Source: a virus. Taken from it: a stretch of 31,427 bases of DNA. This document shows, one piece after another, positions 1-31,427 of this stretch. Made by a program: the position numbers and the translations under genes. The stretch lies in IMG/VR virus record IMGVR_UViG_3300042868_000457, positions 1 through 31,427 of that record; one strand, written 5' to 3'. A model generated the notes under the pieces. The model was not told the DNA's origin. It ran no database searches and saw only the letters and a list, made by a program, of their open reading frames with translations. The stretch's first letter is position 1. The number at the start of each line of letters is the position of its first letter.

Positions 1-238
1 CGACAGCATCTTTTCCCTCACCCCATGACCACAGTGGCCGGTGTCTGCCATTGCAGCTGACCTTGAAATAGCCTGAGATATGGACCAGTTTGAACCGATG
101 CATATCAAATAAAACCCTCGCAGCACTACGCCTGGCACAAAAGCACAGCTTGGCCAAGTCAAGGTCTGAGAGGTTCCCTTTCTTTTGTAGCGCTGCCTCG
201 ATGGCAGGCTCTACACGGGGTTTCAAGCCTCTGGCCAT
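1..238 (-). CDS. Partial hypothetical protein, cut by left edge
   Basis: An open minus-strand frame starts at ATG 238 and stays open for 79 codons to the window edge. It begins MARGLKPRVEPAIEAAL and later contains FCARRSAARVLFDMHRF and CNGRHRPLW. A GGAG about 8 bases upstream of the ATG is a good ribosome binding site. The start lies inside the last codons of the preceding minus-strand gene (stop at 223-225), which suggests translational coupling in a left-going operon. The early part is helix-rich and basic, which would suit a small DNA-binding protein, but I recognise no family and the C-terminus is missing. Confidence 0.6.
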   Translation of the reverse strand, partial: MARGLKPRVEPAIEAALQKKGNLSDLDLAKLCFCARRSAARVLFDMHRFKLVHISGYFKVSCNGRHRPLWSWGEGKDAV

Positions 239-402
239 GTGCTGGTCTCCATTCTTGCTTTCAAGCGCTCCAGCATTGTTTTGACAACGTATGCACGGCT
301 TTTAACGTCATCCGGCATTGCGTGGCCAAAGACTTCTGGGTGGAGTAAGTCTTTGACCAGGTCGAGACAGGCATCTAGGGCGGGTGGCAATTCATTTGTC
401 AA
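223..402 (-). CDS. Hypothetical protein, about 59 residues
   Basis: A short minus-strand frame ends at TGA 223-225. I prefer the TTG start at 402 because a GGAG lies 7 bases upstream and it overlaps the preceding gene by only 11 bases. Another TTG at 429 would extend it to 68 residues. The protein is mostly helical (TNELPPALDACLDLVKDLL, then KTMLERLKARMETS) with no cysteine motif, signal peptide or membrane segment. It sits in the left-going block between the 89-residue gene and the partial gene at the edge. No family is recognised. Coding status rests on the tight packing and a plausible ribosome binding site. Confidence 0.55.
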   Translation of the reverse strand: MTNELPPALDACLDLVKDLLHPEVFGHAMPDDVKSRAYVVKTMLERLKARMETSTWPEA

Positions 403-661
403 GGAACTTCTCCAGCGCAGAGACTTCAATGTGGTCCACCAGGCTTTGCAGAATCATGTGGGCAATGTCCACATCAGTGCCAGCGATGTATGCGTTATTG
501 AGGGTCATTGATTCATCATAGTCAGGCTCATAAGGCAAGGCGGTGTAATCTGTCGAGCCTTTCTCTTCTGGGCTGTATTCCAAGAAGCAGACCAGGGCCA
601 CATCTTCAATGGTGCAGACAAACTCAAACAAGTCTTTGGGGCAATTAGGTGTTCTGTTCAT
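392..661 (-). CDS. Hypothetical acidic protein, 89 residues
   Basis: The minus-strand frame from ATG 661 begins MNRTPNCPKDLFEFVCTIED and is rich in Asp and Glu. A strong GGAGG precedes the ATG by about 9 bases. The middle holds an acidic stretch (YSPEEKGSTDYTALPYEPDYDE), and the C-terminal half is helical (DIAHMILQSLVDHIEVSALEKFL). No catalytic motif or membrane segment is visible. It is the second clear gene of the left-going cluster and starts 3 bases after the stop of the small membrane gene at 665-757. Small acidic early proteins are common in phages and often act on host factors, but nothing here shows that. Function unknown. Confidence 0.65.
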   Translation of the reverse strand: MNRTPNCPKDLFEFVCTIEDVALVCFLEYSPEEKGSTDYTALPYEPDYDESMTLNNAYIAGTDVDIAHMILQSLVDHIEVSALEKFLDK

Positions 662-664
662 GGC

Positions 665-757
665 TCAACCCCTCCAAGCCAGCATCACGCCAATGCCACC
701 AAAGATGATGATGGCCAAGATGCATTCGATCAGGGTGGTAATGATTTTCTGTTTCAT
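665..757 (-). CDS. Small single-helix membrane protein, 30 residues
   Basis: The minus strand encodes MKQKIITTLIECILAIIIFG followed by GIGVMLAWRG and TGA. The shape is a short basic N-terminus (two Lys), one hydrophobic helix of about 20 residues, and a tryptophan-arginine end. That is a typical single transmembrane segment with its N-terminus inside by the positive-inside rule. The stop lies 3 bases before the ATG of the next gene at 661. The ribosome binding site is weak (GAAAG-like). It may be a membrane peptide of the early block, and it is too short for family assignment. The regular hydrophobic pattern and tight spacing favour a real gene. Confidence 0.55.
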   Translation of the reverse strand: MKQKIITTLIECILAIIIFGGIGVMLAWRG

Positions 758-774
758 CGGTTTCTTTCGTTAAT

Positions 775-788
775 GGGGCCGAAGCCCC
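775..788 (-). promoter_or_regulatory. GC stem-loop with cUUCGg tetraloop
   Basis: A 5-bp stem GGGGC/GCCCC closes a loop that reads UUCG in the minus-strand RNA, giving the very stable cUUCGg tetraloop. It lies between the stop of the 796-996 gene and the start of the 30-residue gene at 757. No U-run follows it in the minus direction, so it is more likely an mRNA processing or stability element, or a leaky terminator, than a strong terminator. On the plus strand a T-rich stretch (GTTGGTTTTATTT) follows, so a plus-strand terminator is an alternative. Confidence 0.45.
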
Positions 789-795
789 GTTGGTT

Positions 796-996
796 TTATT
801 TAACTGCCTTTAAAACTTCACTATCCACCCAGTCTCCAATCTGGGCAGGCATCCAACCATTTTTTTGTTGGCGGCCCAGGTGAGTGCTGGCCATGTGGCA
901 ATAAGTATTGCCATCACGCTGTGCGCCCACAGCGACAATGCGCCATGTGTCGCCCAGATGGACAATGACTTTGTTGAAGAGTTGGTTTGTGTTCAT
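796..996 (-). CDS. Hypothetical protein, 66 residues
   Basis: The minus-strand ATG at 996 opens MNTNQLFNKVIVHLGDTWRI and the protein ends in DWVDSEVLKAVK. It alternates beta-like stretches (VIVHLGDTWRIVAVG, then NTYCHMAST) with a short polar helix (GRQQKNGWMPAQIGDWV), which suggests a small single beta-rich domain. This is the first gene of the left-going cluster and lies downstream of the candidate promoter at 1029-1056. Its ribosome binding site is poor. No homologous family is recognised. It is the gene most directly exposed to regulation by the divergent HTH gene at 1109. Confidence 0.6.
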   Translation of the reverse strand: MNTNQLFNKVIVHLGDTWRIVAVGAQRDGNTYCHMASTHLGRQQKNGWMPAQIGDWVDSEVLKAVK

Positions 997-1028
997 TTCG
1001 TTTAATCCGTTTTGTGTTGGTGTAACGA

Positions 1029-1056
1029 ATTATGCCAGAAAACAAATATGTGTAAA
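1029..1056 (-). promoter_or_regulatory. Candidate sigma70 promoter for left-going genes
   Basis: On the minus strand TTTACA (1056-1051) is separated by 16 bp from CATAAT (1034-1029), close to the -35 and -10 consensus. The predicted transcription start, near 1022, lies shortly upstream of the gene at 996. It sits in the 112-bp gap between divergent genes, where an operator for the HTH protein would be expected. Confidence 0.5.
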
Positions 1057-1072
1057 CAATTATTTTTATCTG

Positions 1073-1102
1073 TTGTTTTTTTACATATACCGCAATTAGA
1101 AT
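1073..1102 (+). promoter_or_regulatory. Candidate promoter giving a leaderless HTH mRNA
   Basis: On the plus strand TTGTTT (1073-1078) and TAGAAT (1097-1102) are separated by 18 bp. A start 7 bases after the -10 would fall on the A of the ATG at 1109. No Shine-Dalgarno sequence lies upstream of that ATG. Together these suggest a leaderless transcript, as known for the lambda cI message from PRM. This is an inference from spacing only. Confidence 0.4.
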
Positions 1103-1108
1103 GCGGCC

Positions 1109-1309
1109 ATGGAATCAATTCACACAATACGCGCAAGGGCCAAGGCTCACAAGATAACCATGTCTGCGGTGTGCGAGGAGGCTGGCATCCAGCAGTCCCA
1201 AGTCAGCCGGTGGCTGTCTGGAACTGTGGAGCCATTGTGGACATCAGTCAATCAATTGCACTTGGCGCTTAATAAACTGATCGACAAATCACCAGTCATT
1301 GTCGATTGA
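1109..1309 (+). CDS. Small Cro/CI-like helix-turn-helix regulator
   Basis: The 66-residue protein has a helix-turn-helix at about residues 16-38. It reads TMSAVCEEAGIQQSQVSRWL, with the Ala-Gly turn and the Gln-Ser-Gln-Val-Ser-Arg-Trp recognition helix typical of the lambda-repressor/Cro fold. The rest is a short helical tail (NQLHLALNKLIDK), which may dimerise. There is no peptidase or other added domain, so it resembles Cro more than CI. It is divergent from the left-going cluster and converges with the SSB gene, whose 3' end it overlaps by 21 bases (1289-1309). It probably represses one or both divergent promoters. Whether it controls lysogeny cannot be told: no integrase is in view. Confidence 0.75.
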   Translation: MESIHTIRARAKAHKITMSAVCEEAGIQQSQVSRWLSGTVEPLWTSVNQLHLALNKLIDKSPVIVD

Positions 1310-1852
1310 AGGTGCGGCAGCTGGCGCCTTGCCGGCCACCACGCCAAAGTCAGATGCAGCCGATGGCTTTGCACCACCAAGCGAGTCACCCTTGGCCAAG
1401 AGCATGATGTTGTTCAAGCCATACGACACGCCCTTGTTGCCTGCCTGGTCATAGGCATAGGCATTCAAAGAAACCCTGCCATAGTCGCCAGAGACAATAT
1501 CTTGTGATCCAAGAATGTCATGGCCATGGGCATCCACTGCACCAGGCTTGTTGGTGCTTTTGGTGTTGAAAAAGTAATGCCCTGCATATTCAGCACTCAG
1601 TGGTGATCCATCCGACTTGGTTTCAGTGTCGCCATCACGCAATGGATTGCGAATGGTTTTCGGAATCTTGTCTCCAAACTTGGCTGTCAACGCTTCTTTG
1701 GCTGCGGCCTTTAACTGGGCCACTGTCTCGGTATCAGTCTTTGGGACCAACACTTGCGTTGAGAACTCTTCTTTGCCGTTCATCTCATTCTTGCGCGCAG
1801 TCAATGCTGAGAAATAAGAGAAGCGAACTTTACCGGTTACGACTCGTGTCAT
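1289..1852 (-). CDS. ssDNA-binding protein, DUF2815 / T7 gp2.5-like
   Basis: The 187-residue protein begins MTRVVTGKVRFSYFSALTAR and matches the DUF2815 pattern of phage single-stranded-DNA-binding proteins. It has beta-rich N-terminal strands, the segment FSTQVLVPKTD, a central DGDTETKSDGSPLSAEYAGH loop, and KGVSYGLNNIMLLAKGD near the end. The tail is a flexible Ala/Pro linker ending in the acidic-aromatic IDNDW. This resembles the acidic C-terminal peptide through which T7 gp2.5 and bacterial SSB recruit partners. AAAGGA precedes the ATG. It is transcribed away from the helicase, with both promoters in the 1853-1960 gap. Its likely role is coating ssDNA during replication and recombination with the helicase, nuclease and primase genes to its right. 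Confidence 0.8.
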   Translation of the reverse strand: MTRVVTGKVRFSYFSALTARKNEMNGKEEFSTQVLVPKTDTETVAQLKAAAKEALTAKFGDKIPKTIRNPLRDGDTETKSDGSPLSAEYAGHYFFNTKSTNKPGAVDAHGHDILGSQDIVSGDYGRVSLNAYAYDQAGNKGVSYGLNNIMLLAKGDSLGGAKPSAASDFGVVAGKAPAAAPSIDNDW

Positions 1853-1868
1853 GGTTTTTCCTTTTAAG

Positions 1869-1897
1869 GGTTTAGGGTTTTACGTTTCTGTCGTCAA
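1869..1897 (-). promoter_or_regulatory. Candidate promoter for the SSB gene
   Basis: On the minus strand TTGACG (1897-1892) is followed after 17 bp by TAAACC (1874-1869). The -35 is good and the -10 weak. It lies 17 bp upstream of the SSB ATG at 1852, leaving a very short leader that still contains AAAGGA. Confidence 0.35.
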
Positions 1898-1904
1898 ACA
1901 GAAA

Positions 1905-1932
1905 TTGCACTTTAGCACAAATCGGATATGAT
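1905..1932 (+). promoter_or_regulatory. Candidate sigma70 promoter for the replication operon
   Basis: TTGCAC (1905-1910) and TATGAT (1927-1932) are separated by 16 bp on the plus strand. They lie just upstream of the helicase gene, whose GAGGA ribosome binding site is at 1949-1953 before ATG 1961. This is the best plus-strand promoter candidate for the long right-going gene run. Confidence 0.55.
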
Positions 1933-1960
1933 GCAAACAACTTAAAACGAGGAAACGATC

Positions 1961-3187
1961 ATGCAGTTATTCCCCCACCAGCAAGAGGCCAAGCTCTTCT
2001 TGCTGTCCAGGCGCAGGGCCATACTGGCCGACCAGCCACGGGTTGGTAAGACGCTACCCACAGCAGCTGCTGCACTTGAAAACCTCCCAGCTTTAATCGT
2101 CTGCCCAGCCATTGCCAAGACAGTCTGGGAGGCGGCCTTTGCCAGGCTGGCGCCCAACGTCTCAGTCTATGTCATCAATGGAAAACGTGAGGCTGCACTG
2201 CCAAATTCAGCCGATGTGACCATCATCAACTACGATGTTTTGCAATATGCGCAAACGGATTTGGACAGATATAAGACCCTAGTTCTCGATGAGTGCCATA
2301 GGATTAAGAACCCAAAGGCCCAAAGAACGAAGGCCGCAATGCTGGCCATGAAGAAAGTAAGCCATGTCTACGCGCTCAGTGGCACACCAATTCCAAATAG
2401 GCCCATCGAGCTGTGGCCTGTTCTGCACGGCCTTGGCATCTACAGGGGCGGCTGGTACGACTTTGCGGCCCGTTACGCAAAGATGTGGAACGCGCCATGG
2501 GGCTTGGACACATCAGGCGCCAGCAACTTGCCAGAGCTAAAAGACTTGATGAAGCCCCATGTCCTGAGACGCAAGAAGGAAGACATCTTCAAGGACTATC
2601 GTGACCCACAGGTCAGTCTGATCACTTTTGATCTGGCTAATGACAAGCGTGAGCAATCCTTTGATGCCGATGCCTTGATGGCCAACCCCAATGCCTTGCT
2701 GGCCTTTGAAGGCTTGGCAGAGATCATGCGCGAGGCCGGTATGCGCAAGGTGCAATACGCTGCCGACTTCATCGATGACTTGCTCCAGGCCAACGAGCCG
2801 GTGGTGGTGTTTGCGCACCATAAGGATGTGGTCCAAGCCCTGCAAGATGAACTTAAGACCCACAAACCAGTGGTCATCACCGGTGAAACGCCACGCGCCA
2901 AACGCGACAAGGCGCTTAAAGACTTTCAGTCCGGCCAGACCCAACTCATCATTGGCAACATTGCCGCCATGTCTGAAGGTGTGGACCTATCGGCTGCCGA
3001 CACGATTGTTTTTGTTGAATGCACTTGGTCCACATCAGCACTGGAGCAGGCCAGTAGCAGGGTCGAGAACATCAACAAATCTGGCATTCCGCCCGTCATC
3101 TACATTCTGACCATTAAAGCAAGCCTAGACCACAATGTGCTGGCCAAGGTCCTAAAGAAGCTCAATGTCGTCAACCAAATCATTTAA
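1961..3187 (+). CDS. SNF2-type superfamily 2 DNA helicase
   Basis: The 408-residue protein has the superfamily 2 motifs in order. An N-terminal LFPHQQEA Q-like motif is followed by Walker A DQPRVGKT (residues 24-31), the VCPAIAKTVW Ia region, DECH at 110-113 within LVLDECHRIKN, the LSGTPIPNRPIELW motif III, and AMSEGVDLSAAD motif V. Compact SNF2-like helicases of this size are common in phage replication modules. They probably remodel forks or recombination intermediates using ATP. Motif VI is odd: at about residues 362-370 it reads QASSRVENI, where the usual QAxxRxxRxGQ has a second arginine. A GAGGA ribosome binding site and promoter precede it, and the nuclease gene follows 12 bases after the stop. 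Confidence 0.85.
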   Translation: MQLFPHQQEAKLFLLSRRRAILADQPRVGKTLPTAAAALENLPALIVCPAIAKTVWEAAFARLAPNVSVYVINGKREAALPNSADVTIINYDVLQYAQTDLDRYKTLVLDECHRIKNPKAQRTKAAMLAMKKVSHVYALSGTPIPNRPIELWPVLHGLGIYRGGWYDFAARYAKMWNAPWGLDTSGASNLPELKDLMKPHVLRRKKEDIFKDYRDPQVSLITFDLANDKREQSFDADALMANPNALLAFEGLAEIMREAGMRKVQYAADFIDDLLQANEPVVVFAHHKDVVQALQDELKTHKPVVITGETPRAKRDKALKDFQSGQTQLIIGNIAAMSEGVDLSAADTIVFVECTWSTSALEQASSRVENINKSGIPPVIYILTIKASLDHNVLAKVLKKLNVVNQII

Positions 3188-3199
3188 CCAGGAGAAACC

Positions 3200-4213
3200 A
3201 TGCAACATGAAACCCGAAAACACGCCCGACTCTCAGCATCCAAAACAGACCGCTTCATGTCTTGCCCTGGCTCATACCGGCTTGAGTCCCTCATGCCTTA
3301 CGAACCCGCAGGCGAGGCGGCTGCCATTGGCACAGCGATCCATGAACTGTCTGAGATCATCCTGTCTGGCAAAGAAGTGCCAGCTGGCACTGACAAAGAT
3401 CAAGTGGCTATGGCGCAATCTTACGCAGACTTTGTGAACACTTTGGTCGAAAATCCCCGTAAAAAGCTGATTGAAGTCAATTTAGACGAAGGCTTAAAGT
3501 CTCTGCACCCAGCGCTTGGCGGCACAGCTGACGCCATCCTGGTTGATGGGGACCACCTCCATGTCATTGATCTTAAGACTGGGCGTGTGGCTGTTGACGC
3601 AAATGAGAACAAGCAGCTGCTGACCTATGCCCTTGGTGCTATGCGCCAGCTCAAGGCGCCAAGCACCATCACCTGCACCATGCACATCTTCCAGCCGCGG
3701 GTTGGCCACAGCAAGTGGACAGTGTCTGGCAACTACTTGAACTTGCACGGCAGGCGCTTGCTTGAAGCAGCCGAGCTGGCGCTGACTTCAGACGCGCCTA
3801 CAAACCCAAGCCCAGATGCCTGCCGGTACTGCAAGGCCAAGACCATTTGCCCCAGTATGCGCGAGAAGGTCCAAGAGGTCGCTAGAAACGATTTTCTGCC
3901 TGACACCACTGTTACCCCTGAGATGCTCGATGACGCTGTCCTGATGGCCGCATGGGCCGATGCAGTGCAGTCTGCCGCCAAAGAGCAGTTGACCAGCGGC
4001 AAGTCCATCCAAGGCTGGACCATGCGCATTGGCCGCAAGACCAAGTTTTGGAAGGATGAGGCGCTGGTCCAAGAAGCATTCAAAGACTTGCTGATTGCAT
4101 GGGAACTCAAGTCCCCCAGTGCCGTCTTGAAACTCGGGGTCGAGGTGAGCGAAGACCTAGTCGGTGAGAAGGTGGCTGCATCTTCCCTAGTCAAAGAAAA
4201 GTCCAAGGAATAG
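3200..4213 (+). CDS. Cas4/RecB-like PD-(D/E)XK nuclease, DUF2800
   Basis: The 337-residue protein follows the DUF2800 layout. The N-terminal SASKTDRFMSCPGS carries Cys22. GTAIHE is near residue 44, the Asp of GGTAD near 110, and VIDLKTG near 123 supplies the D-x-K of the PD-(D/E)XK active site. QLLTYALG is the downstream Gln/Tyr motif. A late CRYCKAKTIC cluster (about 208-217, C-x2-C-x5-C) together with Cys22 makes the four ligands of a Cas4/AddB-style 4Fe-4S cluster. It is probably an exonuclease for recombination or end processing, paired with the SSB and helicase. A ribosome binding site (CCAGGAG) lies before the ATG. I see no CRISPR array, so a Cas4 role in adaptation is unsupported. Confidence 0.82.
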   Translation: MQHETRKHARLSASKTDRFMSCPGSYRLESLMPYEPAGEAAAIGTAIHELSEIILSGKEVPAGTDKDQVAMAQSYADFVNTLVENPRKKLIEVNLDEGLKSLHPALGGTADAILVDGDHLHVIDLKTGRVAVDANENKQLLTYALGAMRQLKAPSTITCTMHIFQPRVGHSKWTVSGNYLNLHGRRLLEAAELALTSDAPTNPSPDACRYCKAKTICPSMREKVQEVARNDFLPDTTVTPEMLDDAVLMAAWADAVQSAAKEQLTSGKSIQGWTMRIGRKTKFWKDEALVQEAFKDLLIAWELKSPSAVLKLGVEVSEDLVGEKVAASSLVKEKSKE

Positions 4214-4230
4214 AATCCAAACCTCACGCC

Positions 4231-4269
4231 AAAAGAAAAGACCTGATAGCGCGTAAACGCTACCAGGTC
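4231..4269 (-). terminator. Intrinsic terminator facing left (antisense)
   Basis: Arms 4240-4251 and 4258-4269 form a 12-bp stem with a 6-base loop. In the minus-strand RNA every position pairs: the single non-Watson-Crick position is a G.U wobble, whereas the plus-strand RNA has an A.C mismatch there. The stem is followed in the minus direction by TTTTCTTTT (4239-4231). Polarity and pairing therefore both favour a rho-independent terminator for leftward transcripts, although all flanking genes run right. Confidence 0.55.
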
Positions 4270-4325
4270 AAAGGTCAATCTCTCATGGCAACTTACAAAT
4301 GAAACCCCAACTTAAAGGAATTTCA

Positions 4326-6470
4326 GTGCCAACTATAACTGAAACACCCCTGCCAGACACGTTCAGCCAGTCCCAGTCTGTCGCCTGCAAAATTGGCGCT
4401 GTCGCCCCTGATGCCGTCTTCTGCACGTTTGCCCTGCAAGGCAGCAAAAAGATTCCATTCAAGCGAAGCGGCCAAGGTGTTGCCCGTGACACTGACCAGA
4501 CAGACCTCTATAGCTCCGAGGACATCTGGGCCATGGACTCATGCCCATTCGGCCAGTATCTCGGCCTAGTCCAGCAGCGCCCTATCATTTCCGCATCAGG
4601 CAACTATTTGGTTTGCCTCGATGTGGACATGAAGCACGCATCTGGCCCCACCAACGTGGCCATCCAGCGCATGGCCAAGTATGTCAAGGCCAACAACATG
4701 CTGACCGAGGTGTCAGTCAGTGGCCGTGGCCGTCATGTCTTCTTATGGGTCCAGCCACCACCAGTCAAGGACATGATTCTCCCCAAGTACAAGCTAGGCG
4801 GTGGTCAGGAACTCGAAGTATTCGGCCTGCCAAACAGTGCCGGTAAGTCAGTGCTACTGAGTGGCAATGCCGTGGTCGGTGAATTCCAAGAGGCCGTAGA
4901 CCTCTACGATTTACTGAAAGACTGGGGCATCATTGAGCAGCACCAGCTCCAAGAGCCAAAGCCTGCACCAGTGGCCACACAATCATTTGACTTCACCCAA
5001 TTAGGCTCAAGGCTGGAAGACAGCGACCTTGATCGTGCGGTCAAGGCTTTGCACCATATTTCCCCAGACTGCGACTATGACCAGTGGATTGAGCTGGGCC
5101 AAGCGCTGCACACCGAATTTGGCGAGGCGGGATTAGGCCCATGGATGACATGGTCCATGGCCGGCAACAAGTTTGCAGGGACCAAGGACATTGAGACCCA
5201 CTGGAAGAGCTTCCACCAGGGCAAAGGTGTGGGGCTTGGCACACTCTTCAAGCACGCCAAGGACTGTGGCTATGAGCCACCCACCAAACAGACCGAGCGC
5301 AAGTCAGCGGTAGAAGACTTTGCTGCGGTGATTGGCCAAGCGCCAGCCACAACCGATGCACCAGCACCACAAGGCTGGCCAGAGCGCCAGCTGTCTATTG
5401 GCAACCTCAAGCCTATCCGCTACATGGTTAAAGGCTTTTGGGCACACAGCTTTATGGTGCTGGCCGGTCAGCCTGGCATCGGCAAGACCACAGCTGTCAT
5501 CAGTCTGTGCATGGTCATGGCAGGCCTACAGGCCAAAGACTGCGAACTCACAGCCACCAAGAAACGTAAAACAATCATAGTGACTGAAGACTCGGACCAG
5601 GTCGAAAGGACTCTCACTGGATATTCACGCCATTATGGGATTAGTGCCAGTGAACTCGCCAATTGGTTTGTCATCATCGATGCCAAAAGAAGCCAAGTTA
5701 AAGATTTACTCATGCTTGCACATAATGTGATTCACCACACAATAGATAATGTCCGGCCATTATTGGTATTAGATACTGCCAATGCCACAATGGATATTGA
5801 TAATGAGAATGACAACTCAGAAGTGGGTAGCTTTATTGCCGCCCTTAAACAAACAATCTACATCCAGCTGGACACGCCAGTCTGCATCATCACACACACC
5901 AACAAGACCATCAGTAAGTCAGACTCAGATGCCACAGCCCGTGGAGCATCAGCATTCACCGGTGATGCAACATTGACCGGTGTCCTCTTTGAAGACGAGA
6001 CCAAGACCCGCTACATGCGCCTGGTCAAGACCCGCTACCAGCCCAACTTTAGAGAAATCAAATTCAACTCAGATGTCTTTGCCGACACAGTCCTCGATGA
6101 AGACGGGGACATCCAAGAGCAGATGGTTCTTTTGGTCGTGCCAGCCAAGTCCTCGGAAGATGACCGAAGGCAGGCAGCCAACGACCGGCAGAACGACAAG
6201 CGCCAGCAACAGGTCCAAGATGCCGCAGACGCTGCCTGCAACTTTGTCCAGTCCATCATCAACGCCAAAGGCGCGGTCATCATGCGCAGAGGCTCTGGCC
6301 GCCCAAGTGTCCCAAAAGAAATGCAATCAATGCACCAACTGGAGTGGGCTGACATCTATCAGGTTGTGCCAATGGCGGACCAAAGCTATGCGAGACGGGC
6401 AGTTGGCGCGGCCATATTTCAGCGCTTCTGTCAGGACCAGTCAAGCTCTGGATGGGTTCAAATAAAGTAA
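4326..6470 (+). CDS. Primase-helicase: prim-pol, PriCT-2, RepA-like ATPase
   Basis: I choose the GTG start at 4326, giving 714 residues, because AAAGGAA lies 5 bases upstream. An in-frame ATG at 4299, overlapping a 5-codon mini-ORF (4285-4302), would give 723. An N-terminal archaeo-eukaryotic primase-like (prim-pol) domain carries CLDVDMKH (about residue 97) and SVSGRGRHVFLW (about 130). A PriCT-2-like domain spans about 230-300 (YDQWIELGQAL, WMTWS). Then comes a RepA/AAA_25 hexameric helicase core with Walker A GQPGIGKTT (381-389), TEDSD, and Walker B PLLVLDT near 480. The charged tail (DDRRQAANDRQNDKRQQQ) may contact partners. It should prime and unwind DNA at the origin. The iteron array begins on its stop codon, as in plasmid rep-ori units. 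Confidence 0.82.
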   Translation: MPTITETPLPDTFSQSQSVACKIGAVAPDAVFCTFALQGSKKIPFKRSGQGVARDTDQTDLYSSEDIWAMDSCPFGQYLGLVQQRPIISASGNYLVCLDVDMKHASGPTNVAIQRMAKYVKANNMLTEVSVSGRGRHVFLWVQPPPVKDMILPKYKLGGGQELEVFGLPNSAGKSVLLSGNAVVGEFQEAVDLYDLLKDWGIIEQHQLQEPKPAPVATQSFDFTQLGSRLEDSDLDRAVKALHHISPDCDYDQWIELGQALHTEFGEAGLGPWMTWSMAGNKFAGTKDIETHWKSFHQGKGVGLGTLFKHAKDCGYEPPTKQTERKSAVEDFAAVIGQAPATTDAPAPQGWPERQLSIGNLKPIRYMVKGFWAHSFMVLAGQPGIGKTTAVISLCMVMAGLQAKDCELTATKKRKTIIVTEDSDQVERTLTGYSRHYGISASELANWFVIIDAKRSQVKDLLMLAHNVIHHTIDNVRPLLVLDTANATMDIDNENDNSEVGSFIAALKQTIYIQLDTPVCIITHTNKTISKSDSDATARGASAFTGDATLTGVLFEDETKTRYMRLVKTRYQPNFREIKFNSDVFADTVLDEDGDIQEQMVLLVVPAKSSEDDRRQAANDRQNDKRQQQVQDAADAACNFVQSIINAKGAVIMRRGSGRPSVPKEMQSMHQLEWADIYQVVPMADQSYARRAVGAAIFQRFCQDQSSSGWVQIK

Positions 6471-6538
6471 ACCGGTAAACCGGTAGTAAACCGGTAGTAA
6501 ACCGGTATACCGGTTTAGATAATGGCAGGTCTGTTGGT

Positions 6539-6566
6539 ATAAGTGGGGGTCTTTAGACCCACTTAT
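6539..6566. repeat. Long hairpin inside the candidate origin
   Basis: ATAAGT (6539-6544) pairs with ACTTAT (6561-6566) and GGGTC (6547-6551) pairs with GACCC (6556-6560). The loop is TTTA and GG is bulged. The right arm runs into the DnaA box at 6563-6571. Such a structure could act as a single-strand initiation site for the primase domain, or as a transcription barrier. No T-run follows it, so an ordinary terminator is less likely. Confidence 0.6.
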
Positions 6567-6571
6567 CCACA
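6563..6571 (+). promoter_or_regulatory. Perfect DnaA box
   Basis: The nine bases TTATCCACA match the strong DnaA box exactly. It overlaps the right arm of the origin hairpin, so DnaA binding and hairpin extrusion could compete. Confidence 0.7.
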
Positions 6572-6673
6572 GGCCAATCTGGTCAGTTTTGATGGTCAGA
6601 AAAGTAAGGCGGTAAACCGGTAGATTTCCTTTGTCCATACCGGTTTACTTTTCACTGTTTTTGGAGGTTTTAG

Positions 6674-7018
6674 ATGGTCCAACAAGTTGAGCAGTTATCC
6701 ACAGGTTATCCACATTCTAAGGAATTGGTCGAAGATGAGCGCGTTTTCTGCCATCAGTGCAGTAAGGCGGTAGAAGTGGAGCAGCGCCAGTCTATGCCAG
6801 CCGAGCAGATGGAGCGCCACAGAAAGGTCAACGCAAAGCCATTGCAGTGGATGTTTGACCAGGCAAAGGTTAAAGGTGGATGGGCAACAGTCACATGGTC
6901 CGAACACCAGTGCGGCCAGACCGGCCTTGCGGCATTCCCGACCGATGTCAAGCACCGGTGTCATATGTTCCAGACCAAAGCCTCGGCAGTAGAATCCGAA
7001 GAATGGTGGTTGACTTAA
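6674..7018 (+). CDS. Hypothetical Cys/His-containing protein, 114 residues
   Basis: GGAGG lies 6 bases before ATG 6674, an excellent ribosome binding site. Near the N-terminus CHQC (about residues 26-29) is a CxxC pair, and later Cys and His residues (SEHQC, KHRCHMF) could complete one zinc site. The middle is helical and charged (SMPAEQMERHRKVNAKPLQW). No known family is recognised. It is encoded right of the iterons. Two of the perfect DnaA boxes lie inside its first 14 codons, where they encode part of LSTGYPHS. The upstream inverted iteron pair could regulate it. It may be an origin-binding or nuclease-linked factor, given its position before the VRR-NUC gene, but this is only context. 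Confidence 0.7.
   Translation: MVQQVEQLSTGYPHSKELVEDERVFCHQCSKAVEVEQRQSMPAEQMERHRKVNAKPLQWMFDQAKVKGGWATVTWSEHQCGQTGLAAFPTDVKHRCHMFQTKASAVESEEWWLT
6695..6714 (+). promoter_or_regulatory. Two perfect tandem DnaA boxes inside a gene
   Basis: Exact TTATCCACA copies lie at 6695-6703 and 6706-6714, 11 bp apart start to start, so they face the same side of the helix. They fall inside the start of the coding sequence at 6674. With the copy at 6563 they make three exact matches in 152 bp. Confidence 0.75.
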
Positions 7019-7386
7019 AACGCAAACGAAAAAGCATTGAACACATTGACCAGGTCAAGGTGGTGCAACACTTTCGAGCGTTCTATCCGGACATCATCAT
7101 TGCGGCCATACCCAATGGTGGCGACAGAACGGCCTCAGAGCGCGTCAGATTGCATTCTGAAGGGGTATTGGCAGGGATGCCTGATCTTTGTGTCCTAGAG
7201 CCTAAAAACGGGTTCCATGCGTTGTTTGTGGAGATGAAGACCAAGGCCGGAGTGGTCTCAGCCAAGCAAAGCGCTGTAAATTTGCAGTTAAATGCAAAAG
7301 GGTATCGAGCAGTGGTCGCCAGATCAGCTGCCGAAGCAATCAAAAAAATCGAGGAGTATCTGAATGGCACGCAACTCACTGGCTGA
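7003..7386 (+). CDS. VRR-NUC family nuclease
   Basis: The frame is open further left, but homology begins near ATG 7003, giving 127 residues and a 16-base overlap with the previous gene. The protein shows the phage VRR-NUC pattern: IPNGGDRTASERVRLHSEGV, then the catalytic Asp in AGMPDL, the E-x-K in LFVEMKTKAG, a conserved Gln in SAKQSAV, and AKGYRAVVARSAAEAIKKIE at the end. VRR-NUC domains are PD-(D/E)XK nucleases. Stand-alone phage versions are thought to resolve or trim branched DNA during replication or before packaging. The 3' end overlaps the small terminase gene by 23 bases, so the two are probably co-translated. The length is normal for the family. Confidence 0.85.
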   Translation: MVVDLKRKRKSIEHIDQVKVVQHFRAFYPDIIIAAIPNGGDRTASERVRLHSEGVLAGMPDLCVLEPKNGFHALFVEMKTKAGVVSAKQSAVNLQLNAKGYRAVVARSAAEAIKKIEEYLNGTQLTG

Positions 7387-7852
7387 AATAGCCGACCAAG
7401 GCGCTGCAAACATTGCAGCAGCACAAGCCAGAAAAGCTGAAGTCAGCCTGGCCAACAAAGCTATCCACAAATTTGGTGGTGAGGATGCCGTAATCGAATT
7501 CATTGCATCGGGCGGCACGATCTCCGCACTGTGCAAGCTATTGGGGGTCGGGAATACCACGTTTGATCGGTGGCTAGAAAAAGGTGGCGAGACGCGCAGG
7601 ACCGCCTACGCACGCGCACGTGTGCGCGCAGGGCAGAGTTTAGCAGAGCAAACCATCGATATTGCAGACGCTGCCACACCTCAAGAGGCGCAGGTGGCCA
7701 AGCTACGGGTGGACACAAGGCGCTGGCTGGCCTCCAAGCTCTCTGAAGAGTTCAGCGACAAGCAGCAGCCACTGGTCAACATCGACCTTGGAAGCATGGC
7801 CCTTGATGCACTGCGCAAGCGATCTGTCGTATCACTAGACGATTCTGCATAA
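7364..7852 (+). CDS. terS: Terminase small subunit, Sf6 gp1-like
   Basis: The 162-residue protein has an N-terminal Ala-rich helix, then a helix-turn-helix (GTISALCKLLGVGNTTFDRW, about residues 51-70). Next comes RTAYARARVRAGQSLAEQTI, an acidic DIADAATPQEAQ segment, and KLRVDTRRWLASKL. This order is characteristic of Sf6-type small terminase subunits, which bind the packaging site and feed DNA to the large subunit. The central oligomerisation helices sit in the A/R-rich stretch. TerL does not follow directly: the 7853-8179 gap and four tiny genes intervene. The protein's target could be the GC-rich block in that gap. Confidence 0.8.
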   Translation: MARNSLAEIADQGAANIAAAQARKAEVSLANKAIHKFGGEDAVIEFIASGGTISALCKLLGVGNTTFDRWLEKGGETRRTAYARARVRAGQSLAEQTIDIADAATPQEAQVAKLRVDTRRWLASKLSEEFSDKQQPLVNIDLGSMALDALRKRSVVSLDDSA

Positions 7853-8179
7853 ATGAATACCAAATGATTCAGCTACTTTATACAACGACCATTATGTTAA
7901 GTGGATAACTAGATATCCACAGAATTAAGTGCATCAAAGTATTACAAGCCTACTTATGCACAGGAATCTGTGGATAAGGTTGGCCAAAATCTGGGGGTAA
8001 GTCGGTGGTGGCCTGCTGGCGCCTGGTGGCCGCGACCCCCCCCTTGGCCGGTTTGGCGGGGGCGACTGTGGCGGCACTAAACACCTACAAAAAAAAATTT
8101 TTAAAAAACTTTTGAACTAGTTGACATAAAACGCAAAAAGCACCGACAATCTAATCTCCACAAACAACGGAGAAAACGA
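7853..8179. other. Intergenic gap: second DnaA cluster, GC block, A/T tract
   Basis: No gene is seen. In order the gap holds four DnaA-like sites. Two fit TTATNCACA: TTATGCACA at 7954-7962 and TGTGGATAA (minus-strand box) at 7969-7977. Two have one mismatch, at 7900-7908 (minus) and 7913-7921 (plus). A very GC-rich block with repeated GGTGGCC/CTGGCG words and a C8 run (8036-8043) follows, then a 25-bp A9-T5-A6-C-T4 tract (8089-8113) and a promoter. It could be a second origin half with an unwinding element. The GC block next to terS could alternatively be a pac or cos site. Both are inferences. Confidence 0.6.
8121..8150 (+). promoter_or_regulatory. Candidate sigma70 promoter for the packaging operon
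   Basis: A consensus TTGACA at 8121-8126 is followed after 18 bp by GACAAT (8145-8150). It lies just upstream of the chain of five coupled genes that starts at 8180 and ends with TerL. The A/T tract at 8089-8113 could act as an UP element. Confidence 0.6.
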
Positions 8180-8344
8180 ATGAAATCTAAGCTGGCGACA
8201 GTGGTTATCAAGGACCAAGAGTGGATAGTCTTAGACACTGATGAGGCTCAAGACAAGAAAGTGTTCTGCAAGCTAATGAGCTTGGATGGCACAATTGTCT
8301 GGCACGCATGGGTCGATATTAACTTGATCGTGGGGATAATATGA
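8180..8344 (+). CDS. Hypothetical protein, 54 residues
   Basis: The sequence starts MKSKLATVVIKDQEWIVLDT and ends WVDINLIVGII. GGAG lies 7 bases upstream of ATG 8180, and a good promoter is about 30 bases upstream. The pattern is alternating beta strands (LATVVIKDQEWIVLD; GTIVWHAWVDINLIV) around a polar turn, suggesting a tiny beta-sheet protein. The stop overlaps the next start as ATGA (8341-8344). No family is recognised. It is the first gene of a five-gene coupled chain leading into TerL. Confidence 0.65.
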   Translation: MKSKLATVVIKDQEWIVLDTDEAQDKKVFCKLMSLDGTIVWHAWVDINLIVGII

Positions 8345-8502
8345 ATATTACGTTATTAACTAAGGTGAGGCAATTATTTAATGTCGATTATGTGCCTGCG
8401 CATACTAATCGACATAATCAATTGCAATATATCAAGGCACTAAGGCAATTAGGTAATAGGTGGTTAATTCACCCTGATAATAAAATAAATAGAATCCAAT
8501 GA
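8341..8502 (+). CDS. Hypothetical basic protein, 53 residues
   Basis: It starts on an ATGA overlap with the previous gene and ends on another with the next (8499-8502). The protein begins MNITLLTKVRQLFNVDYVPA and contains RHNQLQYIKALRQLGNRWLI followed by HPDNKINRI. It is basic and mostly helical, and could be a small nucleic-acid-binding protein. No helix-turn-helix is convincing. The local DNA is more A/T-rich than the flanking terminase genes. I recognise no family. Coding status rests on precise stop-start overlaps at both ends. Confidence 0.62.
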   Translation: MNITLLTKVRQLFNVDYVPAHTNRHNQLQYIKALRQLGNRWLIHPDNKINRIQ

Positions 8503-8696
8503 AGAGTAATTTTGTCAATAACCATGTGAGATTGAATGGGAATGTGCATGGCCACAAATTGCAGTTATGCAATAAGTGCGCTTTAAAAAAGCCACCAGAG
8601 GGTGGGGTTGAGATGAGTGCGACTAGGTGGTTGTGTGCATCATGCTGGACCGACAGGATCACGGGTCAGAACTTAAAGCAAGCGAGGATTAAATGA
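8499..8696 (+). CDS. Small zinc-ribbon-like protein, 65 residues
   Basis: Two CxxC knuckles are present, LCNKC near residues 24-27 and LCASC near 50-53, separated by a Gly/Pro-rich loop (KKPPEGGVEMS). This is the layout of a treble-clef or zinc-ribbon fold with four cysteine ligands. Flanking residues are basic (HVRLNGNVHGHKLQ, then TGQNLKQARIK), which suits nucleic-acid binding. It is coupled by ATGA overlaps to the genes on both sides. Small zinc proteins next to terminase genes are frequent in phages and some are HNH-related, but the HNH residues are not clear here. Function is not assigned. Confidence 0.68.
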   Translation: MKSNFVNNHVRLNGNVHGHKLQLCNKCALKKPPEGGVEMSATRWLCASCWTDRITGQNLKQARIK

Positions 8697-8896
8697 CTGA
8701 TTTATTGACAGCGATGCATTTGTCTGTGATGTTGTTGGATTTGAAGATCAGGATGATGGAGGCGATCAATGAGGAGAGGTTTGACCTGGCGATGACCATG
8801 CATTTGCTGATACTGGTGCGGACTGATGAGCTAGATGCGCATAAGTGGGCGATGAGTCCTAAAGCCTGGGCCATCTATGAGACTATCCACCCATGA
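8693..8896 (+). CDS. Hypothetical helical protein, 67 residues
   Basis: This protein is Met- and Leu-rich and almost entirely helical. It starts MTDLLTAMHLSVMLLDLKIR, then EAINEERFDLAMTMHLLILV, and ends AWAIYETIHP. Amphipathic helices without a long uninterrupted hydrophobic run argue against a membrane segment and for a small helical bundle or a partner of TerL. It is linked by ATGA overlaps to the zinc-ribbon gene before it and to TerL after it (8893-8896), so its translation is probably tied to TerL. No family is recognised. Confidence 0.62.
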   Translation: MTDLLTAMHLSVMLLDLKIRMMEAINEERFDLAMTMHLLILVRTDELDAHKWAMSPKAWAIYETIHP

Positions 8897-10302
8897 GTAA
8901 AGAAAATGTGTTTGCTGCGTGGGTGGAGAGGTATCAGCCTGATCCGGTGCTGTTTGTGCGGGAGGTGTTGGGGGTTGACCCTGACCCGTGGCAGGTGAAG
9001 TTTCTTGGGGCGATTGCCCGTGGGGATCGGAAGATCAGTGTTAGGAGTGGCCACGGGGTGGGCAAGAGTACGGCAAGCAGCTGGGCCATGCTCTGGTACT
9101 TTATGACTAGATCGCCCGTCAAGGTGGTGGTGACTGCACCGACAAGTAGTCAGCTGTATGACGCGATGTTTGCGGAGCTGAAGCGCTGGATCAATGCGAT
9201 GCCATTGCCATTGCAGGGGTTGTTGACTGTCAAGCAAGAGAGGATTGAATTCAATGCGGCCCCGACTGAGATGTTTATTTCGGCCAGGACAAGTCGGGCA
9301 GAGCAGCCAGAGGCTTTGCAGGGGATTCACTCGGAGAATGTGATGCTGGTGGCTGATGAGGCTTCTGGTGTGCCGGAGCAGGTGTTCGAGGCCGCGGCTG
9401 GAAGTATGTCGGGGCATAACGCGGTGACGCTGTTATTGGGGAATCCGGTGAGGTCTAGTGGGTTCTTTTACGACACCCACACGCGCCTGGCTGATGAGTG
9501 GACCACGTTTCAAGTGGCGTGTACTGACTCGCCACGGGTGTCGGATGAGTACGTCAAAGAGATGGCCATGCGCTATGGCGAGGAGAGTAACGTCTACCGG
9601 ATCAGGGTGATCGGGGAGTTTCCAAAAGGCGATGACGACACTGTGATTGCCATGGATTTGCTGGAGAGCGCGGTGAATCGGGATGTGGCGCCAAGTGAGT
9701 ACGCGTCCATGATCTGGGGCTTGGATGTGGCGCGGTTTGGCTCGGACAGGTCAGCGCTGTGCAAAAGGCAGGGCAATGCGGTGACTGAGAACATTAAGAC
9801 TTGGAAAAACTTGGACCTGATGCAATTGACTGGTGCGGTGGTTGCCGAGTACCAGGCACTGCCGCCCAGCCAGCAGCCAAAAGAAATTCTGGTCGACAGC
9901 ATTGGCCTTGGCGCTGGGGTGGTGGACAGGCTCAGAGAGCTGGGCCTGCCGGCCAGAGGCATCAACGTGTCAGAGTCCCCAGCCATGGGCGGGACTTATA
10001 GGAATTTGAAAGCAGAGCTTTGGTACAGGGCACGGGCGTGGCTGGAGGCGCGGGACTGCAAGATGCCAAAGGATGATGTGCTGATATCTGAGCTGGCCAC
10101 AGTGCGGTACTCATTCACCAGTAATGGCAAGATCGCCATTGAGGGGAAAGACGAGATCAAGAGACGCGGCCTGCCAAGTCCTGACAAGGCTGATGCCTTT
10201 GTCCTGACGTTTGCGTCTGATGCGGTGATGGGGATGTATGGCAGCAGTGGCTCAAGTAAGTGGAGCCAGCCACTGCGCAGAAACCTGTCGCGGGTTGCAT
10301 AA
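8893..10302 (+). CDS. terL: Terminase large subunit (packaging ATPase-nuclease)
   Basis: The 469-residue protein has both terminase domains. The N-terminal ATPase carries PDPWQVKFL (adenine-motif-like), Walker A SGHGVGKST (residues 52-60) and Walker B VMLVADEAS with catalytic Glu near 156. The C-terminal RNase H-like nuclease has WGLDVARFGSD (first Asp near 277), ILVDSIGLGAGVVDRL and the late SPDKADAFVLTFA Asp motif. Length and motifs fit Sf6/P22-type large subunits. It drives ATP-dependent DNA translocation through the portal and cuts concatemers, with the small subunit at 7364 recognising DNA. Translation is coupled to the previous gene by ATGA. The Gly/Ser tail (GSSGSSKW) is a flexible end. 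Confidence 0.92.
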   Translation: MSKENVFAAWVERYQPDPVLFVREVLGVDPDPWQVKFLGAIARGDRKISVRSGHGVGKSTASSWAMLWYFMTRSPVKVVVTAPTSSQLYDAMFAELKRWINAMPLPLQGLLTVKQERIEFNAAPTEMFISARTSRAEQPEALQGIHSENVMLVADEASGVPEQVFEAAAGSMSGHNAVTLLLGNPVRSSGFFYDTHTRLADEWTTFQVACTDSPRVSDEYVKEMAMRYGEESNVYRIRVIGEFPKGDDDTVIAMDLLESAVNRDVAPSEYASMIWGLDVARFGSDRSALCKRQGNAVTENIKTWKNLDLMQLTGAVVAEYQALPPSQQPKEILVDSIGLGAGVVDRLRELGLPARGINVSESPAMGGTYRNLKAELWYRARAWLEARDCKMPKDDVLISELATVRYSFTSNGKIAIEGKDEIKRRGLPSPDKADAFVLTFASDAVMGMYGSSGSSKWSQPLRRNLSRVA

Positions 10303-10332
10303 TTCACACATCCACAACCAAGAGGTAAAGCA

Positions 10333-10824
10333 ATGGCTACTTTAAAACGCACCATGGAACAGGTCATGGACCGAGATATGGAAGAGGAGATGGGCGAGGA
10401 CATGAGCGCAGGCGAGAACTGCCCATTGCCCACGCAAGACATTACGTTGAATTTAAAAAACCGCGCCAAGGCAATTACCAGCGCGGCCTATGGTCCTGAG
10501 AATCCCAAGCTGCCAAATGAGGCTTTTTGGCGCAAGAAGTCAGACCAGTGGGATGTGAGCATTGAGGACTCAAAGAAAAGCCTGTGCGGTAACTGCGCGG
10601 CATTCAATGTGTCTGATAATCTGAAAGAGTGCATTGCCCAAGGTATTGGCATGGAAGCAGACCCTTGGGGAACAATCAAGTTGGCCGATCTGGGTTACTG
10701 CGAAATCTTTGATTTCAAGTGCGCAGCAAGCAGAACTTGCGATGCATGGGTGGTGGGTGGCCCCAATACGGGTGAGCAGGGCGGTGAAGAATCTGAAAAC
10801 TATGAAGAGGGAGAAGAGGAATGA
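10333..10824 (+). CDS. Cys-rich acidic protein, possible metal site, 163 residues
   Basis: The ribosome binding site AGAGG precedes ATG 10333. The N-terminus is acidic (MDRDMEEEMGEDMSAGE) and the C-terminus very acidic (EESENYEEGEEE). Between them lies a cysteine cluster: CGNCAAF, KEC, GYC, FKC and RTCDAW. Spacing CxxC then GYC then TCDAW resembles small high-potential iron-sulfur (HiPIP-like) proteins, which read CxxC...C...GWCSAW, but the match is partial and zinc binding is an alternative. It lies between TerL and two lysine-rich genes and overlaps the next gene by ATGA. Similar Cys-rich proteins occur in phage packaging and head operons with no known role. Confidence 0.7.
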   Translation: MATLKRTMEQVMDRDMEEEMGEDMSAGENCPLPTQDITLNLKNRAKAITSAAYGPENPKLPNEAFWRKKSDQWDVSIEDSKKSLCGNCAAFNVSDNLKECIAQGIGMEADPWGTIKLADLGYCEIFDFKCAASRTCDAWVVGGPNTGEQGGEESENYEEGEEE

Positions 10825-10973
10825 AACAAGGTTTGTATTCCAATATTGCAGCAAAACGTGAGCGTATAGCCGCAGGCTCGAAAGAGAAGATGCGCAAGCC
10901 AGGTAGCAAGGGAGCGCCAAGTGCTGCCGACTTCAAAGCCGCAGCCAAAACTGCAAAGAAGCCAAAGAAATGA
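10821..10973 (+). CDS. Small lysine-rich protein, 50 residues
   Basis: The frame overlaps the previous gene by ATGA (10821-10824) and the next by ATGA (10970-10973). The protein starts MKQGLYSNIAAKRERIAAGS and is rich in Lys, Arg, Ala and Gly, ending KTAKKPKK. It is strongly basic and probably disordered. The motif SKEKMRKPGSKGAPS is typical of short phage proteins next to DUF6321-like genes. It probably binds DNA or acidic partners, perhaps the very acidic protein encoded just before it. That pairing is an inference from charge. Confidence 0.7.
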   Translation: MKQGLYSNIAAKRERIAAGSKEKMRKPGSKGAPSAADFKAAAKTAKKPKK

Positions 10974-11266
10974 AGACACCGGCTTGGCAGCGTAAAGAGG
11001 GCAAGTCACCCTCTGGCGGGTTAAACGCCAAGGGCCGTGCCAGTGCGAAGGCCGAGGGCATGGACCTCAAGGCGCCAGTCAAGGCAGGCGACAACCCAAG
11101 GCGCGCCAGCTTCTTGGCACGCATGGGCAATATGCCTGGTCCTGAGATGAAGGGCGGTGAGCCAACCAGGCTGCTGCTGTCATTGAAGGCATGGGGCGCA
11201 AGCTCCAAGGCGGATGCCAAATCTAAGGCGGCTGCGATCAGTGCCAGGAATAAGGCAAAGAAGTGA
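10970..11266 (+). CDS. DUF6321-like basic protein, 98 residues
   Basis: The N-terminus MKTPAWQRKEGKSPSGGLNA followed by KGRASAKAEG is the hallmark of the DUF6321 family of small basic phage proteins. LKAPVKAGDNPRRASFLARM is the second conserved stretch. The usual cysteine-containing middle (ARMCGM-like) is replaced by ARMGNMPGPEMKGGEPTR, and the C-terminal half (LLLSLKAWGASSKADAKSK) is diverged. The protein is highly positive and low-complexity, consistent with DNA binding. It overlaps the next gene by GTGA (11263-11266). The role of the family is unknown. Position beside terminase and portal suggests a packaging or head-associated role. Confidence 0.75.
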   Translation: MKTPAWQRKEGKSPSGGLNAKGRASAKAEGMDLKAPVKAGDNPRRASFLARMGNMPGPEMKGGEPTRLLLSLKAWGASSKADAKSKAAAISARNKAKK

Positions 11267-11958
11267 TCTGTCCGATTGTCATTGCCACTGTCAGGGGCCA
11301 AGGTCTGGCCGTGTTGCTGGAATCCATCAAGCAATACGCGCCAGAGTGTCCGGTCTATCTGCGCGGACCTGAGTCGGTGATTGAGAGGTTTGAGGCTGAC
11401 TACAAAATCTATGGCCAGCCGAGGAGCTTTGGCGAGGACTACAACGAGGTGATTGAGGCAGCGCTCAAGGACTGGTCAGCCTGCATTGTGGCCAATGACG
11501 ACATCGTGCTGACGCCCACCAGCGTGAAGACGCTGATGGAAGATGTGCAGATTATCAAGACCATGAACAGCGTGAAGGCTGGGTGGGTGGCATCGAGGAC
11601 TGATGCGGCTCGGCCTTGTCAGAATGTGCGGATCAGCGACCCTAATGAGAATTTGTATTTTTACAAATACCCATCAGAGTCGCACATCAAGATGGCCGAG
11701 GAGGTCAGCCCAATCTTTGCATGGATATCAAGTGATGCATTTGAGCAGGCAAAGTTTCCCCCTCTCAATTGGTACAGCGATGATGTGCATTGTAGGGACT
11801 TGATTGAAAAAGGATACTCACATTTTGTGAGCGCCAGTTATGTTCATCACATTGGCTCAAATACCATCGGTTTTAATGCCCAAAAGCTCCACGAAGACGC
11901 GCTACCATGGCTCAAAGAAAACAGACCTACCTATGCGAGTGCCTGGTTTGATTCTTAA
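11263..11958 (+). CDS. Glycosyltransferase-like protein (GT-A fold)
   Basis: It starts with GTG 11263 overlapping the previous stop. The 231-residue protein begins ICPIVIATVRGQGLAVLLES, a GT-A-type nucleotide-binding strand and helix. It then shows FGEDYNEVIEAAL and CIVANDDIVLTP, where NDD is the DxD-like metal/nucleotide-sugar site. A late WYSDDVHCRDLIEKGYSHF followed by a VHHIGSNTIG histidine region resembles the C-terminal acceptor motif of GT2 enzymes. It probably transfers a sugar to a virion protein, DNA base or host glycan. It is followed by a methyltransferase-like gene and precedes the portal, an unusual place for such enzymes. Substrate cannot be read from the sequence. Confidence 0.7.
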   Translation: MICPIVIATVRGQGLAVLLESIKQYAPECPVYLRGPESVIERFEADYKIYGQPRSFGEDYNEVIEAALKDWSACIVANDDIVLTPTSVKTLMEDVQIIKTMNSVKAGWVASRTDAARPCQNVRISDPNENLYFYKYPSESHIKMAEEVSPIFAWISSDAFEQAKFPPLNWYSDDVHCRDLIEKGYSHFVSASYVHHIGSNTIGFNAQKLHEDALPWLKENRPTYASAWFDS

Positions 11959-12466
11959 CTTGGGGTCCGGCAAGGACTGGAATCCTGAGTATCTGAATGC
12001 AGATATACAGGCCAGCAAGACGCCAGACTGGCTGGTGGATATCAGCGACATCAAGTGGGGCGACACGCTGGAAACTAGGTTTGGCCAGCTGGAAGTTGTG
12101 CCAGGAATGTTTAAGACGATTCTGGCCAATGATGTGCTGGAACACATCCCCAATCTGGTCGATGCCATGACCAACTGCAAAGAGCTGCTGAAGGTGGGCG
12201 GTGAGATGCGGATTCATGTGCCGTATGACTTGAGCCTTGGGGCGTGGCAAGACCCGACCCATGTCAGGGCATTTAACGAGAACTCATGGCGGTACTACAC
12301 CGACTGGCACTGGTACTTGGGCTGGCCCGACCGGTTTGAGCTGACAACGCTAGAAATGAGGCTCTCAAAGGTGGGAGAATCATTAGAATTGCCCCATGAC
12401 GAAATTATCCGCACCCCACGGGCTGTGGACTCTATGTATGTGGTTCTCACAAAGGTTAAACCATGA
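11933..12466 (+). CDS. SAM-dependent methyltransferase-like protein
   Basis: The frame is open from 11840, but ATG 11933 places the first strand directly at the start and limits overlap with the previous gene to 26 bases. The product is 177 residues. Motif I is LILNLGSGKDW (SAM-binding Gly loop), followed by the acidic EYLNADI. DVLEHIPNLVDAM is the motif-IV-like segment of class I methyltransferases, followed by LLKVGGEMRIHVPYD. The aromatic DWHWYLGWPDRF region may form the substrate pocket. It could modify a sugar added by the preceding glycosyltransferase-like protein, as in polysaccharide biosynthesis pairs. DNA methylation is less likely because no NPPY/DPPY or target-recognition domain is present. 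Confidence 0.75.
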   Translation: MRVPGLILNLGSGKDWNPEYLNADIQASKTPDWLVDISDIKWGDTLETRFGQLEVVPGMFKTILANDVLEHIPNLVDAMTNCKELLKVGGEMRIHVPYDLSLGAWQDPTHVRAFNENSWRYYTDWHWYLGWPDRFELTTLEMRLSKVGESLELPHDEIIRTPRAVDSMYVVLTKVKP

Positions 12467-14676
12467 TCGATAACATGACTGAAAATTTATCCACCGACAT
12501 TGCAGCCACCGAGCCAATGGATGATGCGGAACTGCAAGCGATCATCACGCAAGACCTGACCGATGCGGTGAGCTATGTTGACAGTGACCTGTCACCCACA
12601 CGCGCCAAGGGGACTGAATACTATCGCGGTGATTTATTTGGCAATGAGGTCGAAGGCAACAGCAAGGTGGTGGCCATGGAGGTTCGGGACACTGTCTCGG
12701 CCATGCTGCCAAGCCTAATGCGTGTTTTCTTTAATTCTGAGAATGTGGTCGAGTTTGCACCCCGTGGACCAGAAGATGTGAAGATGGCGCAGCAGGCGAC
12801 CGACTACGCCAACTATGTATTTCAGAACGACAACAACGGGTTTTTGACGAGCTATGCAATTTTTAAGGATGCATTAGTTCGAAAATGCGGAATAGCCAAA
12901 TTCTGGTGGGAAGATGATGAGAAGGTCCGGATTGAAGAGTACACCGGCCTCGATGACCAGACACTAGAGATGCTGATGCAAGAGCCTGGTGGCGAGGTCA
13001 AGATCATTACGTCTTACCCTGACCCTGCGATTGATGAGGCACAGCTCACAACTGTTGACCCTATGACTGGCGCACCAATGGTGATGCCTGCACCGATGAT
13101 CCATGATGTGCAGATCAAGCGCATCACAAAGGATGGCCGGATCAAGATCATGGCCGTGCCGCCCGAAGAGCTGCTACTGGACAGACGCGCCAGATCGTTT
13201 GACGATTCGACCATCATTGCCCACCGGCAGATGGCCACTATGGCCGACCTGATTGCCATGGGCTATGACCAGGATGAGATTGAAGAGAATCTGTCAACAA
13301 CAGACCTAGACAGCAATGACGAGTATTTGGCGCGTCAGCCACTGAGTACCACTTTTGGTACAAATGACGCGGCCAACCCCATGATGCGCAGAGTGCTATA
13401 CATCGAGGCTTACTCGCGTGTGGACTTTGATGGTGATGGCATTGCAGAGCTTAGAAAAGTCTGCTGCATGGGTGGAGGTTACAAGGTGGTGCGTAATCTG
13501 CCGGCCAGCTACATTCCCTTTGCTGACTTTCCATGTGACCCAGAGCCACACACTTCTCCCTTGGAGGCGATGTCAATTTTTGACATTACCCGTGACTTGC
13601 AAGAAATCAAGTCGGAAATACTTAGAAACACATTGGACAGCCTGGCCCAGAGCATTCACCCACGCACAGCTGTGGTGGAAGGCCAAGTCAACATTGATGA
13701 TGTCTTGAACAACGAGACAGGCGCCATCATTCGCATGAGAGCGCCTGGCATGGTCCAACCCCTGACAACCCCATTTGTGGGTCAGGCCGCATTTCCGATG
13801 ATGGAATACATGGACCAGATCAAAGAAGATCGGACCGGCATGAGCAAGGCGGCCATGGGTCTGAACGCTGACGCCTTGCAGTCCAGCACCAAGGCCGCGG
13901 TGAACGCAACGATATCAGCAAGCCAAGGCCGTATTGAACTGACAGCACGCATTCTGGCCGAAGGCATGAAAAAGCTATTCAAGGGCATTTTGTTCTTGGC
14001 CACAACGCACCAGGACAAAGCCCGAATGGTGCGTATGCGCAATGAGTGGGTGCAGATCGATCCAAGGTTCTGGGATGCCAGTATGGATGCCAACATAAAC
14101 ATTGCTTTGGGCAATGGCGACACCAACGAGAAACTGCAAGCGCTGATGATGATCATGCAAAAGCAAGAGCAAATCTTGCAGCAACTTGGCCCAACAAATC
14201 CCTTGGTCACGCCCCAGCAGTTTAGTAATACCCTACGAAAAATCGTAGAGTTATCTGGCTTCAAAGATGCAACGAGCTTTTTCCAGAATATCCCTGCTGA
14301 CTATGTGCCCCCAACGCCCACACCAAAACCAAGCCCCGAAGAGGTGTTGGCCCAAGTGCAGGCTGAGTCAATCAAGGCTGATATCCAAAAGAAAGCAGCC
14401 GAGCTTGAGTTAAGGCGCCAGCAGATGGTCATGGATGACGACCTGGCGCGTGACAAAATGGCTCAAGATATGTATCTCAAAAAGTATGAAATTGAGCTAA
14501 AGTACAAGTCACAGATCTCTACAGCCGAAATTGATGCGGCTCAGAATATTGATCGTGAAGCAATGCGTCAGCAGGCATTGTTGGCCCAGCAGCAGGCGGC
14601 ACAGTTTGTGTCGCAGCCGCAGCCACCAGCGCCTGAGATGATGCCCCCATCAACCTTTAACGGAATGGCACAGTAA
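12463..14676 (+). CDS. Portal protein, P22-like
   Basis: The 737-residue protein starts on ATGA overlap and follows the P22-type portal layout. EVRDTVSAMLPSLMRVFFNS is the conserved N-terminal helix-rich block. KDALVRKCGIAKFWWED lies in the wing, ASYIPFADFPCDPE precedes the stem, and DRTGMSKAAMGLNADALQSS is the diagnostic stem/clip segment. The last 150 residues form a long Ala/Gln/Glu/Lys helix (QAESIKADIQKKAAELELRR) ending in QQQAAQFVSQPQPP, matching the alpha-helical barrel of P22-like portals. Twelve copies would form the vertex ring through which TerL pumps DNA and to which the adaptor at 18178 binds. Its size matches the family. Confidence 0.9.
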   Translation: MIDNMTENLSTDIAATEPMDDAELQAIITQDLTDAVSYVDSDLSPTRAKGTEYYRGDLFGNEVEGNSKVVAMEVRDTVSAMLPSLMRVFFNSENVVEFAPRGPEDVKMAQQATDYANYVFQNDNNGFLTSYAIFKDALVRKCGIAKFWWEDDEKVRIEEYTGLDDQTLEMLMQEPGGEVKIITSYPDPAIDEAQLTTVDPMTGAPMVMPAPMIHDVQIKRITKDGRIKIMAVPPEELLLDRRARSFDDSTIIAHRQMATMADLIAMGYDQDEIEENLSTTDLDSNDEYLARQPLSTTFGTNDAANPMMRRVLYIEAYSRVDFDGDGIAELRKVCCMGGGYKVVRNLPASYIPFADFPCDPEPHTSPLEAMSIFDITRDLQEIKSEILRNTLDSLAQSIHPRTAVVEGQVNIDDVLNNETGAIIRMRAPGMVQPLTTPFVGQAAFPMMEYMDQIKEDRTGMSKAAMGLNADALQSSTKAAVNATISASQGRIELTARILAEGMKKLFKGILFLATTHQDKARMVRMRNEWVQIDPRFWDASMDANINIALGNGDTNEKLQALMMIMQKQEQILQQLGPTNPLVTPQQFSNTLRKIVELSGFKDATSFFQNIPADYVPPTPTPKPSPEEVLAQVQAESIKADIQKKAAELELRRQQMVMDDDLARDKMAQDMYLKKYEIELKYKSQISTAEIDAAQNIDREAMRQQALLAQQQAAQFVSQPQPPAPEMMPPSTFNGMAQ

Positions 14677-14940
14677 GTGACAAACGAAGACCAGGTAAAC
14701 AAAGGCCGAAAGGCTAGACAGCTGTTGGAGGATGAAACCCTCAACACTGCAATTGCAAAATTGGAAAACGACCAACTTTGGGCATTTAGATCATCTAAAC
14801 CCGAAGAGTCTGTGAAGCGCGAGACAGCGTGGTGCATGTTGCAGGCCATTGATGGCCTAAGACAAGAGTTGATCAAGATTATGGACAACGGAAAAATTGC
14901 ACAGAACGCTATCAGCAAATCACAGAAAAATCTAATTTAA
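14677..14940 (+). CDS. Conserved small helical protein after the portal, 87 residues
   Basis: GTG 14677 directly abuts the portal TAA (14674-14676). The protein contains NKGRKARQLLEDETLNTAIA, then DQLWAFRSSKPEESVKRETA and CMLQAIDGLRQELIKIM. It is a two-helix pattern known from small proteins located between portal and scaffold in many podoviruses, with the conserved W..S.P.....RE.AW core. Its role is unknown; an assembly helper is plausible. It is not a membrane protein. The scaffold gene follows after 9 bases. Confidence 0.75.
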   Translation: MTNEDQVNKGRKARQLLEDETLNTAIAKLENDQLWAFRSSKPEESVKRETAWCMLQAIDGLRQELIKIMDNGKIAQNAISKSQKNLI

Positions 14941-14949
14941 GAAAATACT

Positions 14950-15930
14950 ATGGCAGAAATACAATCAATGAATATGGCCGATGCGGCCAGTGCTATCTCG
15001 GCAATGTTGGCCCCTGATGAAGGACAAGCAGAACTTGACGAGACGCAGCCAGTCGAGGAGTCCGAAGAGGACACCGAGACAGCGGCTTCTGAGGAGGATG
15101 AGTCTGGTGTGGAAGACGCGCCAGACGAAGAGACCTCAGAGGAACAGTCCGAAGAAGAGGAAGAGACCGAGGAGAAAGAACAGCCACAGACTTTCACTGT
15201 CAAAGTAGACGGCAAGGAAGTTTCTGTCACGCTAGACGAACTCCAAAAGGGCTATTCCAGAACTCAGGACTACACTCGGAAAACGCAGCAGATTGCCGAA
15301 GTGCGAAAGCAGGCCGAGCAAGAAACGCAAGCAGTCCGAGCCGAGCGTGAGCAATATGCTCAATTGTTGGGAGCATTGCAAACCCAACTTCAGTCTTCAG
15401 AGCCTCAAGTCGATTTGGAGCGCCTCTACCATGAGGACCCTATCGAGTGGGTGAGGCAAAAGGAAGTCATGCGGGAGCGACAAGAGAAACTCGGTGCTAT
15501 TCAGTCTGAACAGCAACGATTGGCTCAAGTGGCCCAGTATGAACAGCAGCGAGCCATGGAAGCCCAACTTGCCAGCCAGCAAGAAGCTCTATTGGCAGCC
15601 TTGCCAGATTGGAAAGACCCCAAGAAGGCAAAGGCCGAAAAGGCGCTGGTGATTGAGTCTGCGAAGGCGGCAGGCTTTACCGATGAAGATTTGAAGAGCG
15701 TTTACGACCACCGACTGGTTTTACTGTTGCGTAAAGCAGCACTGTTTGACCAAATGGTAAGTAAGCGCCAAGGCATTAAGCCTGTGGTGAACAATGGCCC
15801 ACGAACAGCCAAGCCTGGTGCAGCTGGTCGGGTTTCGACAACAACTGAGGGTACGCGAGCAAAGCAGCGTCTTGCAAAAACTGGTCGCATCGATGATGCG
15901 GCCTCTGCAATTGAACTTTTATTGAAATGA
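14950..15930 (+). CDS. Capsid scaffolding protein
   Basis: The 326-residue protein begins with a short helix (MADAASAISAMLAPDEGQ), followed by an extremely acidic stretch of about 60 residues (VEESEEDTETAASEEDESG and more). The beta segment TFTVKVDGKEVSVTLDEL, common in phage scaffolds, leads to GYSRTQDYTRKTQQIAEV. A long Gln/Glu/Arg coiled coil then runs to about residue 210 (EQQRLAQVAQYEQQRAMEAQ). A basic tail (TRAKQRLAKTGRIDDAASAI) likely binds the coat protein. Acidic N-terminus, coiled coil and basic end are classic scaffold features. The gene lies immediately upstream of the capsid gene and is expelled or degraded in related phages. Confidence 0.85.
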   Translation: MAEIQSMNMADAASAISAMLAPDEGQAELDETQPVEESEEDTETAASEEDESGVEDAPDEETSEEQSEEEEETEEKEQPQTFTVKVDGKEVSVTLDELQKGYSRTQDYTRKTQQIAEVRKQAEQETQAVRAEREQYAQLLGALQTQLQSSEPQVDLERLYHEDPIEWVRQKEVMRERQEKLGAIQSEQQRLAQVAQYEQQRAMEAQLASQQEALLAALPDWKDPKKAKAEKALVIESAKAAGFTDEDLKSVYDHRLVLLLRKAALFDQMVSKRQGIKPVVNNGPRTAKPGAAGRVSTTTEGTRAKQRLAKTGRIDDAASAIELLLK

Positions 15931-15937
15931 GGAAATT

Positions 15938-17167
15938 ATGGCTATCGTAAGTAACACGTTCTTGAGCTATTCAGCCAAGGGCATCCGCGAAGACTTGAGC
16001 AATATCATCACAAATATTGCACCAGAAGAGACTCCATACATGAGCAATATTGGCCGTGAAAACGTGTCAAATGCTTTGTTTGAGTATCAAACAGATACAT
16101 TGGCCGCAGCCGCTGCCAATGCACAGCTTGAGGGCGATGATGTTGCATCGTTTGACGCTGTGACTGCTACTGTGCGTATGCAAAACTATGCGCAGATTTC
16201 ACGCAAGACAATCATCTTGTCAGCTACTGAAGAAGTGGTTAACAAGGCAGGCAGGCGCTCAGAATTAGCCTACCAAATTGCGAAGCGAGGCGCGGAATTA
16301 CGTCGCGACCAAGAATTCGTGATGTTGAATGGCGGTATCGCTGTTTCTGGTGATTCGACAACTGCCCGTGTGACTGCTTCTTTGGGTGCGTTTATCAAGA
16401 CGAACACAGACAAGCAGACCAATGGTACTGATCCATCTTACACAACGCTGCCAAACAGCGCCCGTACAGATGGCAACGTGCGCACATTCACTGAAACCAT
16501 TCTTAAGAATGTGATTCAGAAAGTGTGGACTGCTGGTGGTACACCTAAGATTTTGATGTGCGGTCCTGTTAACAAACAGCGCGTGTCAGGTTTCTCTGGT
16601 ATTGCCTCAAGCCGTTTCAACATTGATGGAGGAGCAAAGCCTGCAACCCTAGTGGGTGCGGTCGATATCTACGTTAACTAATGGCGTCGATAAGCAGTAA
16701 TGCTTATTTGTAACTAGGTGAATTCGGTGAACCTCCTAACTGTCAGGCCGGACAGAGGACAATACCGAGCCAAGCCGAGAAATCGGAAGGTGTAACGACT
16801 AGAGGCGGGAGCCTCGTAGGACCAAGCGGTCCGAAGTGCCTAGCCCCTCATAATGAGGGTGAAGAGATAGTCTGATCTACCAAGTAACTGGTAGCCTCGA
16901 AAGAGGGATGAGAAAATAGCGAATCTCATTTAACATTGATGCAGTGATTTCGGCAATGTGCAAGTGATTGCAAACCGCTTCCAGCGTGAGCGCGATGCAT
17001 GGGTGATCGATCCTGACTATGCCAAGATGACAGTGCTGCGTCCTTACCAGCAAGTTGAATTGGCCAAGACTGGCGATGCTGAAAAGCGTATGCTGATCGT
17101 TGAGTGGGGTCACAAAGTGTTGGCTGAAAATGCCCATGGTTTGGCAGCAGACTTGGTTACTTCTTAA
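15938..17167 (+). CDS. Major capsid protein (DUF5309/SU10-like), intron-split
   Basis: The capsid protein is encoded in two parts, 15938-16674 and 16942-17167, separated by a group I intron. Joined they give 320 residues. Exon 1 starts after TGAGGAAATT and encodes MAIVSNTFLSYSAKGIREDL, SPEETPYMSNI-like IAPEETPYMSNIG, and ISRKTIILSATEEVVNKAGR, typical of DUF5309 HK97-fold capsids. The splice joins IYV to SDFGNVQVIANRFQ, a segment expected to be continuous in this family. Exon 2 ends ENAHGLAADLVTS. Unspliced, translation stops at 16679-16681 after 247 residues (YVN-stop), missing the last P-domain strands. A strong terminator follows at 17184. Confidence 0.88.
16675..16941 (+). ncRNA. Group I self-splicing intron, 267 nt, no ORF
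   Basis: Pairings read from the sequence: P1 joins exon end 16671-16676 to 16682-16687 with T16674.G16684 as the splice-site wobble. P2 is 16690-16695/16702-16707. A P5/P6-region hairpin is 16740-16744/16751-16755. A GAAA-capped hairpin is 16775-16786. P7 is GACTA 16797-16801 with TAGTC 16868-16872, inside the classic GAAGAGATAGTCT. Insert hairpins are 16819-16832 and 16845-16859. P9 is 16877-16882/16889-16894. A GAAA hairpin is 16895-16906 and a P9.2-like stem 16908-16913/16924-16929. The intron ends in G16941. No homing endonuclease ORF fits in it, so it would move only with help. Subgroup not assigned. Confidence 0.88.
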
Positions 17168-17183
17168 TAGTAAACAACGGAAA

Positions 17184-17210
17184 GGGCCAGAGAAATCTGG
17201 CTCTTTTTTT
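17184..17210 (+). terminator. Rho-independent terminator after the capsid gene
   Basis: GGGCCAG (17184-17190) pairs with CTGGCTC (17197-17203), with one G.U, around a 6-base loop, followed by seven T (17204-17210). It lies 16 bases after the capsid stop codon and 3 bases before the next ATG. It probably sets high capsid expression relative to downstream genes. Confidence 0.85.
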
Positions 17211-17213
17211 AAC

Positions 17214-17531
17214 ATGATTCACAAAAGACTATTTAGCGAAAACAAAGATCAAGGCATCAAACGAATTTGGCATGAGAATGCTGAAACTGGCGATGTGACC
17301 ATTGAGACCCAACAAGATGTGACTGCCGTTATTGAGGCCAACAAGGCCATCTATAACGCTGTAGACGAGAAAGCCAACTGGACCGGTGAGTGGCACTTGG
17401 TGGCATCCATCCCCGAATCCCTTTATTACAAGATGAAGGCCGAGGGCAAGATCGATGACCAGGAGTATATGAAACGCTGGCTCAATTCAAGTGATAACCA
17501 ATTCTTTAGAACTCGCCCTGGGAAAGTATGA
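17214..17531 (+). CDS. Conserved phage head-operon protein, 105 residues
   Basis: ATG 17214 follows the capsid terminator immediately, so no Shine-Dalgarno is available other than the T-run and the gene may be read through. The 105-residue protein starts MIHKRLFSENKDQGIKRIWH. It contains DVTIETQQDVTAVIEANKAI, an amphipathic helix, and WHLVASIPESLYYKMKAEGK, and ends DNQFFRTRPGKV. This pattern (…SIPxSLYYKM…WLN.S.N..FRT.PG.V) recurs next to capsid genes in uncultured podoviruses, with no known function. It may be a head-completion or neck protein. It overlaps the next gene by ATGA. Confidence 0.78.
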   Translation: MIHKRLFSENKDQGIKRIWHENAETGDVTIETQQDVTAVIEANKAIYNAVDEKANWTGEWHLVASIPESLYYKMKAEGKIDDQEYMKRWLNSSDNQFFRTRPGKV

Positions 17532-18178
17532 ACTACATTGCTGTATGCACCCCTGCCCGTGATCAGGTCCACACGAATTACACATATTGCATGGTCAATA
17601 TGGTGGCCTATCACACACTCAACACCACAGACGCTATCAGTCTGAAATTGATGCAAGGCACGATTATCCAAAACCAAAGGGCTGACCTTTGCTTGGATGC
17701 CATGGCCGAAGGCTGCACCCACATTCTTTTCATTGACTCTGACATGACCTTTCCACAGGACATGGTCCAGCGGCTCTTAAAGCACGACAAAGAGATTGTG
17801 GCTGCCAACTGTGCCAGGCGCAGAATGCCAACTGGCCCAACAGCCCAGAACTATGACGAAAATGACAAGCGAGTGCCGGTCTACACAATGCCAGAATCCA
17901 CTGGATTGGAAGAGGTGGGGAGCATTGGAACAGGCATAATGCTGATCAAGCGCGAGGTGTTTGAGGGCATGAGTGAGCCATGGTTTGATATGCCGTGGCA
18001 GACCACACGGGGCTACATGGGTGAGGATGTGTTCTTTTGTAAGAAAGCTCAAGAGCTTGGCTACAAAATCTACATCGACCATGACGTCTCAAAGGAAATT
18101 GGCCACATTGGAACATTTGAGTTTCGCCATGACCACACCTGGATTGTGAAAGAGGAAATGGAAAAAGAGGCCCAATAA
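17528..18178 (+). CDS. Glycosyltransferase-like protein (GT-A family 2 type)
   Basis: The 216-residue protein begins YIAVCTPARDQVHTNYTYCM, a GT2-like first strand. ADLCLDAMAEGCTHILFIDS leads into the DxD motif IDSDMTFP (about residues 74-79). A middle SIGTGIMLIKREVFE strand and the acceptor-side MGEDVFFCKKAQELGYKIYI with GED follow, then DHDVSKEIGHIGT. These are the standard motifs of GT-A glycosyltransferases. It is the second such enzyme in the window and differs in sequence from the one at 11263. It sits between capsid and adaptor genes and is co-translated with both neighbours (ATGA and TAATG overlaps). Virion protein glycosylation or host surface modification is possible. Confidence 0.82.
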   Translation: MNYIAVCTPARDQVHTNYTYCMVNMVAYHTLNTTDAISLKLMQGTIIQNQRADLCLDAMAEGCTHILFIDSDMTFPQDMVQRLLKHDKEIVAANCARRRMPTGPTAQNYDENDKRVPVYTMPESTGLEEVGSIGTGIMLIKREVFEGMSEPWFDMPWQTTRGYMGEDVFFCKKAQELGYKIYIDHDVSKEIGHIGTFEFRHDHTWIVKEEMEKEAQ

Positions 18179-18801
18179 TGGCACTGACTACATACACAGA
18201 GCTGAAGTCTTCAATTGCAGACTGGCTCAACCGGTCTGATCTGACAACTGTCATTCCTGACTTTATCTCTCTGGCCGAGGCACAAATCGAAAGAACACTG
18301 CGCACCAGGCAGATGATCATCAGGGCCAATGCGTCTTTTGATGCGCAATATGGCGCTGTGCCTGCTGACTTCTTGGAAGTCAAATCATTGAAACTGACAA
18401 GCACAAACCCGATCACGCCAATGACGTATTTGAGCATTGACGCGCTTGACAATGAGATTGCCAAGTACACGGCCAGTGGCAGACCCAAATTCTTTGGTGT
18501 TGTGGGTGATCAATTCCGCATAGTCCCAACACCTGATGCCAACTACACGACTGAGCTGATCTATTATGCAAAGTTGACAAAGTTATCAAGCAGTGTGGCC
18601 AGCAATTGGTTATTGACTGCAAACCCTGACATTTATCTGTATGGAGCGCTATTGCAGGCTGCACCATATCTGCAAGATGATGCGAGAATTCAGACATGGG
18701 CAACGCTGTATGAGCGAGCTTTAAATGATTCACAAACTGCCGATGATCGTGCGTCTTCATCTGGCGGCACATTGTTAACCCGTGCAAAAACTTTTGGATA
18801 A
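18178..18801 (+). CDS. Head-tail adaptor, SU10/P22 gp4-like
   Basis: The 207-residue protein has the pattern of podoviral adaptor proteins. TTYTELKSSIADWLNRSDLT is followed by VIPDFISLAEAQIERTLRTR, then VPADFLEVKSLKLTS and a YLSIDALDNEIAKYTASGRP loop. FFGVVGDQFRIVPTPD follows, and the end is helical with YLYGALLQAAPYLQDDARIQ. These correspond to the SU10-adaptor and P22 gp4 families, where twelve copies attach below the portal and provide the docking ring for the nozzle. The order capsid, adaptor, tail genes fits. It starts by a 1-base TAATG overlap with the glycosyltransferase gene. Confidence 0.85.
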   Translation: MALTTYTELKSSIADWLNRSDLTTVIPDFISLAEAQIERTLRTRQMIIRANASFDAQYGAVPADFLEVKSLKLTSTNPITPMTYLSIDALDNEIAKYTASGRPKFFGVVGDQFRIVPTPDANYTTELIYYAKLTKLSSSVASNWLLTANPDIYLYGALLQAAPYLQDDARIQTWATLYERALNDSQTADDRASSSGGTLLTRAKTFG

Positions 18802-18807
18802 ATAACC

Positions 18808-19380
18808 ATGTCAAATGAAATTGCAAAATCTGTAGACACTGTGGCAGCCGGCCTAGTGGCCAAAACTCAAAACCAATCATTTGCACGCGCTGGTGGCATT
18901 TACTTCTTTGAATGCATTGGCGCTGACGGCCAAGTCAAGTGGACTGAAAAGTCACACAACCTGGTGGTGAATGAGGGTCTGCAAAACATGGTGGCGGCTT
19001 ACTTAGACGCGGCCACACAGACAACAACTTGGTACTTGGGATTGATCACTGGACCAGGCTCTGGGACAACGATTGCAGCTGCTGACACTTTGGCATCTCA
19101 TGCTAGCTGGACTGAGTTTACAGATTACAGTGGCAACCGAAAGGCTGCCACATTTGGCACGGCCACGACAGCTGACCCGTCTGTGATCAGCACATCAAGC
19201 ACTTCATTTTCAATCACTGGTGCAGGCGGTACAGTGGCTGGTGCATTCTTGGCCAGTGTGGCCACAGGAACATCTGGCATTCTTTTCTCGGCCTCTGACT
19301 TTCAGTCACCAGGCGACAGGATTGTCGTGTCTGGCGATACATTGAATGTGACTTATACATTTTCCCTTGACGCTACTTAA
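18808..19380 (+). CDS. Probable virion structural protein, 190 residues
   Basis: The protein begins MSNEIAKSVDTVAAGLVAKT and contains RAGGIYFFECIGADGQVKWT and HNLVVNEGLQNMVAAYLDAA, the latter typical of small phage tail or fibre-associated proteins. The rest is Thr/Ser/Gly-rich beta structure (WYLGLITGPGSGTTIAAADT; SDFQSPGDRIVVSGDTLNVT). No signal peptide or catalytic motif is present. It lies between adaptor and the large fibre and has a weak ribosome binding site. It may be a fibre anchor or decoration subunit. The family is common in phages but its role is unproven. Confidence 0.75.
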   Translation: MSNEIAKSVDTVAAGLVAKTQNQSFARAGGIYFFECIGADGQVKWTEKSHNLVVNEGLQNMVAAYLDAATQTTTWYLGLITGPGSGTTIAAADTLASHASWTEFTDYSGNRKAATFGTATTADPSVISTSSTSFSITGAGGTVAGAFLASVATGTSGILFSASDFQSPGDRIVVSGDTLNVTYTFSLDAT

Positions 19381-19392
19381 AGAGGTCATTAG

Positions 19393-21885
19393 ATGGCTTT
19401 AGTGCTTGCGGATCGTGTCCGAGAAACCACGACAGTCACTGGGACTGGGACTGCAACACTTTTGGGTGCAGTCTCTGGCTACCAATCTTTTTCTGCGGTG
19501 GGCAATGCCAACACCACTTATTACGTCATTGCCAACCAGTCGGCCTCTGAGTGGGAGGTGGGCATTGGAACGTATACATCTTCTGGCACTACGCTGTCAC
19601 GCACGACAGTGCTGTCGTCAAGCAACAGTGGGTCACTGGTAGATTTTACAGCAGGCACAAAGGATGTGTTTGTGGACTACCCAGCCAGCAAGGCGGTCTA
19701 TGAAGACGCATCAGGTAATGTAGATGGCTACCCCATCACAGGCGGCACAATCAACGGCACAACAATTGGAGCAACAACCCCTGCGGCTGGTACGTTTACG
19801 ACGCTTACTGCTCAGACAGAAGTGCTAAAGGGTACTGGGCAGAATTTATTGTTGCAGTCTCAAACATTTAGTAATGCTATATGGAGTAAACAATCATCAG
19901 TTACAGTTACTTCAAATACAACTGTTGCTCCTGATAGTACAACTACTGCTAGTACTATAACGGCTGATGTTGATTTAGGCATATATCAAAGTATTGCTTC
20001 AACTATTGGGTTGCCTTATACGCAATCAATATATGTAAAAGCAGGAACTGCTACTGCAATCATGTTTCGTGATGATTCGGGAGCAGGTAGGCATATTGTT
20101 TTTAACCCTTCAACTGGTGTTATCACATCAACCGCTGGTACGTTAATTAGTTCTGGTTCCCAATCATTTGGGAATGGATGGTATAGATATTATTTTTCAT
20201 ATCTTGCAGATACAACACAAGTTCGTGGAATTGTTAGACCTAATTCTTCTGGAACTGCTCAAACATTTATTGTGTGGGGTGCTCAGACTGAACTAGCTTC
20301 TCCTGCTGGAACATATACAGTCACAACCACAACAGCAGTTTACGGAACTCCTACCCTATCCTTCTCTGGTGTATCTGAAATAGGATTGCTGTCTAATGGC
20401 GCATTGTATTTACAACCTGCGGGTACTGGTGCATTACAAGCACAAGCCACTACATCATCTGCTACTGGTGGTAATGCTAGGGGTGCTAATGCTGTTGATT
20501 GGCAGACATTAAGAAGCGCGGCTACGCAAGTGGCTAGTGGAGCTGCGGCAGTAATTAGTGGAGGCCAAAACAACGTTGCAAGCGTTTTAAACGCTACAGT
20601 TGGTGGTGGTTTAGAGAATAGAGTTAGTGGCGGGTATGGGGCTATTAGTGGGGGCTACAATAATTCTGTAAGCAATGGGGGTTTTAATTTTATTGGCGGT
20701 GGAAATTCCAACACAAATAATGGAAATACAGCCGTACTTGTTGGAGGAAGTTCAAACACTTCTTCGGGACTTTATAACTTTATTGGTGGCGGTTTTACAA
20801 ACTCAGCAACCGCATCTGCCGCTGTAACCACGCAATCTGCAACAATGAACGCAACAACTGCGGTCACCTTGTCAGGGTCAAATGCAAGCATTAAAGTTGG
20901 TCAATACATTTCAGGCACATCCATTGCAGGTGATACATACGTTGCCGCCATTTCAGGAACATCACTTACGCTGTCTAAAGTAGCAAGCGGTTCATCCACA
21001 TCAACCCTATCCTTTTTTACACCACACGGAGTAGTAGTAGGCGGTGGTAACAATCAGGCAACTGGAAGTTACAGTTTCATCGGGGGCGGAGGTGATGCTG
21101 GCAATACTACTAACAGAAACAGAGCATCTGGGGATTGGTCGTTTGTTGGCGGAGGTATTAGGAACACCGCTAGTGGCAATGGCTCAATTGTTGTAGGTGG
21201 TGGTTATATATCTGGCGTAATTTATCCTAATACAGCAAGTGGCAATGGCTCAATCGTTGTTGGTGGATTTGAAAATAATTCAACTGGACAAGTTTCTTTT
21301 ATTGGTGCTGGTTATTTCAATGTTGCTTCAGGTACAAATTCATTTATTGGTGCTGGTCAAAATAATAATGCAAATGCTGATGGAGTTTTTATTGGCGGTG
21401 GCTATAACGGGACAACAAGAAGCATTCAAGGAATACAAGTAAGCCCTGCTTGCAGTTCACCAATCAATGGTTCACAAGGTACATCTCAAGGAGCATTGTT
21501 AGTTCTTGGTCGTCAAACAACAGATGCTACTGCAACAGTTCTTACATCAAACACAGGTGCGGCATCCACAACAAACCAGATTATCCTACCCAACAACTCT
21601 GCCTATGCGTTCAGAGGAACTGTCATTGCTAACGTAACAGGTGGTGGGAACACAAAGGCTTGGGCAATTGAAGGTGCTATCAAACGTGGCGCAAATGCCG
21701 CTTCTACAGCCCTTGTGGGTACGCCTACAGTTACATCAGCCTATGCAGATGCAGGGGCTTCTACATGGGCTATTACTGCAACTGCCGATACAACTAATGG
21801 TGGATTGAAAATTACATTTACTGGTCAAGCGGCAACCACCATAAGGTGCGTGGCAAAATTGGAAACAACAGAAGTAACTTTTTAA
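19393..21885 (+). CDS. Large tail fibre with head-repeat beta-solenoid
   Basis: The 830-residue protein has an N-terminal virion-attachment-like region (LADRVRETTTVTGTGTATLL; NANTTYYVIANQSASEWEVG). At about 150-315 there is a jelly-roll, carbohydrate-binding-like module (GQNLLLQSQTFSNAIWSKQ; GNGWYRYYFSYLAD). Next comes a long solenoid of repeats like FIGGGNSNTNNGN and SFIGAGQNNNANADG (about 385-675). This is interrupted near 470-540 by an inserted SIKVGQYISGTSIAGDTYVA domain. A C-terminal beta domain (WAIEGAIKRGANAASTALVG) follows. The repeats resemble the head repeats of trimeric autotransporter adhesins. It probably forms a trimer that binds the host surface. DNA from about 19850 to 21600 is more A/T-rich than neighbours, suggesting acquisition. 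Confidence 0.88.
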   Translation: MALVLADRVRETTTVTGTGTATLLGAVSGYQSFSAVGNANTTYYVIANQSASEWEVGIGTYTSSGTTLSRTTVLSSSNSGSLVDFTAGTKDVFVDYPASKAVYEDASGNVDGYPITGGTINGTTIGATTPAAGTFTTLTAQTEVLKGTGQNLLLQSQTFSNAIWSKQSSVTVTSNTTVAPDSTTTASTITADVDLGIYQSIASTIGLPYTQSIYVKAGTATAIMFRDDSGAGRHIVFNPSTGVITSTAGTLISSGSQSFGNGWYRYYFSYLADTTQVRGIVRPNSSGTAQTFIVWGAQTELASPAGTYTVTTTTAVYGTPTLSFSGVSEIGLLSNGALYLQPAGTGALQAQATTSSATGGNARGANAVDWQTLRSAATQVASGAAAVISGGQNNVASVLNATVGGGLENRVSGGYGAISGGYNNSVSNGGFNFIGGGNSNTNNGNTAVLVGGSSNTSSGLYNFIGGGFTNSATASAAVTTQSATMNATTAVTLSGSNASIKVGQYISGTSIAGDTYVAAISGTSLTLSKVASGSSTSTLSFFTPHGVVVGGGNNQATGSYSFIGGGGDAGNTTNRNRASGDWSFVGGGIRNTASGNGSIVVGGGYISGVIYPNTASGNGSIVVGGFENNSTGQVSFIGAGYFNVASGTNSFIGAGQNNNANADGVFIGGGYNGTTRSIQGIQVSPACSSPINGSQGTSQGALLVLGRQTTDATATVLTSNTGAASTTNQIILPNNSAYAFRGTVIANVTGGGNTKAWAIEGAIKRGANAASTALVGTPTVTSAYADAGASTWAITATADTTNGGLKITFTGQAATTIRCVAKLETTEVTF

Positions 21886-21893
21886 GGACTGAT

Positions 21894-22163
21894 ATGGCAC
21901 TCAAGATAACCGCAATCAACAACACAAACGGACAGTCTGAAACTCAGGCTTATGCCCGTATCACTAACTTCTTTGGTACTAAAGACCAAGTCCAAGTTCA
22001 AGTGGAAATCCACGCAACAGAGGAAGCCCGTAAATCGGGTTGGCCTAGCATCCAACAACAGGCTCACTACATCAACATGGAAGACCTAGAGGGTGATTTA
22101 ATCCCCGCTATGTATGGTGTTCTGAAGACCTTTACGCAGTATGCTGGTTCTGAAGACGTATAA
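21894..22163 (+). CDS. Hypothetical protein after fibre, 89 residues
   Basis: ATG 21894 has AAGGA 7 bases upstream; earlier in-frame starts would fall within the fibre gene. The protein starts MALKITAINNTNGQSETQAY, has beta strands (ARITNFFGTKDQVQVQVEIH) and a short helical end (LIPAMYGVLKTFTQY). Small proteins directly after long fibres are often fibre-assembly chaperones or fibre tip subunits. Nothing diagnostic supports either here. The base composition matches the end of the fibre gene, so the two may have arrived together. Confidence 0.7.
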   Translation: MALKITAINNTNGQSETQAYARITNFFGTKDQVQVQVEIHATEEARKSGWPSIQQQAHYINMEDLEGDLIPAMYGVLKTFTQYAGSEDV

Positions 22164-22171
22164 GGGTTAAT

Positions 22172-22705
22172 GTGTTTGGCCTCCATGCAATATCCTCTGC
22201 TGCGATTGCTGGTTTAACGGGCCAGGAGAGAGCCGCATCCATTTCAGAGACGGCAGCAGCTGTTGACACGCCTTTCAGCCTGGGCGACTTTCTTTCATCT
22301 TTATCCGAGGCTTTGCAGGCCATTGACAGCGTCTCAGCGCTGGCAGATTTAACCAGCTCAATTGCAGAAACCACAGCCGCCCAAGACTCAGCGTCTGTAG
22401 ATGCCTCAACTTTCAGCGCCTCTGTCTCTGAGCTGGCCCAAGCGCTAGACAGTATCAATGCACCAGGCAGTATCTATTTCTCTTCACTGGCCGAGTCGGC
22501 TGCATCTGTTGACTCTATTGCTGGCGCCTATCTCTGGAATGACATTGCTGACAGCCCAGAGACTTGGACACCAACTGGTGACAATGCCGAGACTTGGACC
22601 CCAATTTCAACAGCCCCAGAGACTTGGACCCCAATCTCAGATAGTTCAGAAACTTGGACCGAGATCGCAGATAATTCAGAGACTTGGACACCTATTGAGC
22701 GCTAG
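22172..22705 (+). CDS. Ser/Ala-rich structural protein with ETWTPI repeats
   Basis: GTG 22172 is the likely start (AAGGG 6 bases upstream) and gives 177 residues. An ATG at 22170 is in another frame. The first 130 residues are low-complexity Ser/Ala/Thr helices or beta-helix-like repeats ([42 protein letters not shown]), each with a Glu-Ala-x-x-x-x-Asp-Ser pattern. The last 50 residues are five 10-residue copies of the pattern ETWTPI-SxxP. The protein may be an extended fibre or spacer in the tail, with the Trp repeats as binding or trimerisation elements. No family is recognised. It sits between the fibre and a second fibre-like gene. Confidence 0.7.
22559..22705 (+). repeat. Five tandem 30-bp repeats coding ETWTPI units
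   Basis: Copies begin with GAGACTTGGAC or a near variant at 22559, 22589, 22619, 22649 and 22679, each exactly 30 bp apart. The array stays in frame and codes units such as [10 protein letters not shown]. Divergence between copies (for example GAAACTTGGACC in the fourth) shows the array is not brand new. It ends at the stop codon. Confidence 0.85.
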
Positions 22706-22713
22706 GAGCAAAC

Positions 22714-23394
22714 ATGGCAGATACAACCACCACAAACCTACTTTTGACCAAACCAGAGGTGGGTGCATCCACTGACACTTGGGGTACAAAGATCAACACC
22801 GATCTGGACTCAATTGACGCATTGTTTGATGCGGGTCCAGTGCTAAAGATCACAAAGGGTGGCACGGGTGCGGCCACTGCATCAGCAGCCAGGACTGCCT
22901 TGGGTTTGGTTATTGGAACAAATGTGCAGGCTTGGGATACAGACCTTGATACCTGGGCGACCAAGACCGCGCCATCTGGCACTGTGGTTGGTACAACCGA
23001 CACCCAGACGCTGACTAACAAGACCCTGACAAGCCCAGCAGTTACAACTGGCGCATTGACCAATCCAACAGTCACCGACTATGTTGAGAGCGTTGTTGCC
23101 ATTGGCAACACTGGAACATCACAGACGATTGCTTTGACAAGTGGCACTGTGCAAACGGCCACATTGACAGGCAATTGCACTTTCACAATGCCAACTGCAA
23201 CTGCTGGCAAGTCTTTCATTCTCTTGCTCAAACAAGATGGTACTGGCAGTAGAACTGCAACATTTACGGGTGTGAAGTTTAATGCTGCCGGAGCGCCAAC
23301 AATAACGGCCACAGCAAACAAGATGGACATCTTTTCATTCGTAGCAGATGGTACTAACTGGTATGGAAACTATACACAAGGATACACACCATAA
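22714..23394 (+). CDS. Tail fibre or fibre-associated protein, 226 residues
   Basis: AGGAG precedes ATG 22714. The N-terminus [20 protein letters not shown] is a standard phage fibre start. [20 protein letters not shown] is the widely shared GGTGA-ARTALG fibre motif, and [16 protein letters not shown] is the TLTNKTL collar repeat. The C-terminal half is a beta domain ([40 protein letters not shown]) found in many fibre tips. It probably forms a trimeric short fibre next to the glycine-rich gene that follows. Its stop overlaps that gene by one base (TAATG). Confidence 0.85.
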
Positions 23395-24179
23395 TGTTTG
23401 CAGCTATCAATTCATTTTTGACTGCTGGCTCTATCACGGGCCAAGAAGCCTTTACAACTGCTGGCAGTTATTCATGGACTGCACCAGTAGGTGTTAACAG
23501 TGTTTGTGTTCTCTGTGTTGGTGGTGGTGGCGGTGGCGGCATTAACCTTGCTCCAACTACAAATGGAGGCGACTCTTACTTTGTAAACACATCAACTGTC
23601 AAAGGTGGTGGCGGTGGCAAGGCTGGAGAAACTGCTGGCTCTTATGTTGGCGATGGCGGTGGTAATGGCGGCACTGGCAATGGTGGCGGTGGAGCTGGTG
23701 CGGGTGGATATGCTGGCGATGGTGGAAACTCAAACACAGGGACGAATGTTTCTGGCTCTAATGGAGCAGGCGGTGGTGGCGGTGGTGGAAGATGGAATGG
23801 AAGTTTTTCTAGTGGTGGCGGTGGTGTTGGCATATTAGGCCAAGGTTCTAATGGCGCTGGTGACGTTAATAATTCTGGCGGTAAAGGCGGTTCTAGCGGT
23901 TCAGATGGCGGCGCAGGCACAGGGTCAAATGGCGCTGGTGGTGCTTATGGTGGCGGTGGTGGCAGTTTTACCAGTAATGGTGGTGGCTCTGGCGGTGGGC
24001 TTGGCTACATCAATAATTACTCGGTAACACCAGGCAACACTTACACAGTTGTTGTTGGAGCTGCTGGAGTTGGTTGGAATGATGGGAGTACCTTTGCTGG
24101 CAATGGCGCTAACGGAGCAGTAAGAATTATCTGGGGTGGTGGAAGAGCTTTCCCATCAACAAAGACAGGTGACCTGTGA
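23394..24179 (+). CDS. Glycine-rich tail adhesin-like protein, 261 residues
   Basis: The N-terminus is a compact beta domain (SITGQEAFTTAGSYSWTAPV). VNSVCVLCVGGGGGGG then leads into about 170 residues dominated by Gly with Asn, Ser, Ala and Tyr (GDGGGNGGTGNGGGGAGAGG and similar). The end NTYTVVVGAAGVGWN and GANGAVRIIWGGGRAF closes the domain. This is the Gly-rich phage protein pattern and recalls the polyglycine II bundles of T-even gp38 adhesins, where varied loops define host range. The GGC/GGT-rich DNA is prone to slippage. It follows a fibre gene, as adhesins do. The exact fold is an inference. Confidence 0.8.
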   Translation: MFAAINSFLTAGSITGQEAFTTAGSYSWTAPVGVNSVCVLCVGGGGGGGINLAPTTNGGDSYFVNTSTVKGGGGGKAGETAGSYVGDGGGNGGTGNGGGGAGAGGYAGDGGNSNTGTNVSGSNGAGGGGGGGRWNGSFSSGGGGVGILGQGSNGAGDVNNSGGKGGSSGSDGGAGTGSNGAGGAYGGGGGSFTSNGGGSGGGLGYINNYSVTPGNTYTVVVGAAGVGWNDGSTFAGNGANGAVRIIWGGGRAFPSTKTGDL

Positions 24180-24340
24180 TGGACCCGACACAAGCCCAAC
24201 TTAACGCACACGTTGATGTCTGCACATTGCGTTATGAGATGCTGTGTGCCAGGATCAAGAGGCTAGAGAACATCATGCTTACTGTCTCCGGCATCATGCT
24301 GACCAGCATGGCCGGAATCATCTTTGCGAGCCTAAAGTGA
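24179..24340 (+). CDS. Small membrane protein, XhlA/holin-like, 53 residues
   Basis: The start ATG overlaps the previous TGA (24177-24181). The protein begins MDPTQAQLNAHVDVCTLRYE, a polar amphipathic helix followed by ARIKRLEN, then NIMLTVSGIMLTSMAGIIFA, one membrane segment near residues 33-50. A cytoplasmic helix followed by a single C-terminal transmembrane segment is the haemolysin XhlA-like layout seen in phage lysis regions. It overlaps the next gene by GTGA (24337-24340). A role in lysis as holin or antiholin is plausible, based on topology and position. Confidence 0.68.
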   Translation: MDPTQAQLNAHVDVCTLRYEMLCARIKRLENIMLTVSGIMLTSMAGIIFASLK

Positions 24341-24432
24341 AAGACTGGGTTGAAGCAATTATTGCTGCGATCTGTCTCACTTGTTTTGTTGTTTTTTGCA
24401 CCTACATCATTGCTTTCTCTTTCCCCGTCTGA
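24337..24432 (+). CDS. Tiny membrane protein, 31 residues
   Basis: GTG 24337 overlaps the preceding TGA. The product starts MKDWVEAIIAAICLTCFVVF and ends CTYIIAFSFPV. Almost the whole protein is one transmembrane segment after a short amphipathic MKDWVE start. It overlaps the secreted-protein frame at 24350-24529 in a different reading frame for 83 bases. Short membrane proteins of this form are common in podoviral lysis regions. A holin-like or antiholin role is possible but unproven. Confidence 0.58.
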   Translation: MKDWVEAIIAAICLTCFVVFCTYIIAFSFPV

Positions 24433-24529
24433 TAAAGGCGAATACAGATGTGTGAGATGGACTTGGACCGGTGATGTCTACAATAGAAAAGTTTATTGTC
24501 TTGAGTGGAAAAAAGTTGAACGAAAATGA
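24350..24529 (+). CDS. Small secreted Cys protein, out-of-frame overlap
   Basis: A frame with no ATG opens at TTG 24350 and gives 59 residues. A two-basic N-terminus (KQLLLR) leads to SVSLVLLFFAPTSLLSLS, a signal-peptide-like hydrophobic core. A mature part follows, DKGEYRCVRWTWTGDVYNRK then VYCLEWKKVERK, with two Cys able to form one disulfide. Its stop forms ATGA with the next gene at 24526, which strongly supports translation through this stretch. Its first 83 bases lie inside the 31-residue membrane gene in another frame. CVRW...DVYNR...CLEW is a pattern I associate with small phage periplasmic proteins. Start could also be a nearby TTG or CTG (24362, 24365). Confidence 0.6.
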   Translation: MKQLLLRSVSLVLLFFAPTSLLSLSPSDKGEYRCVRWTWTGDVYNRKVYCLEWKKVERK

Positions 24530-25014
24530 TCGATCCAGTCACAGCTCTAGCTGGCATCCAGAGTGCCGTAAAGCTCATCAAGCAGGCTTCCAAGACTGTT
24601 GATGATGTGGCCAGCCTTGGCCCACTCTTAGGCAAGTATTTCAACGCAAAGTCCGAAGCCACCAAGGCCGTAGCCGCTGCCAAAAAGGGTGGCTCTTCTA
24701 TGGGCATGGCCATCGAGATTGAGATGGCTCTGGAGGCCACTCGTGAGTTTGAGAAAGAGCTTCAGATGCTTTTCTTTCAGGCAAATAAAATGGACGTGTG
24801 GGCCAAGATAAAGGCCAGAGCCGCGGCCATGGATGTGGAAGACGCACACAATGCGCGTAAAGAAAAAGAGGCCGCAGCCCGTAAAAAGAAGGCTGACCAA
24901 GAAGACCTAGAACTGGGCCTAATGCTTGGTGGACTGGTGCTTGTTATTATTCTTTGCGCTTATGGCATCTATGAAGTATTGGATCATTGCGCTACCAACA
25001 GGTGTGGAAGATGA
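24526..25014 (+). CDS. Helical protein with C-terminal membrane anchor, 162 residues
   Basis: The protein starts MIDPVTALAGIQSAVKLIKQ and has long helices (DDVASLGPLLGKYFNAKSEA; IEIEMALEATREFEKELQML). A charged coiled coil follows (DAHNARKEKEAAARKKKADQ), and one transmembrane segment near residues 130-150 (LELGLMLGGLVLVIILCAYG), ending in a short Cys-containing tail. Proteins with this MDPxTA start and C-terminal anchor occur in podoviral genomes near lysis genes, function unknown. It could be a virion or inner-membrane protein involved in lysis control or DNA entry. ATGA overlaps join it to both neighbours. Confidence 0.72.
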   Translation: MIDPVTALAGIQSAVKLIKQASKTVDDVASLGPLLGKYFNAKSEATKAVAAAKKGGSSMGMAIEIEMALEATREFEKELQMLFFQANKMDVWAKIKARAAAMDVEDAHNARKEKEAAARKKKADQEDLELGLMLGGLVLVIILCAYGIYEVLDHCATNRCGR

Positions 25015-25103
25015 CAATTTTTGATGTATTGCTTTGGTCTGCTGTTCCTTTAAATTACTTTTTTTGGATAGTGATTTATGAACGAATATCAAAAGACTGC
25101 TGA
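25011..25103 (+). CDS. Tiny membrane protein, 30 residues
   Basis: ATG 25011 overlaps the previous TGA. The product is MTIFDVLLWSAVPLNYFFWI followed by VIYERISKDC. It has one hydrophobic segment with aromatic residues and a charged C-terminus, consistent with a single transmembrane peptide. It overlaps the next gene by 26 bases in another frame (25078-25103). It is probably a membrane peptide of the lysis cassette. There is no family evidence. Confidence 0.5.
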   Translation: MTIFDVLLWSAVPLNYFFWIVIYERISKDC

Positions 25104-25227
25104 TATGTTTTTCAAAATCCTTGGTGGTGGATGGGCGGCAATATTGTTTTTCGATATTATGAAAATATTACCCAATTTTCTGTCAGACAGAATAATGAAT
25201 GCCATCATTGACAGGCTGCCAATATGA
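25078..25227 (+). CDS. Small membrane-associated protein, 49 residues
   Basis: ATG 25078 starts MNEYQKTADMFFKILGGGWA, then AILFFDIMKILPNFLSDRIM and a polar end (NAIIDRLPI). The centre is hydrophobic and amphipathic, suggesting a membrane-surface or single-spanning helix. It overlaps the preceding tiny gene by 26 bases and the following lipoprotein gene by ATGA (25224-25227). Its place between membrane and lipoprotein genes makes a lysis or entry-exclusion role possible. No family is recognised. Confidence 0.55.
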   Translation: MNEYQKTADMFFKILGGGWAAILFFDIMKILPNFLSDRIMNAIIDRLPI

Positions 25228-25415
25228 GATATCTATTGCTTCTATTGTTGCTTACTGGCTGCGAAGAAAAGTATCGTTACAAGTGCCAGAATCCTGACAA
25301 CTTTCATGCAACAGAGTGCCAAAAGCCTAGATGTCTATTCACTCAGACTTGTCCAGAATACTTGGTAGCACCTATCTTGGAGAAAAAAGTTGACGAAGTT
25401 AAACCTAACAACTGA
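25224..25415 (+). CDS. Small Cys-rich lipoprotein, 63 residues
   Basis: The N-terminus MRYLLLLLLLTGCEEKYRYK is a clear lipoprotein signal with lipobox LLTGC, so Cys13 would be acylated. The Glu-Glu after Cys favours the outer membrane by the E. coli +2 rule. The mature part has five more cysteines (CQNPDNFHATECQKPRCLFT and TCPEY), likely disulfide-bonded in the periplasm. It is not the Rz1 spanin, which is nested at 26098. It may be a superinfection-exclusion or lysis-timing lipoprotein. The stop falls inside the next gene's start region (25390). Confidence 0.72.
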   Translation: MRYLLLLLLLTGCEEKYRYKCQNPDNFHATECQKPRCLFTQTCPEYLVAPILEKKVDEVKPNN

Positions 25416-25890
25416 AGAGATTGAGGTCAGGGTCTGGGGAATTGTGGTGCTTGCTGTCACCCTGATTCTTTTCTTTATCGTTATTTCACTTTTGTATTCA
25501 GTGACCTTTGTCACCCAGCCAATCAAATCAATGGCCCCCATTGACCAGGCATATACAAAGATGCTGAACGACATTGTTCTTTTGATTGTTGGCGGTATTG
25601 GTGGTGTTATTGGTAAACGTGCCATGAGTAGCAAGCCGCAGCCACCCATGATGGGCCAGCAGCCGGTGTGTCAGCCCATGCAGGGTCAGTACGGATACAG
25701 CAACAATCACGGGTTTACATCTAGCACCAACGGCATCCCAAGTCAGCCATTTGGCGCCATGCCAACATGGACCAATCCAGAGCTTGATGAGTCATGGACT
25801 CCTGGTCCACCACCCACAACGCCACCGGACCATCTTGAGGATGACCATGAGCGCATACAACTGGCCGCGGCCAGACAGGAGTCAGAATAA
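25390..25890 (+). CDS. Two-helix membrane protein, holin candidate
   Basis: TTG 25390 is the start, supported by GGAG (25379-25382) 7 bases upstream. It overlaps the lipoprotein gene by 26 bases. The 166-residue protein has a first membrane helix near residues 15-42 (VWGIVVLAVTLILFFIVISL) and a second near 62-76 (DIVLLIVGGIGGVIGKR). A long Pro/Gln/Gly/Met tail follows (QPPMMGQQPVCQPMQGQYGY) that includes ESWTPGPPP and an acidic end. Two close membrane helices before spanin and endolysin genes fit a class II-like holin, although the long tail is unusual for holins. Confidence 0.65.
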   Translation: MTKLNLTTEEIEVRVWGIVVLAVTLILFFIVISLLYSVTFVTQPIKSMAPIDQAYTKMLNDIVLLIVGGIGGVIGKRAMSSKPQPPMMGQQPVCQPMQGQYGYSNNHGFTSSTNGIPSQPFGAMPTWTNPELDESWTPGPPPTTPPDHLEDDHERIQLAAARQESE

Positions 25891-26390
25891 TGTTTGGCAT
25901 CCCATTACCTTACTTGGCCTTGGCCATCTGCATTGCTTTGTTTGGGTCTTACCGAGGCGGCTATCACTTTGGCTGGCAAGACAGGGACAATGACATGAAG
26001 CTGGCCATTGCCAAAAAGAATGATGAAGCCAGAGCTACCGAGCAAAAACTTAACGAGCAATTGAATGCAAACGCAACCAAGTTACAGGAGACCACTAATG
26101 TCATCAATCAAAAGCAGTCTGCCCTTAATCGTGCTATCAGCGCTGGTAGGGTGCGCATCTCCGCCCCCAGTTGTGTTCAAGCCAGCGCAAGTGCCACCAT
26201 TGCCGCCCCAGATAGCAAAGAAACAGGAAGCCAATCTGACAGACCGGCTGACCCAGCTCCTGATGCCGAGCGAGAAACCCTCCAAGCCATTGCCGAAATA
26301 GTGGCCCAAGGCGACAGGAACACGGCCCAGCTCAATGCCTGCATTGATGCCTATAACGAAGTGAGGAGTTTGGTAAATGGTCAACGCTGA
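25890..26390 (+). CDS. Rz: Rz-like inner-membrane spanin
   Basis: The 166-residue protein begins with an N-terminal membrane anchor (LPYLALAICIALFGSYRGGY). A coiled coil (AIAKKNDEARATEQKLNEQL; KLQETTNVINQKQSALNRAI) follows, then a variable Ala/Pro linker and a late helix with Cys. This is the i-spanin design: anchored in the inner membrane with a periplasmic coiled coil. The o-spanin Rz1 is nested inside it in the +1 frame (26098-26301), which confirms the call. Together they fuse inner and outer membranes in the last step of lysis. The gene starts directly at the previous stop (TAATG) and overlaps the endolysin gene by 14 bases. Confidence 0.85.
   Translation: MFGIPLPYLALAICIALFGSYRGGYHFGWQDRDNDMKLAIAKKNDEARATEQKLNEQLNANATKLQETTNVINQKQSALNRAISAGRVRISAPSCVQASASATIAAPDSKETGSQSDRPADPAPDAERETLQAIAEIVAQGDRNTAQLNACIDAYNEVRSLVNGQR
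26098..26301 (+). CDS. Rz1: Rz1-like outer-membrane spanin lipoprotein, nested in Rz
   Basis: ATG 26098 has GGAG 7 bases upstream, inside the Rz gene in another frame. The 67-residue product has a signal with lipobox LVGC (Cys19), then the proline-rich ASPPPVVFKPAQVPPLPP typical of Rz1, and a short helical end (KKQEANLTDRLTQLL). It lies wholly inside Rz, as in lambda-type nested spanins. An upstream in-frame start at 26065 lacks such a ribosome binding site and would bury the signal. Confidence 0.85.
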   Translation: MSSIKSSLPLIVLSALVGCASPPPVVFKPAQVPPLPPQIAKKQEANLTDRLTQLLMPSEKPSKPLPK

Positions 26391-26970
26391 ACAATTGTCT
26401 AGACTGCACATTGGCCCAGAGTGGGTCGATGCATTGAATGAAACATTCCAGCGCTTTGACATTTCAACGCCCCTGCGCCAGGCTGCATTCATTGGCCAGT
26501 GTGGCCATGAGTGTGGAAATTTCAAAATGCTTAAAGAGGGCCTGTCATATTCTGCTGCTGGACTTATGAAGACATGGCCCAAGCGCTTTGATGCTGAAAA
26601 GGCTCAAGCCTGCCAGCGAAATCCAAAGCTCATTGCCACAGTCGTTTATTCAAATCGTATGGGCAACAGGGATGAGGCTTCTGGGGATGCCTGGCGTTTT
26701 ATTGGCAGAGGCTGCATCCAGCTGACTGGCGCTAGTTCGTATTTTCACGCTGGCAAGGCGCTGGGTGTTGACTTCTGGGCAGACCCTGACCTGGTGGCCA
26801 CGCCCCAGTATGCTGCACTCACAGCAGGGTGGTTCTGGAACACCCACAAGCTCAACCAGTATGCGGATGCCCAAGACTACAAGACCATGACTAAAAAGAT
26901 CAATGGCGGCTTTATCGGACTAGATGACCGCATCAAGCACATCAACCATGCTTTGTCAGTCCTGACATAA
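26377..26970 (+). CDS. Endolysin, GH19 chitinase-like
   Basis: GAGGAG lies 8 bases before ATG 26377. The 197-residue protein has the GH19 motifs used by phage endolysins: QAAFIGQCGHECGNFKML with candidate catalytic Glu45, VYSNRMGNRDEASGDAWRFI, GRGCIQLTGASSYFHAGKAL, and ALTAGWFWNTHKLNQYAD. The second catalytic Glu would lie in RDEASGDAW. No signal peptide or SAR segment is present, so export depends on a holin, probably 24179, 24337 or 25390. It cleaves the peptidoglycan glycan strand. It sits immediately after the spanins, in a canonical lysis order. Length and motifs are complete. Confidence 0.9.
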   Translation: MVNAEQLSRLHIGPEWVDALNETFQRFDISTPLRQAAFIGQCGHECGNFKMLKEGLSYSAAGLMKTWPKRFDAEKAQACQRNPKLIATVVYSNRMGNRDEASGDAWRFIGRGCIQLTGASSYFHAGKALGVDFWADPDLVATPQYAALTAGWFWNTHKLNQYADAQDYKTMTKKINGGFIGLDDRIKHINHALSVLT

Positions 26971-26976
26971 TTAGCC

Positions 26977-27618
26977 ATGTCCAGCCAAACCCAACAACTT
27001 GAGAATCCAGCACCACCAACCCTTGGTTATCCGACCGAGGCTTATGAGCGCAGGCATTTCAATGAAAACAATGGTTCATTGAATATTTACTTCAAAAAGC
27101 TCTCAAGTGTTTTTGGGTCTCTGTTTGGACCAAGGGGTGGCCGGTTTATGAATGCGCCTTATGGTGCGTTTCAAAGCACTGTGGACCAAACGGCAGCAGC
27201 TGCCAACACGGCCTATGCCATGACGCTGAATACTGTCGATTACGCCAATGGCGTGACTATCGCAAGCAATTCACGCATCACAGTGGCAGACGCTGGCATT
27301 TGGAATTTGCAGTGGTCTGGCCAGTTTGAGAATACTGACTCTCAGGACCATGATGTCAGGGTGTTTATTAAAATCAATGGGACTGTGGTGACTGGATCAA
27401 CTGGATTCTTTTCAGTGCCAAGCAAACACGGCTCAGTCAATGGCCATGCATTGGTTGGCTGGAATTACTTTGTGAGCTTAGACGCAACAGATTATGTGGA
27501 GCTTTGGTGGGAAACTGACAACACTCAGGTAACTATTCAGTCCTATGCTGCCGCAGGTGACTATCCCTCAACGGCATCACTTATTGCGACAATGACATTT
27601 GTCTCAAACATTACCTAA
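26977..27618 (+). CDS. Probable virion protein with C1q-like jelly roll
   Basis: The 213-residue protein has a short N-terminal region (PTEAYERRHFNENNGSLNIY) of the kind found in phage head or tail surface proteins. From about residue 60 it carries a beta sandwich (AFQSTVDQTAAAANTAYAMT; AGIWNLQWSGQFENTDSQDH; VRVFIKINGTVVTG; ATDYVELWWETDNTQVTIQS). Those strands match the C1q/TNF-like or BppL-like jelly roll used for decoration or receptor binding. It lies between endolysin and the gp10-like tail gene. Its ribosome binding site is poor. The fold call is an inference from strand patterns. Confidence 0.7.
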   Translation: MSSQTQQLENPAPPTLGYPTEAYERRHFNENNGSLNIYFKKLSSVFGSLFGPRGGRFMNAPYGAFQSTVDQTAAAANTAYAMTLNTVDYANGVTIASNSRITVADAGIWNLQWSGQFENTDSQDHDVRVFIKINGTVVTGSTGFFSVPSKHGSVNGHALVGWNYFVSLDATDYVELWWETDNTQVTIQSYAAAGDYPSTASLIATMTFVSNIT

Positions 27619-27626
27619 ATACTGCC

Positions 27627-29105
27627 ATGTACATACCTATCAAATTACCTCCAGGTGTTTTCCGAAATGGTACTGAGTACCAGGCAGCAGGCCGCTGGTA
27701 TGACGCAAACCTAGTGCGCTGGTATGAGGGGACACTGCGCCCCATCAATGGATGGCGCACCAGGTCAAGCTCACAGATGTCAGGCTCATGCCGCGGTCTG
27801 ATCACTTGGCGCGACAACAGCGGTGGCCGGTTCATTGGCGCTGGAACTCACACCAAGCTCTATGCCATGAACGAGGCTGGGACACTCAAAGACATTACGC
27901 CAACTGGTTTCAGCACAGGCTACGCAAGCTCCACAGTGCTGACCGGCTACGGCTACAGCACCTATGGCACATTGGCCTATGGCATTGCAAGGCCAGATAC
28001 TGGAACTCCAGTGGCAGCCACCACATGGTCACTTGATACATGGGGTGAGTATTTGGTGGCTTGTTCTTCATGGGATGGCAAGATTTATGAGTGGCAATTG
28101 GGTTTTGCTACGCCAACACTGGCAGCGGCAATTGCCAATGCGCCAGTCAACAACAAGGCGGTGCTTGTCACTCAAGAGCGCATTATGTTTGCCCTTGGTG
28201 CTGGTGGTAATCCAAGAAAAGTGCAGTGGTGCGACCAAGAGAACAATACCCTTTGGACACCGGCAGGCGACAACCTTGCAGGCGATTATGACTTAGCCAC
28301 GCCTGGCTCATTGATGGCTGGCAAGCGGGTCAAGGGTGTCAATCTACTCTTTACAGACGTTGACGTTCACACGGCCCAATACGTGGGCGCACCATTTGTT
28401 TATGGTTTTGAGAAAGCCGCAAGTGGCTGTGGTCTCATTTCGACTCAAGCTGTGGCGGCTATTGACACTGCTGCCATTTGGATGAGCAAGTCTGGCTTTT
28501 GGATATATGACGGCTATGTCAAGCCACTACCAAGCGATGTGAGTGACTACATATTTGACAATATCAACTTTGCTCAAGCAAGTAAGATTTACTCGGTCCA
28601 TGTCAGCAAGTATGGGGAAATCTGGTGGTTCTACCCATCAAGCGGGAGCAATGAGAACGACAGCTATGTCACCTTTAACTACCGCGAAAACCACTGGGCC
28701 ATAGGACTATTGCCTAGACTGGCTGGCACAGACTCTGGCGTATTCACCTATCCTTTGATGGTTTCAAGTGATGGCTACATCTATGAGCATGAGGTCGGGT
28801 TTGCTTACGATGGCGCCAGCCTTTATGCCGAGTCTGGTCCAATTCAATTGGGCAATGGCGACAACATTATGAGTGTGCGCCAAGTTGTGCCAGATGAGCA
28901 GACCTTGGGTGAGGCGGTGGTTTCATTTAAAACCCGCAATTACCCCACTGGCACACAATCCACGTTTGGCCCATATACGGCGGCCAACCCAACTTCAGTG
29001 AGGTTTTCTGGGCGCCAAGTCAATATGAAGGTGACTGGCAACACTTTGGCTGACTGGCGCATTGGGGTGATGAGGCTTGAGGCGATTCCATCTGGTAAGC
29101 GATGA
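27627..29105 (+). CDS. Tail accessory/stabilisation protein, P22 gp10-like
   Basis: The 492-residue protein follows the packaged-DNA-stabilisation family (P22 gp10 type). The start is MYIPIKLPPGVFRNGTEYQA, then GRWYDANLVRWYEGTLRPIN. Repeated blade-like segments follow (WSLDTWGEYLVACSSWDGKI; NNKAVLVTQERIMFALGAGG; NTLWTPAGDNLAGDYDL; SKSGFWIYDGYVKPLPSDVS; YGEIWWFYPSSGSNENDSYV), ending in a C-terminal beta domain. In P22 it plugs the adaptor ring and forms the tail hub. Here it would bind the adaptor encoded at 18178. It overlaps the next gene by ATGA. Confidence 0.85.
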   Translation: MYIPIKLPPGVFRNGTEYQAAGRWYDANLVRWYEGTLRPINGWRTRSSSQMSGSCRGLITWRDNSGGRFIGAGTHTKLYAMNEAGTLKDITPTGFSTGYASSTVLTGYGYSTYGTLAYGIARPDTGTPVAATTWSLDTWGEYLVACSSWDGKIYEWQLGFATPTLAAAIANAPVNNKAVLVTQERIMFALGAGGNPRKVQWCDQENNTLWTPAGDNLAGDYDLATPGSLMAGKRVKGVNLLFTDVDVHTAQYVGAPFVYGFEKAASGCGLISTQAVAAIDTAAIWMSKSGFWIYDGYVKPLPSDVSDYIFDNINFAQASKIYSVHVSKYGEIWWFYPSSGSNENDSYVTFNYRENHWAIGLLPRLAGTDSGVFTYPLMVSSDGYIYEHEVGFAYDGASLYAESGPIQLGNGDNIMSVRQVVPDEQTLGEAVVSFKTRNYPTGTQSTFGPYTAANPTSVRFSGRQVNMKVTGNTLADWRIGVMRLEAIPSGKR

Positions 29106-29470
29106 GTGACCAAGAACAATTGGAAAGGTTGCGCCACCATGTGGAGGCGGCATTAGAATACAGCGGAGGCACACATAATTTTGACGATGTCGCTGAGATG
29201 GTCGAGGATCACAGATTACAGCTGTGGCCGGCCAAGGACTCGGTGGTATTGACAGAGATCATTGTCTATCCCAGGCTAAAGAATTTGCATTATTTTCTGG
29301 CTGGTGGCGACCTAGATGAACTCTCACGGATGAGACCATTGATCGAATCCTGGGGCAAGTCTGTTGGCTGCACCAGAGTGACGTTGGCAGGCCGTAGAGG
29401 CTGGTCAAAGACATTTTTGAAAGACGAAGGTTACAGCCCACAGTGGTCTGTAATGGCAAAGGAACTTTAG
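29102..29470 (+). CDS. GNAT-like phage protein, 122 residues
   Basis: The 122-residue protein contains HNFDDVAEMVEDHRLQLWPA, then VVLTEIIVYPRLKNLHYFLA, GGDLDELSRMRPLIESWGKS and GCTRVTLAGRRGWSKTFLKD. This is the common phage protein family with a GNAT-like fold, found beside tail and ejection genes, where the acetyl-CoA loop is often degenerate. Whether it acetylates anything is unknown; it may be structural. It overlaps the gp10-like gene by ATGA, consistent with co-translation, and is followed by two internal proteins. Confidence 0.8.
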   Translation: MSDQEQLERLRHHVEAALEYSGGTHNFDDVAEMVEDHRLQLWPAKDSVVLTEIIVYPRLKNLHYFLAGGDLDELSRMRPLIESWGKSVGCTRVTLAGRRGWSKTFLKDEGYSPQWSVMAKEL

Positions 29471-29479
29471 GGGATAAAT

Positions 29480-30415
29480 ATGGCAACTTCAGCGGGTCTT
29501 GCATGGTCATTGGCCAATGGTATTAGCCAAGAGCAATACGATAAAAATTTAGTTGACGCATACAAAGATGCTGTGTCTAAAGGCTTAACTGATGCGCAAA
29601 TTGAAAGTGGCATGAATCAGTATGGCATCAGCGCAGCTGATCTTGCCAGAGCCACTGGCGTGACATCAGAAAGTGTGCAGGCCAGACTTGATGCGGCTAC
29701 GCCTACAACAGCCGCTGAAATTGCTTATGACAAGGCAGCCATGGATGAGCTTGCAGTGCGCGAAGCTCAAAATCAGACTCAGATTAAAGCTAATCAAACA
29801 GCTTATGCAGAGCAGCAGCGGTTAAATAATTTAGCAAGTGCAGAGCAGCAGCGCTTGAACGAATTGGCAAATCAACAGCAGATTGGGACTAACCAAAAGG
29901 CTTATGAGGGATATCTGGCCAACCAAGCAAGACTTGCTGGCCCATCACAAGGCTTTGCCCAGAACTTTGCCAACTACCAAGCAATTGCCCCTGGCGCTCA
30001 ATTTGATCCATCGGTGACTGGTGGTGCATCCCCATATAGTTTGATCATGGGCCAGATGAAGCCATTCTCAAACCCCTATGCAAATATGCCGGTCAACACA
30101 CCATTGGGTGGCTATGACCCAGCTTTGTATGAGCGAATCAATGCGGCTAATCTGGCCAAGGCCGCGGCAGAAACAGCGGCTACAACAGCGCAAAACACAC
30201 AACAAGAATCAACTGGCTTGGCCAAGGGCGGCATGGTCCATGGTGGCTTGATGTTTGGCATGAATCCCCCTGGTCCAGATGATGGCGCTGTCAATCTTGA
30301 TATGGGCGAATATGTGATCAAGAAGTCTTCAGTCGATAAGTATGGCCGTGGACTTTTGGACATGATCAATGAGGGCAAAGTGCCTGCCAAGAAAATGAAA
30401 TCTTTACTCGGATAA
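29480..30415 (+). CDS. Internal/ejection protein with tape-measure-like end
   Basis: AGGGGAT precedes ATG 29480. The 311-residue protein has an N-terminal helical domain with two short repeats (LTDAQIESGMNQYGISAADL; ATGVTSESVQARLDAATPTT). A Gln/Asn-rich coiled coil follows (EQQRLNNLASAEQQRLNELA), then a Gly/Pro/Asn-rich linker. The C-terminus reads GLAKGGMVHGGLMFG, then DDGAVNLDMGEYVIKKSSVD and KYGRGLLDMINEGKVP. That end resembles the GEFVI-KSAVQKYG motif at the end of many tape-measure proteins. In a podovirus this suggests an internal protein that is ejected or forms a transient tube. Function is inferred from context. Confidence 0.72.
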   Translation: MATSAGLAWSLANGISQEQYDKNLVDAYKDAVSKGLTDAQIESGMNQYGISAADLARATGVTSESVQARLDAATPTTAAEIAYDKAAMDELAVREAQNQTQIKANQTAYAEQQRLNNLASAEQQRLNELANQQQIGTNQKAYEGYLANQARLAGPSQGFAQNFANYQAIAPGAQFDPSVTGGASPYSLIMGQMKPFSNPYANMPVNTPLGGYDPALYERINAANLAKAAAETAATTAQNTQQESTGLAKGGMVHGGLMFGMNPPGPDDGAVNLDMGEYVIKKSSVDKYGRGLLDMINEGKVPAKKMKSLLG

Positions 30416-30424
30416 GGTGGCAAT

Positions 30425-31369
30425 ATGTCAAAAGGTGGAACAACAACATCAACTAGCTCCATTGATCCTCAGATCAAAGAAGCATTCTTGGCCAACTTTC
30501 AGCAGGCCCAAGGGGTCGCTGGTGCATTGCCGGTCCAGCAGTTTGCTGGGTACAACCCTATGTATCAGGCAGGCGAGGAGGCTTTGGTCAACACGGCCCT
30601 CGCTGGCCCAGGCATCAGTGGCACTGACTTGGCAGCGCAGATGGCCGCGTATGGCGGTGTCTATCAGCCTGCACAACTTACAGCGCAGCAGACCAATCTT
30701 GGCATGACTGGACCAGGATCAATTGGCTCCTACATGAATCCATATACAGAGTCTGTGCGCACCAACGCATTGGCTGATTTGGAATCTGCAAGACGCGCTG
30801 CCATCCAGCAAACTGGTGAACGCGCCACACAAGCCCGCGCATTTGGTGGATCACGCCAAGGTGTGGCCGAGGCTCTGACAAACCAAGGGTTTGCCAAGCA
30901 GGCTGCCACACTTGGCACAACATTAAACGAGCAGGCGTTTAACCAGGCAATGGCTATGCAACAAGCTGACATTGCCCGCAGATCAGCAGCCGACATTGCC
31001 AATCAGCAAGCAGGCTTGCAAGGTGCGCAATTGAGGCTAGGCGGTGCAAGCCAGCTAGGTAATTTGGCTGCACAGCAACAAGCCTTGCGTCTTGGTGGCG
31101 CTCAAGCTGTCATGGGCGCTGGTGGTGCGCGTCAGGCTTTGGACCAGCAACAAATGGATGCCATCCGCAACATTGGTTTGCAGCGTCTGGGTGTGGTCCA
31201 GTCTTCACTCGGTGCGCAGCCTGCCAATCTTGGGATGCAGGCAACGACACCCCAGTATTCAAACCCAGCGTCTGGCGCCTTGGGTGGTGCATTGGCTGGC
31301 GCAAAACTATTCCCAGGCAATCCATTGGCAATTGGTGGTGGTGCTTTGCTTGGCCTTTTAGGCACTTAA
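30425..31369 (+). CDS. Gln/Ala-rich internal or tail protein, 314 residues
   Basis: AAGGTGG precedes ATG 30425. The protein starts MSKGGTTTSTSSIDPQIKEA, a typical opening for podoviral internal proteins. NPMYQAGEEALVNTALAG and SYMNPYTESVRTNALADLES follow. A long Ala/Gln helix then has the pattern GERATQARAFGGSRQGVAEA and QQADIARRSAADIANQQAGL with QLGNLAAQQQALRLGGAQAV. The end is a Gly/Leu-rich hydrophobic segment (GGALAGAKLFPGNPLAIGGG). The NPYxxxV..tAL..I motif is found in ejection proteins of SU10- and N4-like phages. It probably enters the cell with the DNA. Details are inferred. Confidence 0.75.
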   Translation: MSKGGTTTSTSSIDPQIKEAFLANFQQAQGVAGALPVQQFAGYNPMYQAGEEALVNTALAGPGISGTDLAAQMAAYGGVYQPAQLTAQQTNLGMTGPGSIGSYMNPYTESVRTNALADLESARRAAIQQTGERATQARAFGGSRQGVAEALTNQGFAKQAATLGTTLNEQAFNQAMAMQQADIARRSAADIANQQAGLQGAQLRLGGASQLGNLAAQQQALRLGGAQAVMGAGGARQALDQQQMDAIRNIGLQRLGVVQSSLGAQPANLGMQATTPQYSNPASGALGGALAGAKLFPGNPLAIGGGALLGLLGT

Positions 31370-31379
31370 GGGGTAAGAA

Positions 31380-31427
31380 ATGGCAGACTTTGATTTGGGT
31401 GGCCTTTTAGGCAATATGTTTGGTGGT
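31380..31427 (+). CDS. Start of a further gene, cut by right edge
   Basis: AAGGGG lies about 8 bases before ATG 31380, and the visible residues are MADFDLGGLLGNMFGG. The frame is open to the edge. The Gly/Leu-rich start suits another internal or ejection protein of the same module, but only 16 codons are visible. Confidence 0.6.
   Translation, partial: MADFDLGGLLGNMFGG

Follow-up and report, generated by a model that had tools for sequence, protein, structure and literature searches.

A probable theta-type replication origin behind the initiator gene of an uncultured phage, apparently exchanged as a cassette together with the C-terminal domain of its initiator

The window analyzed here, a linear virus record taken over its full 31,427 bases, encodes SU10-type portal and major capsid proteins, and on these two genes the label of podovirus that an earlier note on this DNA had given to the phage is reasonable. 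A group I intron (RF00028, 74.5 bits) is located at 16665-16894 (+ strand), where the SU10-type major capsid ORF (15938-16681) ends, and the ORF at 16958-17167 resembles the remainder of this capsid gene. The rep gene (4299-6470, + strand) was described previously as encoding a prim-pol/PriCT-2/RepA-like protein, a description that is borne out by both Pfam (PriCT_2, E 2e-18; AAA_25, E 2e-17) and structural matches. In an AlphaFold2 model of Rep (mean pLDDT 70, pTM 0.41), residues ~28-213 have the fold of the primase-polymerase of phage NrS-1 (Z 13.9), followed by the PriCT-2 domain (residues 249-320) and by a helicase domain (residues 391-616) with the fold of RSF1010 RepA and DnaB (Z about 8; 8.2-8.3 for RSF1010 RepA). 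In the model the C-terminal domain (residues 620-723; 6156-6467, + strand) consists, at good local confidence, of one long helix plus a unit resembling a winged helix; it has a putative recognition helix at residues 696-710 and is a candidate for iteron binding. Used alone in a structural search, this domain gave weak matches, the best two being cullin C-terminal regions (Z 4.5 and 4.2), which are taken to be the winged-helix domain of cullins. The P4 alpha protein and ORF904 were not listed in this search, which is no evidence against kinship because just 142 chains were covered. A PDB sequence search with the profile of the C-terminal domain gave no match, and the PDB sequence matches to full-length Rep were repeat proteins only and were judged spurious.

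The statement that the phage lacks a DNA polymerase of its own holds for family A, for which 12 near-complete or complete records gave no match, but it is weakened by the NrS-1-type fold at the N-terminus of Rep, owing to which Rep may itself polymerize DNA. The 8-nt priming site of NrS-1, which we take to be TTTGGTTA, was considered as an element of this phage and rejected, as it is present in two copies, which is no excess.

Directly behind rep lies an array of iterons. Five direct copies of GTAAACCGGTA are exact (6467-6477, 6475-6485, 6486-6496, 6497-6507 and 6612-6622, all + strand), as is one inverted copy (6638-6648, - strand), while a second inverted copy (6508-6518, - strand) has one mismatch; the earlier count of five direct and two inverted copies is correct apart from this mismatch. 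Degenerate copies of the form GTAAGGCGGTA are found at 6604-6614 (+ strand) and at 6762. With up to two mismatches allowed, GTAAACCGGTA has 13 matches against 3.07 expected, a number reached in 0 of 100 shuffles. The first iteron had been placed exactly on the stop codon; it begins one base earlier, on the last base before the stop, and contains the TAA (6468-6470). The long hairpin reported to follow the iterons is present at 6536-6568 (+ strand), with a core stem formed by 6539-6547 and 6558-6566, and the segment 6467-6714 folds 5.5 sd below dinucleotide shuffles. The three exact DnaA boxes, TTATCCACA, are likewise where they had been seen: box 1 (6563-6571, + strand) lies partly within the hairpin stem, whose 3' arm holds part of it, and boxes 2 (6695-6703, + strand) and 3 (6706-6714, + strand) fall within the reading frame of the gene that follows (6674-7018). 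A fourth exact copy (7969-7977, - strand) had been missed, and the window total is 4 against 0.25 expected. The segment thus has several direct iterons of one sequence beside an initiator gene and DnaA boxes adjoining them, as in iteron-type theta origins, and a conserved hairpin with a DnaA box in its stem, as in an A-site (ABC primosome). The AT content inside 6467-6714 is at most 62% per 40 bp, with no clear AT-rich unwinding element.

Rep is found at 73-98% identity in 80 IMG/VR loci, and the sole close named relative is the Manatee Spring phage MW202879.1, a circular genome of 36,472 bases. A search of 84,980 species genomes gave a single match, the 9.9-kb contig CAINTF010000009.1 in an Acidimicrobium MAG (here L171), which appears phage-like and is probably misbinned. 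Further Rep clades of about 50-68% identity were reached from MW202879 and from L171. A distant relative, L349, has - strand ORFs among its early genes (5192-6553, 7576-8445 and 9656-10306), none of them seen in the window, of which one is similar to DNA cytosine methyltransferases and one to PAPS-reductase-type proteins.

Comparison of these relatives shows that the elements are conserved: the layout of iterons, hairpin and DnaA boxes recurs with near-fixed spacing in about 70 related-phage loci, so that the combination with a RepA-like initiator pointed out in the earlier note is kept at near-fixed positions. Three main iteron classes occur, A (GTAAA[CG][CA]GGTA), B (GTAATGCGGTA) and C (CTAAT[GA]CGGA); copies within one genome mostly agree, with some subtype mixing, and change largely in concert between relatives. 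DnaA boxes are located at about +95/+107, +227 and +238 from the end of rep in most relatives, and 72 of the 75 TTATCCACA sites in 18 relatives (contigs of 31.9-38.6 kb) fall into two clusters downstream of rep. At the first-box position of L081, the scan found no TTATCCACA.

The hairpin was detected by an automated test in all loci tested except L205, and its stem covaries. Among 19 distinct stems there are compensatory changes at several pairs, three box-adjacent positions show 3-4 pair types (one position, for example, is G-C in 11, C-G in 5 and A-T in 3), and single compensated changes are seen in L061 and L033. While the stem pairs vary, the box sequence TTATCC on the 3' arm remains constant, and in MW202879 and L171 this location is occupied by different stems. 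In L005 the first box reads TTGTCCACA, with the partner base in the hairpin altered to match and the pair kept. Boxes 2 and 3 appear to be kept against coding constraint. Their codons have no synonymous variation in 60 distinct sequences (TTA 60/60, ACA 60/60, TCC 45/45 for Ser), which, being related, do not represent 60 independent events; the spacer codon between the two boxes varies among Gly, Ser, Ala, Cys and Asp. The frame of the gene at 6674-7018 is not open further downstream in class C, where boxes 2 and 3 are still kept. The proposal that the phage uses host DnaA is well supported by this box conservation, from which we infer such use.

The sites that separate the iteron classes are confined to a stretch (6100-6694, + strand) comprising the Rep C-terminal domain, the iterons and the hairpin. 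All 14 Rep columns separating class A from class B are at residues 628-717, the 44 DNA sites separating these classes are all at 6180-6616, and those separating class C from both lie within 6100-6699; elsewhere in 4300-7770 there are none. Extending the comparison to about 971-10871 brought in just a handful of further sites, all toward its right-hand limit, where coverage was thin and down to four class B sequences. On a tree of 6130-6467 the iteron class changes 2 times, the minimum for three states, compared with 16 changes for the N-terminal part of rep, 7 for the helicase part, 13 for the downstream flank and about 24 for shuffled class labels. The two alleles of the helicase part are independent of iteron class, since within class B one group (L033, L038, L040 and L041) differs from another (L051-L054). 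Because the classes come from the iterons, iteron-adjacent sites are linked in any case, and the argument leans on the asymmetry of the linkage and on the domain boundary: linkage extends about 370 bp into rep, as far as this boundary, and stops about 50 bp past the last iteron, whereas a signal due to linkage alone should fade in either direction. In each of five more contigs, found by the array sequence alone, the C-terminal type matches the array.

The C-terminal domain and the iteron class thus co-segregate in this comparison, which suggests that the domain, iterons and hairpin are both inherited and exchanged as a unit, a cassette of ~0.5-0.6 kb, and that the C-terminal end of Rep probably reads the iterons. 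Swapping the three together could give the origin a new specificity and leave the catalytic core as it was. The exception is L244, in which the iterons are of class A but the C-terminal domain is diverged and lacks the class A residues. This rules out a simple residue recognition code in the 14 columns, which mark lineage no less than contact. Satellites that share these iterons were also sought, among 53 array-bearing contigs, and this idea was dropped: the newly found contigs that were examined carry Rep wherever upstream DNA is present, and three that seemed to be without it encode a Rep of 61-62% identity.

A second cluster of DnaA-like boxes, 1.4 kb beyond the iteron segment (7901-7977), consists of two inverted pairs, at 7901-7909 (- strand) and 7913-7921 (+ strand), and at 7954-7962 (+ strand, TTATGCACA) and 7969-7977 (- strand, the exact copy mentioned above). 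It is found at about +1400 to +1530 from the end of rep in most relatives with enough sequence, is highly conserved across classes and recurs in L349. Past the small terminase gene, a conserved GC-rich block with a C run (about 8000-8070) is present also in MW202879 and L349. For the AT-rich stretch that follows (8089-8131) there are two readings, as a candidate for the unwinding element and as the upstream part of a promoter-like TTGACA/GACAAT at 8121-8150 (10/12 match); the 40-mer at 8092-8131 within it, with 85% AT, is joint highest in the window. In MW202879 the DnaA boxes of this cluster are absent, and the C run and the A/T run are kept; at the corresponding position (966-1634), beside the small terminase gene, is a gene annotated as a gamma-delta resolvase. 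Three roles can be proposed for the second-cluster region, namely unwinding as one half of a split origin, late transcription from a promoter regulated by DnaA, and packaging; for the GC-rich block together with the A/T run (7980-8131) a packaging site or a late promoter is possible.

These features bear on other explanations of the region. The iterons might be an operator through which Rep autoregulates its own operon or the downstream genes, with replication starting elsewhere, for example at 7900-8131. Their position between rep and the next gene would suit this role, iteron plasmids often use iterons for both replication and regulation, and the second cluster pairs DnaA boxes with the most AT-rich stretch. 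We nevertheless consider it unlikely, as no sigma-70-like site is found on the + strand of 6300-7880 and the DnaA-box hairpin and boxes stay at a near-fixed distance from the iterons in all clades, including MW202879 with its box-less second cluster. It is far less probable still that the region is a pac or cos site recognized by the small terminase subunit, whose gene lies a short way downstream (7364-7852). The conserved C-run block would fit such a site, but the small terminase gene contains no class-separating site, from which it follows that the small terminase does not track the iterons, and we know of no role of DnaA boxes in packaging. A bolder reading, of fairly low probability, is an origin in two halves, in which the iteron/hairpin segment (6467-6714) and the DnaA-box/AT-rich segment (7900-8131) flank three genes, the Rep prim-pol/helicase and DnaA-DnaB are loaded separately, and the specificity cassette has been swapped repeatedly under pressure from co-infecting phages or origin parasites.

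The earlier note also raised derivation from a phage-plasmid. The iterons would then be the centromere or the plasmid origin of a plasmid-like prophage with a partition system, and the combination of iterons with DnaA boxes is indeed plasmid-like (PMC4980987). The resolvase annotated in MW202879 points the same way, since multimer resolution by it would be plasmid-like, as does the presence of a 66-aa Cro/CI-type HTH protein. Against this, neither ParA (PF13614), the one partition type covered by the search, nor a tyrosine integrase (PF00589) was found in the 12 near-complete or complete records, Rep has no full-length plasmid relative (plasmid matches extend over no more than 32% of its length, chiefly in the PriCT-2 domain), and the only match among the species genomes is the phage-like MAG contig. 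The origin is plasmid-like in design; plasmid ancestry or lifestyle is not supported, and a phage-plasmid replicon appears improbable.

The reading we favor, and hold with considerable confidence from the sequence comparisons, is that of a theta-type phage replication origin downstream of the initiator gene rep, with the Rep C-terminal domain, iterons and hairpin exchanged as a cassette. The GC skew that had been suggested as a check gave a mixed result. In nearly every genome the cumulative minimum falls at the iterons. When only four-fold sites are counted, however, early genes in either orientation show an excess of C on the strand that codes for them, and the G-richness of the right arm is inconsistent; the skew is confounded by coding strand and was not counted as proof of an origin. 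Binding, use of DnaA, helicase loading, the polymerase and the direction of replication are deduced from sequence. The winged-helix-like C-terminal domain of Rep would bind the iterons behind its own gene and assemble the prim-pol/helicase there, and host DnaA would bind the boxes. Once single-stranded, the hairpin could present the DnaA box in its stem, and DnaA would load host DnaB on the principle of the A-site/ABC primosome. The ring helicase and prim-pol of Rep may then serve the fork, where host Pol III, the prim-pol or the two together would carry out polymerization.

What is new is the combination of a RepA-type helicase and an archaeo-eukaryotic prim-pol with iterons, host DnaA boxes and a DnaA-box hairpin, and a compact cassette that has passed between natural phages many times; no description of a phage coupling its own primase-helicase to host DnaA was found in the literature searched. 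The results suggest that a widespread group of uncultured freshwater phages does so. They also provide a natural set of initiator-domain/iteron pairs, of at least three classes in an otherwise freely recombining background, from which a code of protein-DNA recognition, and the rules by which origins are exchanged, can be read and tested. A simple explanation for origin swapping is that it protects against cross-replication or against attack directed at the origin, as was demonstrated with PLE satellites.

The initiators of the iteron theta plasmids RK2, P1, F and R6K are small Rep proteins not known to include a primase or a helicase, unlike the Rep described here. The plasmids also differ in that the iteron block of the phage shows no evident unwinding element; the likeness is that iterons and DnaA boxes adjoin the initiator gene (PMC4980987). 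With lambdoid O/ori the phage shares an initiator domain and iterons that occur as exchangeable types. In the lambdoid origins the iterons lie inside the gene, a helicase loader (P) is used and no DnaA boxes are known. Lambda O binds its four iterons through its amino-terminal half (PMC4488673), and the exchangeable specificity types are those of Furth and Yates (1978), as cited in PMC6022878. The RepA/ori modules of the Vibrio cholerae PLE satellites, whose specificity was proven by swaps, have the same kind of modularity (PMC8263062); they belong to a satellite, and their RepA has RepA_N at its N-terminus and, as described, no prim-pol or helicase, whereas here the phage itself carries a contiguous cassette.

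Closer in protein architecture is P4 alpha, in which a primase, a helicase and a winged-helix domain binding origin repeats are joined in one protein (as described in PMC4234260). Rep may join comparable functions in one chain, its winged helix being a prediction with weak matches, but P4 alpha combines an SF3 helicase with a toprim-like primase of bacterial type, and Rep an AAA_25/RSF1010 RepA-type helicase of the RepA/DnaB type with an archaeo-eukaryotic prim-pol fold; DnaA boxes and a DnaA-box hairpin are further differences. ORF904 of the plasmid pRN1 consists of a prim-pol, a helicase and a winged helix, with the origin directly 3' of its gene, a stem-loop of conserved shape and variable sequence, and related phages were proposed to share this arrangement (PMC4234260). 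These proteins and Rep appear alike in domain composition and in an origin just 3' of the gene, and differ in that pRN1 has an SF3 helicase and a long stem-loop without iterons, with no DnaA box described in PMC4234260. The NrS-1 polymerase shares the N-terminal prim-pol fold and has an SF3 helicase (PMC7102993). The A-site, finally, is defined by a DnaA box within a hairpin stem, where DnaA loads DnaB on single-stranded DNA (PMC6127211); the hairpin of the phage, which differs in holding just 6-7 of the 9 box bases in its stem, may by analogy load DnaB via DnaA in the same way.
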